Below, piece after piece: positions 1 through 64,000 of a stretch of 64,000 nt of DNA. A program made the position numbers and the translations under genes. The notes below the pieces were generated by a model that saw nothing but the letters and a program-made list of their open reading frames with translations, searched no databases and was not told where the DNA came from. The stretch's first letter is position 1. Each line of letters begins with the position of its first letter. This DNA comes from Conus ventricosus (taxonomy: Eukaryota; Mollusca; Gastropoda; Neogastropoda; Conidae), in contig CM031603.1 in NCBI GenBank assembly GCA_018398815.1, forward strand, positions 6,039,513 through 6,103,512, written 5' to 3'.

Positions 1-44
1 TTACGGGTTTTGCTCGCTAAAAGAAGCAATGAGTAACTTCGACA

Positions 45-496
45 TTGCTCTCAAACTTAACACATGCGAATCTGAAAACAATGTTGACCTTCAAACCTGA
101 AGAAGAAGAAGTAGGGTACTATTTTGATAAAGAGCTAGCTAAAATGTTAGGCTTTACAACTGCCAATCGGCCGTTCATAGTTTTAGAGTTACGCCAAACA
201 AAACTACTTATGAGGGAGAAAATCCGCTCGATCTTGCATTACATTCATTACTCTATGTTCATTTGGATGAGCTGGAGCACTGATGAAAACTTATATGATG
301 GAAGGCCCCCAACTGTTTTAAGAGCTCTTCCGTCAGGGAAAGCTGCATATTGCGATTATGAAATTATACAATTCCCTAATTTACAGTTTAAAAGATTAGT
401 TTGTGGGAGGGTCGGATCATTTAAATAAAAATCAAAGACAAAACAGGGAAAGTCGTGAAATGTGATAACCTGCACATTGTTTTGGAAATAAAATAA
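45..496 (+). pseudogene. Polinton minor-capsid-like protein, frameshifted
   Basis: An open frame of about 127 codons ends at 428. The neighbouring frame then continues with a short IKIKDKTGK-type segment to a stop at 494-496, so one indel separates the two. The ending pattern (a 'RLVxG...' strand followed by an 'I.I.D.TG.' strand and a final hydrophobic strand) resembles the C-terminal part of the minor capsid/penton-like protein of metazoan Polintons. This is recognition from memory and is moderate at best. The start at 45 is arbitrary, because the frame may begin further upstream. Confidence 0.45.
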
Positions 497-512
497 TACG
501 TTGTACTAAAAC

Positions 513-802
513 ATGTCGCGTGGGCCAGAAGAATCAGGAGTTACATTAGCGCCTGTGAGGTGTATAACTTTAGAATTAAAAGACCTTGCAGACGTTGCGG
601 ACTTTGAACAGAACGGTGAGATAGGCGCTTTGTATGGTTTGAGTACACTAAAGATGGTGATTATAAACGCAAAGAGGTTGGCGACAACAAAAAGTTTCCT
701 AAACTAGAACAACTGCGCAATCTAGAGGCAAATAATGTTGGCCAGTATGAATATAAAATAGTTCGAAAACCTGACCTCAAATGGCACTTAGAACCATTTT
801 AG
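513..802 (+). pseudogene. Polinton-associated small protein, unknown, broken
   Basis: An ATG frame runs from 513 to 707. From about 640 another frame carries a charged segment (beginning FVWFEYTKDGDYKRK) to a stop at 800-802, so the original protein was probably about 95 residues with one frameshift near 620-640. I do not recognise the family. Its position between the capsid-like and ATPase genes suggests a structural or accessory Polinton protein. Confidence 0.35.
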
Positions 803-884
803 AATGGGAAATAAAATTTGAATTCATAACCCATTTACATATTTTAGCCGTCAAAAAAGTTTCAGAAAAGCATTCAACTCTGGC

Positions 885-1058
885 CCTTTACATGTAAGTC
901 TTATGCCGGACGACAATAGTCGGAAAGAAATTGAAATAACGCCGTATGGGAAAAAACAGTACATCCTCCACAGAAAAGAAACAGTTGTAAAAAAGCTTCT
1001 ACAAATTACAGTTCTTTCCAAGCAGAAAATTAGGAGACACGTTCACAATGATATTTGA
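885..1058 (+). pseudogene. Small Polinton-region reading frame, unknown
   Basis: An open segment of about 57 codons, rich in Lys and Arg, ends at TGA 1056-1058. No start codon is clear and the upstream part is broken. It is included because it lies on the same strand and spacing as the other Polinton frames. Function is not recognised. Confidence 0.25.
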
Positions 1059-1189
1059 AATTTCTGTCTTTAAAGATGCGGAGAGGGGGTGGGGTTGTGG
1101 GCGTTAGTGACGTCCTTATAAAAGGAATTAATATTAGCTGGCCAAAACTTAGACGTTAAACGCCTTAACGTTACCATCGTCGTTCTTCA

Positions 1190-1367
1190 CAATGGCGAGG
1201 ATATTAAGATCATAACAACAAGCAACAAAATCAATGTTGACTTAAATAGAAACAATCTTACAGAACTAAATTGGATTAATCTTACACATTTAGGCCTCAT
1301 AGGGTTTTATTATACTGAACACAGTTTTGACGGAGAGTATGATAAAATAATAACTGGATTAGATTAA
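1190..1367 (+). pseudogene. Small Polinton-region reading frame, unknown
   Basis: About 58 codons run open up to TAA 1365-1367, with a hydrophobic centre (INLTHLGLIGFYY) and a charged end. It sits 17 bases before the ATPase frame. There is no recognisable domain. The tight spacing is typical of a Polinton gene block. Confidence 0.25.
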
Positions 1368-1383
1368 ATTCTGTTATAAAACT

Positions 1384-1994
1384 ATGGAGCAGTTAAACTT
1401 TATGATAAATCCCCTCATGTTCAATGATTTGTGGGCAAACTGGTTGTGGAAAAACAATATTGTCCTAGACTTATTACAAACAGTTTATCGCTATAATTTT
1501 GATCATATTGTGATTTTCTGTCCAACAAATTAAAAGGAACAAAGCATATCATGATAGAAGGTTTATATGGACAGACAATGACGTATATTTAGTTAATCCT
1601 AGCACTAAACTGAGTGAGTGTTTAGAATACTTTTATAAAGTGTTTGAAGGAACGCAGACACTCTTTATTATAGATGACTGTTCGGCAGAAAAAGATATAG
1701 TTAAAAAGAGAAAACTTTGTCAAAGCTGGCTTTCAGCGGAAGACATGATGGGATAAGTGTGTGGATTTTATGCCAGAAATATAACTCGGTTTTTAAAAGA
1801 CTTTAGAGAACAGTTTAAAGACTGTAGTGCTATTTCACATGAAAGACAGAGACTCATTTGAAGAATGTTTGCGCGAAAATGATGTTATTGAAAACGATCA
1901 AGAAAAACATAGGATTAAACAAAAACTAAAATCTGAAAAGTTTTGTAAATTAGTATTAAAAACGGAAAAACCCCAACAGTATGTCTGTTTGTAG
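1384..1994 (+). pseudogene. Polinton A32-like packaging ATPase, frameshifted
   Basis: This is a remnant of the FtsK/HerA-superfamily ATPase that packages DNA in Polinton-type elements. A Walker A P-loop GQTGCGKT is encoded at 1433-1456, and a Walker B strand LFIIDD at 1661-1678. A downstream LAFSGRH / QKYNSV block (about 1722-1795) is characteristic of this ATPase. At least three frame changes and in-frame stops separate the parts (after 1465, near 1530, near 1715 and near 1800), so the gene is dead or the read is indel-rich. The intact family protein is about 230-260 residues, which matches the span. Confidence 0.82.
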
Positions 1995-2229
1995 ATAATC
2001 GTTATTTTTTGGTTATTGAAGTCTTACTTGTCAGAGAACAGGGAAGGCGGCTTTTAGCCACTTTCGCCCAAAAACTTGGCGGAGGAGCAAGTGAGTTAGA
2101 ATTGGTAAAAAAGCAGTTCTCTGTTTGAGTGCAATCACAGGGTTAATGATCTACTCTAATTTCCCCAGCAATGTTCAGACTGTTTCATATGTTTTCCTGG
2201 CTGCCAGTCTGTGTAACATTGCCCTCTTT

Positions 2230-2385
2230 AAAAAAAAAAAAAGGGGGGGGGGGGGGGGGGAGAAAAAAGAGAAAAGATTTAAAAAGACAGAAAAAAAGAA
2301 AACGAAAGGAAAAAATAGGGGAGGCAAACACTGACACAGGGAACAAAACAAAAAACAAAACAAAACAAAAAACAAAACATGACCG
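2230..2385. repeat. Poly-A / poly-G and purine-rich low-complexity tract
   Basis: An A run of about 12 is followed by about 18 G, then A/G-rich and (AAAAC)n-like sequence. It separates the Polinton remnant from the hammerhead-bearing repeat. Confidence 0.85.
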
Positions 2386-2832
2386 TCCATGGACAAACCT
2401 TTCAGCCTTTTTTCCCCCACTACTTAATTCTTCAGCATCATATTGTTTGGTCAATCAGTGGGAGATTGCATCTCTTAGGAGATCCAAGTAAAGGCTGTCC
2501 TGCACAATTCTTAGCCACTGACATTGCTTGAGTTATAGAACAGCAGAGCTGACCACTCAAACTGTTCCATATCTTTTAATCTCCCTTGTATCCTTGAATG
2601 GATCCTCAGGCATAGGCTCAAAGATTGTCCCCTACATTTTATACTGTTTGTATAATATTTTACTTTTTTAGCAACTTTTTCTCTCTCAACACTTTCGTTT
2701 TATTTCATGTTTTCTATCCTTCACTGGCTGCTTTGGGGTGCTGTTGGATTCTTTTTTGAACCCTTGGTGGCGAGAACACCACAGAATTATGAACTGTGGT
2801 GTGTCTCGATTTGACACCAGGAGCGCAGGCAT

Positions 2833-2894
2833 GATCAGCCGTGTCTCCCTGATGAGTCCGATCCAGCGGACGAAAGGCCTAGGAGCAGGCAATC
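2833..2894 (+). ncRNA. Type I hammerhead self-cleaving ribozyme, copy 1
   Basis: The conserved core CTGATGA (2849-2855) and GAAA (2872-2875) flank stem II, GTCC/GGAC (2856-2859 with 2868-2871) with an 8-nt loop. Stem III is the palindrome AGGCCT (2875-2880), so the loop is essentially absent; such minimal stem III motifs are known to work better as dimers. Stem I pairs CTCC (2845-2848) with GGAG (2882-2885). It continues past an internal GTGT/CA loop with GCC/GGC and GAT/ATC pairs. Predicted cleavage is after A2881. All core nucleotides are present. Folding was done by eye only. Confidence 0.85.
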
Positions 2895-3493
2895 CAAATA
2901 GATCTGCCTTCAGAAGGGATCATGATGGTTCCCTCAGGCAGCTGGTGAAGGGTTTTTCATATTTTTAATATATTTCCCCCATTTTCTTCAGCTTCATTTT
3001 TTTTTCTCTATAAGTTCAAATCTTTGCAAAGTCATTATTATAATGACGGAAGAATTGTTAGCCTGCACTTGTTTTCCCCCACTACTTAATTCTTCAGCAT
3101 CATATTGTTTGGTCAATCAGTGGGAGATTGCATCTCTTAGGAGATCCAAGTAAAGGCTGTCCTGCACAATTCTTAGCCACTGACATTGCTTGAGTTATAG
3201 AACAGCAGAGCTGACCACTCAAACTGTTCCATATCTTTTAATCTCCTTGTATCCTTGAATGGATCCTCAGGCATAGGCTCAAAGATTGTCCCCTACATTT
3301 TATACTGTTTGTATAATACTTTTACTTTTTTAGCAACTTTTTCTCTCTCAACACTTTCGTTTTATTTCATGTTACTATCCTTCACTGGCTGCTTTGGGGT
3401 GCTGTTGGATTCTTTTTTGAACCCTTGGTGGCGAGAACACCACAGAATTATGGACTTTGGTGTGTCTCTATTTGACGCCAAGAGCACAGACAC

Positions 3494-3555
3494 AATCAGC
3501 CGTGTCTCCCTGATGAGTCCGATCCAGCGGACGAAAGGCCTAGGAGCAGGCAATC
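3494..3555 (+). ncRNA. Type I hammerhead self-cleaving ribozyme, copy 2
   Basis: This has the same core as copy 1, offset by 661 bases: CTGATGA at 3510-3516, GTCC/GGAC stem II, GAAA, palindromic AGGCCT stem III, and CTCC/GGAG plus GCC/GGC in stem I. The only change in the motif is at the distal end of stem I (AAT instead of GAT), which costs one outer base pair. Predicted cleavage is after A3542, so a transcript through both copies would release a 661-nt RNA. Confidence 0.85.
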
Positions 3556-3756
3556 CAAATAGATCTGCCTTCAGAAAGGATCACGATGGTTCCCTCAGGC
3601 AGCTTGTGAAGGGTTTTTCATATTTTTAATATATTTCCCCCATTTTCTTCAGCTTCATTTTTTTTCTATAAGTTCAAATCTTTGCAAAGTCATTATTATA
3701 ATGACGGAAGAATTGTTAGCCTGCACTTGTTTTCCCCCACTACTTAATTCTTCAGC

Positions 3757-4437
3757 CAACAAGGAAGTAACACCTGATCCCATGAAAGCAAACAAAACAA
3801 AAATGGCTGCCCTCTTACAATGTCATCCCAGGAGTCTTTTCAGTCATTTCATGTACATAGCCTTTCCTTGGTGAGTGGCCATTTTATTCAGTTAGGAATC
3901 TGTTCTCTCTTTGATCATTCCCTCTTTCCTCTTTCCTGGCTGTCAGTCAGCGTAACTCTGCCCTCATGTTTCCCTCTCCTTTTCCCCCAGCAGTCGTGAG
4001 TCTGTCCTTCATTCAGTGTATTTAGCCTTTCCTTGGTGACTCATCCATCGGACTCAGGTAGAGTTTCAGTGCCATAGGCAACCCCTCCCTCTTTTGACTC
4101 CTGTCAACATGGCACGTTCTGAGTAGTTGCTTTTTTTGTATTGTTTGTAATGCCATTTTCTGTTTGCTTGCCTGTTCACAGCATTCCTCAGAATACACTG
4201 GCTTTGTGTACCTTGTGTTACATGCCATTCTTTGAATAATCATTATTCACTGCTCATTACTTGTAGCTAATCAACTGGTTGCGGTTGATACATTGATTTT
4301 TATGACTTTTCTGTTTTAACTCGGTGAGTGTGGCTTATGTGACAGTTCTCTTTATAGCCCGAAAATGATGGTAATAGTGATTCATTGTGGTGTCCGATCA
4401 TGACACATGCATTTTCCCAAGGGAACACCTGCTGAGG
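3757..4437. other. Non-coding stretch, nothing recognised
   Basis: AT-rich intergenic or intronic sequence with no supported gene. Open frames here are short and lack any family pattern. Confidence 0.6.
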
Positions 4438-4952
4438 CAGGCATGCCTACCGTCCTTGACCATCCGGGATTTGTCCCGGAAAGTTGATTTTAGAAGCCAC
4501 AGGCGTCCTGGAAAAAAAAATAATTTCGGGTGTCCCGGAAAAAAAGAGTCGGGAGTTAAAAAGCCGTTCTTATCGTGCTGCACAGAACTGAGCCAAGAAT
4601 ATCGTCTGCTAGAGTGAGTAGACATAACAACGCATGCGCGCGAAAAAAAAAAAACCCCTCGCTTTCAGTTTCACTTTCAAGTCAGAACTTGGCGTCGAAG
4701 AGGAGACATGATGTCGACACAGAGTCGGATTCTGACTCTTCGGATGGGTCAGAAAGGAGTGAAAAGAAGAAAACGACCGTGAAGTGAGGTTGTGTCTTCA
4801 AAAAAGAATTCTCGGAAAAGTGGCCTTGTCTACAACAAGGGAGGAAAGGAGTTTCGTCTATCTTGACACTGTTCTATCCCTGATTTTACGGATTTGTCCC
4901 CGATTTCTGTCTGTATTGTCCCGGAAAGCAAATTTTGGGGTAGGCATGCCTG
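4438..4952. mobile_element. Non-autonomous hAT-like DNA transposon (MITE), about 515 bp
   Basis: The ends are 14-bp perfect terminal inverted repeats beginning CAGGCATGCCTACC (4438-4451 and 4939-4952). The repeat itself contains the palindrome GGCATGCC. GCTGAGG flanks both sides (4431-4437 and 4952-4958), compatible with an approximately 8-bp target duplication that overlaps the end by one base. Subterminal CCGGGA/TCCCGG motifs occur at both ends. The CAGG start and the duplication size suggest hAT. The interior encodes only a short Ser/Asp-rich stretch, so it is non-autonomous. Confidence 0.6.
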
Positions 4953-4960
4953 CTGAGGTC

Positions 4961-5488
4961 TCTGCTATACAACACAACTCTACACAGTACAGAACAAGTA
5001 TAATGCAGCACAATGTTGTTGTCGGCTCTGCTATACAACACAACTCTACACAGTACAGAACAAGTATAATGCAGCACAATGTTGTTGTCGGCTCTGCTAT
5101 ACAACAAAACTCTACACAGTACGGAACAAGTATAATGCAGCACAACGTTGTTGTCGGCTCTGCTATACAACACAACTCTACACAGCACAGAACAAGTATA
5201 ATGCAGCACAATGTTGTTGTCGGCTCTTCTATACAACACAACTCTACACAGTACAGAACAAGTATAATGCAGCACAATGTTGTTGTCGGCTCTGCTATAC
5301 AACACAACTCTACACAGTACAGAACAAGTATAATGCAGCACAATGTTGTTGTCGGCTCTGCTATACAACACAACTCTACACAGCACAGAACAAGTATAAT
5401 GCAGCACAATGTTGTTGTCAGCTCTGCTATACAACACAACTCTACACAGTACAGAACAAGTATAATGCAGCACAATGTTGTTGTCGGG
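4961..5488 (+). repeat. 66-bp minisatellite, 8 copies
   Basis: Eight direct copies of a 66-bp unit are almost identical. The unit length is a multiple of three, so it stays open in one + frame as a 22-residue repeat starting SAIQHNSTQYRT. It ends 12 bases before the probable NGLY1 splice acceptor (CTGTTGCAG at 5492-5500). That makes it intronic rather than coding, although the frame runs unbroken into the exon. Confidence 0.9.
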
Positions 5489-5500
5489 GACCTGTTGCAG

Positions 5501-6694
5501 AGGAGTCAGAGTGACTTTCTGCGGAGGATCCAGAGCACCATGGAGCACGTGAACCTGTACGAAGACCCCAACCTGCAGCACAAAGCCAGGACCACCATGC
5601 CTGTGGCCCAGCTCCAACAACAAGCTGAAACCCGCCACACCTCTCTTCAGCAGCTGGCTGGTGGGGAGGCAGCTAGCGTGGACTTGAAGGACTGCTTGCT
5701 CTTGGAGCTGCTCAGCTGGTTCAAAAAGTCGTTTTTCCACTGGGTGGATTCCCCGCCTTGCCAGAGATGCGGCGGAAGTACACATCACATGGGCAGCGCG
5801 AATCCCACACCTGAAGAGCTGACTTGGGGGGGACACGGGTGGAGAATCACCGATGTGACACCTGCAGAGAAATGACGCGCTTCCCTCGCTACAACCATCC
5901 CAGCAAGCTGCTGGAGACGCGGCGTGGCCGTTGCGGGGAGTGGGCCAATTGTTTCACGTTGTGCTGTCGGGCTCTAGGGTTTGAAGCCAGGTATGTTCTG
6001 GACTGGACCGACCATGTTTGGACTGAGGTGTACTCGGAGAGTCAGAAGCGCTGGCTGCACTGCGACCCCTGTGAGAACGTCTGCGACAAACCTTTGCTGT
6101 ACGAGGAGGGCTGGGGCAAGAAGCTGACCTATGTCCTGGCCTTCTCCAAGGACGAGGCTCAGGACGTCACCTGGAGGTACTCTGCTAAGCACGCCGAAGT
6201 CCTGACACGCAGGACACTGTGCAGGGAACCCTGGCTGGTCAGCGTGCTCCACAACATCTTCTGCAACCAACTGCGGGGGATGGAGGAAGGCCGAAGGCAG
6301 GAGATGCAGCGGCGGTTGGTTGTGGAGCTGGTGGAGCTGATCACTGTGAAGAGAGAGAGCGGCCAACAGCTGCCTGGGCGGAGCTCAGGGTCTCTGGCGT
6401 GGCGACAGGCCCGTGGGGAAGTGGGACAAGCCGCAACGCCCATCCAGCGTCAGTATGTGTTCCGACTGCTGGATGAAGAGAAGCACAGCGAGGTGGTGCA
6501 CATCAAGTACAGCTGTGCTCAGGACCTGTACATACGCACGTCGGCCCATGACATCAGCACCTCCCAGTGGCACGGGTGTGTAAGCAGTGCCAAAAGTGTG
6601 TTCAGGAAGGAGGAGAGCGACTGGAAGATGACCTACCTGGCCAGGGAACCGGGGGCACAGTCCGGGGAAGTGTCCTGGAAGTTTGACCTGTCAG
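5501..6694 (+). CDS. NGLY1: Peptide:N-glycanase (NGLY1) catalytic exon; contains one frameshift
   Basis: NGLY1 removes N-glycans from misfolded glycoproteins in the cytosol during ER-associated degradation. This exon encodes the linker helix, the transglutaminase-like core and the start of the PAW domain. Zinc-site pairs CQRC and CDTC are present. The catalytic triad is Cys in GRCGEWANCF, His in DWTDHVWTEVY and Asp in WLHCDPCENVCDKPLLYE. The reading frame switches at a run of seven G (5826-5832), where one G appears to be missing; this could be an assembly error or a real lesion. The start follows a TTGCAG acceptor and the end is a CAG|GTCAGT donor (phase 1). The N-terminal PUB domain is not in the window. 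Vertebrate genes split this region into many exons; here it is one. Confidence 0.9.
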
Positions 6695-6841
6695 GTCAGT
6701 GCAGTGCTCCTCTGTGTTTTTGATGCCCAATGGCTTATTTGTTCTTGTGCAAAAGGCTTTATTATCTATTAATGTAAAGTTTAAATTTCTTTCATCAAAA
6801 CAATGAGGTCTGATGTATGAAAAAGTTGAAAACATACTCCT

Positions 6842-6964
6842 CCCCCCCCCCCCCCCCCCCCCCCCCACACACACACACATACACTCACACAGACACATGG
6901 AGACACCCAGACATGTATGTATGCATGCAAGCATGCGCAGTCAGACAAACACACACACGCATAA

Positions 6965-7031
<67 letters not shown>
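6842..7031. repeat. Poly-C and (CA)n microsatellite
   Basis: A run of about 25 C is followed by interrupted and then pure CA repeats, about 30 uninterrupted CA units at the end. Confidence 0.95.
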
Positions 7032-7032
<1 letters not shown>

Positions 7033-7235
7033 TATCTGACTGAAACAAGGTTACAGTGGTTGTATCAACATTTATAAAAACACAACTTCGAGATACAAAT
7101 ATTTTTAGAATAGGGAAAAGGAAAGAATAATAATATTAGCACATGCCTGAGGAGGTAAAAATAATACAGCTATCTCTCTCACATTTTTCTTCAGACACTC
7201 CATTAACAACCCTCCCTTCACCACCCTGTCTCCTG

Positions 7236-7265
7236 CTCTCTCTCTCTCTCTCTCTTTCACACACA

Positions 7266-7352
<87 letters not shown>
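7236..7352. repeat. (CT)n then (CA)n microsatellite
   Basis: A short CT tract runs into roughly 47 CA units with a single TA interruption. Confidence 0.95.
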
Positions 7353-7354
<2 letters not shown>

Positions 7355-7746
7355 TGTCTTTGCTTTCCAGGTTAGGAGAAAAAAAAAAAGACTGAAACAC
7401 AATCAAGAAAGTTAGTATTCATGATTGCATAACGCTCACATGCCCGCATGCACGCACGCGCACCAACACATACACACAATAACATCCTCTTTCTTGCATT
7501 GATCACACACATGTACATATCATTGGTCAGAGTGTGTGAGTACTTATAAACACTAATTTCATAAGCACACATGTAATGCAATACAAATTATACATAATAC
7601 ACAGGAAAACAGCCATCGCTGTAGCATAAGATAGCTTACATATTACTCATGAGTTGCCCAGCGTTTAAAAAAAAAAAAAAAAAAAAAAAGGAAGAGAGAA
7701 AAAAAAAAGGAAAAAAGAAGAAAAAAAAAGCCTTGCCCTATGTGTA

Positions 7747-7890
7747 CATTAGGCAGCAAGCCATACTGATGTAGGCAAGTGTTGATGGGTGAGTCTGCAG
7801 TTGTACCAACAGTCACACATTAGGCAGCAAGCCATACTGATGTAGGCAAGTGTTGATGGGTGAGTCTGCAGTTGTACCAACAGTCACACT
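7747..7890 (+). repeat. 72-bp tandem duplication
   Basis: Two essentially identical adjacent copies begin with CATTAGGCAGCAAGCC. No coding content. Located in the NGLY1 intron. Confidence 0.85.
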
Positions 7891-10741
7891 TAACACTATA
7901 ATAACAGGCTCAGAAATTGAAAAACCCATTTCAAGTTTTGAATAATTCATAATGATTCTTGTCCCTCTCAGTACTTAGTTTTCCACAAAGAACATGAAGA
8001 GGATAGCATTAGAATCTTGTCTTCTGCAGCAACTGCAAATAACACTGCTTAACACAGCTTCAAAAGACCAGAGAGGGCCATGACCGATGAAAGCATCAGA
8101 TAGACTTCTGGCAGCAAAGTCTTTACCATGTAGACTGGGAGTGTCTAGGAACCCATGACAGAATTGTATCAGAACCTTGGGTTATAAACTGGTGGATTAG
8201 AAATAAGATCCCACATAAAATGTCTGATCAAGTAGTTGCCGATTGTCAGTGTATTGTAAAGCCATAAGTGCAAATTTTGAATCTGTTGATGTAAGAATTG
8301 TCAAACAGCCACAACATCAATAAAGTCTTTAACTTTCAAAATGGCACATAACTCGGGTGTGAATCCCTTTGTAGTGTGGAATTTCCTAAGCACTGTTAAT
8401 CAAAGAAAAAAAAAAAAAAACGGCAGCCCCAACATGGTGAGCAGCTGAAATTGAACAATCTGTGAATAGAGGTAGATATGATTATGTAATAGGTCCTTGA
8501 CAATGGATGGGGGTAACAGAGGGGTGTCATTTTTACTGGGGTCCTAGTAAGAGTCAGTAATGCCAGCCTGCTCTGTCAACCATAGAGGATGTGGATGTGA
8601 GATCTGGTAGTGGTAGCGTGGCAATGCCATCTAGAGGTAGGGTACAACTCAGACACAGTGATGAAACCTAAAAGGACGTATGCGCTGTTTTGTTTGGAAT
8701 CTCCTAAGAAACATAGATGGATAGAGCGGGCCTTCATTTAATTCAGTTATAACTGAATTTGGAACAGTTCTTGCTCTCTAACTGTAAAATAGCAGGCAAA
8801 GATTAGTCTATGTTGTTAGGTTAGGGGTAACATTCCAGCACACCACACGCACACACACACATGGGGAAGAAACATGAACATTTCACCTCAAGATTTACAT
8901 GTGACAGCAGATTAAAGAGAGTAGTTCAAGCACAAAGGAAGTTGAAGTCAATAAATAAACTGCTGTGGCACATTATGACTTTGGAAAACTTGAAAGAAAT
9001 TCAGGTCCATGATTTTATGTGTCGATGCATGGAAATATTTGGCATCAATACATAACAACAATACTTTGCTAAAATATGTTGAATTAAAAATATGAGGATC
9101 TGGGCTGTTTATTTATGGCTGTGTCTTGCCTTTGGTTAAACAGGGTTAGAAATTCCCTGATAATTTTTAGTTGTCTTGAGGACAAGTAGAGTAGATAGGA
9201 AAAGCTTCTCATCCCCCCAAATTTGTATGCTTTCTTTTAGTGGAGAGAAGGTCAAAAAAAAGAAAAGAAAAGACAACTAATGGTTAGTGCAGTTGACAAG
9301 TTCCCAGACATAATAATTGAGCAAGGGCATGCTCTGCACACATGTAATAAAGGCTTGAGGGAGAAAAATAAGGTTTTAGACAAACAAAAAACAAAACAAA
9401 ACAAAAATTCTGTCATATAAATTATACAGAATATAAATGGAAAGCTGTTTTCCACCATGCATTAAAGTGTAAAAGAAAAGAACATAAGCAAAAAAATGTC
9501 TTGCTTCCACCATTTCGCTACTTCAGAGGCACACCGGTTCATCTCCAAAATGGCAGATTTGAGAAATGCCCACTTGAAGTTTTTAAACAATGGCAGAAGT
9601 CACACGAGTACTTCTATAGTCACATAACTCACAATGGTTCAAGTTCAAGTTGTAATGTATAAGTGCTGTTAGCAGCATCAAATAGTATTCAACAGAAAAC
9701 ATAAAAACACACATTTACAAAAAATAGTCATTCCTTGCTTGAAAACTGCATCGCAGGGCTCTTCATAATTTGGAGCAAACCAGACTTCCAGTGGTAAGCC
9801 TGGTGTAGCGCACTCTTTATCTGACCTCCTAGCCTCTCCCCTCCCACATGGCAGAGCAGGCCATAAATCAGTGTAATGAGGAAGGCAGATGTTTTTCCTC
9901 CTGCTGCCCTTATCTTTCACAGCAGGGAAGAGTATCAGCCAAGTGTACGGAGGTAGCCTACCCTCCCTTCCTTTCCTTAACATATCCTCTTTCTCAGCAC
10001 AGTTGGTTAAACTTAAAGCCGGGTGTTCCGCTGTTGCTCCAAACACATAGGTAATCTTGCTCTGTGCCACAAGTGTTTTTTCGCTTTATCTCTGCTATTA
10101 TGCAACATCACATCACCAGGTTTGGAGCTCTTGATAAGACCATGAAAAGACACACAATGCACCAAAAAACCCAAAACCCAAAATTTGGAGGTAATCTGGT
10201 GTGGCTCTAATGTAGCGATTTACACATTCCTGGACTGAACTGAAATGATGAAATCTTCATGTAGCTCTTAGTCTTTATCCTCATTCTTTTCCTCTTCCAC
10301 CACACAGATGCACAGTCCAAATAAATCTGCAAACTTTCAGAAACAAAAGAGTAGAGTTCTGTCATTTCTGCACCGACAAAGCACAAAATCTGTACATCCT
10401 TTTGAAACTTTGTTAAACAGCACTTTGCTGTAGTTACTGAGAAAAAAACAGGTGCGGGGGAGGGGGTGGGGGGAGGAGGATTGTTGGACATGAGGTGCAG
10501 AAGTGAAAAGAGGAGGTGGGAAGCACAGTCCATCTGCATTGAAGCTGTCTGCTCTGTCACCTTTTCACTGAAAAGTTGGTTGCCCAGTGTACAAATGGAA
10601 AGAGTATAATTGACTATTTCTGCTTGTCTGCCTAAAGGTTTGGTTGTCCTGAACAGTTGAACAGGTGGGTATGTCAGCCCCTGTTTAATGATGCCACTGA
10701 ACTGGGAGTTGAGACAGCTCAGGTGACATGTTTCAGGGAAG

Positions 10742-10846
10742 ACTTACGTATCAACAAACTGGAGGTGAAGGCCAGCAGCGCAGTGTTTGAGAACGGATCT
10801 GTCACCTGGAGAATTTGCTCAGATGATGACTGCTTCTCCGTTCCTG
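10742..10846 (+). CDS. NGLY1: NGLY1 PAW-domain exon
   Basis: It encodes the LRINKLEVKASSAVF segment and a GSVTWRI strand, matching the carbohydrate-binding PAW domain that follows the catalytic core in animal NGLY1. The donor is CCTG|GTAGGT (phase 1). The 5' edge is uncertain: 10742 gives a compact join to the upstream exon, while 10718 would add eight residues. It joins in frame to both neighbours, so this 3' part of the gene looks intact. Confidence 0.8.
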
Positions 10847-11477
10847 GTAGGTGCATCAGAATGTGGCTTAGTTTGGTCACACATGTTTCAGGTTTGTTTC
10901 TTTTTTTTTCTCCAAAATTTGATTAATAAGTTTTCGTTTTGATTGCATTATCTGTGACCAGTGGCCAGTCTTCTGTGGTCAGTCTTCTGTGGCCAGTCTT
11001 CTGTGGCTAGTCTTCTCTTTGTCTCTCTTCTCTAGCTCTCTTTTCTCTTCTCTTCTCTTGGCCAGTTATGACTCAGAGTGGTTTTATACTTTAAGATTGT
11101 CAGTATCTCGTTTGTGCACATGTTGATGAAAGAGAGGCACAGACTACAAGTGAAAAAAACCAGGGCAGTCCCCCTGAACAATTTCATCAACGTTGACAGT
11201 TACACTACAGTATACATGTTAATTTGTATTCATAAATCTACATTACATTCATAAGAACAGGACATTGGTACTTTTTGTCAAGTATGAAAACTAATTTTTA
11301 AAAAAAGGAAGTGTGTGTGTGTGTTTATGCACGCATGCACTTGCATGAGTGTGTGCATATATGTATTTAGATGTGGGTGTCTCTGTGTGTTTGTATTTGT
11401 GTGTGAGAGAGAGAAGAGAGATAGGAAGGTACAAGACATATTTCAGCCACAGCAATAATTCGGGTTTCCTGTTCTAG

Positions 11478-11650
11478 GAGCACAGCTGGGTGACTTTATG
11501 TCCTTCGAACTCCAGCGCCGACAGTCACTCACAATTACTGCCGTGCTGAACGGAGGCCGGGGTGAGAATGCTTGGCAGCATGCTCAGCTGTTCCGTCAGT
11601 CCATGGATGACAACGACTTCCCCTTCCAGGTCATTCTGCATCTGAGCTGA
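11478..11650 (+). CDS. NGLY1: NGLY1 terminal exon
   Basis: After a TTTCCTGTTCTAG acceptor, the frame encodes the end of the PAW domain. It includes AWQHAQLFRQS, a segment strongly conserved at the NGLY1 C-terminus, and ends at TGA 11648-11650. Phase 1 entry matches the previous donor. The length and end position agree with animal NGLY1. Confidence 0.9.
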
Positions 11651-11777
11651 GCAGAGGAGGCGCTGTGGTGGTAATGCCAACTGCATGACGAACAATCAGA
11701 AGACGTGAAATTGATCATGGCCTTGTCCTGTCTGGTGTACAGCTGTGTCAGGTGTCTGTGTTCATGTTCACTATATT

Positions 11778-11875
<98 letters not shown>

Positions 11876-12650
11876 TGTGTGGGGATGAATAAAAGTGCAG
11901 GTATACAGTGTACTTTGTATACAGTGATCTGTGTGGTATTACAACATGTATATCAAAGTATTTATTTTAAGGTTTGAACACATAAGAAACGAATGCCATT
12001 TTTGGTGAATATTTGGGTGGAGATGTAGCGACAGTTACTGCCTCTTTTGTGTTCTGCTTTAAGGCTCTGCACACTTAAGTGTTCAGAAGGACTCGATCAG
12101 TTAGTTGTAATGTTAAGAATAGATTCAATGCTTCTAAAGCCAGATATTTATGTTTGATGATAAAGATATGGATGATTTTGTGAACTGCTATTTACCTTTG
12201 CTTCTAGTGCAAAAAATGGCTTGGTTAGATTTTGCCTTTGCTTTCAACGTATTCATATATAAGACAAGGACACAATGTTTATTTCTATCAAGTCATGTGG
12301 ATATTATCATGTCGTCTGGAATGGGATTGTCTGAAGTCAGGTTTAAAGTGACATCCCAGATCCGTCACACCCTCGTTTTCCTAAATGATTCTGTGTACTG
12401 TACATTTTGTAGCTGACATTTCTCATAATTCATCTTTACTTAGACTGCTGTGCCATGCTTTGTTTTGGTAGTTGCACCCTATTTGCCAAGCCATTTTGGG
12501 CTGTGGAGGGTAATAATTTACAAAAAATTCAAGCATGGAAACTATTGCAAGAAAGTGTGCATAACCCATACTTTTTAAAAAGGAAAATAAACAGGCTATC
12601 TATTTATGACACTTTTAAATACATGTAATATGTTGGTTAGCAATAAATTT
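11651..12650 (+). other. Probable NGLY1 3' UTR and flank
   Basis: An AT-rich stretch with a long (GT)n tract (11779-11871) and AATAAA signals at 12586-12591 and 12642-12647, either of which could end the transcript. No other gene is seen up to 13 kb. Confidence 0.5.
11779..11871. repeat. (GT)n microsatellite
   Basis: About 45 GT units with one TATG interruption, in the NGLY1 3' region. Confidence 0.95.
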
Positions 12651-12999
12651 AGCATGAATATGAGATAAATTGTTGGAACTTATGTTATCAAGGATTAGGA
12701 AAAACAGAAGAATGAAATCAGAAGTTAAATGGGAAATCAAAAAGAAATGTTTCCTTACCTTTATGGAAGCAGCAATCCTGAATTGTAATCCAAAATTTCA
12801 GAATTGTACATTCAGTTCAAAATTCACACAAGCACTTTTTTGCTTTGCAGTCTGCACAGCTTACTTTCATTTTAGATTTTGAAAAAAAAAAAAAGTACCC
12901 ATCTGAAAGAAAAAAACTGATGAAATAAATCTAAAGCACGCAAAAACTGTGTTATGTACAATACTGAAGTCTGCTGCTTTTTGTTTTTGGACTACAGTG

Positions 13000-14560
13000 T
13001 CAGTAGTTGTTGGTGGTGTGGTACACTGTGAACCATGGGTCTGGACGCAGGGAAGGGTGAGACGGACGTTGTGCACACTCATACACAGCCACCTTCCTGG
13101 TGCCATGCTTCCAGCACACCTCACGCTTCCTGGTAGCTGCTCGCTTGCCTGTCAGTTGCGTGATTCGGCAAGGAAAGTGCCTTTCAATCAGCCGAGCAAC
13201 GTCTTCAGAGCGTGCAGGGTCTGCTGGCTGTAGTGGATTGTCGCCATACAATAGACTATTAATCACTTCAGTTTGGAAGGAGAGAAAATCCATGGCGCTT
13301 TCACTGTCTTTCTTGAAGATGGTGTAGGCATTCAGCAGGCTCACCTGAAGCAAATGCAGCATCACCTTCTCGCACCACCATGTGGTCTTCCGTGTGGCGT
13401 CACAGGGCTGCAGCATTTGGTCAGCCCTGTCCACAGCCCCCATCTTGGAGTTGTAGTCGACCACGCAGGTAGGTTGTGCGACCTGTCTGCCTCTCCGCTG
13501 CACCTGTTTCATACTCTCGTCATGCATGGTGCTCAGCATATACACCGCTTTACTGGAGTGCCACTAGATGAAGAGCAGCGGCCCAGACCTCCGTGCTTTA
13601 CTGGAGTGCCATTTGATGAAGAGCAGCGGCCCAGACCTCCGTGCTTTACTGGAGTGCCACTTGATGAAGAGCAGCGGCCCAGACCTCCATGCTTTACTGG
13701 AGTGCCATTTGATGAAGAGAAGTGGCCCAGACCTCCATGCTTTACTGGAGTGCCATTTGATGAAGAGCAGCGGCCCAGACCTCCATGCTTTACTGGAGTG
13801 CCATTTGATGAAGAGAAGTGGCCCAGACCTCCGTGCTTTACTGGAGTGCCATTTGATGAAGAGCAGCGGCCCAGACCTCCATGCTTTACTGGAGTGCCAT
13901 TTGATGAAGAGCAGCGGCCCAGACCTCCGTGCTTTACTGGAGTGCCACTTGATGAAGAGAAGTGGCCCAGACCTCCGTGCTTTACTGGAGTGCCACTAGA
14001 TGAAGAGCAGCGGCCCAGACCTCCATGCTTTACTGGAGTGCCATTTGATGAAGAGCAGCGGCCCAGACCTCCATGCTTTACTGGAGTGCCACTAGATGAA
14101 GAGAAGTGGCCCAGACCTCCATGCTTTACTGGAGTGCCATTTGATGAAGAGCAGCGGCCCAGACCTCCATGCTTTACTGGAGTGCCATTTGATGAAGAGA
14201 AGTGGCCCAGACCTCCATGCTTTACTGGAGTGCCATTTGATGAAGAGAAGTGGCCCAGACCTCCGTGCTTTACTGGAGTGCCACTTGATGAAGAGCAGCG
14301 GCCCAGACCTCCGTGCTTTACTGGAGTGCCACTTGATGAAGAGCAGCGGCCCAGACCTCCGTGCTTTACTGGAGTGCCACTAGATGAAGAGCAGCGGCCC
14401 AGACCTCCGTGCTTTCACTGGCTCCTCCTGACTCACCTTCAGTTCCTGCGCTTCAAGAGGAGCCCTGTTTTGCCACAGCGTTCCACAGCACACTGTCTCC
14501 TTGGTCTTCATGAACTGATAGAGCTTGGTGAGAATCAACCAGGAAAAAGTGGTATGCTAC
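13000..14560 (-). pseudogene. piggyBac-like (PGBD-type) transposase C-terminal remnant
   Basis: Minus-strand frames encode, in order: LYQFMKTKETVCCGTLWQNR (about 14450-14530), an expanded RRSGPLLFIKW segment, VYMLSTMHD (about 13520-13545), VVDYNSKMGAVDRADQML, which contains the third catalytic Asp, and WW...LHLLQVSLLNAY. The end is a degraded Cys/His tail (CWKHGTRK...YHTTNN). These match the RNase H-like core and the C-terminus of piggyBac cut-and-paste transposases. The N-terminal half is not recognisable, and TTAA targets and inverted repeats were not found. TAG codons in some repeat copies confirm it is dead. Confidence 0.8.
13548..14416 (-). repeat. 48-bp minisatellite inside the piggyBac transposase, about 18 copies
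   Basis: The unit equals exactly 16 codons of the transposase (minus strand, ARRSGPLLFIKWHSSK). Copies differ at a few sites (CAG CGG / AAG TGG on the + strand, TTTGATG / CTAGATG). Four copies have CTAGATG on the + strand, which reads as TAG in the transposase frame. A + strand frame also stays open through the array, but that is a consequence of the unit being a multiple of three. Confidence 0.9.
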
Positions 14561-14989
14561 TAAGTACTTTCGACTCATTCCTTAGTGGACGAATCTACTA
14601 GCAACAAGTGCTAAGGCACTCGGTACTTCTCAACGGTCCTGTATGGATGAACAGGAACTGGTGCCATGGTACGCCATACTTCTGCACTGTTCTGCACCCC
14701 CCCATCTTCCTTTGTGAAGCACCAACAGTGGTCCCAGCACCATCTCTACAGTCTCCTTCCCTCCAAGCAGCATCACTTCACCATGGACGGTGACGACAAC
14801 CAAAAGAAAGACTGCTATGACTGTTGTTGTCATCTTCGTTTTCTACATGCAGTTCTGTGAACGTCAACAGTTCGCTCCGAGACCCTGCAGAGCACAGCCA
14901 CCAAAGCTGTTTCTGGCAGGTGTCTGAAAACCTCGTCTTCCTCTTGGGGGGGAAAAAGTTTGATAATGGCAGGTTGGTTTACCCTTCCT

Positions 14990-15420
14990 TAACAGGACAA
15001 TGATTGCAAATTGTTGATGGATGTCCCCTCCTCGCAAAGCAAATACTGGCAAGATGTAAATACCCCCCTTCACCTTCCCATGTCCTCTCTTTGGAAAGAT
15101 CAGTGACAGCAAGTTGCAATTGCCCATCCCCCAACCCCTCCCTTTGGAAAGCTCAATAATGGCAAAATGTAAAGACCCTACCCCACCCCACCCCACCCTC
15201 CCCTCTCCTGTCCCAGGAAAGCTCAATAATGGCAAAATGTAAAAAGACCCCACCTCCACCCCACCCTTCCCTTTCCTCTCCTAGGAAAGCTCAATAATGG
15301 CAAAATGTAAAGACCCCACCCCCACCCCACGCTCCCCTCTCCTGTCCCAGGAAGGCTCAATAATGGCAAGCTGCAGATCTCCCACCTGTGGAAAGGTTGG
15401 TAATGGCAAGTTTTTTTTTC
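14990..15420. repeat. Degenerate ~65-75-bp tandem repeat
   Basis: A recurrent core AAGCTCAATAATGGCAAAAT is followed by a C-rich tract (CCCCACCCTCCCC). It appears at least four times with diverged copies at the edges. No coding signal. Confidence 0.75.
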
Positions 15421-15843
15421 ATTATTATTTTGCTTATTTATTCATTTATTTATTTACATTTATTTCACACGACTTTTTGATGCCTTTGAACCTAGATTTG
15501 GAAACCTTGTAAATAAGTGAGCCACTTAGGAGGAGAACTGTTCTTTTAGAAATGGAGAAAAAAATGGAATGGTGAAAAGTAGTTGAAAGGGAAGATGGCT
15601 GGCAAGGTGGAGGAAAAATATGTTAGCCCTTACTCTGGTTATTGGACAGCGTACTATTGAATATGCTGTCTGGTGAATTAACGGAAGGAAAGTTGGAAAA
15701 AAATAGTACGTTTGTATAGTATGCATTACTTTTCATCGGTTGGTACTTGAACATGACATGCAGAATAAAAATGGTTAGTAATTGAATAAAGAATAATATA
15801 AAACAGAACTTGTTTGCTTGTGAGTGTTCGATTAGGTGTTTAC

Positions 15844-16010
15844 CTGTCTAGAATGTGAAAATAAGAGATGAAAACAGGTGGCACATTCTGCTTGTCATTC
15901 TCAAGAGCTTTTTCACATATGATCCAGTCAATGATGTTCCACAGTATCCAGAAATAAGTTGCAGCCTTTTTCAAAGGAAAGTCAGTGTGGATTATACCCG
16001 TCTTCCATGT
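15844..16010 (-). CDS. Possible orphan exon, unknown protein
   Basis: A minus-strand open segment reads smoothly (around TGIIHTDFPLKKAATYFW) to a consensus-like donor GACAG|GTAAAC at 15844. I find no convincing acceptor and no other exons in phase. At 16440 a minus-strand ATG starts a second short segment (MAPKGECDRIRNLLDVFAEF) that breaks after about 27 codons. These may be parts of a decayed gene or element. Family not recognised. Confidence 0.25.
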
Positions 16011-17175
16011 AGGTAATCCAGGTAAGAATGAATGAGACCTGTATGTTTGTTTTCCCATCGAAATCATGTTCTGATAGCGCGCGCGCACACACACACACAC
16101 ACACACAAATGGTCACTATCAACAAATGTAATAGTTAGCCCACACTGTCGTCATTTACGTTTGAAAGGTTTAGGATCATCTGGAAGCGTTACAAAGAGTT
16201 TTTCTTTCCCACTGAATGGCATCTTGAGATTTCCGTTACCCTTAGGCACTCATCCAGTCGTTGTCCATGTCAATCTCAAAATCGCGATTACATGGTGCTT
16301 GATCTAAATCCACCCACCACACACAGTTCATTAAAAATGTCAATAACTTCTTCACTTTGCTTTTTCCACAAGAAATTCAGCAAAAACATCTAACAAGTTC
16401 CTAATTCTATCACATTCTCCTTTGGGCGCCATCATTTTTGTTTTGCCAGATGAGTCGAGTTGCCCTATACATTACAAGCTGCTACTAACCATAAAGCAAG
16501 CTAAAACGCTGAAAATCCATGTTCCTGGGCTCTCTCAGTCATTCATGCAAATTAGTTTCTTTCGGAGCCATAGTTTAGTATCTGTGTGTGTCAGTGAAAC
16601 TAGGCTCGCAAGGCTCACCCTACAGCACGACTCGCGACAACCAGTGACTGCCATGATGTAATGGTTTGACTTAACCAGCGTAAGGGTTAACTATTATCTT
16701 TATCAAGAGAACATATTCAATAATGTTCAACCCAGCGCTATGATTAAATTATTAGCATTCTGTGATAGTGGCTGTCATCATTACAGGACAGTGTAATTCT
16801 GAGATACTTGATGCTGATGATCATACCAGGGCGTGGTGGATTTCTTCAGTGCCATAATTAAAAGACTAGTAAGTTGGCTATGACGCCAGAAGGATTATCT
16901 CTTGAAGTTCTTCCAGTCTTTCTTCATCCCTTTGTGATTGTATGGCTTCCTGAGATTGTGTCTGCATGATGGTTTTAGTGTGCGTGCATGTGTGCGTGCA
17001 TGACCAGAAAACTGCAGTTTCAGAATATTGACACCTTGGGGTTTGTGACCTGGTCATGGTGTGCAGTGTTTGATTGCGACTCATCCTCAGTATGCCTCAT
17101 GGTCTGCCAGTGTGCTGTCTGTGCAGGAGAGAGATATATTATGTATAGACAGATACGTAGGAAGACACTCTAGGG

Positions 17176-17430
17176 AGAGCTTGACAGCAGCAGGTCTTCA
17201 GAGAAGAAACCCCCTCAGACAAGTGTTTCGGCCCTAAACTCATTACACTCCAAGGGGGCCGGGCCGCATCAAGGTCATCACTCCCAGATGCCCTTCTGCT
17301 GCCAATTTTCTTCTCTTTTTATTTTCCTGGTGCTGCCGGGATTCGAACCAGCAACTTTAGGATGGGTGGGCGTCTTAAGGCGTGCCTTTTAGGACGGATG
17401 TCTTAACCACTGCTAACAGGACACCCACTC
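17176..17430 (-). mobile_element. tRNA-derived SINE, minus strand
   Basis: Reading the minus strand from 17430, a tRNA-like head has an A-box-like GCAGTGGTTAAGACATCC and a perfect B box GGTTCGAATCC about 75 bases on, ending CGGCAGCACC. A non-tRNA body with GC-rich segments (GATGCGGCCCGGCCCCC) follows to about 17176. The head is too diverged and too long between boxes for a functional tRNA. No clear target duplication was found. Confidence 0.65.
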
Positions 17431-17454
17431 TAAGTTGGGAAATTTAAGCTGTAT

Positions 17455-17920
17455 GAAGTTCACGTTTGTTGCTCCTCGGTCAGATCCAGCTGGAACTCTT
17501 TTCGGCTGCCTCAGCCATTGCCCTCAGGGTTCTGATCCTCTTCCTACCTGAAATCATGAGCTGTTTCATGAGGTCATGAGCTGATGACTTACAAATCCCC
17601 TTGCTCCACCTTCTTTGGTGAGGATCCGGGCCTGGAAGCCAGATTTCCTCAAACTGCTCACTAGACTAGCACACTTCTCAGTCTTAATAGAGTTGCGCTT
17701 GCTCCATTCTGCTTTTGAATGGCACAGTGAGTTCGATCAGAATCATTTGTTTTGATGAACCGTACCTGAGTGGAGAACAATATCCAGTCTCATGCCACTT
17801 TTCCTGATGATCGCGGGATGGTTCTCCCATTCTGGAAGGTGTGCTGTGCATTCCCAGTTGTCTGCTCCATCCAGTAAACTCTGCTTCCATGCTCTTGACA
17901 TCACAGCTCTTCCAGACCAT
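17455..17920 (-). pseudogene. Retroelement C-terminal fragment (PD-(D/E)XK-like 'ELTVPF' domain)
   Basis: Minus-strand frames encode LDIVLHSG, LIELTVPFKSRMEQAQLY, KTEKCASLVSSLRKSGFQ, GARGF and a final AMAEAAEKSSSWI. This series is familiar from the C-terminal part of reverse-transcriptase proteins of many animal non-LTR elements, where D...E(L)TV...K spacing suggests a nuclease-like fold. Frame changes and stops occur between the pieces. It directly abuts the SINE at 17176-17430. The family assignment is from memory. Confidence 0.5.
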
Positions 17921-17930
17921 GATTTGTGGC

Positions 17931-19235
17931 CTCCTGCAGTGTAGAACTTATAGATATATCTGTATCTATATAATATGTATATATAATGTATAGAAACTGG
18001 ACTATGTGATATATATATTTAAAATCACATGGTTCAGTTTCTCTGTGGCTCAAAGCCATGATGTGGCCCCAGTGGTCGGCTGGGCTGCAAACAACACACC
18101 ATGATAAAAAGAACAATGCAATATTGCCCAAAATAAAAGTCCAGCAACCCTTTGTGACTTGAACCAAAAATGAGTATATAATCATCCCAAAGAGAAAAAA
18201 GCAAATCAAATGGCTGTAACATGTTGCTTCCAAGAAACTGGAAAGACAAAAAGTAATAAACCAGGAAAAGAAAATATGGAGGCTTCACAAAATAGAAAAA
18301 AAATAGACATGCTTGAGAATTTGTGCAATATTCTGAATGCTCTAGTAGGTATCATGAAGAACTAGACGCTTTGAAAAATTTGAGCATTCCTGTTTTGTTT
18401 TAATCTCTTGTACAAAAGTTACTGAGCATGTAAGTTATGCATTATTTGATCGCTTTTACACATATACACATCACAAACACACACACACACTCTCCTCTCT
18501 GACGTGCAGGTGCACTTTCATGTGGGATGTGCATACACCACATTTTTTGCGAATAATTGAAATGCATGAACTTCCTCAAACAAGAGGCAAGATGCTGCTG
18601 GTTGTCTGAGGAGAATGGCTTTGGTTGATTAAATTCTTAAATTTTCTCTTTTTTTCTCCTCTTTTTTATAAGCTTGTGGTTTCATCATCAGTTGATCGTG
18701 GCGATGTAGTAAAAAAAATGTCCGTTTCATTGGTCTCTTACTATGCCGTAGTTCTTGCCCTCAGCCCTTGTCTAGTGTGGCATCAGCCACATGTGACTGG
18801 ACGGGGAAAAAAAAAAAAATCAGTTCAAGTCAACCTAATACAGTCAAGTCAAAGGTATGAATTGAAGGGTCTGTGTGAGTTACTTTGATTGAGGAATGTG
18901 ATGTGTGAGGGAACATTTGAGCACTCGTTATTGCAGAGAATATATTTGTTGTCCATGTTTTTCAGCTACAAACTTTCCTCATATTTAATGTGCCTTTCAT
19001 CATAGCATGATGATGGTAGTTTGTGCGAACACCTAATATTTAAGGCTGTTTGGTACTGTGTTACTGGTTATCCTTCTCTGTTTGTGCTTATTTTCATGAA
19101 GTATCGAGTTTGCAGAATAGATCACTGTGTGTTTTTAACGGTTTGGTAATGCATCAGTCATTGCTTTGTCCCAGCATCAGGCTAGTAGTATGCATCATGC
19201 AGTCTGTTAGAATAGTGTCTGGCTGTTAAATTCAG
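17931..19235. other. Non-coding stretch, nothing recognised
   Basis: AT-rich sequence with short TA and CA tracts. I see no gene, element end or structured repeat that I can support. Confidence 0.5.
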
Positions 19236-19239
19236 TGTT

Positions 19240-19380
19240 TTAACAGGGTATCAGCACAAAAGTAGTTTATAGATTACATGTGCATGTTTTAACAGAGAAT
19301 GAGTTCAAAAGTCATTGTTTATTGATTACGTGTGCATGTTTTAACAGGGTATCTATTCAAAGTATATGTGCATGTTGTTA
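19240..19380 (+). repeat. Degenerate ~66-bp tandem repeat, about 2-3 copies
   Basis: The string GTGCATGTTTTAACAG recurs with flanking ATAGATTACAT / TTGATTACGT. Copies are diverged. Confidence 0.6.
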
Positions 19381-19633
19381 GAGCGCAAAAGTGCGTCAGT
19401 AATGTGCTATCAGGACTTTTGTTTCTTAATTGTGTTTGATCAAATGACTGATGTACACTGTTACTACATTTTTGTAGATATGGCTTCTGGCAGTTGTCTT
19501 TTGGTTTCGATTTTATGAGGAATCTAATAAGTGCTGTTATTTTTAGCCCAAGCTGCCTTTAGCGACTGGTGTAAGGGAGAAATGACTTGACCAACACTTC
19601 ATCTTTCTTCTTATTCCCCTGACCTAAGTGGTC

Positions 19634-19635
<2 letters not shown>

Positions 19636-19692
<57 letters not shown>
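19636..19692. repeat. 57-bp poly-G homopolymer
   Basis: An uninterrupted run of about 57 G. This is unusual in length and may reflect sequencing or assembly behaviour; as DNA it would be strongly quadruplex-prone. Confidence 0.9.
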
Positions 19693-19694
<2 letters not shown>

Positions 19695-19892
19695 TGAGGG
19701 ACGACTCTGTCAGTCTTCTTCTCCAACACTACAGTTTTTAATCGTCTTTTACAATTATCGCTGACCACTTATCTTTCTCCCAGCCCGCATTGAAGTAGTT
19801 TAATGAATATTTTTTTTTTTTACAACTTGAGTTGTGTATTACAGTAATTCATTACACGAAAGATTTGTGAAGTTTTCTCAGCCAAGTGTATC

Positions 19893-19895
<3 letters not shown>

Positions 19896-19924
<29 letters not shown>

Positions 19925-19931
19925 GTGTGTA
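19896..19931. repeat. (GT)n microsatellite
   Basis: About 13 GT units followed by imperfect GT. Confidence 0.85.
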
Positions 19932-20189
19932 TAGTATGTGTTTAACTCAGACTAGGTTGTCTTCTGTTGTGTAGAATCTTTTATTTGGTTGTCAGTTTTG
20001 GCATTACACTGTGTTGGGCAACTCATGCACATGATGTAGACCTGCGGTCACGTTTGATGGCTCTGTCTACCCGACTCGAAGTATTGATCATCCAGTAGGC
20101 ACAACAGTCTGTCACTCATGCCATAGCCTGCTAATGCTCTGTATGTAAAGCATCCTATTATCAGCACGCCTCTAGTTAGGTACGTGTAC

Positions 20190-20345
20190 AACATATGCAA
20201 ACTGTGTGCATCAATAAACGTGTATCTCTGTAATATGCACTCATATCAGGTGATTTGTAACAGTCTCATGCACTTATATCAATAAACGTGTATCTCTGTA
20301 ATATACGCTGGTATCAGGCCATTTGTAACAGTCTTATGCACTTTT
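20190..20345 (+). repeat. ~77-bp tandem duplication
   Basis: Two diverged copies share ATCAATAAACGTGTATCTCT and TTTGTAACAGTCT. No coding content. Confidence 0.7.
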
Positions 20346-21063
20346 TGATGCCACGGATGATCGTCAGCAGCATGTTGATTGAAGTGCCACAGAAAAGGTA
20401 CAGTTCATAAGGTGAGGAGTTCAAATCAAGAGAATTTGAAAATGATCAAACCTGCCATCAAAAAGCTGATCTGTAGTCAGAAACTAATCAGTCATGTAGA
20501 AATGAAAAGGCAACTCTTGCCTGCCCCAGTGGTAGAAGCCAGTACTGCCAGAGCTTTAAGCAGAGCTAGACATTGTGATTCCTATGCTGTACACTGATGT
20601 ATGTTCTCCATTTGGCAGTACCCTTTATCTCCACAGAAAAAGGTGATCTCTTTGTCCGTGTCTGTTGTTGTATATCAGTCTGTAAGAAGACCCAAAGACT
20701 AGTGAAAGTGATTTTGACAGAATCTGGTTGAAAGACAGAATGTGGCCTGGGGCCACCCCATGGCATTACAGCACAGTCCCAGATCAGAGGATGGACAGAG
20801 GAAGGGTTTGGAGGCTGTAGAGTGGAATGAGAGCTAGTTTATGGATGAAATTGGTGTGTGTTTGGAGGGCGTCTCATGTTTCGAAGAAGCCTGTGCTCTG
20901 ACAAGATGTAGTGCTCTAGTCCTGCCGATCAGAGTCTGGTTAAAGTTTATTGATTGCTATACACAATGATGATGTATGTGGGATGTGTAGTTCTGGCCTT
21001 TTGTTCTTTTTCCATTCTCAGGTCTCGTTTATGTACAATTCTTGCTGCATATTGTTCTCTGTA

Positions 21064-21078
21064 TGTGTGTGTGTGTGT

Positions 21079-21114
<36 letters not shown>

Positions 21115-21122
21115 CGCGCGTG
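21064..21122. repeat. (GT)n microsatellite
   Basis: Interrupted GT tract ending in GCGCGC. Confidence 0.9.
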
Positions 21123-21399
21123 TGAGTTTTTGTTTTTTTCTTGGTCCTGTAGATCAAAGCTACAATATTTATTGACCTTGGTTTCCTCCATTGTTGGCGT
21201 TTTGTCAGCATCGTGATTAAGAGTGGCAATGGCAGTTATGTGCAGAACGTTTAACATTTCGGGACAGTTTTTCATGTAAAGTACAGTCGCTTGTGTTTAT
21301 TGATACAGAAAATGGAAGAGAAAGAGAGATGGAATGATGTATTGATTCAGAAAACGAAATTAAAGAGAGATGCACTCACACAAAAATGGCAGACTCCTT

Positions 21400-21830
21400 C
21401 AGAGGGGAGATTCAGGACCTGTTTGTCACCTTTGGATGTCATGGGCAGGTTGTTTACGGTGGGGAGACAGAAGGAAGATGCAAGGTCCTGTTGCTTTTGG
21501 TTCTTGAAGACAAGTTAACCATGGGGAGATTGAGGGGAGATTTCAGCCCTGTCACCTTTGGTTCTGAAGGACAAACTGTTTACAGTGGGGGAGACAGGGA
21601 GGGGAGATCTGGGTCCCATCACCTAGTTTTTTTAAGGACAGGTTGTTTTGAGTGGGGAGACAGAGGGCTTTTGCTCCGAAGGACAAGTTGTTTACAGTGG
21701 GGAGACAGAGGGCTTTTGCTCTGAAGGACAAGTTGTTTACAGTGGGGAGACGACAAGACAGAGGGGAGATTTGGGCCTCGTCACCTTTTGTTCTCTAGTA
21801 CAAGTTCTCCAAGGGGTTTTATGCAGTGGA
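21400..21830 (+). repeat. Degenerate ~44-bp minisatellite
   Basis: GGACAAGTTGTTTACAGTGG and GGGGAGACAGAGG recur at least five times with variable spacing. The last two full copies (about 21650-21740) are nearly identical. Confidence 0.75.
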
Positions 21831-21839
21831 AATCAGTAG

Positions 21840-23630
21840 GCTTTTCAGCCAATAGATCTATGCATGCATTGATGGGAAAATGTAAAAGCTCTGACACTGT
21901 AAATGTGTAATCAGTGCTTTTGGTGTGTCCTTGCTCTCTTCTATACGATCATAAAGCATCGTCGAACTGATGCATACATACACCTGCACTCATGCTTGTG
22001 GACACTGCATACTTGACTTTATATTCAGGATGAAAGCCTTTTTCCGGCATGAAATCTGATATTGTAGAGAGCAGTATTTGGATGTATTGTCCGGATACGT
22101 GCCTTTATATGGGTCCTCAATTTGGGTATGAGTATGCAATGTGATTATGTAATGTGTTAAATCCTAATATAAATTATTTCATTAAGACTTAGGGTATATC
22201 ATGTAATGATGTGTTAAATCCTTACATAAAAATTGCGCTTTTTTTTTTGGCGTTAGATTGGGCATTTAAGACACTTGGTTGATAGCATCCCCCAGTTGAT
22301 TTCATGTGCACACATACTCACACACCACAACTTAATAGATATCCTGAACATTTGAAACATCAGCTAATCATGGGAATGGTCATCCATATTTCTATTTGAC
22401 CTGTCCAGAAGACTGGAAGAAATGGGAGGAAGCTGATTCAAAAGCCAAATGACGCACCTGAGTGGTCCATGCCGTACAGTTGTGGGGATGAGGGGCGGGG
22501 TGGGGGTGGGGGGGGCGGTGGTGGTGTGTGAGCCAGGCGCCAGAGGAATGCAAAAGACATCGGTGATGAGAGAGTGTCTGCCCCACATACATGGTGGCAG
22601 TAGACAGGCCTGTTTCTTTATTTCATGGTGAGACTGCTCCGTTCTCGCAATCTCTCTAAAAGATTTCTTTTTCTTTTAGAGTGAACAGAACCAGAAAAAG
22701 AAATCTGATTGAAAAAGTTTGTATTGTGATGTTTTATGAACTTGTGCATTCTCAAGTGAATCAGATGAGGAAGGGTGAGAAGTAGTTGGAATGTGGTGTT
22801 GACAGCAGAAATGGATATGCAGAATGATTTAGACATCTGCTTTTCCAACACTTTTGTTTTCCTGTCCCTTGCTCGGGTTTGTGGAATGTGTACATCCCGT
22901 TTTCCCTCTCCTTTGTTCTTCTGTGTCTCACTCGGGCGTGTGGAAGATGACAGATTTTGGACAGACTGTACAGTAACACTACACCACCCCACTCCAGATG
23001 TCAGGTCTCCTTTTAATTGGCAGATCTGAAAAACAAACCTGGTTTGTTGCCTACCTAAACAGAACAAACACAAAGAATGCTGCAAATCCTAAACAGAAAA
23101 AAATCTTAAATGAAATAATAAAAATTTGATGGTAACTGGTAGTTTAGTCTTCATTTCCCAACAGTATTTCACTGGAGAGGGGGTGGGGGGGGGGGGGGAT
23201 GTTTGGATTGGGTTGGAGGGAGGGGAAAGGGACCCTTACTGCTTAATTGTTCTTTAATATTTTGTTTCACTTACCGTTGTATTAAACTATTTTATGCATG
23301 TTGCTCTCAAACAGTTGTGCAAAAGCACTCTTGATGTATGCCACGTCCGAAGAACCAATGGCAACAGTGACCCTGATAGGTTCGTCTTGCATGCCAGTCA
23401 AGTTGTTGATGTCTTTATGATTATTCACAATAACAGCTTATTAGATAGCCTGTGTTCTGTTTGTTGAATATGATTACTAACTTCAGGAACTGTCAATAAA
23501 AAGGAGTATGAATTCAGTCTGGCTTGTGACCGACATACTCGTGTGCATGAAATCTTCCATGAAGAATGCATACAAAGTCCTACACTTGTCGACGCAATGA
23601 ATTGAATATTTATTGTCGGCGAGAACACCC
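21840..23630. other. Non-coding stretch with G-rich tracts
   Basis: Contains G-rich segments at about 22490-22530 and 23175-23225. A minus-strand open segment from about 23030 down to 22620 follows a TTTGTTTTTCAG acceptor. It could be an exon of the coiled-coil gene, but its composition is low-complexity and I do not call it. Confidence 0.4.
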
Positions 23631-23639
23631 AAAGTTTTT

Positions 23640-24115
23640 TTGTTAAAAAAAAGAAGAAGAAAAACAGGAAAAGGGAACCAGACCGCAGAAAGACTGAAAA
23701 CAAACCAAATTAAAAATAAACACATACAGCAGAATTACAGAAACCAAACCACATAACAAATACACAGACTGCAAAAATACTGAATACAAACCAAATTACA
23801 AATAAACACAAAAAGCAGACAGCAGAATTACAGAAAACAAGCCATATTACGAATAAACACAGACTGCAGAATAACTGAAAACAAACCACATTAGGAAGAA
23901 ACACATAAAGCAGACAGCAGAATTACAGAAACAAACCACACTTCTACAATAGACGGTAGATTTACTGAATACGTATCAAACAACAAATAAACACACACAC
24001 AGCATATTGCTGAAAACAAACCAAATAACAAATAAACACACACACACACACACACAGCATATTGCTGAAAACAAACCAAATAACAAATATACACATGAAG
24101 CGCAACACAATGCCA
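23640..24115. repeat. Degenerate ~60-bp tandem repeat
   Basis: ACAGAAAACAAACCAAATTA-type segments followed by AAATAAACACA recur about eight times with drift. No coding signal on either strand. Confidence 0.7.
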
Positions 24116-24129
24116 AATTCAAAATACAA

Positions 24130-25860
24130 TACAAAGCAGACAAGCAGTCAGTCAGGGCTATAATGTAACCTGCAGTCAGTCAGGTGTATAATGTAACCTG
24201 CAGTCAGTCAGGGGTATAATGTAACCTCCAGTCAGTCAGGGGTATAATGTAACCTGCAGTCAGGGGTATAATGTAACCTACAGTCAGTCAGGGGTATAAT
24301 GTAACCTGCAGTCAGTCAGGGGTATAATGTATCCTGCAGTCAAGGGTATAGTGTAACCTGCAGTCAGTCAGGGTATAATGTAACCTGCAGTCAGGGGTAT
24401 GATGTAACCTGCAGTCAGTCAGGGGTATAATGTAACCTGCAGTCAGTCAGGGGTATAATGTAACCTACAGTCAGTCAGGGGTATAATATAACCTGCAGTC
24501 AGTCAGGAGTATAATGTAACCTGCAGTCAGTCAGGGGTATAATGTAACCTGCAGTCAGGGGTTTAATGTAACCTGCAGTCAGGGGCATGATGTAACCTAC
24601 AGTCAGTCAGGGGTATAATGTAACCTACAGTCAGTCAGGGGTATAATATAACCTGCAGTCAGTCAGGGGTATAATATATCCTGCAGCCAGTCAGGAGTAT
24701 AATGTAACCTGCAGTCAGTCAGGGGTATAATGTATCCTGCAGTCAGTCAGGGGTATACTGTAACCTGCAGTCAGGGGTATAAAGTAAACTGCAGTCAGGG
24801 TATGATGTAACCTAGTCAGGTGTATAATGTAACCTGCAGTCAGTCAGGAGTATAATGTAACCTACAGTCAGTCAGGAGTATAATGTAACCTGCAGTCAGT
24901 CAGGAGTATAATGTAACCTGCAGTCAGTCAGGGGTATAATGTATCCTGCAGTCAGTCAGGGTATAATGTAACCTGCAGTCAGGGGTATAAAGTAAACTGC
25001 AGTCAGTCAGGGGTATAATGTAACCTGCAGTCAGTCAGGGGTATAATGTATCCTGCAGTCAGTCAGGGGTATAATGTAACCTGCAGTCAGTCGGAGGTAT
25101 AATGTAACCTGCAGTCAGTCAGGGGTATAATGTAAACTGCAGTCAGTCAGGGTATAACGTAACCTGCAGTCAGTCAGGGTATAACGCAACCTGCAGTCAG
25201 TCAGGGGTATAATGTAACCTGCAGTCAGTCAGGGGTATAATGCAAACTGCAGTCAGGGGTATAATGTAAACTGCAGTCAGTCAGGGTATAATGTAACCTG
25301 CAGCCAGGGGTTTAATGTAAACTGCAGTCAGTCAGGGGTATAATGCAACCTGCAGTCAGGGGTATAATGTATCCTGCAGTCAGAGGTATAGTGTAACCTG
25401 CAGTCAGTCAGGGGTATAATGTAACCTGCAGTCAGTCAGGGGTATAATGCAACCTGCAGTCAGGGTATAATGCAACCTGCAGTCAGAGGTATAATGTAAA
25501 CTGCAGTCAGTCAGGGGTATAATGTAACTTTACAGTCAGTCAGGGTATAATGTATCCTGCAGTCAGTCAGGGGTATAATGTAACCTGCAGTCAGTCAGGG
25601 GTATAATGTATCCTGCAGTCAGTCAGGGGTATAATGTAACCTACAGTCAGTCTGGGGTATAATGTAACCTACAGTCAGTCAGGGGTATAATGAAACCCTG
25701 CAGTCAGTCAGTCGGGTATAGTGTAACCTACAGTCAGTCAGGGGTATAATATAACCTGCAGTCAGTCAGGGGTATAATGTAACCTGCAGTCAGTCAGGGT
25801 ATAATGTAACCTACAGTCAGTCAGGGGTATAATGTAACCTACAGTCAGTCAGGCAGAAGT
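24130..25860. repeat. 28-bp minisatellite, about 60 copies, with PstI-type CTGCAG core
   Basis: The consensus unit is CCTGCAGTCAGTCAGGGGTATAATGTAA. Copies vary mainly by having one or two GTCA steps and by AACC/ATCC/AAAC at the end. The array decays on its right side to about 26040. Confidence 0.95.
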
Positions 25861-26255
25861 CAGTCCTGATTGAGGAAGGGTATCCTGCAGTCAGTCAGGA
25901 CAGAGTAACCTCTAGTCAGTCAGCACATTATAACCCTTAGTCAATCTGGGGGTAGGTAATGCAGCCTGCAAAATCATCAGGGAGTGATGTATAGTTCAGT
26001 CAGCCCAGGGATGAAGTAAGCTCTAGTCAGTCAGGGGACAATGTGGCCTCTTGTCTGTCAAGGGGTAATGCCACCGGCAGTCAGACAGGGGGAGTCACTG
26101 CAACCAACAGTCAAGCTTCTTGTCCTCCGACTGCTCACAATTCACTCGACTGCCTTCAGTTCAGCTTGTTCACGCTCCAGATGGCAAGGGACACAACTCT
26201 AGGGTCTTGTTATGGCAGAGAGAGAAAAAGAAAATCAACAAAACTGTTTCACATA

Positions 26256-26985
26256 TTACACTCTTACATCTCAAACAATTACATCTCAAACAATCTCACC
26301 TGTCCAACATTACATACTGTATGAACTGACAGTTATTACACTCTTACATGTCAAACAATCTCACCTGTCCAACATGACACACTGTATGAACTGACAGTTA
26401 TTACACTCTTACATCTCAAACAATCTCACATGTCCAACATTACACACTGTATGAACTGACAGTTATTACACTCTTACATCTCAAACAATCTCACCTGTCC
26501 AACATGACACACTGTATGAACTGACAGTTATTACACTCTTACATCTCAAACAATCTCACCTGTCCAACATGACACACTGTATGAACTGACAGTTATTACA
26601 CTCTTACATCTCAAACAATCTCACATGTCCAACATGACACACTGTATGAACTGACAGTTATTACACTCTTACATCTCAAACAATCTCACCTGTCCAACAT
26701 GACACAATGAACTGACAGTTATTACACTCTTACATCTCAAACAATCTCACATGTCCAACATTACACACTGTTTGAACTGACAGTTATTACACTCTTACAT
26801 CTCAAACAATCTCACATGTCCGACATTACACACTGTATGAACTGACAGTTATTACACTCTTACATCTCAAACAATCTCACATGTCCAACATTACACACTG
26901 TAGGAACTGACTGTTATTACACTCTTACACATCAAACAATCTCACCTGTCCAACACGACACACTGTAGGAACTGACTGTTAATAT
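26256..26985. repeat. ~64-bp minisatellite, about 11 copies, each with a 5' splice-site-like motif on the minus strand
   Basis: The unit includes CAAACAATCTCACCTGTCCAAC, read on the minus strand as GTTGGACAG|GTGAGATTG, a full match to the animal donor consensus. Copies differ by a few bases. It lies in the direction and strand of the coiled-coil gene, downstream of exon 28844-29008. Confidence 0.9.
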
Positions 26986-26999
26986 TTCACCCAGCTGAC

Positions 27000-28200
27000 T
27001 GGTGAAGACGTTTGTGTGTAGGATTATAAGACAGATTTTAACACGCTATGTATGTTGAATGCTTTCAAACCTAGTTCAGCAGTCCGCACATGGCAGTTAA
27101 GACGGGGCCACTGGTTAAAGATGTCCAAGGATTCAGTAGGAGGAAAAGGAAAACATACAAACCAGAAGCAGACAACTGAACACACCTTCCACACACACTT
27201 CACAGGTGGATTGCTGTTACTGGGTTCCTTTGGCTGAGAAAGGTGTCACTCTGTACAGTTCCCTACTGGTCAGTCATGTCTGAAGAACAAGATGCAATGA
27301 GACTTACTCAACTCATTTCTCACTCGGTTCCCAACACGAACTAAACCCTGTGGCCATGGCTGCCTTGGAGAAAGCGCAGAAAAACCAGCGCACACAGTAC
27401 CAATGAGGATTAAGTCCAAAACAGTGGCAACATAATCCTGAAGGAAGATGTGCTAAGAAGACAGGCACTAACTAAAAGCTACTGGACTTGTTGAAAAACT
27501 CGGACTACACTAGCTATTCCAAATTACCTCATACGTTGGCAGGTGTGGTGGCCATCTTGTCATGATTATTTCTTAAGTCTTCCAGAATGAGTTAACCATT
27601 AGTTGATGTTACAACCTGTTCAAAGCACTGTCAGCTATTACTTTACACAGTACAAGCTCCACACACACACTCACAAGTTCTCATTTCTCTGTACAGTACT
27701 GTCGACATATGCTAAGAACCAGCCTGTACTTTCAGCAGACTTAATCAACTCCTGGCTGGCGCCTGTCTTGCGTTATAAGCCAGAAACAACAACCTCGAAA
27801 AACAAAAATGTCCCTTTCCCCTCTCCATATGAATGAAATTCACAGTATTTGATATCCATTCCTGCATCAGCATCGTATAGCCTGCGTTTTCCAAACTTGT
27901 CCTTAGACTCTTCAAGAGAGACTTCCCACGCTGGATGTCCCCCTAACCTGTACAATGCATGTTCCCTGCTGACTGAGAATGCAGTCCTCAGGGTTTTCCA
28001 GACTGATCCTTTAGGCTTCTGGCAATAATCCCGATGTTGATGTCTTCCAGACATGTCTGTACAATACATGATGTCCCCTGTTGTCTCTGAGCAAAGTCTT
28101 CATAGTTTGCCAAACTTATTTTCCAGGAAGCAGACCCAGTCCTCCAGCATGCCGCCTGCGGATGGCTGAAACACATCAATCCCATGGCATGTCACAATGG
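27000..28200. other. Non-coding stretch, nothing firmly recognised
   Basis: Unique-looking sequence. Minus-strand open segments between 27773 and 28185 have plausible acceptors (TGTTTCAG near 28165) but no frame that continues cleanly from neighbouring exons. Confidence 0.4.
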
Positions 28201-28204
28201 AAAA

Positions 28205-28390
28205 AACACCCTTAGAAAATATGCTTCTGGCATCAGTCAACTCTATAAAACCGAAAAAATAACATGTCACTTAAAAAAATATACATTTGCCATTGGTCAT
28301 CTCTTTAAAACTGAAAAATAACATGTACTTTAAAAAAAATATACATTTGGCATCGGTCAACTCTTTAAAACTGAAAATAGCATGTCACAT
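28205..28390. repeat. ~60-bp tandem repeat, 3 copies
   Basis: AATATACATTTGGCATCGGT and CTCTTTAAAACTGAAAATA recur three times with small differences. Confidence 0.8.
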
Positions 28391-28843
28391 GAGTCAGTCC
28401 TTTGACATTCTGCTGTTCGACTAACCACAGACGATTAAATAAGCCTGCAAGTCACTGATAGGGTTTTCCCTGTATAAAATCAGAAGAGATCCTGCTTATT
28501 TCTTTACACATCAAAACTCAGAAATCACCATGCCCAGTGCATTTCATGCACAGCAAGCTAAAACAGAATGCACAATCTAAGTGATGCGCTGGACTACCAA
28601 AGGCAAAATGGTGATGTTGAATATATGGTTGAAATACAAATGAACTGATTCAGAAGCTCAGTGATAGCCCTTCACCATTCTGTTCTGTCGTCAGGTGACT
28701 GCTTTAAAACATAGCCAGCAGGGGTCTTTTCTTTTTTTTCTTTAACGTTAAATAACGTTGTACTAGGATTATTCTCTCTTACTAAAATTTACACACAATT
28801 TAAATTGCAATAGTTAAAATCACACACACACACACAAACACAC

Positions 28844-29008
28844 CTTGAGGTCTTCCAAAGCTACCGAGTCTGGGGCCCCCATGATACTGGTGAGAGTGAC
28901 TGCCCCTGTGTGGGGTAGCCGGAGGAATGAGCAAGGAGCAGACAATGCTGCCCCTCGACCCACGATCACCCGCAGTACGCCCCCTGCTGAATCCAGTCGA
29001 TAGCATAC
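28844..29008 (-). CDS. Coiled-coil gene, 3'-most clear exon
   Basis: Acceptor GGCTTTCAG|GTATGC and donor CTCAAG|GTGTGT bound 165 bases, exactly 55 codons, open in phase 0. It encodes a hydrophobic, strand-rich segment (VCYRLDSAGGVLRVIVGRGA near the start, ending SVALEDLK). Phase 0 entry matches the donor phase of exon 36998-37127, from which it is separated by the LTR retrotransposon. No similarity recognised. Confidence 0.5.
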
Positions 29009-29191
29009 CTGAAAGCCACAGTCATGGGCAATGGTCAGGTCCGATAAAACCTTCCCCTAACACCCAATCCCCTCTCCCAAAGCATGCATCGATCCAGCCC
29101 ACAGAATTCCAGGTATGTTCCTGGGAGGATAAAAACCAGCAAGACCACAGCAGCCCTCGGGGCCATCAGCTGAAAGGATCTTGTTGCATGC

Positions 29192-30869
29192 TGTCACGGA
29201 CAAAAAAATGAAACAACCTAACTTGGGGGAAACAACCTAACTTGGGGGAAACAACCTAACTTGGGGGAAACAACCTAACTTGGGGGGAACAACCTAACTT
29301 GGGGAGTCGCCAGTCAATTTGTTCGGACCTAAGTCCAAACTCAAACATTCTAGGCGTCAGAAAGACGGGCCCATGGGTCGGGTCCGGCCAATTAAGCTTA
29401 GCGGAGAGGCTTCAGGAAGACGGTCTGTCCGGCTATACGGGCTAAGCAGCTTTGACCGACGCCTCGATGTCTAGCGAGACGAGTCGCAGAGCCGAGCTCA
29501 AGCTTATCCGGCCAATTTGTGGAACCAACGTCATTGTTAGTCGGACGTCGTGGTGCCTACCCAGACTCAGCTGGCCAATTTAGATTGACCAGTGTCCACC
29601 ACTTAAGCCACACCGCGCCAGTGAAGTAGGGAAGGGGGGAAGGTAGTGTGTGGTGGGGGTGAAATCTAGCTAATCAATTAAATGACCAATTGACCACCAC
29701 AGAGAGTAAGGCGTGTAGACGGGACTGTCATGATTTGAACGTCCAATGGAATTAGAGGGAGACAACCTCGGGTGTCAGGGGTAAAAATACTGACCAATGG
29801 TACTCGCCCGTTTTTGGACAGATCGGAACGAATAAAGGAATGCGTGAGTGAGAGAAGGGCAGAACGAGGGGAAGAACGAATAGAGAGAGAGAGGGAGAGA
29901 GAGGTTCTGAGTGGAGCTCTGCAGGAGAGAAGGGCAGAGAGAGAGAGAGATGAGGAGAGAAGAGAACCAAGTTGAGAGATTAGCATGAGATAGTCTGCAG
30001 AGGAAGGACTGAGGAGAGATGTGGAGAGAGAGAGAGAGTTGCTAAATGAATGAAGAAGAAAAGAAAGAAAAGAAAAAAAAAAAGAAAGAAAAGCAACCAT
30101 GTCCATTTGATAAGAGCAGACTAGAAGAGAGAGAGAGAGATGAGGAGAGAAGAGAACCAAGTTGAGAGATTAGCATGAGATAGTCTGCAGAGGAAGGACT
30201 GAGGGGAGATGTGGAGAGAGAGGGAGAGTTGCTAATTTATGAAGAAGAAAGAAAGAAAAGAAAAAAAGAAAAGAAAAGCAACCATGTCCATTTGATAAGA
30301 GCAGACTAGAAGAGAGAGAGAGAGAGAGAGTGCAATGCGTTAATGCAGGAAGAAAGAAAGGAGAACAGATCGATGTTGATAGTCACTGTTCTACCTAACC
30401 GGGGTTTCGACCTCATACCTGGCAGCGTCACTTCGCCAAGCAGAACCACAGACCAACGCCAACAGTCTCACCTGACCAGGCGCCATCAGACCAACACCAG
30501 TGCCGGCAGTTGTGTCGTGTTGTGAAAGTGACAGTGAAAAGAAAAGAAAAGAAAAGAAAAGACAGTGATTCGTGAATAGTTAAGATCACCTGGCCAGGTA
30601 AAGTAGAAATCTATTTTATACCCGGGTTAGTTAATGATGTTTTAGATAAATGATTTTGTGAAATTCAAGGAAAGAGAGAATGTTTTATTTTGTTTGATTC
30701 TATATTGCATTGATGTTCTCTCTATGATCATTGTATAGTAAAGTTATAGACTTTACTAGTGGTTTGATGTGACGAATGCATGATATATGAATGAGATTGT
30801 AAGCAAGCTGTGAGTGTGTTTGGGCTGTGCGCTAGTCCTTCCTCCACTGACATTACACCGAGGTTGACA
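29192..30869 (+). repeat. Left LTR of the gypsy element
   Basis: 1678 bp, TG...CA ends. Near its 5' end are five copies of a ~19-bp unit (AAACAACCTAACTTGGGGG). The centre holds GA-rich tracts and an internal duplication of about 170 bp (around 29940-30310). AATAAA occurs near 29830. It is nearly identical to the right LTR; the differences I see are mostly single-base indels in homopolymers, pointing to recent insertion. Confidence 0.92.
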
Positions 30870-31264
30870 ATTTATTGGCGAGCCTGCCAGGATATTCTGG
30901 CCCATTTATTATAATTGTTCAACTTCTCAGAGAGGAAGCTGGGTGGGATTCAAGTATTGTAATCCTAAGACAAGGGGTTGTCTTACTGTATGTTCCCAAG
31001 ATAGTTAAATACTAGGCTTGGCATTGCTTCCAAGATAGTTAATACTAGGCTTGGCATTTCAGCCCCAGAGTACTCATTTCGCACAGATTGCCTATAATTC
31101 GCTCTCATAGTTGGGTCAGGCGCTGGGCGTCTTATAAAAACTAACTACGTTGTCCCAAGCTAATATTATCATTCATAGGATTGTGCTATTACGTCACTCG
31201 TGTCGGAAACCACCAGTTGGGCTGTCGTAGTAATAAAATCTTGTTAAAAAAAAAAAAGAGATAT
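30870..31264 (+). promoter_or_regulatory. Gypsy primer-binding-site region and untranslated leader
   Basis: Directly after the LTR, ATTTATTGGCGAGCCTGCCA contains a TGG start, as expected for a tRNA 3'-CCA primer; the tRNA is not identified. About 390 bases of non-coding leader follow before an ATGGCGGAAG start-like codon at about 31266. Confidence 0.55.
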
Positions 31265-31845
31265 AATGGCGGAAGAAAAGAACACCCCATTGAACAACAA
31301 TTAGAGTTGAGTGGTACGAAGAAGGAGTTCGCTGAATTGAAAGAGCTAGTTATGAAAGAACAGATTTTTGCAGGTTGCGGCCCTGAGTTACCATACATTT
31401 GAAAGAGAGACAGCAGAGACAGCAGGAGAGTTGTGAAGTTCGCAGAGGTGTATAGAGAGGCACGTTTGGGCACTAAGGTGCAGGAGAAACAGGTGCTAGG
31501 CACAGGGGAGAAGAGTGCAAGGAGACTAGAGAGTTTTCTGCAAAGTCTGCAAACCCAGTGGTGGGGCAGAAGGAAGGGCAAAGGGAAATTAGGTGTTTCA
31601 TTTGTCACAGAAGGGACATGTGGCGAGGGATTGTCGCATGAGGTTCCAGAAGGCAGCAGCCTTGCAAGAGGTGGATAAGGGTCGTCAAGGGAAACGACCT
31701 GCAGTGGAACCAAAAGGGATTCAGTCTGAAGAGGGTGAAGTGCAGCCTATGGCTAGCACTGGACAGCAGTCAGTGTCAGGGATAGAGGGCACTAGGCTGA
31801 GTGGTTCGTTACAGTGGAAGAAGGGTGGATTGGCCAGCAGAGGGT
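31265..31845 (+). pseudogene. Gypsy gag remnant with zinc knuckle
   Basis: It encodes a short segment of the capsid C-terminal helix region (FAELKELVMKEQIFAGC, about 31330-31380) and then a CCHC zinc knuckle around 31590-31635. The knuckle is split by a frame change (CFIC in one frame, GHVARDC in another). The N-terminal majority of a normal gag is missing, consistent with internal deletion. Confidence 0.7.
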
Positions 31846-32066
31846 GAAAGTGTTACGAGACACTGGTTGTTCATGCGGGGTAGTACGAACAACGCTGGTC
31901 GATAAAGGGGATTTGACAGGGCAAATCCAGACCTGTACTTAATCGATGGCACTGTGAGGGAGTTTCCAGTTGCTAAGATAGAAGTACGTACCCCTTACTT
32001 CTCAGGCGAGTTGTCTGCGTTGGTGATGGAGAAAACCCCTTCACGATTTGATCATTGGGAATATCC
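31846..32066 (+). pseudogene. Gypsy aspartic protease remnant
   Basis: The active-site motif LRDTGCS is encoded, with DTG at 31859-31867, followed by hydrophobic strands (REFPVAKIEVRTPYF, ALVMEK) typical of a retropepsin. A frame change occurs near 31930. The expected second conserved 'I(I/L)G' motif is degraded near 32050. Confidence 0.7.
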
Positions 32067-32798
32067 CAGGTGCAAGGGATCCAGGGATCCTGAGTTGTTG
32101 ACTGCTACAGGGGCAGCAGTTCAGACACGGAGCAAGAAGGAGGAAAAGGTTGTTAAACCGTTAGTTGTTCCAGGAAGGAAGTCAGGCATAGACGTGTCGC
32201 CTGATGAGTTTAGGGCAGCGCAGGAACAAGACCCTTCGCTCGTGAAGTCTTGGGAGTTGGCAAGAGGTGGAGAGAAACAGGAGTCCGAAGAAGTCAAAAC
32301 CACATATCAGTATGTGGTAGACTTACGCAATAGGCTCGAGGAGACATGTAAGGTCGCAGGGAGAGTTTGCAGGAGGCTAGGGTCGTCCAGAAGAAGCAGT
32401 ATGACAGGAAGGTGAGGAAGCAATTCCTCAAGGTGGGAGATCAAGTCCTGTTACTGCTTCCCACGGATCACAACAAGCTGCTGATGCATTGGAAGGGGCC
32501 ATTCACCATCATTGAAAAGGTAGATCAGGACTACCGAATCGATGTGAATGGGAAACCAAAACTTTTCCATGCAAATCTACTCCGCAAATATATTCAGCGT
32601 GAGACTCAGCACATAGGCGCAGCAGCAATCATTGATGGAGGTGAGGGAGACCCAGCAGAAGAAGGGGAGATTTTGTTGCCTGAGTTTCCAGGAGAAGAGT
32701 CATACAGGGATGTGTCACTGTATGAAGGGCTAGGCAGTAGGAGACAGGGGGAAGTTAGTGGGCTCCTAGAACAGTATAGGGCGTCCCTGACTGTATAA
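32067..32798 (+). pseudogene. Integrase remnant: flanks and C-terminal GPY/F domain, core deleted
   Basis: A pre-integrase linker (SPDEFRAAQEQDPSLVKSW, about 32195-32255) joins abruptly near 32270-32290 to the end-of-integrase helix. The GPY/F chromatin-contact domain follows (WKGPF at 32490-32504, then YRIDVNGKPKLFHANLLRKY). The zinc-binding HHCC module and the DDE catalytic core, normally 200 or more residues, are absent. A frame change lies near 32370. Its place before the reverse transcriptase is the notable feature. Confidence 0.8.
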
Positions 32799-32822
32799 AC
32801 CAGGCAGGACAACTCTAGAGAC

Positions 32823-34107
32823 ATGTACGGTGGAGTTGACATCACAGAAACCCGTACATGTGAAAGCCTACCCGATCCCATATGCCACCAAGCAAGTGAT
32901 CGAGGAGGAGTAGAAAAGATGTTGGACCTTGGGGTGATTGAACCGTCCAAATCATCATATAGTGCACCCGTCGTCTTAGTGAGGAAAAAGTCAGGTGAGC
33001 ATCGATTCTGTGTCGACTATAGACGTCTGAACAGTGTCACCAAGGTCGATGCAGAGGTCATACCCAACATGGAAGACCTGTTCGCTCAGATCGCACAAGC
33101 AAGAGCCAGTATTTCACCAGGATCGATCTGAGCAAGGGTTACTGGCAAATAGCCTTGAGTGATGACTCAAAGGAAGTCACAGCATTTTCCACTCCTATGG
33201 GCTATACCAGTGGCGAGTACTCCCTTTTGGGATGGTCAACGCACCTGCGGTCTTTTCTCGAATGATGAGGAAGCTATTGACGGGATTGGAAGGTGTCGTG
33301 AATTTCATGGATGACATTCTGATAGCATCCGAGACATGGGAGGAGCATATGAGGCAGCTAGGAGCAGTCTTGGAGAGGTTGAGACAAGCCAATCTCACAG
33401 CCAGACCAACAAAGTGCCAGGTTGGCTTTCCAAGCCTGGAGTTCCTAGGTTTTGTTGTCGGAAGCGACACAAAGCAGCCGGAAAGAGGAAAGGTGGAGAA
33501 GATGATGAATTCAGAGAGACCAAAGACCAAAACAGAAGTCAGGAGTCTGCTAGGTTTTATTGGGTTCTATAGGGAGTTTGTTCCAAATTTCGCAGCAATC
33601 ACGAGTCCTCTCAGTGATTTGGTCAAGGCAGGGAAACCGGCAGTGGTCGAGTGGTCAGACGCTGCAGAGCAAGCACTGCAGACGGTGTTGGAAAGACTAG
33701 GTTCCCGTCCCATCTTGAAGCTACCAGATATGTCCAAACCATTTTTGTTGCGGACAGATGCATCAGGTGGTGGGATAGGTGCAGTATTGTTACAGGAGCA
33801 TGAAGGGGTCGAGTTTCCTGTGAGATATGCTAGCAGGAAGTTGACAAAGTGTGAGGAAGGGTACGCAACTGTAGAGAAGGAGTGTTTAGCTGTTGTGTGG
33901 GCCGTGCAGAAGTTCCACAAATACTTGTATGGGAAAGAGTTCGTGATCGAGACGGATCATCAACCACTCAAATTCCTGCAGGAGGCGCAGTTGAAAAACA
34001 GCAGAGTTTCTGCGTTGGGCAATGGCACTGCAGCCTACAGGTATCGAGTGCAGTACATTCCCGGTCGACAGAATGTCGGAGCTGACTATTTAAGTCGTGT
34101 AGTCTAG
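32823..34107 (+). pseudogene. Gypsy reverse transcriptase and RNase H
   Basis: Reverse transcriptase motifs: EKMLDLGVIEPSKSSYSAP, HRFCVDYRRLN, RIDLSKGYWQ (after a frame change near 33100) and catalytic FMDD (33304-33315). The thumb and connection region includes LGFIGFYREFVPNFA. RNase H follows with RTDASGGGIGAVL, ETDHQPLKF and terminal ADYLSRV, ending at 34107. Breaks are confined to the first 400 bases (near 32880, 33100 and 33200); the frame from 33232 to 34107 is intact. No integrase follows. Confidence 0.9.
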
Positions 34108-34681
34108 CAAGCTGCAACTCAGAGGAAGTCAGTCATATCCAGGGTGCTTTGTTGATAATATGTGTTGATTCCAGTTATGTTGATTGGATATGGGTTCATT
34201 CCCAGTTGGCTATGGTTCATATTTTTTTTTGTGTGAGACTGGTTCATATTTTCTTTGTGAGACTTGTTCATGTGGATGTAGTTATGCTTGGAGCATACAG
34301 TCGCTTGTGTAGTGATGCATTATTTGCAATAAGTGAGGATGGAGATTCCTCAGTGAAGTGTCATGGATCGTGATCATATTATATTGTGCTTTCATAAGAA
34401 TTGTGAAGAGAAGATATGGCAAATCCGCAGGTAGGGGGAATCGCATGAGTGCGCACAGAGGTCGTTATAGAATGAGTTGAAATAACGCAAGAGCGCACGT
34501 CAATGATAACTCATTGGAGTGGTATTCACTAATTGTATATTTTATAAACTTATAAACCGTTGGTTGTAAAGTATTTTCCAAACTTTGCGCGTGTAGCTGT
34601 GTGTCAGCAAATTCGGTTGTTGTCCTTTTTGTACCGTTGTTTTGAGACAATGCGGAGCATGGTCTTTTGCAAGGGGGAAAT
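34108..34681 (+). other. Gypsy 3' untranslated region and polypurine tract
   Basis: No coding signal. The last bases GCAAGGGGGAAAT before the right LTR form the polypurine tract for plus-strand priming. Confidence 0.65.
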
Positions 34682-36357
34682 TGTCACGGACAAAAAAAGA
34701 AACAACCTAACTTGGGGGAAACAACCTAACTTGGGGGAAACAACCTAACTTGGGGGAAACAACCTAACTTGGGGGGAACAACCTAACTTGGGGAGTCGCC
34801 AGTCAATTTGTTCGGACCTAAGTCCAAACTCAAACATTCTAGGCGTCAGAAAGACGGGCCCATGGGTCGGGTCCGGCCAATTAAGCTTAGCGGAGAGGCT
34901 TCAGGAAGACGGTCTGTCCGGCTATACGGGCTAAGCAGCTTTGACCGACGCCTCGATGTCTAGCGAGACGAGTCGCAGAGCCGAGCTCAAGCTTATCCGG
35001 CCAATTTGTGGAACCAACGTCATTGTTAGTCGGACGTCGTGGTGCCTACCCAGACTCAGCTGGCCAATTTAGATTGACCAGTGTCCACCACTTAAGCCAC
35101 ACCGCGCCAGTGAAGTAGGGAAGGGGGGAAGGTAGTGTGTGGTGGGGTGAAATCTAGCTAATCAATTAAATGACCAATTGACCACCACAGAGAGTAAGGC
35201 GTGTAGACGGGACTGTCATGATTTGAACGTCCAATGGAATTAGAGGGAGACAACCTCGGGTGTCAGGGGTAAAAAATACTGACCAATGGTACTCGCCCGT
35301 TTTTGGACAGATCGGAACGAATAAAGGAATGCGTGAGTGAGAGAAGGGCAGAACGAGGGGAAGAACGAATAGAGAGAGAGAGGGAGAGAGAGGTTCTGAG
35401 TGGAGCTCTGCAGGAGAGAAGGGCAGAGAGAGAGAGAGATGAGGAGAGAAGAGAACCAAGTTGAGAGATTAGCATGAGATAGTCTGCAGAGGAAGGACTG
35501 AGGAGAGATGTGGAGAGAGAGAGAGAGTTGCTAAATGAATGAAGAAGAAAAGAAAGAAAAGAAAAAAAAAAAGAAAAGAAAAGCAACCATGTCCATTTGA
35601 TAAGAGCAGACTAGAAGAGAGAGAGAGAGATGAGGAGAGAAGAGAACCAAGTTGAGAGATTAGCATGAGATAGTCTGCAGAGGAAGGACTGAGGAGAGAT
35701 GTGGAGAGAGAGGGAGAGTTGCTAATTTATGAAGAAGAAAAGAAAAAAAAGAAAAAAAGAAAAGAAAAGCAACCATGTCCATTTGATAAGAGCAGACTAG
35801 AAGAGAGAGAGAGGAGAGAGTGCAATGCGTTAATGCAGGAAGAAAGAAAGGAGAACAGATCGATGTTGATAGTCACTGTTCTACCCTAACCGGGGGTTCG
35901 ACCTCATACCTGGCAGCGTCACTTCGCCAAGCAGAACCACAGACCAACGCCAACAGTCTCACCTGACCAGGCGCCATCAGACCAACACCAGTGCCGGCAG
36001 TTGTGTCGTGTTGTGAAAGTGACAGTGAAAAGAAAAGAAAAGAAAAGAAAAGACAGTGATTCGTGAATAGTTAAGATCACCTGGCCAGGTAAAGTAGAAA
36101 TCTATTTATACCCGGGTTAGTTAATGATGTTTTAGATAAATGATTTTGTGAAATTCAAGGAAAGAGAGAATGTTTTATTTTGTTTGATTCTATATGCATT
36201 GATGTTCTCTCTATGATCATGTATAGTAAAGTTATAGACTTTACTAGTGGTTTGATGTGACGAATGCATGATATATGAATGAGATTGTAAGCAAGCTGTG
36301 AGTGTGTTTGGGCTGTGCGCTAGTCCTTCCTCCACTGACATTACACCGAGGTTGACA
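34682..36357 (+). repeat. Right LTR of the gypsy element
   Basis: 1676 bp, the same structure as the left LTR, including five 19-bp subrepeats at its start and the internal GA-rich duplication. Visible differences from the left LTR include a run-length change near 35270 and CTACCCTAACCGGGGG versus CTACCTAACCGGGG near 35880. Confidence 0.92.
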
Positions 36358-36997
36358 CATGCCCTGATTATTTTTTTGTGGCCCAAAAATATTCACAGAA
36401 TAAAATTACTATTCCACCAGACAGAGGGACAAACAGGCTGGATAAACAACATTCATGACAATGAATACGATGAACGAGCAATAGGTTATCTTCTTTTTTG
36501 ATATAGTAAACCTTGAAAGAAACGTACCTTGCAGCATGAGGGAATTTGTTATTGATGCTTACCTTCACTTTACCAAAGCAACAGCTTAATTACATGTCAA
36601 CACTTCATTGACTGACAGTGCTACTTTATCACGGCAACAGTTTGATCTCTGTTACTATCCCTTCACCAAAGCAATAATGTAGTTACACATCAAAATTATA
36701 CTGTTACTCTCCTTTTACTAAGCCGACGACACAAATAAACACAACTTACTCACTGTTGACATCACTTTACCAAAGCAATAAATTACTGCACCCTCATTTT
36801 TTTTCCGTAAGTCAAAATAAATAAGAAAAGTGATTGTATATTGGAAGACCACACACAAAATTCTCATAAAAGGATGAAAAACGAAACAAACCAAAAGACA
36901 GTGACCTGACCGAAGACAGTCACACAGAAGAGCAGAATAAGAAAAAGAATACTGGCAAACAACAAGAGATAGTGTACCGGGAGCGGAGACAGTTAAC

Positions 36998-37127
36998 CTC
37001 AGACAGCAGAGGCACATGGGACTGCCAGCGCAGTTTCATGGCATGGACGAGAGCAGGGACGCTGTCCACTCCCCCCTTTTCCCTGTCCCTTCCACAGGTC
37101 GTCCAGGTCAAAACTCTCAACATTGCT
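36998..37127 (-). CDS. Coiled-coil gene exon (contains a probable one-base shift)
   Basis: A strong acceptor TTTTGTCCTGTGCCCAG leads into SNVESFDLDDLWKGQGKG. After a G run the frame must change to continue VDSVPALVHAMKLRWQSHVP, ending at GAG|GTTAAC. Entry phase 0 fits exon 38513-38654. The shift falls in a homopolymer, so a sequence error is likely. The acceptor and first ~75 bases are duplicated just upstream (see 37128-37290). Confidence 0.5.
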
Positions 37128-37290
37128 CTGGGCACAGGACAAAACAAACCTTCACATCAGGCACAGAACAAATGACGCTGTCCACTCCCCCTTTTCCCTG
37201 TCCCTTCCACAGGTCGTCCCGCTCAAAACTCTCAACATTGCTCTGGGCACAGGACAAAACAAACCCTTTACATCAGACACAGAACAAATG
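37050..37290 (-). repeat. 115-bp duplication copying a 3' splice site and exon start
   Basis: The block around 37128-37242 repeats the CCCAG acceptor and the beginning of exon 36998-37127 with a few substitutions. A second, upstream pseudo-acceptor therefore exists at 37242. Confidence 0.7.
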
Positions 37291-37299
37291 ACAGACAGG

Positions 37300-38428
37300 A
37301 AAGGCAAAGAAACAAGGAACAAACAAAAAAAAATCCTATTCAAACAAGCACCAACAGACAAATTTATATTCGGCCCTCAGCACAGGGGAAACTACTGGAC
37401 TTAAAGATTTGAGAAAAGGCCGATAAAACAGACAGCAGCATCACAGAACAACGGCTTAGTAATTTTAAGGCCTTGGTCCATTTTCATTTGAAACAGAAAC
37501 ATCAACTGACTCAAACAAACTAAAGACATCTGTAATTCATGCAGCTAGTTTCATTTCAGATCTCACCCTTCAGTCCATGAGAACCGAAATCCATGAGAGA
37601 AAAAAACGTTTCTTATTACATGAAAAGGAAAAAAGAAGAAGAATTAATTCATTATTTGAAAGGAGAAAAGAAAACAAAGCCACTGCTACTATTCTTACCA
37701 CCACACGCCCCCCACACATGCCCAGCACCAGGAAAAGTCATCAGTAAACATGCACACACAAAAGCACACACACACACACATGCCAGGATAAAGCAGCAGA
37801 TAATACCAAAACATACTAGAGATAAGCAGTTCTGAAGCCATGAATTTTTACAGAATTTTTCTAAAGAAGAGGATGACTGGATCTTACTAACAGCAACAGG
37901 CAGATCAAGATCAGTCCACATCAGTGGCCCAGAAAAACAACAAATGAATGAATAAACCAAAAAACGCTCTCTGATCAAAAGACTTTCTGATGTGGCTCAA
38001 TTATACACCTGGTGTTGACAGATGAGCAAAGTTGCCCAATGGAACCAGAGATGTCAAGCAGATCAGAAATGTACAGTAGGGGTGGCAGCCAATCGAAAGA
38101 CTTAAGTAACATATTCTCCCTTTTTCAACCCACTGCTTGTATGGCAGCAGAAATATGTAGCATTAAAACTCTATCAAGAACACAGTTAGAACAACCAGCA
38201 AAGAGAGAATCCCATTAATCAAGCATAGGCAGTATGAATGCTTTTTACTAGTGTCTTTGTGGCCTCTCATGTCAAGATACTTGTGTGCTGAGCTAAATCT
38301 TTAAACTTCAATGGATGCAGGACAAAAGAGAAAGTAATGATGAACAGAAATTAGAGATGAAAGAATTAAGAAAAATAATTGTTCGAGAGAGTGTTGCTGA
38401 GCAGCTTGTTCATGCACTAAAAATGTAT
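37300..38428. other. Intronic or 3' flanking stretch, nothing recognised
   Basis: Unique AT-rich sequence with a short CA tract near 37765. No exon or element supported. Confidence 0.45.
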
Positions 38429-38654
38429 CTAATACAGAACAGTCTGCAGACAAACCTGAACATCTTTCAAGCACAGAGAACCCAAACTGTTCTCCTTGAA
38501 GGTCAAGGTGACCTGGAGGACAAGGTCATCTCCATGGGAGGTCGATGGTGGAGCAGACTGATTAGGAGGGAAGAGCACAACAATGGTGTCAGCTTTGGGC
38601 ACATGGCAGGTCACTCCACTCAAGGTGTCCATGTCGTTGATGCTCTTCTGCAGC
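38429..38654 (-). CDS. Coiled-coil gene exon, two possible 3' ends
   Basis: The acceptor CTGTCCATCAG is followed by G CTG CAG, completing the split Arg codon from exon 39063-39238. It encodes LQKSINDMDTLSGVTCHVP then ADTIVVLFPPNQ. It either runs on to a stop at 38429-38431, or is spliced at CTCCAG|GTCACC (exon 38513-38654), which gives phase 0 and matches the next exon. The donor is weak, so both forms are possible; the stop version would be an early C-terminus. Confidence 0.6.
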
Positions 38655-38741
38655 CTGATGGACAGACACCAGCAACAATCAGCATGCCCGAGGTGTCTTT
38701 GTATCAAACATTTATGTTGCATGTGTGTGCATGTGTGTTCA

Positions 38742-38834
<93 letters not shown>

Positions 38835-38843
38835 ATGTGTGTT

Positions 38844-38882
<39 letters not shown>
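38742..38882. repeat. (GT)n microsatellite
   Basis: More than 60 GT units with GCATGTGTGTTCAT interruptions. Confidence 0.95.
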
Positions 38883-38884
<2 letters not shown>

Positions 38885-39062
38885 ATGTCTAAATTCTCTG
38901 ATAATCCAAGCATCACGTTAACAGAAGGGCATCAGAGCAAGAGCCATAACACAGGAGTCATGAGGGCAGTCAGCCTCCCTACACTGTAGAGACCTGACAG
39001 TTTCCACTTCTTCACCAGGAAAGACGGCCAGTGAGGTCAGTGTACCCTCGGCCTGCACTCAC

Positions 39063-39238
39063 CTCAACAAGCAGCGCGTGTCCATGGCTTCCTGATCTTC
39101 ATCCACCGTCATGGACAGCTGCTGCAGGGTCTCCTCCATGCGGGAGACGTGCAGCTCCATCTGGGCCTTCTTGTGCTCCATGCGGAGCAGCTCCCGGCGG
39201 CACACCTGAGTGTCCGCGCTGCACTTGGCAAGCTGAGC
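39063..39238 (-). CDS. Coiled-coil gene exon
   Basis: 176 bases between acceptor CCCCGACCAG and donor TTGAG|GTGAGT, both good matches to consensus. It encodes a long amphipathic helix with heptad spacing (LLRMEHKKAQMELHVSRMEE, then TLQQLSMTVDEDQEA). GC content is clearly higher than the flanks, as for an exon. Phases 0 in and 2 out fit both neighbours. This is the best-supported exon of the gene. Confidence 0.8.
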
Positions 39239-39385
39239 CTGGTCGGGGACAGAAGACAGGAAAGGTGTGTTAAAGAGAACACAACAAAACAAAACTATGA
39301 ATTAAATTTTTAAAGTGCTTGAAAAGGAAGTCACTATTTCTATGACCTATGTCAAACTTAAAAGGAAAATCACCATCCTCTACCT

Positions 39386-39388
<3 letters not shown>

Positions 39389-39469
<81 letters not shown>
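39389..39469. repeat. (CA)n microsatellite
   Basis: About 40 uninterrupted CA units. Confidence 0.95.
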
Positions 39470-39474
<5 letters not shown>

Positions 39475-40619
39475 AGAGAAGAAAGCTGTGTAGTAAAGTT
39501 ATGTTTATGTCTACCAGAGGACAATGTTATCCTCGGCAGTTGTTCCATGGGTATCATTTAAATTCAAGTACACCGCACTTCACAAAATGTTCACACTTCA
39601 CAGGAGCTGGGTTTGATCTTTGCCCAAGTCACTGAAAGGCAGGAATGGTTGAAGAGTTTGATGATCAACTCTGCAGTTTGACGAAGCAGAGACACCTCTG
39701 ACTGTTCAGGTGAGAGACAGGCAACAAGTGCCCACAACATTCAGTTGTTGTTAACAGCTGACAAGAGTGAACCTGTTACAGGTCTAAGATGATTGAGTTA
39801 AACAGCTTATGCCTGCATTAGGCTTTTTTTTTCACATTTGTTTCTAGCGTGTCTCTGTATTCATAACAATATAGAGAATGTTCTTTCAGAAATGTGTACT
39901 TTATCGTGTACTGGGTTAATAGTTTGGGGGTTAGAAGTGATAAATCAAAGTCCAATTCCTCCAGCAAGGCAGACAGATCGGTTCAGCTCTGGACTGTTGG
40001 CAGTAGCACCATCACACATAGCTGTTTTTGAACTTTGATGCCTTAAACATAATGTTCAATGATGGTCAAATCCTTCTACGACATTGAATATAGTGTTGAC
40101 AATCAGAACAGTGGTCTACTACGGTTATCTTTCCCTGTCTGTATTACTTGTAATCATCCAACCAGATCCACTTTCCAGTATAAATAGTAGCTAACTCATA
40201 AGGACATTTTGCGAGGCAGAAAGTCTATATCGGCAACTACATCCCTTCTGAAAGTATGACTGTTTTTCCCCAACGCCGAGTCAATTATGATTCAACCACA
40301 CAAAGTATTTAGGAGTTCAAACCATGCAGAGCAATGAACACAATCATTGGCATATGAATGAGCAAATCTGACAAGCATCCACCTGTAGAAAGAACAATCC
40401 ACCTGAGAAATGCAATAAAACCAGTTTGGGCAAGCCAGTGCATATGGGACAGCGACAGCTGACACATGATTGTGATACACGTCTGTCAGTAGGGATGACT
40501 TTGTCTACAGTACTGCAATGTATTTTTGTGTCGTGCCACGTCTTCAGGTCGCTAAACGTCAGAGAGCCTCAGCAATCCAGTGGCGACTACATCTGCATGC
40601 TGCTTGTTTCTATACGTAC

Positions 40620-40744
40620 CTGCACTTCTTGGGCGAGGGCCTGGTCATCGCTGTCTGTGCTGTTCACTCTGTCCTGCAAGGCCTGCAGCTCCCCACGCTG
40701 CACAGCACATGGCAGGTCACTGTCAGCCACCTCTTTGGACAGTA
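40620..40744 (-). CDS. Coiled-coil gene exon
   Basis: The donor GTGCAG|GTACGT is strong; the acceptor is GTGGCCACAG. It encodes LSKEVADSDLPCAVQRGELQ and ALQDRVNSTDSDDQALAQEV, a helical Leu/Gln/Asp-rich segment. 125 bases, phase 1 in and 0 out, matching exons 48275-48341 and 39063-39238. Confidence 0.7.
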
Positions 40745-40779
40745 CTGTGGCCACGTTTTCCATCACATTGTATTGTGCA

Positions 40780-41420
40780 TGAACAGCATTTCACAACTCT
40801 AGCAGCCACATTTCACATCTCACTGTACAGTACATTAACAACATTTCACAACTCTAGCAGCCACATTTCACATCTCACTGTACAGTAGAAGCCACATTCA
40901 TCATCTCCTTGTACAGTACATTAACGTCTTCCATGCCTCTTTGCAAATTACACTGGTCACATTTTAAAGGTTCTGGTGTAATCCATTAACCACATTTCAA
41001 AACACTTATCAGCTACAAATTACAGCTCACTGAATACTACATAAGCTATATTTTATAGCTCTCTTAATTTCATGTTAGCAAATTTATAGATGAGTTTACA
41101 CTATAACAATCAATCACATTTCACAAACCTCTGCACACAGTTTGTGACACTACACTACACTAGCCCCAGCTCTGTCACCACTCTAGTTACCCTGCCTGAT
41201 CTCTGCACACCATGGTAACCAAATTGTTAACATTCTCTGTTTACATTAACAACATTTCACTGCTCTTTGTATACTGTATTAGCAGTGTTTTACAAATACC
41301 TGTACACTACATTATCTATGTTATGGCAACTGCATGTAACATAAGCCATGTTATACATCTGTTTGTGTTATTAAATCAGCCACATTTTACAGTTCTTTGT
41401 TGACAACAATAACGCTTGCA
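40780..41420. repeat. Strongly degenerate ~50-bp repeats
   Basis: ACATTTCACAACTCTAGCAG and related ACATTTTACAGCTCTTTGT motifs recur many times with drift. The first two copies (40790-40890) are near-perfect. Confidence 0.5.
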
Positions 41421-41429
41421 TTTTTAATT

Positions 41430-42000
41430 AATTTACCTAAAACGTATAATACATACCCATAGCTGTTGATACACTGGTGATGAATACATTTATGCATATT
41501 AACTAGTCCTCAACACTATCCACACATGACCTGGCAGCCTTCACTGTACACTGGTATGACTGTGGTCAGGGCACACACACTCCCTAAGAAAACACGACTA
41601 CTGATTTTTTTTTATTATCATCTTTTTAAACAGTTTTATAAAACAGTGACATTTTCTCACGTCAGTATAAAGTACTCAGCTGCCTTCTAATTAACTGTGT
41701 TTCATGCACTGACAGAATTGTTTTGACCTCGTAAAATTGTTAGCAAACAAATCTAAATGAATGGACCTGAGACTGAGCGACACCATGAGAACGACAGAAG
41801 ACAGGTCAAAGAGGAGAAAGATGGCTGTCAGAATATCTGTGGTACCCCCAAGGTCAGCCACACTATGGGATAGATGACGATGATCATATAACAAATCTAA
41901 CTCTGCCACCACAAGGAAGTTAATTTCTATTCCCCTGTTGACACTATGCTGCGTGTCATCATCACGTTTTAGAAAATGTCTTCATCATTTTCAAGCGCAT
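41430..42000. other. Intronic stretch, nothing recognised
   Basis: No gene, element end or repeat that I can support. Confidence 0.45.
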
Positions 42001-42010
42001 CAACCTTAAT

Positions 42011-42434
42011 ATTCTCATTCTCTGGATTTCTATCATCACTAGATGGAAGTCAAGTCTATTCTCATTCTCTGGATTTCTATCATCACTAGATGGAAGTCAA
42101 GTCTATTCTCATTCTCTGGATTTCTATCATCACTAGATGGAAGTCAAGTCTATTCTCATTTTCTGGATTTCTATCATCACTAGATGGAAGTCAAGTCTAT
42201 TCTCATTCTCTGGATTTCTATCATCACTAGATGGAAGTCAAGTCTATTCTCATTCTCTGGATTTCTATCATCACTAGATGGAAGTCAAGTCTATTCTCAT
42301 TCTCTGGATTTCTATCATCACTAGATGGAAGTCAAGTCTATTCTCATTCTCTGGATTTCTATCATCACTAGATGGAAGTCAAGTCTATTCTCATTCTCTG
42401 GATTTCTATCATCACTAGATGGAAGTCAAGTCTT
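42011..42434. repeat. 47-bp minisatellite, 9 copies
   Basis: The unit contains ATTCTCTGGATTTCTATCAT and CACTAGATGGAAGTCAAGTC. Copies are almost identical, which suggests recent homogenisation. Confidence 0.95.
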
Positions 42435-42439
42435 TGAGT

Positions 42440-42994
42440 TTTCATCTGGTCTTTAGCTTGCACAAGTCATGACCTGAGGAGTGCTGTCACTAGTCATTCT
42501 TTATGTTCACTCTGTGGAAAATGCTGTAATCAAACTAAATGGGGACTGCTGTTACCTTTGAAAATTAGCTATTGAACTTGCATTTCATCAATGTACTAAT
42601 CAATGTCATATGATGTAGAGATGGAGGTGGAGTGTGTACACGGCACCCTTGGTGTGCGAGTCCGCATTAGCTGCGCTGACATCTCTTTAGAAAGCTGGCT
42701 GGGAACCTTCACACAGTGTGCACAGATGACTGGCTGCTGTGAGTTTACACAGAACATCCAGTGAGCTGTACGTTGCGCACTTCATACTTCCAAAATGTAG
42801 GGGAAAAAGTTCATAGTTGTATTCATACAACACATCCAGTACAACAACTTACATTTCATAATAGCTAATAATGATGACTGGTATTCATATTGCGCCTTAG
42901 CTATGGATCTAGGTGAAGCTCTCTCTCTCTCTCTGACAGTCACAGACACTGAGACAGGCAGGCAGACAAACAGGCAGACACAGGCCAGAAACAC

Positions 42995-43057
<63 letters not shown>

Positions 43058-43794
43058 CCTATTCTGTCTCATTACACATAGACAGAAGAACAAGCTCAAA
43101 CCATCTGGAAGATTTGAACCTGGAAAGCTGGTTTGAAGAGATGAGTTTTAAGGTTGATTTGAAGGATGCAAGAGAAGCAGAATGACTAATACTGAATGTC
43201 AGACAGTTCCAGAGATGGAGACCACAGACACAGAAGAAACGGAAGCAACAGGATTTGTTTTGAACCAGTTTTGCCCATGAAGTCATGGGTCAGGAGAACA
43301 ACAGAGAGTAGAAGATAACTAGATCAGACAGAGAAGTGGGAACAGTGCCAGTGACAATATCAAAACAGATGCTGGCTATCTTGTCATCAATTCTGGTAGA
43401 AGAAGGGTGCTAATGAAGGGTCATTGTTATTTGGTACAATATTGTGGATGTTCAGCTTTACAGATATGGCAAGCAGCACAGTTTTGGTCCTTTCCCATGG
43501 ATGAAGGCAGAGTCAGGGCAATGAGACCATAAAAACTCTGGCCTTAAAAGAATGCAGGAGGTGACAAATGTTTCGGTGGCATCTTTCACAATGAAACCGC
43601 CTACATGAACGTATTCTCTTACTTTCACAGTGACAGACCAGACAGACTTTTTATTACTGTTGTTTCAATGAAAGGGAGAAGTCCATGAAGAAAACACAGT
43701 TCCTTGCACTGGCAGAGAATGATATGTCACTGAAGCCAACAGTGAGGGAAGAGGGCAAAGGACTATGACTCACCAACACAACCACAGAAGATAA
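42440..43794. other. Intronic stretch with a (CA)n tract, nothing else recognised
   Basis: Includes CT/CA repeats at 42921-42940 and 43003-43054. The 43080-43790 part has no supported exon. Confidence 0.45.
43003..43054. repeat. (CA)n microsatellite
   Basis: About 25 CA units. Confidence 0.95.
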
Positions 43795-45590
43795 GCGCTT
43801 CAGTTTTATCACCATTTAACTTTCACGCTTCAGTTTTATCACCATTTAACTTTCACGCTTCAGTTTTATCACCATTTAACTTTCACGCTTCAGTTTTATC
43901 ACCATTTAACTTTCACGCTTCAGTTTTATCACCATTTAACTTTCACGCTTCAGTTTTATTACCATTTAACTTTCACGCTTCAGTTTTATCATCATTTAAC
44001 TTTCACGCTTCAATTTTATCATCATTTAACTTTCACGCTTCAATTTTATCATCATTTAACTTTCACGCTTCAGTTTTATCATCATTTAACTTTCACGCTT
44101 CAGTTTTATCACCATTTAACTTTCACGCTTCAGTTTTATTACCATTTAACTTTCACGCTTCAGTTTTATCATCATTTAACTTTTCACGCTTCAATTTTAT
44201 CATCATTTAACTTTCACGCTTCAGTTTTATCACCATTTAACTTTCACGCTTCAGTTTTATCACCATTTAACTTTCACGCTTCAGTTTTATTACCATTTAA
44301 CTTTCACGCTTCAGTTTTATCATCATTTAACTTTCACGCTTCAATTTTATCATCATTTAACTTTCACGCTTCAGTTTTATCATCATTTAACTTTCACGCT
44401 TCAGTTTTATCACCATTTAACTTCACGCTTCAATTTTATCATCATTTAACTTTCACGCTTCAATTTTATCATCATTTAACTTTCACGCTTCAGTTTTATC
44501 ATCATTTAACTTTCATGCTTCAGTTTTATCATTCTTTAACTTTCATGCTTCAGTTTTATCATTTAACCTTCACGCTTCAGTTTTATCACTGTTAACTTTC
44601 ACGCTTCAGTTTTATCATTATTTAATTTTCACGCTTCAGTTTTATCATTATTTAACTTTCACGCTTCAGTTTTATCATTATTTAATTTTCACGCTTCAGT
44701 TTTATCATTATTTAACTTTCACGCTTCAGTTTTTATCATTTAACTTTCACGCTTCAGTTTTATCACTGTTAAACTTTCACGCTTCAGTTTTATCATTCTT
44801 TAACTTTCACGCTTCAGTTTTATCATTTAACCTTCACGCTTCAGTTTTATCACTGTTAAACTTTCACGCTTCAGTTTTATCATTATTTAAGTTTCACACT
44901 TCAGTTTTATCATTATTTAACTTTCACGCTTCAATTTTATCTTATTTAACTTTCACGCTTCAGTTTTATCATTATTTAACTTTCAAGCTTCAGTTTTATC
45001 ACTGTTAAACTTTCACGCTTCAGTTTTTTCATTATTTAATTTTCACGCTTCAGTTTTATCATTATTTTAACTTTCACGCTTCAGTTTTATCATTATTTAA
45101 TTTTCACGCTTCAGTTTTATCATTATTTAACTTTCACGCTTCAGTTTTATCATTTAACTTTCACGCTTCAGTTTTATCACTGTTAAACTTTCACGCTTCA
45201 GTTTTATCATTCTTTAACTTTCACGCTTCAGTTTTATCACTTAACCTTCACGCTTCAGTTTTATCACTGTTAAACTTTCACGCTTCAGTTTTATCATTAT
45301 TTAAGTTTCACACTTCAGTTTTATCATTATTTAACTTTCACGCTTCAATTTTATCATTATTTAACTTTCACGCTTCAGTTTTATCATTATTTAACTTTCA
45401 AGCTTCAGTTTTATCACTGTTAAACTTTCACGCTTCAGTTTTATCATTACTTAACTTTCACGCTTCAGTTTTATCACTGTTTAACTTTCACGCTTCAGTT
45501 TTATCATTACTTAACTTTCACGCTTCAGTTTTATCATTACTTAACTTTCACGCTTCAGTTTTATCATTATTTAACTTTCAAAGCGTTCAG
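43795..45590. repeat. 30-bp minisatellite, about 60 copies, with higher-order periodicity
   Basis: The unit is CTTCAGTTTTATCACCATTT plus AACTTTCACG. The first ~25 copies are homogeneous (CACC/CATC variants), while the right half has shorter variants. An ordered run of variants recurs about 415 bases apart: AAGTTTCACACTTCAG at about 44888 and 45303, and TTTCAAGCTTCAG at about 44983 and 45399. Confidence 0.95.
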
Positions 45591-45599
45591 AGTCAGCAA

Positions 45600-46460
45600 T
45601 GTCTTAATGTTAGCTGCACATTACTGAAATGTCTTTATGGGTGTGTTGATGCTTGATGACTTGCATGCATGCTGAAGGTGAGTGTGATCTGTGGCCTGTT
45701 GCTTGATGATATTGGAGAGTGGTGTGCAAACCGGAGCAAACAATACAGGATAGAGGAGTTTGAAATGATTTTATGAAGCGAAATGGTCCACAGAGACACA
45801 CCGGATATATGGCTACATTCATCCATGCATGACTGCTGAGCATTTACAGCATACGCACACAACAATTTCAAGTCTTGAAAGAAAAAAAAGACCCAGTGTC
45901 AAATGCAGCAGAGCTATCCTGTAGAAAGAGAGCAGAAAGTCACCGTCATCACAGCAGCCAGGACTGTCATTCACAACACAGAAAAACATGACCCGAGCAG
46001 TGCTAATCACTTGTCACGCGATTCATTTGGTTTTTATCGACGTCACTCACTCAGTTGTGTGTCAGTGAACTAGCATCACAAGCACCAGTGCTGGCTCAGT
46101 ACAGATGAAAACAGACACCTTTTACGAAAAGCCAGCCTGCCTAACCAAAAAAGAAAAACGAATAAATAAAAAAGTAAAACCCTTCCAGCAAAAGCACTGC
46201 AGTGCAGAGGAGCTCCCAAATACACATAGGTTTTGGACAATTCAATTGTATTGCAAAATGGTCACAAAAACAAAAAAATATTGAGGGCTACACAGAGTGA
46301 CTTCCCTTGTCTGCATGAACTCAAAAGGTGTAGATGGCACTTTCCCCTGGATAGCAAAACTATGCAAAGCGGCAGGGGACAGCAAAGGAGAGGAGAGTGG
46401 ATAGTGATGAGCTGGAAAGAAACCTGTCAACACTTGAGTTAATGTTGGTAAACTATCGAT
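45600..46460. other. Intronic stretch, nothing recognised
   Basis: Unique sequence between two arrays. No exon supported. Confidence 0.45.
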
Positions 46461-46461
46461 T

Positions 46462-48152
46462 TTTCTGATGGCCTTCGACTACCAGGCCCCCTTCATCACC
46501 CTGATGGCCTCTGACTACCAGGCCACCTTCTCACCCTGATGGCCTGACTACCAGGACACCTTCATCACCCTGATGGCCTGACTACCAGGACACCTTCATC
46601 ACCCTGATGGCCTCTGACTACCAGGACACCTTCATCACCTGATGACCTCTGACTACCAGGCCACCTTCATCACCCTGATGGCCTCTGACTACCAGGCCAC
46701 ATTCATCACCTTGATGGCCTCTGACTACAAGGCCACCTTCATCACCTGATGACCTCTGACTACCAGGCCACCTTCATCACCTGATGACTCTGACTACCAG
46801 GCCACATTCATCACCTGATGGCCTCTGACTACCAGGCCACATTCATCACCCTGATGGCCTGATTATCAGGCCACCTTCATCACCTTGATGTCCTCTGACT
46901 ACCAGGCCACCTTCATCACCCTGATGGCCTCTGACTACCAGGCCACCTTCATCACCCTTATGGCCTCTGACTACCAGGCCACCTTCCTCACCCTGATGGC
47001 CTCTGACTTACCAGGCCACCCTCATCACCCTGATGGCCTCTGACTACCAGGCCACCTTCCTCACCCTGATGGCCTCTGACTACCAGGCCACCTTCATCAC
47101 CCTGATGGCCTCTGACTACCAGGCCACCTTCATCACCTGATGACCTCTGACTACCAGGCCACCTTCATCACCTGATGACCTCTGACTACCAGGCCACCTT
47201 CATCACCTGATGGCCTCTGACTACCAGGCCACATTCATCACCCGATGCCTCTGACTACCAGGCCACATTCATCAACTGATGGCCTCTGACTACCAGGCCA
47301 CATTCATCACCTGATGGCCTCTGACAACCAGGCCACTTTCATCACCCTGATGACCTCTGACTACCAGGCCACCTTCCTCACCCAGATGACCTCTGACTAC
47401 CAGGACACCTTCATCACCTGATGACCTCTGACTACCAGGCCACCTTCATCACCCTGATGGCCTCTGACTACCAGGCCACATTCATCACCTTGATGGCCTC
47501 TGACTACAGGCCACCTTCATCACCTGATGACCTCTGACTACCAGGCCACCTTCATCACCTGATGACCTCTGACTACCAGGCCACATTCATCACCTGATGG
47601 CCTCTGACTACCAAGGCCACATTCATCACCCTGATGGCCTGATTATCAGGCCACCTTCATCACCTTGATGTCCTCTGACTACCAGGCCACCTTCATCACC
47701 CTGATGGCCTCTGACTACCAGGCCACCTTCATCACCCTTATGGCTCTGACTACCAGGCCACTTCCTCACCCTGATGGCCTCTGACTACCAGGACACCCTC
47801 ATCACCCTGATGGCCTCTGACTACCAGGCCACCTTCCTCACCCTGATGACCTCTGACTACCAGGCCACCTTCATCACCCTGATGGCCTCTGACTACCAGG
47901 CCACCTTCATCACCTGATGACCTCTGACTACCAGGCCACCTTCATCACCTGATGACCTCTGACTACCAGGCCACCTTCATCACCTGATGGCCTCTGACTA
48001 CCAGGCCACATTCATCACCTGATGGCCTCTGACTACCAGGCCACATTCATCACCTGATGGCCTCTGACAACCAGGCCACTTTCATCACCCTGATGACCTC
48101 TGACTACCAGGCCAACCTTCCTCACCCTGATGACCTCTGACTACCAGGCCAG
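46462..48152. repeat. 36-bp minisatellite, about 47 copies, with ~780-bp higher-order duplication
   Basis: The unit is GATGGCCTCTGACTACCAGG plus CCACCTTCATCACCCT, with single-base indels in many copies. The rare variant GCCTGATTATCAGGCC occurs at about 46856 and 47637 in the same neighbour context, showing that a block of about 780 bp was duplicated inside the array. It lies 120 bases downstream of exon 48275-48341. Confidence 0.95.
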
Positions 48153-48274
48153 CTCCTTCATTACTCTGGCAAAGGGTGTAAAAGCGATATATTTTGAATG
48201 ACGAGGTGTGTGTGTGTGTGTGGGGTGGTGGTGGTGGTGGTGGTGGTGGGACGTGGGGGCAAAATTCCTGACAC

Positions 48275-48341
48275 TGTCGCTGCAGCTGCACTCCAGTTCC
48301 TCCAGGCACTGCAGTCTTTCTTCCAGACTCTTCAGGGTGGC
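48275..48341 (-). CDS. Coiled-coil gene exon
   Basis: Acceptor CCGCTGTATCAG, then ATLKSLEERLQCLEELECSC, a clear coiled-coil segment. The donor is GCGACA|GTGTCA (67 bases, phase 1 out), which fits exon 40620-40744. An alternative GT two bases later (48273) would break the phase. Confidence 0.65.
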
Positions 48342-48429
48342 CTGATACAGCGGCAGTACTGAATGGGAACAATAAAGCAAAATGTTGCATGATGTAAACC
48401 ATCTGTACACATGTCTTTCCAACTGTTTA

Positions 48430-49090
48430 GCAGGAGAAATACAACATTAACATCAAATCAAGATCCAATGACATTTTGAAATAGGAATACAAAATAAAGA
48501 TTTGGAAGAACAATGACACCAACAATAACAAAATACTGAAAACTACAAAATAAATGTATGAGACAGCAAAATATAGTTACTTATTTTGTTCCTTTAAGCA
48601 GAGAAAAGGCTAATAGAGAAAAAGAAAAGGTAAAGCACTAGGTTAGAGCAATCAAATCAGGGAACTTTTTACACACAAAAATAGTGTAAATAATGTGGTT
48701 CACATTTCTTTTCTGACCACACAACTTGCTGAGGGGCCTCTTTTTTGTTTACTGTGAGTTGTTCTCACAGCAGACAGGTTCTCTTTCTAGTGTATAGGAA
48801 CATCAAAAGGGACGATTCTCCTGCAGTCACCGGGTTAAGCAGGATGGACTGGCAAGCATGTTGAATGCTGCACCGAGGTCTGGTGGGGCATAATGGAGAC
48901 AAGCCTTTCATCTGCCTTCTTCAACAGATGACACTCAGAACAGCAGTCTCCATGTTATGACCCTGCCGCCTGACTGATCTGTCTCGAAGGAGGAATTTTG
49001 TTTAATAGAAAAATCATGATTATTCCCCTAAACAAAAGGGGCAAACAAATGACAAGACAAAACACAACACGTTTCGACTTCTTTGGTGTC
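48430..49090. other. Intronic stretch, nothing recognised
   Basis: AT-rich sequence with no supported exon or element. Confidence 0.45.
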
Positions 49091-49104
49091 CTTCAGGCAA
49101 GATC

Positions 49105-50135
49105 AGCACCATTGTGGACAATGTAAATGAAGAACAGTCAGCACCATTGTGGACAATGTAAATGAAGAACGAGTCAGCACCATTGTGGACAATGTAAATG
49201 AAGACGACGTCAGCACCATTGTGGACAATGTAAATGAAGAACGAGTCAGCACCATTGTGGACAATGTAAATGAAGAACGAGTCAGCACCATTGTGGACAA
49301 TGTAAATGAGAATGAGTCAGCACCATTGTGGACAATGTAAATGAAGAACGAGTCAGCACCATTGTGGACAATGTAAATGAAGAACGAGTCAGCACCATTG
49401 TGGACAATGTAAATGAAGAACGAGTCAGCACCATTGTGGACAATGTAAATGAAGAACGAGTCAGCACCATTGTGGACAATGTAAATGAAGAATGAGTCAG
49501 CACCATTGTGGACAATGTAAATGAAGATGAGTCGCAACATTGTGGACAATGTAAATGAAGAACGAGTCAGCACCATTGTGGACAATGTAATGAAGAACGA
49601 GTCAGCACCATTGTGGACAATGTAAATGAAGAACGAGTCAGCAACATTGTGGACAATGTAAATGAAGGATGAGTCAGCACCATATGGACAATGTAAATGA
49701 AGAACGAGTCAGCAACATTGTGGACAATGTAAATGAAGAATGAGTCAGCACCATTGTGGACAATGTAAATGAAGAACGAGTCAGCACATTGTGGACATGT
49801 AAATGAAGAATGAGTCAGCACCATTGTGGACAATGTAAATGAAGACGAGTCAGCAACATTGTGGACAATGTAAATGAAGAATGAGTCAGCACCATTGTGG
49901 ACAATGTAAATGAGAACGAGTCAGCACCATTGTGGACAATGTAAATGAAGAATGAGTCAGCACCATTGTGGACAATGTAATGAAGAACGAGTCAGCACCA
50001 TTGTGGACAATGTAAATGAAGAATGAGTCAGCACCATTGTGGACAATGTAAATGAAGAACGAGTCAGCAACATTGTGGACAATGTAAATGAAGAACGAGT
50101 CAGCACCATTGTGGACAATGTAAATGAAGAACGAG
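49105..50135. repeat. 36-bp minisatellite, about 29 copies
   Basis: The unit is GTCAGCACCATTGTGGACAA plus TGTAAATGAAGAACGA. Copies vary by small indels (GAACGA, GAATGA, GACGA). Long open frames on both strands are by-products of the unit length. Confidence 0.95.
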
Positions 50136-50201
50136 CAATCTCTTCTCTTCTCAAATTGAGTGCAAAAAAAAAAAAAAAAGTCTCTGAGTGAGTTCAAAAC
50201 T

Positions 50202-50599
50202 GGGGGCCGGACAGCTCAGTTGTAGAGCGCCGGACTCGTGATCCTGGGTTGCGGGTTCGAATTTCGGTATAGGGGGATTTTTCCCTCGGAGTTAACATTG
50301 GTTCTGACTCCATTCCCCATATAGTCCTTCGAATGAGACTATTAAACCGAGGTTCCGTGTGTGAACGCACGCATAACATCTTGCACACACGTAAAATCCC
50401 ATCACCAACTTTCGGAAGAGAAGGCCAGTTTGGCCGTTGGTATGGATGACTACGTGACACATAGCATGCACCTTCCTGAAGATGGAGTATGGCTGCCTTA
50501 ATGGCGGGATAAAAAAGGGTCATACACACAAAAACTCACTGCCTGGCTATACAGGAGTGTCCCGCAGGAGTATCAGCCTGCGTACGCAGAAAGAAAGAA
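50202..50599 (+). mobile_element. tRNA-derived SINE with 11-bp target duplication
   Basis: The head has an A box (CAGCTCAGTTGTAGAGCG) and a B box (GGTTCGAATTTC) in tRNA spacing. A conserved-looking central domain (CGAATGAGACTATTAAACCG) is of the kind shared by mollusc and other metazoan SINEs. The tail ends GCCTGCGTACGCAGAAAGAA with short AAAG repeats. AGTTCAAAACT flanks it exactly (50191-50201 and 50600-50610). It lies between two minisatellites in an intron of the coiled-coil gene. The central-domain comparison is from memory. Confidence 0.88.
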
Positions 50600-50692
50600 A
50601 GTTCAAAACTTACGCTTCAGCAACAGCCTCAAACTGACAAGGCAATGGTCCACAATGAACTTTAAAACAGTGATGTGGCACGAATGACTCAC

Positions 50693-50733
50693 CGGTTCAG
50701 GTAACTGGCAGATTACCCTGAGCAGTGAAAGCA
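50693..50733 (-). CDS. Possible small exon of the coiled-coil gene
   Basis: A strong donor GAACCG|GTGAGT ends a 41-base open segment (LSLLRVICQLPEP) after an acceptor-like GGGTGCAG. Phases 1 in and 0 out fit the neighbouring exons. The short length and weak polypyrimidine tract keep confidence low. Confidence 0.3.
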
Positions 50734-50744
50734 CTGCACCCCGT

Positions 50745-51005
50745 GAAGAAACAGGTTCATTTATTACTAGTACATTACCCTGACTAATGACAATACCAGT
50801 GAAGAAACACAGTGCACTACTACACACATTACCCTGCTAATGACAATACCAGTGAAGAAACACAGTGCACTGCTAGCACATTACCCTGACTAATGACAAT
50901 ACCCAGTGAAGAAACACAGTGCACTGCTAGCACATTACCTGACTAATGACAATACCCAGTGAAGAAACACAGTGCACTACTAGACATTACCTGACTAATG
51001 ACAAT
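50745..51005. repeat. ~62-bp minisatellite, about 4-5 copies, interrupted by the LINE
   Basis: The unit contains TGACAATACCAGTGAAGAAA and CACAGTGCACTACTAGCACA. The array stops at 51005 and resumes at 55360-55420 on the other side of the LINE. Confidence 0.85.
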
Positions 51006-51139
51006 GATGATGTAGTCCTTCGGATCGAAGATGACGTTAGCGTTTCTGCAGCTCATCGATGTAACGGAGGTGGCTCTGCAGCCCCAATCTGGAGGCGCAG
51101 TTGGAACAGTGGGGCCTGGAAGTCCGTTGTCGTGATCAC

Positions 51140-51695
51140 TGTGCTGCTAGCTCTGTGGCGTTGTCCTGGCGGCAGTCAGCTTTTGGCGTCGAGTACTTTC
51201 GAAGTTGGTAGCGGCTTTGTGAATTGTGGCCCGCCACAGGGTCGGTCACTGGCGCACTCCTCTGTTCTTTTGGTTTGAGTCGCCATGGAGGTTGATTTGA
51301 CCGATCCTTGTACGTTTCTTGGGCGTCCTTGGTTTCTCTTGCCGTGCAAAAGCTCTCCATACAGCAGTCGCCTTGGCATACGGTCCCTTTCCATCGGATG
51401 ACATTGCCCCACCCATCGAAGCTGGGCCTTGATGAGCATGGACTCGATACTTGTAGTGTGAGCACGGTCCAGGACCTCGAGGTTGGAAACACGGTCCTGC
51501 CAATGGATTCCGAGTATGGAGCGAAGAGCTCGCATGTGGAAGTTCTCCAGTTCTTGACGTGTCTGCGGGTTACAGTGTCCAAGTTTCGCACCCATAGAGG
51601 AGAGAGGGCAAGACCACTGCGTTGTAAACCTCATTTTGTAGGCAGCCGAAGTTGTGTTGACTAAGCACTCTGTTGCGAAGTCTTCCAGGCCTGCA
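51140..51695 (-). pseudogene. LINE C-terminal domain
   Basis: It encodes VYNAVVLPSLLYGCETWTL (about 51590-51650), ENFHMRALRSILGIHWQDRV, STTSIESMLIKAQLRWVGQ-like sequence and MPRRLLYGELLHGKRNQGR. This C-terminal block is typical of this LINE family. It has several frame changes. Confidence 0.8.
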
Positions 51696-51699
51696 CAGC

Positions 51700-52340
51700 T
51701 TTACTTTCCGTCCCATTCGAGACACTTATTTTAAAGGGCCGAACAAAAAAGTCTTACCCCATTTCAAATCCAACATTTTTGTTGTTGTAGTCAAGCAGAG
51801 GTATATTTTCAAACTTGTGTACTAGTTAACTGGGAAAATTAAGTTCCCAGAAAGTGATGACGTCATTTTTGCACAATTGTGTGTGTGTGTGTTTTTCATT
51901 TTTTGAATGTCGCCTGCCCACTTGTGTACAGCTTTCTGCCTTATCTAAAATTATCTACAGGAAAATAAACTAGCGAGTTGGTATTAAAGAATTGTCGGGA
52001 ATTTGGCTATTCAGTCATCTCAAAAGCAAAAGATATATTACATTTTCTGCCCTACTAATTATCAAACTAACAGCCCCCCCTTGTAATGGCCGCTCAGCAA
52101 TGCTAAACACACTGTTGCCAGACGGCTTTTTACACAGATGACATTCAGTTCGCCTAGTAAGCGTGGTTAAAACTGGCTGGTGGGCGCAGCCTGCAGAAAA
52201 CTCCCCTTTCCCTGATCTGCATTCACGGCTTGACCTCTGCAGCTGTGGGTGAGCTGAAAACTACCCTTACTCTGAAAACTAAGTGGCTTGCTCTGAACAG
52301 CTGTGCCTGGCTTGCTTTGCTGATTCGGGCTCAACTTCCC
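51700..52340. other. ~640-bp foreign insert within the LINE C-terminal region
   Basis: LINE coding stops at YLGSTLSCMGPG (about 52345) and resumes at VQAFGRLRNRV-like sequence (about 51690). The intervening DNA is AT-rich with a short GT tract and shows no LINE similarity, terminal repeats or clear target duplication. It could be a later insertion or a chimeric join. Confidence 0.5.
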
Positions 52341-53260
52341 TGTCCAGGACCCATACAGGAGAGGGTACTTCCTAGATATCTGAAATGTTCAACGTCCGCA
52401 AGATGGGAGTCGTCAATGACGATGGTGGGTCCCGAGGGGTTGGTGTTTGGTGCAGGTTGGTGAAGCACCTCAGTCTTGCCGAGGCTGATTGTCAGGCCGA
52501 AGAGCTTTGAAGCATCAGAGAAGCGGTCAAGCATCGTTTGCAGATCGGATTCTGCATGGGCCACCAGCGCGCAGTCATCGGCAAAGAGGACTTCTTGAAG
52601 GAGATCTTGATCCCTCTTTGTCTTGGCAGTGAGGCGACGAAGGTAAAAGAGGGAGCCGTAAGACGATAGCGGAATTTGACTCCCTTCTCCAGGTCTTGGA
52701 CAGCGTGGGACAGCATGCAGGTGAAGAAGACGTTGAAGAGGACGGGTAAGACACAGCCCTGCTTCACGCCATTGCTGATCTCGAAGGCTTCCGTCACGTT
52801 TCCACTGGGAGACCTGGCCGGTCATGCCATCATGGAAGAGCTTGATCATTTTCACAAACTTTGGCGGGCATCCAATGCGCTCGAGGATGTCCAAAGAGCT
52901 TCCCTTGACCGTGTCAAAGGCCTTGGTCAGGTCAATGAAAACAGAGTATAGGGGCAGGGTTTTGTTCGAAAACACTTCCCCTGAAGCTGTCTGACAGCAA
53001 AAATCATGTCGCGTGCTTCTGCCGGGTCTGAAGCCGCATGCGCCTCGGGGAGGTTCTGTCGGAAACAATGATGAGTCTTTTTGAGGATGGCTCTGGCAAG
53101 ATCCTTTCCAGCAATGGAGAGTAGGAGATGCCTCTGTAGTTCCCACAGTCGGCTTTGCTTCCCTTGTTCTTGTAGAGGGAGACAATCAGGGCGTCACGGA
53201 AGTCAAACTGGCATCTTCTCCTCCCTGATACTCCGCAGGACATCGTGGAAAGGCTTTTGG
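52331..53260 (-). pseudogene. LINE reverse transcriptase domain
   Basis: It encodes NYRGISYSPLLERILP, CGFRPGRSTRHDF, YSVFIDLTKAFDTVKGSS, NGVKQGCVLPVLFNVFF and catalytic VLFADDCALVAHAE (FADD at 52574-52585), then LTISLGKTEVLHQP and HFRYLGSTLS. The frame changes near 52990-53045, 52790 and 52650. The domain is otherwise collinear with RTE/CR1-type enzymes. Confidence 0.9.
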
Positions 53261-53589
53261 GCGTTGGGGCCTGCCGCCTTTAGATCTCAGCAGGTATTTC
53301 CGTCCTTTTCTGAATGCCTACCGGAGCTCGTCTGGAGGTTGCCTTTTCTGGATCTCTGCAATGTGGGGGGTACGCAAGTGTGTCTTGTTCGGCTGCTGAG
53401 GGATCTGGTTTAAGGCATCCGAGTCGACTGACGAAAGGGGCCCGTTTTAGAGGTTGCTGAAGTGTTTTTGCCAGCGCTTGCTTTAGTCCTTCTTGGTCCT
53501 TGATCAGGGTTGCGCCGTCGGAGGCAGTAGCGGGGAGCAGCCTGATGCTGAGGGTCCAAAGACTGTCTTCAACAGCCAAAGATTTCTTA

Positions 53590-54905
53590 GCGTTGTGAGA
53601 GTCGGCGTAGCCTTGGACTTCAGTCGCTTTGTCCTGCCACCATGGTCCCGCATCAGACGTAGGTCGGTCTGCACTTTTGGCTGGAGAGTCTTGAATCTCT
53701 CGCGTTTGGAGACGGACGATGGGTCATTTCGCCACTCGATGTAAGACTTGTTCTTCGCTGGAGGGCTTCTTTGATTCTTCTCATCGTTCTCGTCAAACCA
53801 GTCTTCATGGGCTCTGGTTTTTGCTCCGAGGACCTCTTTTGCTGTCTCAGCGACCATTGTCCTTAAAAAGGACCATTTTTCTGTTCCATCTTCAGGGGTC
53901 AGACCGTCTTGGAGCTTTTCTTCAAGTAGTTGTTGGAACTGGGAGAGGGAGGTCGGGTCTTTCAGTTGGCGACATTGTAGGAGGCCCCGACAGTCTTTGG
54001 TCGGTTTCTGTGTGGCGGTGGTATGTGCAGGGTCATTACAGCCTGACCAGCCTGTGTCAGTCCCGCATTCAGCACCTCTCATGCGCGGGTCACCCGGACG
54101 TCCTTGATGTCGCGTTGGCGTACGATGATGAAATCAATCATGTGCCAGTGTTTCGACCTCGGGTGCATCCAGGTGGTCTTGAACTTGTCCCCCAACCTGA
54201 ACAAGGTGTTGGTGATGCAGAAGCTTTTGTTCCGCCACTTGCGAGGAGGAGCAGGCCGTTGTCGTTGACCTTGCCTTACTCCGTGTCTGCCGAGAACGCC
54301 TTCCCAGCTGCTGTGGTCTCTTCCCACTCTGGGGTTGAAGTCCCCCAAAGGGTGCGAGTTTGTTTATTTTGAGGGGGTTGACCTGATGGCACTGGTCAAG
54401 TTGTTCGTAGAAAAAGCTCTTTGGTGTCGTCCCGGGCTGTGAGCGTTGGTGCATACACACTGATGTTGTGAGGTGTCTTGACTTTGTGAGGGGGATACGC
54501 AATTTCATGAGGCGTTCATTGATGCCAACCGGGAGCACAGGTATGCTTTTGAGCAGGGTTGTCTTGATGACGAATCCAACGCCATGGATTTCCCGTCTTC
54601 GGCTTGTGGCTTTCCCCTTTCCAAAAGAAAGTGTATCCACCTCCCTCTTCTCTTAGGGAGCCTTCATCAGCAAGTCGGGTTTTTGCTGAGTGCAGCAATG
54701 TCTATTCGGTATAGCTGGAGTTTTGTTCGCGACAAGCGCTGTTCTTCTCTCGGTCTCGACGTACTGGCTCTGTCCATTAATGTTCGAACGTTCCAGGCTC
54801 CTAAAGGAGTTTTCTTTGCTTTTTCTTTTGCTTTTTCGACCGCAAAATGGATGGGTCTGTCAACCGCGGTAAGCTGACCAGACTGTAAAGGGCAAGCATT
54901 TGTTC
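53590..54905 (-). pseudogene. LINE apurinic/apyrimidinic endonuclease and linker region
   Basis: Motifs in order: WNVRTLMD (about 54775-54797), IDIAALSK, GVGFVIKTTLL, GINERLMKLRIPL, GDFNPRVGRDHSSWEGVLG (about 54280-54345), TTWMHPRSKHWHMIDFIIV (about 54130-54185) and a linker DWFDENDEKN. These match the exonuclease/endonuclease/phosphatase fold that nicks target DNA. The DNFN-like GDFN and the HMIDFI pieces carry catalytic Asp/Asn positions. At least four frame changes are present. Confidence 0.85.
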
Positions 54906-55359
54906 GGGGCACCTTTTCTAGCCCCCTCCCCCATGCGGGGGTGGGCAGTGCTGTCCCTTAAGAGGCTGCCCAGTCGCCCACGGGTGCTGCCGGACTCTCC
55001 CGTTGCCCTCGGATTCAGGAAAAAGAACGACCACCTGCCCAGGACCCGCTACGTGCAGGATTGTGACTACAACTGCCCGTGGTCACCTCCACCTGTTGCT
55101 TCGCCACGTGCCCACGCCGCAGGACTTGAGGTGTGTGCGTTGACAGATCGGTGATTTAGTTGCATAACGACCTGTGCGTGAAGGTTTTTTAGTGGGAAAA
55201 TCGTTGCACGGGGGTAATCCCACTCTCTCGGCCCGGGGAAGCCCTTTATCCAGTGGCACGGAGAACCGTTACGACGGGAGCTGCCAGGCTGCAGTGGATG
55301 ACCAGGACTTCTCAGGGTGTCACGTCCATGCTCGTAGCGCCCACAAAACTTGCTGCCCT

Positions 55360-55720
55360 TAATGACAATACCAGTGAAGAAACACAGTGCACTACCCAGC
55401 ACATTACCCGGGGAGTGACGCAACAAACCCAAAGAAGAAACAACGCCCTTACTCATAAAATTTTTCCTAAGACATGGCACTGAACCAATGAAGAAACAAC
55501 GCCATTACTCATATATTATCCTAAGACATGCACTGAACCAATGAAAAACAACGCCCATTCCTCAATATTATCCTAAGACATGGCAATGAACTAATGAAGA
55601 AAACAATGCCCATAACTTGCAAAATTACCCTGAGCAGTAATGGTGCTGAACAAAATTTAAAAGGGAACAAGGTGCATTCCCTTTCCCCATTAAGCATAAT
55701 GGCGCTGAACAAATACAGAA
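55360..55720. repeat. Remainder of the ~62-bp array and a related degenerate ~60-bp array
   Basis: After one copy of the 50.7-kb unit, diverged repeats with CCAATGAAGAAACAACGCCC and TTATCCTAAGACATGGCA follow, about four copies. The two families share the GTGAAGAAACA core and are probably one decayed array. Confidence 0.7.
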
Positions 55721-55729
55721 ACAAGGATT

Positions 55730-56515
55730 ACCAGTACATTATTCTTTGCGCAATGCTGCACTAACTGTAGCCATGGACAAGTTGCATGACACAGACAGCT
55801 TCTATAACACTTAAACAGCTCAAAGTTAAGTCGGAGGCAGATATGTTTTACTGAAAAACAAGGTCACATTCAGAACACGAGTTTGTTTGGTGACAAATTC
55901 TGTAAAAGCAATCAGTAAGCTTCGCTTTAGTTTAGTTACAAAAATCAGGCTATTTTATAAAACAGTGTCGCAAATACAAGCACATTTGTATTGATTTGAT
56001 CAGTACTCTTTTAGATTTGGGTCTGCAGAAACAAAGAGCATCATCAAGCACAAACTGGCAAAATTGCCAGCATAATAGCTATGATGTCATAATTACCCGG
56101 TATGTGGTGTTTTTCATTACCATTTTTTGAACTGTTGAAAAATTTGGAGGCTTACATTGGAGATGTGTGTACAACCTGGATGCTTACATTAGAGATGTGT
56201 GCACAACACACAAAGGTTAAATTTATTATGAATAAAAGTGAATGAGTTTCACTATCTGCATGCCCCCGGTTAAGCGAGACAGGATGATGACGATGAGGAA
56301 GAATTTGTCATAAAGAAACAGAGTGACTTCTGTCCTTTCTCACAGTGCTGATTGCCTTCATCCCAGCACCTACTTTTGCCACATTATATCTAATGCCCCA
56401 CCTTGACTGCACTTATTCTGTCTACCTGTGTGCTTTCTTTCCAGAATTATTCTGCCTACCTGCTTTGCCCACTTGACTAATGTCTCACCCTGACTGCATT
56501 CATTCTGCCAACCTG
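55730..56515. other. Intronic stretch, nothing recognised
   Basis: Unique sequence without supported exons or elements. Confidence 0.45.
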
Positions 56516-56521
56516 CTTCAC

Positions 56522-56945
56522 CCACACTATCCCATAATACAAGGGGTGTTAAGTGATGCTTCATGCACACTATCCCATAATACAAGGGGTGTTAAGTGAT
56601 GCCTCACCCACACTATCCCGTACTACAAGGGGTGTTAAGTGATGCCTCACCCACACTATCCCGTACTACATGGGGTGTTTAAGTGATGCCTCACCCACAC
56701 TATCCCGTACTACAAGGGGTGTTAAGTGATGCCTCACCCACACTATCCCGTACTACATGGGGTGTTAAGTGATGCCTCACCCACACTATCCCGTACTACA
56801 AGGGGTGTTAAGTGATGCCTCACCACACTATCCCGTACTACAAGGGGTGTTAAGTGACGCCTCACCCTCACTATCCGTACTACAGGGGTGTTAAGTGACG
56901 CCTCACCACACTATCCGTACTACAAGGGGTGTTAAGTGACGCCTC
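56522..56945 (-). repeat. ~43-bp minisatellite, about 10 copies, containing the 5' splice site of the adjoining exon
   Basis: The unit on the + strand is CACTATCCCGTACTACAAGG plus GGTGTTAAGTGATGCCTCACC. On the minus strand each copy begins GGTGAGGC(A/G)TCAC, the same sequence that forms the donor of exon 56948-57048 (GAGG|GTGAGGCGTCAC). The exon is therefore followed by a row of donor-like copies. Confidence 0.9.
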
Positions 56946-56947
56946 AC

Positions 56948-57048
56948 CCTCAACAGTGACGTCGTTCATCTTTTCAGTCTGGTCTTCTGCTCCTCCGTTC
57001 TGCGCTGGGCTTCCTTCAGGGTGCTGCGTGCTGCCTGCAGCTCTTCCT
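56948..57048 (-). CDS. Coiled-coil gene exon (in-frame stop needs checking)
   Basis: Acceptor GATTGTTATCAG, then EELQAARSTLKEAQRRTEEQ and KTRLK, a textbook coiled coil. The frame then meets TGA in AAAAGATGAAC. One extra A in the A4 run would continue MNDVTVE to the donor. So either the sequence has an indel, or another donor is used, or the gene is damaged. Entry phase 1 matches exon 58709-58817. Confidence 0.6.
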
Positions 57049-57434
57049 CTGATAACAATCGTCAACACCATTTCATTCCTATTTTTCAGGCTGCACCACG
57101 AAAACACACAAACGGCGTGCGCTGTGCTGTGGTAACAACACAATGGCATGGTTTCTCCCACCCCCATCACCCTACTTCCAGTGATGAAGACTGGATCTGC
57201 GGAGCACCTAAGAGGAGAGTGATGATAAGGACAGACAGCTGCCTGCCTAGGTCACGTTTATCATGTATCAGCCAGAAATCAATGTGCGTATAAATGTGAC
57301 ATACATGTTGCAACTTTGCATGGGCAGTTCTTCCTTTACACCACAATCATTAGGTAAACTAAACTATCCAGGACTGGTCTTTCATAGCCAAATTTTTCTT
57401 ACTATCCAATGATAAACACTTTTTACCATAACCA

Positions 57435-57628
57435 TCTGCGATGCAATGCAAGGATTGGCTTTCAAATTATGATGTTCTCTATAATCTACGAGGCTTTGTG
57501 TAATCTCTAGTCCAATCCCAATCTTTGGTATAAGCATCTGCAAGGATGGCTTTCAAACTATGATGTTCTCTACAATCTACGAGGCTTTGTGTAATCTCTA
57601 GTCCAATCCCAATCTTTGGTATAAACTC
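57435..57628. repeat. ~93-bp tandem duplication
   Basis: Two copies of TATGATGTTCTCTAYAATCT followed by ACGAGGCTTTGTGTAATCTC and TAGTCCAATCCCAATCTTTG. Confidence 0.85.
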
Positions 57629-57629
57629 T

Positions 57630-58320
57630 GCAAGATAAAGATAAGATATGTTGCTTATAGCCCAGCCGACCGCAAAGGGCCATCAGGGCTGTCACCACGT
57701 TAAAATCAACTCACCAGTCATTTAAAAAAAAATAAAAAAAAAATAAAAAAAAACCCAACTTTCACACATCTCGTTAAATAACATCGTCTACAAACGCACC
57801 AGAAACTTTGTTAAAATTCTTTCTGCCGTAAAATCTTAAATCAGATGAAAAATGTTAATCTCTCTCAAAAACTCAAGGATCACGTCAGGCGGGACATCCC
57901 TGAACAGGATCTTCATGGACTCCGCTGTAAAATGTTGTGTCTCACATCGTGCAGTCCCAACACTCTAAAAGAACATGTTTCATTGTGAGTGGCGCATGAC
58001 ATGGAATGCACCACGGAGCTTCTTCACTCTTTAAAAGGTAGAATGGGTAAAATACGAATGGCCGGTGTGCAGCCCGCACAGAACCATTTCCTCTTTACGA
58101 CCACCCGACGTAGATGGGAGGAAGTCCTTAAGGTTTGGACGGATCTGAAGAGTTTGTTATTCGTCTGTGTGTTCCAATCTTCCTGCCAGAGGTCTCTCAC
58201 ATAATCGTTAATTTTGGGTTTCACATCTGAGCAGGGGATATAAGTGTTGGACAGTTTCTCTCTTGTGGCATTCTTGGCTAAAACGATATATCCAGTCACA
58301 AACTTGCAGACTGCTCTGTG
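57630..58320 (-). mobile_element. Non-LTR retrotransposon 3' fragment (jockey/I-like with post-RNase H region)
   Basis: On the minus strand the frame encodes IVLAKNATREKLSN, IPCSDVKPKINDYVRDLWQE, DWNTQTNNKLFRS and, after breaks, CIPCHAPLTMKHVLLEC. This series (end of RNase H, a W-rich linker, then a C-x2-C...H...C zinc-ribbon-like motif) is typical of the C-terminus of LINEs carrying an RNase H. The 3' end at about 57632 is ATCTTATCTTTATC after GGCTGGGCTATAAGCAACAT. It lies in an intron of the coiled-coil gene. Confidence 0.75.
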
Positions 58321-58708
58321 TCATAAACAGTTCAGCAACCTCAGTGCCACCACACACACAAGCTAACCACAGCATCAAGAAAAAGCAATGATTTTTCCAT
58401 GGCTTATCAGGCTCCCTTCACAGGAAAACCCCCTGAGATGCAAGAACATTTGCATTTACTCTTCTCATGACCATGCACTCTACAAGAAAATGAACAATAA
58501 CATTATTGGCAAATTAACTGATTAAGCAGCTGTGACTTGCAAAGCAACTGAAACTGAGAAGTTTAAAGTCATATGAAAATATTCGCATAAAAAAGGATGA
58601 AATGTACTGTCTCAGAAAGAAAAGAAAAAAGAAAGAAAAAAAATCCATCTATCTATCTATTATCTATCAAATAAAACACAAAGCTAACAAACAAACTAAA
58701 AGGGAGAC

Positions 58709-58817
58709 CATTCTGTGTGACAATGGCGTCCCACTGTTCTCTGGGCTTGACCAAGTTCTGCATGAAGCTGTTGATGGTCAACGTCTTGTGGAACTTGTCC
58801 TTGACATCTTGCTTGTT
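58709..58817 (-). CDS. Coiled-coil gene exon
   Basis: Acceptor GTTATGTGACAG, then NKQDVKDKFHKTLTINSFMQ and NLVKPREQWDAIVTQN, ending AATG|GTCTCC (weak donor, phase 1). Phase 0 entry matches exon 62577-62670. The acceptor and first ~20 bases of this exon are the seed of the neighbouring 45-bp array. Confidence 0.65.
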
Positions 58818-60118
58818 CTGTCACATAACAACATTAACGGTTAGTGTCCTTCAGAACCTTTTTGTTCTGTCACATAAGAACACTAGCGGTCAGTGTCCTT
58901 TAGAACCTTTTTGTTCTGTCACATAACTCTAAAAGTCTAATGGTCAGTGCCGTTTACAACCTGCCTCTTTTGTCACATAACAACACTAACGGTCAGTGTC
59001 CTTTAGAACCTTTTTGTTCTGTCACATGACAACACTAGCGGTCAGTGTCCTTTACATCCTGTTTATTCTGTCACATGACTCTAAACTCTAAAGGTCAGTG
59101 TCCTTTACAACCAGCTTCTTCTGTCACATGATAACTGTAACAGTCAGTGTCCGTTACATCCTGTTAATTCTGTCACATGACTCTAAACTTTAATGGTCAG
59201 TGTCCTTAAAACCTGCTTCTTCTGTCACATGACAATACTAATGGTCAGTGTCCTTTACATCCTGTTCTGTCACATGACAATACTAATGGTCAGTGTCCTT
59301 ACATCCTGTTCTGTCATATGACAACACTAATGGTCAGGTCAGTGTCCTTTACATCCTGTTCTGTCACATGACAACACTAATGGTCAGTGTCCTTTACATC
59401 CTGTTCTGTCACATGACAACACTAATGGTCAGTGTCCTTTAGGCTTTACATCCTGTTCTGTCACATGACAACACTAATGGTCAGTGTCCTTTACATCCTG
59501 TTCTGTCACATGACAACACTAATGGTCAGTGTCCTTTACATCCTGTTCTGTCACATGACAACACTAATGGTCAGTGTCCTTTACATCCTGTTCTGTCACA
59601 TGACAACACTAATGGTCAGTGTCCTTTACATCCTGTTCTGTCACATGACAACACTAATGGTCAGTGTCCTTTACATCCTGTTCTGTCACATGACAACACT
59701 AATGGTCAGTGTCCTTTAGGCTTTACATCCTGTTCTGTCACATGACAACACTAATGGTCAGTGTCCTTTACATCCTGTTCTGTCATATGACAACACTAAT
59801 GGTCAGTGTCCTTTACATCCTGTTATATCAAATGACAACACTAATGGTCAGGTCAGTGTCCTTTACATCCTGTTCTGTCATATGACAACACTAATGGTCA
59901 GTGTCGTTTACATCCTGTTCTGTCACATGACAACACTAATGGTCAGTGTCCTTTACATCCTGTTATATCACATGACAACACTAATGGTCAGGTCAGTGTC
60001 CTTTACATCCTGTTCTGTCATATGACAACAATAATGGTCAGTGTCCTTTACATCCTGTTCTGTCACATGACAACACTAATGGTCAGTGTCCTTTACATCC
60101 TGTTCTGTCACATGACAA

Positions 60119-60526
60119 TAATGCTGCTCGCCTTGTCTCGAAATCTCCGAAAACCTCTCATGTTTCTCCCTTGCTTAAATCTTTGCACTGGCTTCCTGTT
60201 GAAAAACGCATCAAGTACAAACTTTCTTTGCTCTGCTACAAGGCATTGGATGGCCTCGCTCCATCTTACCTCTCTAAACTTCTGTCGACCTATACTCCTT
60301 CCAGACAGCTTCGCTCTTCTTCTGACACTCGCATTCTGCAGATCCTCGTTTTCGAGCCAGAACACTTGGTGAACGTTCTTTTTCTTTTCAGGCTCCTTCC
60401 TGCTGGAACAATCTCCCTTCTGCACTCCGAAACTCAAACAGTCTTTCTTCTTTCAAGTCCTCCCTCAAAACAACTCTCTTCAAAACATAATTTTTCTGCT
60501 CCTTCGCTGGTGTGTGGGTGTGTGCG

Positions 60527-60622
<96 letters not shown>

Positions 60623-60707
60623 GGGCTTATTGCTGTAAGCGCTTAGGGCTTTTGTTTAAGATTAAGCGCACTAAATGTTCCTTATTATTATTATTATTAT
60701 TATTATT
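60119..60707 (+). mobile_element. CR1/L2-like LINE 3' end inserted in the minisatellite
   Basis: It encodes the C-terminal tail of a LINE reverse transcriptase protein (LLKSLHWLPVEKRIKYKLSL then YKALDGLAPSYLSKLLSTYT), followed by a long GT tract. A 3' end with GTAAGCGCTTAGGGC and a (TTA)n tail closes the element. ATGACAA occurs at both borders (60112-60118 and 60708-60714), consistent with a 7-bp target duplication in a repeat unit. It is 5' truncated, as most LINE copies are. Confidence 0.85.
60512..60620. repeat. (GT)n microsatellite within the LINE tail
   Basis: About 50 GT units with a few interruptions. Confidence 0.95.
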
Positions 60708-61319
60708 ATGACAACACTAATGGTCAGTGTCCTTTACATCCTGTTCTGTCACATGACAACATTAATGGTCAGTGTCCTTTACATCCTGTTCTGTCACATG
60801 ACAACACTAATGGTCAGTGTCCTTTAGGCTTTACATCCTGTTATATCACATGACAACACTAATGGTCAGTGTCCTTTACATCCTGTTCTGTCATATGACA
60901 ACAATAATGGTCAGTGTCCTTTACATCCTGTTCTGTCACATGACAACACTAATGGTCAGTGTCCTTTACATCCTGTTCTGTCACATGACAACAATAATGG
61001 TCAGTGTCCTTTACATCCTGTTCTGTCACATGACAACACTAATGGTCAGTGTCCTTTACATCCTGTTCTGTCACATGACAACACTAATGGTCAGTGTCCT
61101 TTACATCCTGTTCTGTCACATGACAACAATAATGGTCAGTGTCCTTTACATCCTGTTCTGTCACATGACAACACTAATGGTCAGTGTCCTTTACATCCTG
61201 TTCTGTCACATGACAACACTAATGGTCAGTGTCCTTTACATCCTGTTCTGTCACATGACAAAACTAATTGTCAGTGTCCTTTACATTCTTTTTGCCCTGT
61301 CACACAACACAAATGATCA

Positions 61320-62560
61320 ACTGGTATTTTATACAACCAGTTTGCTCTGTCACAAAATAATACTTTCAGTGATTCTGTTGTGATCAATTAATGAGACAAG
61401 TCAGTTTCACAACAAATAAAAATGAAAGGGTTTCACATCCTCAAAATTTAAGACACTTTCATTATTACCTAGACTGAATTTGTTTCGTTGGTTGGTCAGT
61501 TCTTTTCACATTCATGGGTCATTTTTTTAAAGCGATATTTTGCTTTACTACACAAACATATAAAACATACCGATACTCAGCAAGCAATTCCCTTACAGAT
61601 CTTCCAGAAACAAAAAAGAGTAAGAAATTTTAAAACTAATAATAGCAAATAATTCTTTATGCATAGTCCTTTAAACCAAACACAGCCAAAAGTCATAGAT
61701 TTTCCTGCTTTCAGTCTGACATCACTTTGCCTGTTCTGTTTGGAGCTACTTAACAGGATGCATATTCTGTTTCTTATGAGTTGATGTGTGCATACATGAT
61801 CTAAACCCCAGCATTTCAATGTAATTCGTTGTAGACCATTTCTTTCTGCAAAATGTCTTTAAGCACTCATCATAATATCTAAAGTTCAGATTTTTGAATG
61901 ATTATGACATCCATTTACCACAGAAGCAATAACAGAGCAATTGTGTACATTGCATGACTAAAAAGCTAACTGCAGCACCTCAAAGATCCCCCCACCCCCA
62001 CCCCACCCAGGTCCGTTTTGTTATTATGTCATGTTGCGAAATTCAATCAGATTATAGCACCCCTCTTAATACTAGCTGCCTTTAACAATAAATATATGGT
62101 AATACTTGACCACTGACACACTTTGGCACAGGTACAATTGTGCAGGCTTAGGACAAAGCTGTGTTGTCGATTATGCCATTAGAATTTTAGCAATGCTGGG
62201 AAAGGTTTTTTTTTTCTTTCCTAGAATTGTGATTTTTTTGCTAGTAGTAGTAGACCCACTTAGGACAGTTTTACAGCGGGACTTTGTACGACTTTTTTTT
62301 AGGTGAAATGAATCTTTTATCCAGTTCTGGTCATCACCTTGTAGTTGTAGATTTATGTGTATCTTTTTTTCAATTCATAGTCAGAACATCCAGTTCAGCA
62401 TATTATCAGCCATTTCCCTGACTTTTCCCTAACTTCTACAAATACCTTACTTTCCTGGACTTTCCAGTGAATATGAAAATCTCCTATTTCAAATCTAACC
62501 ATAATTTTTCTTACTTTCACTGACCTATACAGACTTTTTAAACATTGAATGAGCCCCACC
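61320..62560. other. Intronic stretch, nothing recognised
   Basis: AT-rich unique sequence; no exon or element supported. Confidence 0.45.
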
Positions 62561-62576
62561 ATCGATCATTTTGTAC

Positions 62577-62670
62577 CTTGGCCAGTTCCTGCAGCTGCAA
62601 GGTGAGAGTTGCAGCATCCACTGCCGTGCTGCAGTCTGCCAACGTTTTCTCTTGCATCTCCTGTACCATC
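62577..62670 (-). CDS. Coiled-coil gene exon (most upstream one seen)
   Basis: Acceptor GCTGCTGATGCAG and donor GCCAAG|GTACAA, both good. It encodes MVQEMQEKTLADCSTAVDAA and TLTLQLQELAK, amphipathic with Leu heptads. Entry phase 2 implies further exons to the right of the window; exit phase 0. Confidence 0.72.
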
Positions 62671-62704
62671 CTGCATCAGCAGCCAGCAGAAAGAGGATCA
62701 GGCA

Positions 62705-62707
<3 letters not shown>

Positions 62708-62768
<61 letters not shown>

Positions 62769-62784
62769 TGTGTGTGTGTGTGTG
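62708..62784. repeat. (GT)n microsatellite
   Basis: About 37 GT units with one break. Confidence 0.95.
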
Positions 62785-62937
62785 TTCGTTCGTTCTTTAA
62801 TTTAATGTCTATCCACTTTACAGTGATCTTAGACAAAAACAAGAGACAAACAAACAGGCATACAAACAAACAAAGACAAAACAGAAAAACACATGTAAAA
62901 GGGGCCGGTGTGTGTATGTCGGTGTGTGTGTGTGTGT

Positions 62938-62992
62938 GTGGTGGGTGGGGGGGGGGGGGGGGGGGGGGGAGGGGGGGGGGGGGGAGGGGGGC
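62938..62992. repeat. G-rich homopolymer tract
   Basis: About 50 bases of almost pure G with single A interruptions, after a GT tract. Confidence 0.9.
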
Positions 62993-63289
62993 ATTCATGT
63001 GTGTGTTGTTTCAAAAATGTCATTAAAAGTGCATGGAGTGTGGAGGTAGTGTAGTATACTAATCTTTGCATGCATAGTCTATTTAATTAATGAGATACCA
63101 ATAAGTGACTATCACTTTGACCCCATTCTAATCTAGCGGCATAACGGTAAACTGCTTTAGCCTGGATTCTCATATCTGAACATTTTTAAAGAAACAAAAC
63201 ATTTTTAACCATTGAAATAAAAATTTTTAAAATCAAACAAATAACTCGAGAATCAAAGTAAATGTCCAACTGGACTCTTAACAATTGCC

Positions 63290-64000
63290 CTAACAACTTC
63301 TACAGCCTTCGCTTCGTTCCCAAAAATGTCCCAAAAATTCGCGATTGATGGGTTCAAACTTAATAACCAAGTAGGTAATATTTTTTAGTATTTCTGCAAA
63401 AGAAGATGACATGGAATAGTGTAATATTTTGGCCACAAATGCAAGTGACATTTTTACAATATTTTGTTTTGTATGCATCAAGTCTAAATATCAGACTCTA
63501 CAAAAGTCGTTCCTGGTGGAGATTGTGTCCCGTTTTATATATTACGAGTTTCTTAAAGAATTTTCCCTTGTTGTCCTTTATTATGTTTAGACACTCTTTT
63601 TGTCTTCCTATCACCGAATCCCATGATGCTTTACCTAAAAGGCTATAATTTTCATACAAGGATAAAGGAATATTTATTTTTGTAAAGATCTTTTCCTTAG
63701 CTGCACCATTTTTGGCTAACCGATCAACCCTTTCATTTGCTGCTAAACCACAATGTGATGGAATCCAACAAATTGTCAGTCAATAGAAGAACCACGTAAA
63801 GACAAAAAATTAATTAAATGGTATATCTCCGATATCATTTCTCCTCTCACTCTTGTATGAGAATATTTTAAAGCTTGTAAGACAGATTTTGAATCGACAC
63901 AAAATAATATTAGAAATATGGAATATGGAAAACTAAGAAGATAGTTCAGTGCCATAATAATGGCAATTAGCTCTGCTGTGAATACAGAGTAATTTTTCCC
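63290..64000 (-). mobile_element. LINE RNase H domain and zinc-ribbon tail, cut by the window edge
   Basis: Minus-strand frames from the right edge encode SVFTAELIAIIMALNYL (catalytic Glu) and ILFCVDSKSVLQALKYS (catalytic Asp), then an AANERVDRLAKNGA-type helix (about 63715-63750). Further on is a Cys-rich end (CICGQNITLFHVIFFC, about 63420-63460). This is the ribonuclease H and C-terminal zinc ribbon of an I/jockey-type LINE. Frame changes occur after about 63790. The reverse transcriptase would lie beyond 64000. Confidence 0.8.

Follow-up and report, generated by a model that had tools for sequence, protein, structure and literature searches.

Two hammerhead ribozyme motifs lying in tandem in the genome of the gastropod Conus ventricosus raise the question of what kind of element carries them, and of how such an element spreads. 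The stretch of DNA analysed here, hereafter the window, is 64,000 nucleotides long, and a preliminary description had proposed that it holds a candidate animal retrozyme. Our analysis suggests that positions 2410-3756 are, on balance, probably an insertion of a dispersed, non-autonomous retroelement with a dimer-dependent hammerhead, a circular RNA intermediate and a borrowed reverse transcriptase. For the family as a whole, the best reading is a mode of action closest to that of animal retrozymes, combined with a ribozyme of the Penelope type.

Following the established rules and position numbering of hammerhead ribozymes, the two motifs can be assigned on the forward strand to positions 2838-2890 and 3499-3551. 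CTGATGA starts at 2849 and 3510 and GAAAGGCCTA at 2872 and 3533, the CTGATGA and GAAA of both motifs being where they had been reported. In each motif GAAA is followed by AGGCCT (2875-2880 and 3536-3541), directly by A17 and then by the stem I strand, and cleavage is predicted after A2881 and after A3542, 26 nt 3' of the last A of the hammerhead core. The spacing of 661 nt between the predicted cleavage sites, previously proposed, is confirmed from the core positions. Stem I is made up, as proposed, of CTCC/GGAG with a GTGT/CA internal loop, to which an outer GCC/GGC helix can now be added; stem II, earlier given as 4 bp, has 5 bp (GTCCG/CGGAC) and a loop of 6 nt. The assignment of the palindromic AGGCCT to stem III also holds, this stem being loopless and self-complementary in both motifs. 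Except for the absent stem III loop, the motifs fit a hammerhead.

The specificity of this assignment was addressed with a descriptor combining the core, a stem I of 4 bp, a stem II of 4 bp, a loopless self-pairing stem III and H17. Over both strands of the whole window it matches the two hammerhead places only, and it has no match in 8.2 Mb of order-3 simulated sequence. The pattern CTGATGAG-(8-18)-CGAAAGGCCT, which represents the core and AGGCCT, occurs at 71 places in viral and prokaryote contigs, and at none of these are stem I, stem II and H17 found together. The Rfam match that had been put forward as a check is not obtained in the window at the gathering threshold, and a permissive scan of positions 2300-3900 yields a single RF00008 match, misregistered and scoring 15.6 bits. 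At gathering, no hammerhead match is obtained either in five control loci whose hammerheads are ordinary ones with a closed stem III, so the negative result for the window means little, and Rfam was dropped as an arbiter of hammerhead identity. A covariance model of our own was built from 16 viral-contig hammerheads with a closed stem III, drawn among the matches listed and mostly bearing other stem II sequences; viral-contig hammerheads chosen by the stem II of the window were kept out of it. This model finds no match in the window with default filters. With filters off, both motif sites are the top two of 13 matches in positions 2300-3900, at a non-significant score of 9.1 bits each (rough E of 0.2). 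In 11 control loci, the scores are 23-45 bits for the 13 known hammerheads and 14-27 bits for five further matches. The low covariance score goes with the missing stem III loop, and the monomer is an incomplete hammerhead. Five viral contigs (L006, L020, L241, L248 and L288) each show three to five matches to the hammerhead core pattern within a few kb.

Since stem III is loopless and self-complementary, self-cleavage of the RNA is predicted to require the pairing of two copies. When two 61-nt copies are co-folded, the double hammerhead is the minimum-energy structure (-47.1 kcal/mol), joined through a shared 6-bp AGGCCU/AGGCCU helix in which 2875-2880 would pair with 3536-3541; a single 68-nt copy folds alone at -19.0 kcal/mol. 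The folding model thus agrees with the earlier suggestion that a palindromic stem III predicts cleavage through a dimer. Against it stands that in the predicted folds of a 901-nt transcript the double hammerhead lies 12.8 kcal/mol above the best structure. In favour of the reading preferred here, the inner stem I of the ribozyme forms with a probability of 0.01-0.08 in the predicted 661-nt circle.

Self-BLAST and unit mapping place the motifs within a wider repeat on the forward strand, the tandem arrangement standing as first described and its span having been drawn too narrowly. The insertion (2410-3756) consists of two units of nominally 661 nt, namely unit 1 (2410-3071, 662 bp) and unit 2 (3072-3729, 658 bp), and of a 27-bp 3' tail (3730-3756) that corresponds to the start of a third unit and lies in the zone where most other insertions end. 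The repeat has 97.1% identity over 694 aligned positions, and the unit a GC content of 0.41. Between units 1 and 2 there are 13 substitutions and 6 gap positions, and nine of the 13 substitutions are clustered in a 42-nt stretch (2792-2833) shortly upstream of the ribozyme, a clustering seen in none of 100,000 random placements. The two units carry different haplotypes: the allele common among other copies is found in unit 1 at five of the nine sites and in unit 2 at four, and four of the five other alleles of unit 2 recur in the diverged copies L450 7679, L454 2270 or L461 6243. Given these clustered differences and haplotypes, the window copy has the look of a mosaic, for which template switching or gene conversion may be responsible, and a single circle as its source is disfavoured. 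A candidate target-site duplication, TTCAGCC (2401-2407 and 3751-3757), is weak, as it overlaps tail sequence and 181 of 20,000 random pairs are equally good. A stem I mimic upstream in unit 1, considered as a regulatory hairpin, was dropped because unit 2 does not keep it.

Further copies had been proposed as a test of the element, and the genome (3.52 Gb in 12,740 contigs) provides them at dozens of examined sites. Two queries returned 2609 and 2632 first-look candidate places, 40 of which were scored per query, and the listed places are 94-100% identical. A first sample of 36 loci fetched around listed places, plus the window, contains 42 insertions longer than 150 bp (43 chains). Thirty-four of the 42 end at unit positions 23-37, about 30 nt into a further unit. 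The remaining eight comprise L468, which runs off its stretch, four that stop at the unit end in the alignment and three that end elsewhere; in L467, whose aligned end is the unit end, a diverged tail is visible in the flank. The 5' starts, for their part, are spread across unit positions 1-603, and lengths range from 0.41 to at least 7.53 units, the longest insertion (L468) running off the fetched stretch. Tandem spacing recurs outside the window, 11 insertions, that of the window included, being multi-unit with up to more than seven units, and neighbouring units of such copies adjoin directly, with no intervening ORF. Clean target-site duplications of 10-15 bp flank six of 31 insertions with usable flanks, as opposed to two of 930 mismatched flank pairs with a duplication of at least 10 bp; with the threshold lowered to 7 bp the figures are nine of 31 and 35 of 930. 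This test left out 11 insertions with a 3' end outside the tail or an N in the flank, and the counts exclude simple-repeat matches, which are common since AT repeats house many of the insertions; AT-rich or (AT)n sequence makes up many of the targets. The fixed 3' end, the varied 5' ends and lengths and the target-site duplications hence identify the family as a dispersed retroelement with a 3'-anchored pattern of retrotransposition, and not as a satellite. On the reverse strand of L468, positions 1522-6501 form an array of more than seven units that differ from each other by 0.8-3.1% and run off the fetched stretch.

Loss of the ribozyme core in other copies, which the preliminary description would have taken as a refutation if general, is not the rule: 52 of 59 full motifs in the first sample keep the core, stem III and A17. 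Divergence in that sample is 0.74% in the motif and 2.5% in the rest of the query, but the query held the motif, and this conservation is therefore at least partly an ascertainment effect. In a motif-blind sample of 40 places, reduced to 38 by leaving out two that were unalignable upstream, the core, stem III and A17 are retained in 32 of 38 and the exact 33-mer in 25 of 38. In this sample, divergence is 27/1662 in the motif against 69/2267 upstream (p = 0.005), and without four copies truncated in this region 19/nominal 1496 against 39/2074 (p = 0.18). The ribozyme is thus kept in most of the best-scoring copies, with a conservation that is not significant in the motif-blind sample, and purifying selection on it, which had seemed strong at first, was rejected as unproven.

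Cleavage, circles and the identity of the reverse transcriptase we infer, and the course envisaged is as follows. In a multi-unit read-through transcript, paired motifs would cut both sites and free a 661-nt RNA, which would bear 5'-OH and cyclic-phosphate ends and could be closed into a circle by a host ligase such as RtcB. A circle with one motif, deprived of the partner that it needs, would stay closed. Reverse transcription, primed by the target, would begin near unit position 30 and continue round the circle, and rolling copying of this kind would produce inserts of more than one unit with 5' ends anywhere. The likeliest source of the reverse transcriptase would be Penelope-like elements of the same genome.

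Inserts of more than one unit with any 5' end, together with the likeness of units within an insertion, speak for a circle. The closest relative of a piece lies within its own insertion in 14 of 32 cases; 500 label shuffles give 2.6 such cases on average and 8 at most. Among the 11 multi-unit insertions, those of the window, L471 and L450 and one unit of L463 are not clearly closer than units from different insertions, and the same is true in L468 of pairs involving the first unit. Some units are identical between different insertions, and identity within an insertion is hence no unique evidence for a circle. Against the favoured reading, the insertions examined bear no trace of cut RNA ends. 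None of the 42 insertions of the first sample starts within 2 nt of the cut site, but this sample was drawn with a query that extends upstream of the cut and would miss any single-unit copy that starts there. A second query beginning exactly at the cut site was scored at 40 places, 30 of them in first-sample loci or the window: no place starts at the cut site itself, in 39 the element continues upstream past it and in one it starts 10 nt farther on. With 39 of 40 running through the cut, the usual template was not a linear RNA cut at its 5' side and left open; closed circles and uncut tandem RNA are both possible templates.

Uncut RNA figures in the alternative that survives best, and which we nonetheless regard as rather unlikely. 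In this view an autonomous Penelope-like element has the unit as its terminal repeat (pseudo-LTR), or the unit is an ORF-less derivative of such an element; it would be copied from uncleaved tandem linear RNA and bear an inherited ribozyme that it does not need. The lack of any trace of cut ends at insertions (0/42 in the first sample and 0/40 with the cut-site query) is in line with this proposal, as is the position of the cut site, 26 nt downstream of the last A of the core; the terminal repeat of a rotifer element, in the portion of its description used here, holds the first 12 codons, or 22 with a 31-bp tail (PMC3846280). Other data point the other way. GIY-YIG domains give 6911 first-look candidates in the genome, 150 of which were scored, and one locus (L484) encodes a Penelope-type reverse transcriptase with a GIY-YIG domain, as judged from a Pfam match and from the LPKxHK and MGTK motif types, which we take to be the strongest Penelope reverse transcriptase motifs. 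These motifs are present in L484 and absent from the 36 copy loci, within the 6-8 kb covered at each locus, and L464 shows two weaker hits on opposite strands; a Penelope reverse transcriptase near the copies, which the preliminary description had suggested seeking, was thus not recognised. Nor do the abutting units of multi-unit copies leave an ORF between them, and the unit frames tried have no Pfam match. A more distant or longer autonomous copy may nevertheless exist elsewhere in the genome. A protein search for Penelope N-termini found nothing. At L484, the single Penelope locus analysed, BLAST similarity to the unit is short and at chance level, and the one loose match to the hammerhead core pattern lies inside an ORF. 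An assignment of the family to Penelope is tentative. Within 3.6 kb, L484 contains two oppositely oriented Penelope-like coding stretches, and the same reverse transcriptase motif stretch recurs on both strands.

It is very improbable that the unit encodes a 38-residue peptide with its start codon within the ribozyme. The frame in question, with its ATG inside the ribozyme core, runs from 2852 to 2968 and in unit 2 from 3513 to 3629 (forward strand, 37 of 38 residues identical); neither window unit interrupts it, nor does the majority sequence of the copies, and raw substitution counts by codon position (24/34/71) favour third positions. This excess stems from a few frequent alleles, though, and the distinct mutations (15/21/22) are ordinary, ranking 47th of 93 windows, so that the coding pressure that had seemed significant on raw counts vanished. 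In protein searches and against Pfam the frame has no match, and the unit is best described as a tandem repeat with no homologue, Pfam match or codon signal to suggest coding. The least probable alternative, by which the family is satellite DNA spread by recombination with a relic ribozyme, would account for tandem units and for the one array of more than seven units (L468), and is contradicted by the dispersed insertions, the common 3' end, the 5' truncation and the target-site duplications.

Hammerheads of Penelope-like elements have reportedly been treated by Cervera and De la Pena in 2014 and by Lunse et al. in 2017. The retroelement that we favour shares with them, as far as the cited parts of the sources go, a loopless stem III with predicted dimer action (here AGGCCT directly before A17), the tandem arrangement and possibly the overlap with a start codon (PMC7761336, PMC6466107, PMC11167929), a loopless stem III having been described for such hammerheads acting as dimers (PMC7761336, PMC6466107). 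The ribozyme had been likened to the type I hammerheads with minimal stem III of both Penelope-like elements and retrozymes: the type stands, and the loopless trait is Penelope-like (PMC7761336). AT-rich targets are a further point in common with Penelope-like elements, and a 3' tail of about 30 nt may be another (PMC11167929, PMC3846280); AT-rich cleavage is described for a lizard Penelope-like protein (PMC11167929). The present family differs in the internal loop and outer helix of stem I, and in that the unit lacks an ORF for a reverse transcriptase or GIY-YIG endonuclease and none was recognised near the fetched copies. Its tail lies 218-244 nt past the ATG in the ribozyme core, and its frame has only 38 codons, whereas the tail is nearer the ATG in the Penelope elements as reported in the cited parts of PMC3846280 and PMC11167929; at 111-118 nt past the ATG the present sequence is T/A-rich, that of the lizard element AC-rich (PMC11167929). 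The same source reports, in the section cited, that RNA insertion by the lizard element in vitro was equally good with a dead ribozyme (PMC11167929), a result that counts against the favoured reading.

With metazoan non-LTR retrozymes, as portrayed in the cited sections of Cervera and De la Pena 2020 (PMC7229834), the family has in common the type I hammerhead topology, tandem units without coding evidence, a GC content below 50% (here 0.41), target-site duplications of more than 4 bp (here 10-15 bp, in 6 of 31 insertions) and animal hosts, which there include a mollusc (mussel). It differs in its stem III without a loop and in being known from DNA alone. It differs also in size, animal retrozyme RNAs being of about 170-400 nt and their units of about 150-450 bp in the same sections (PMC7229834), and the remark that a 661-nt unit is longer than most animal retrozymes is thus upheld. 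Candidacy as an animal retrozyme is supported by the dispersed, apparently non-coding units, the tandem type I hammerheads, the fixed 3' end, the 5' truncation and the duplications, and not by the unit size. Hammerhead repeats of the axolotl and newt likewise have tandem units and a very weak self-complementary stem III, and cleave far better as a dimer, the form of action predicted here; the axolotl units, from an amphibian, are smaller (330-350 bp) according to the parts cited (PMC7229834, PMC6155905), and stem III of one axolotl type is a single base pair with a palindromic tetraloop, whereas here there is no loop. Plant LTR retrozymes, as covered by the cited excerpts (PMC4918200, PMC7761336, PMC7229834), are also non-autonomous and fall in the same size class of circular RNA (600-1000 nt), but have type III hammerheads, LTRs and 4-bp duplications. 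A partial literature search found no report of a gastropod retrozyme.

Retrozymes have been proposed to derive from Penelope elements (PMC11722881, in the part cited), and we tentatively suggest that the present family may be a stripped Penelope element in the process of becoming a retrozyme, having kept a dimer-only ribozyme, the start codon and the 3' tail and no enzyme, with the loopless stem III as a solution to the circle problem. If so, a multi-unit transcript would cut itself, and a finished one-unit circle, without a partner ribozyme, could not. In the cited portions of the published work, the enzyme that moves animal retrozymes, their descent from Penelope-like elements (proposed in PMC11722881) and what stops a ribozyme-bearing circle from cutting itself open (PMC7229834), are left as open questions. 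All three could be addressed in a single animal with a multi-copy family that has a predicted dimer-only ribozyme and a sharp 3' end: its fixed 3' end points to a priming site, a stable circle is predicted from its loopless stem III, and its genome has at least one Penelope ORF.

Several other features accompany the insertion in the window. An N-glycanase-like gene with Pfam PAW and transglutaminase core domains starts on the same strand at about 5.5 kb, its closest named relative being from a snail, Batillaria attramentaria (identity of 71% across 80% of the query), which makes a caenogastropod host likely. Its coding sequence at 5480-6720 is in two frames that meet near 5830, where tblastn pieces end at 5833 and start at 5827, which may reflect a frameshift, a short intron or an assembly error; a further piece matches 10720-10848. 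At 13003-13563 (reverse strand) and 13547-14421, the end of a DDE_Tnp_1_7 transposase lies beside a tandem array of 18 copies of 48 bp that is open as a reading frame. Remains of an LTR-type retrotransposon, with reverse transcriptase and RNase H domains and a weak match to an integrase C-terminal-like domain, occupy 31906-34107, and a reverse transcriptase fragment (RVT_1) is found on the reverse strand at 52334-53185.
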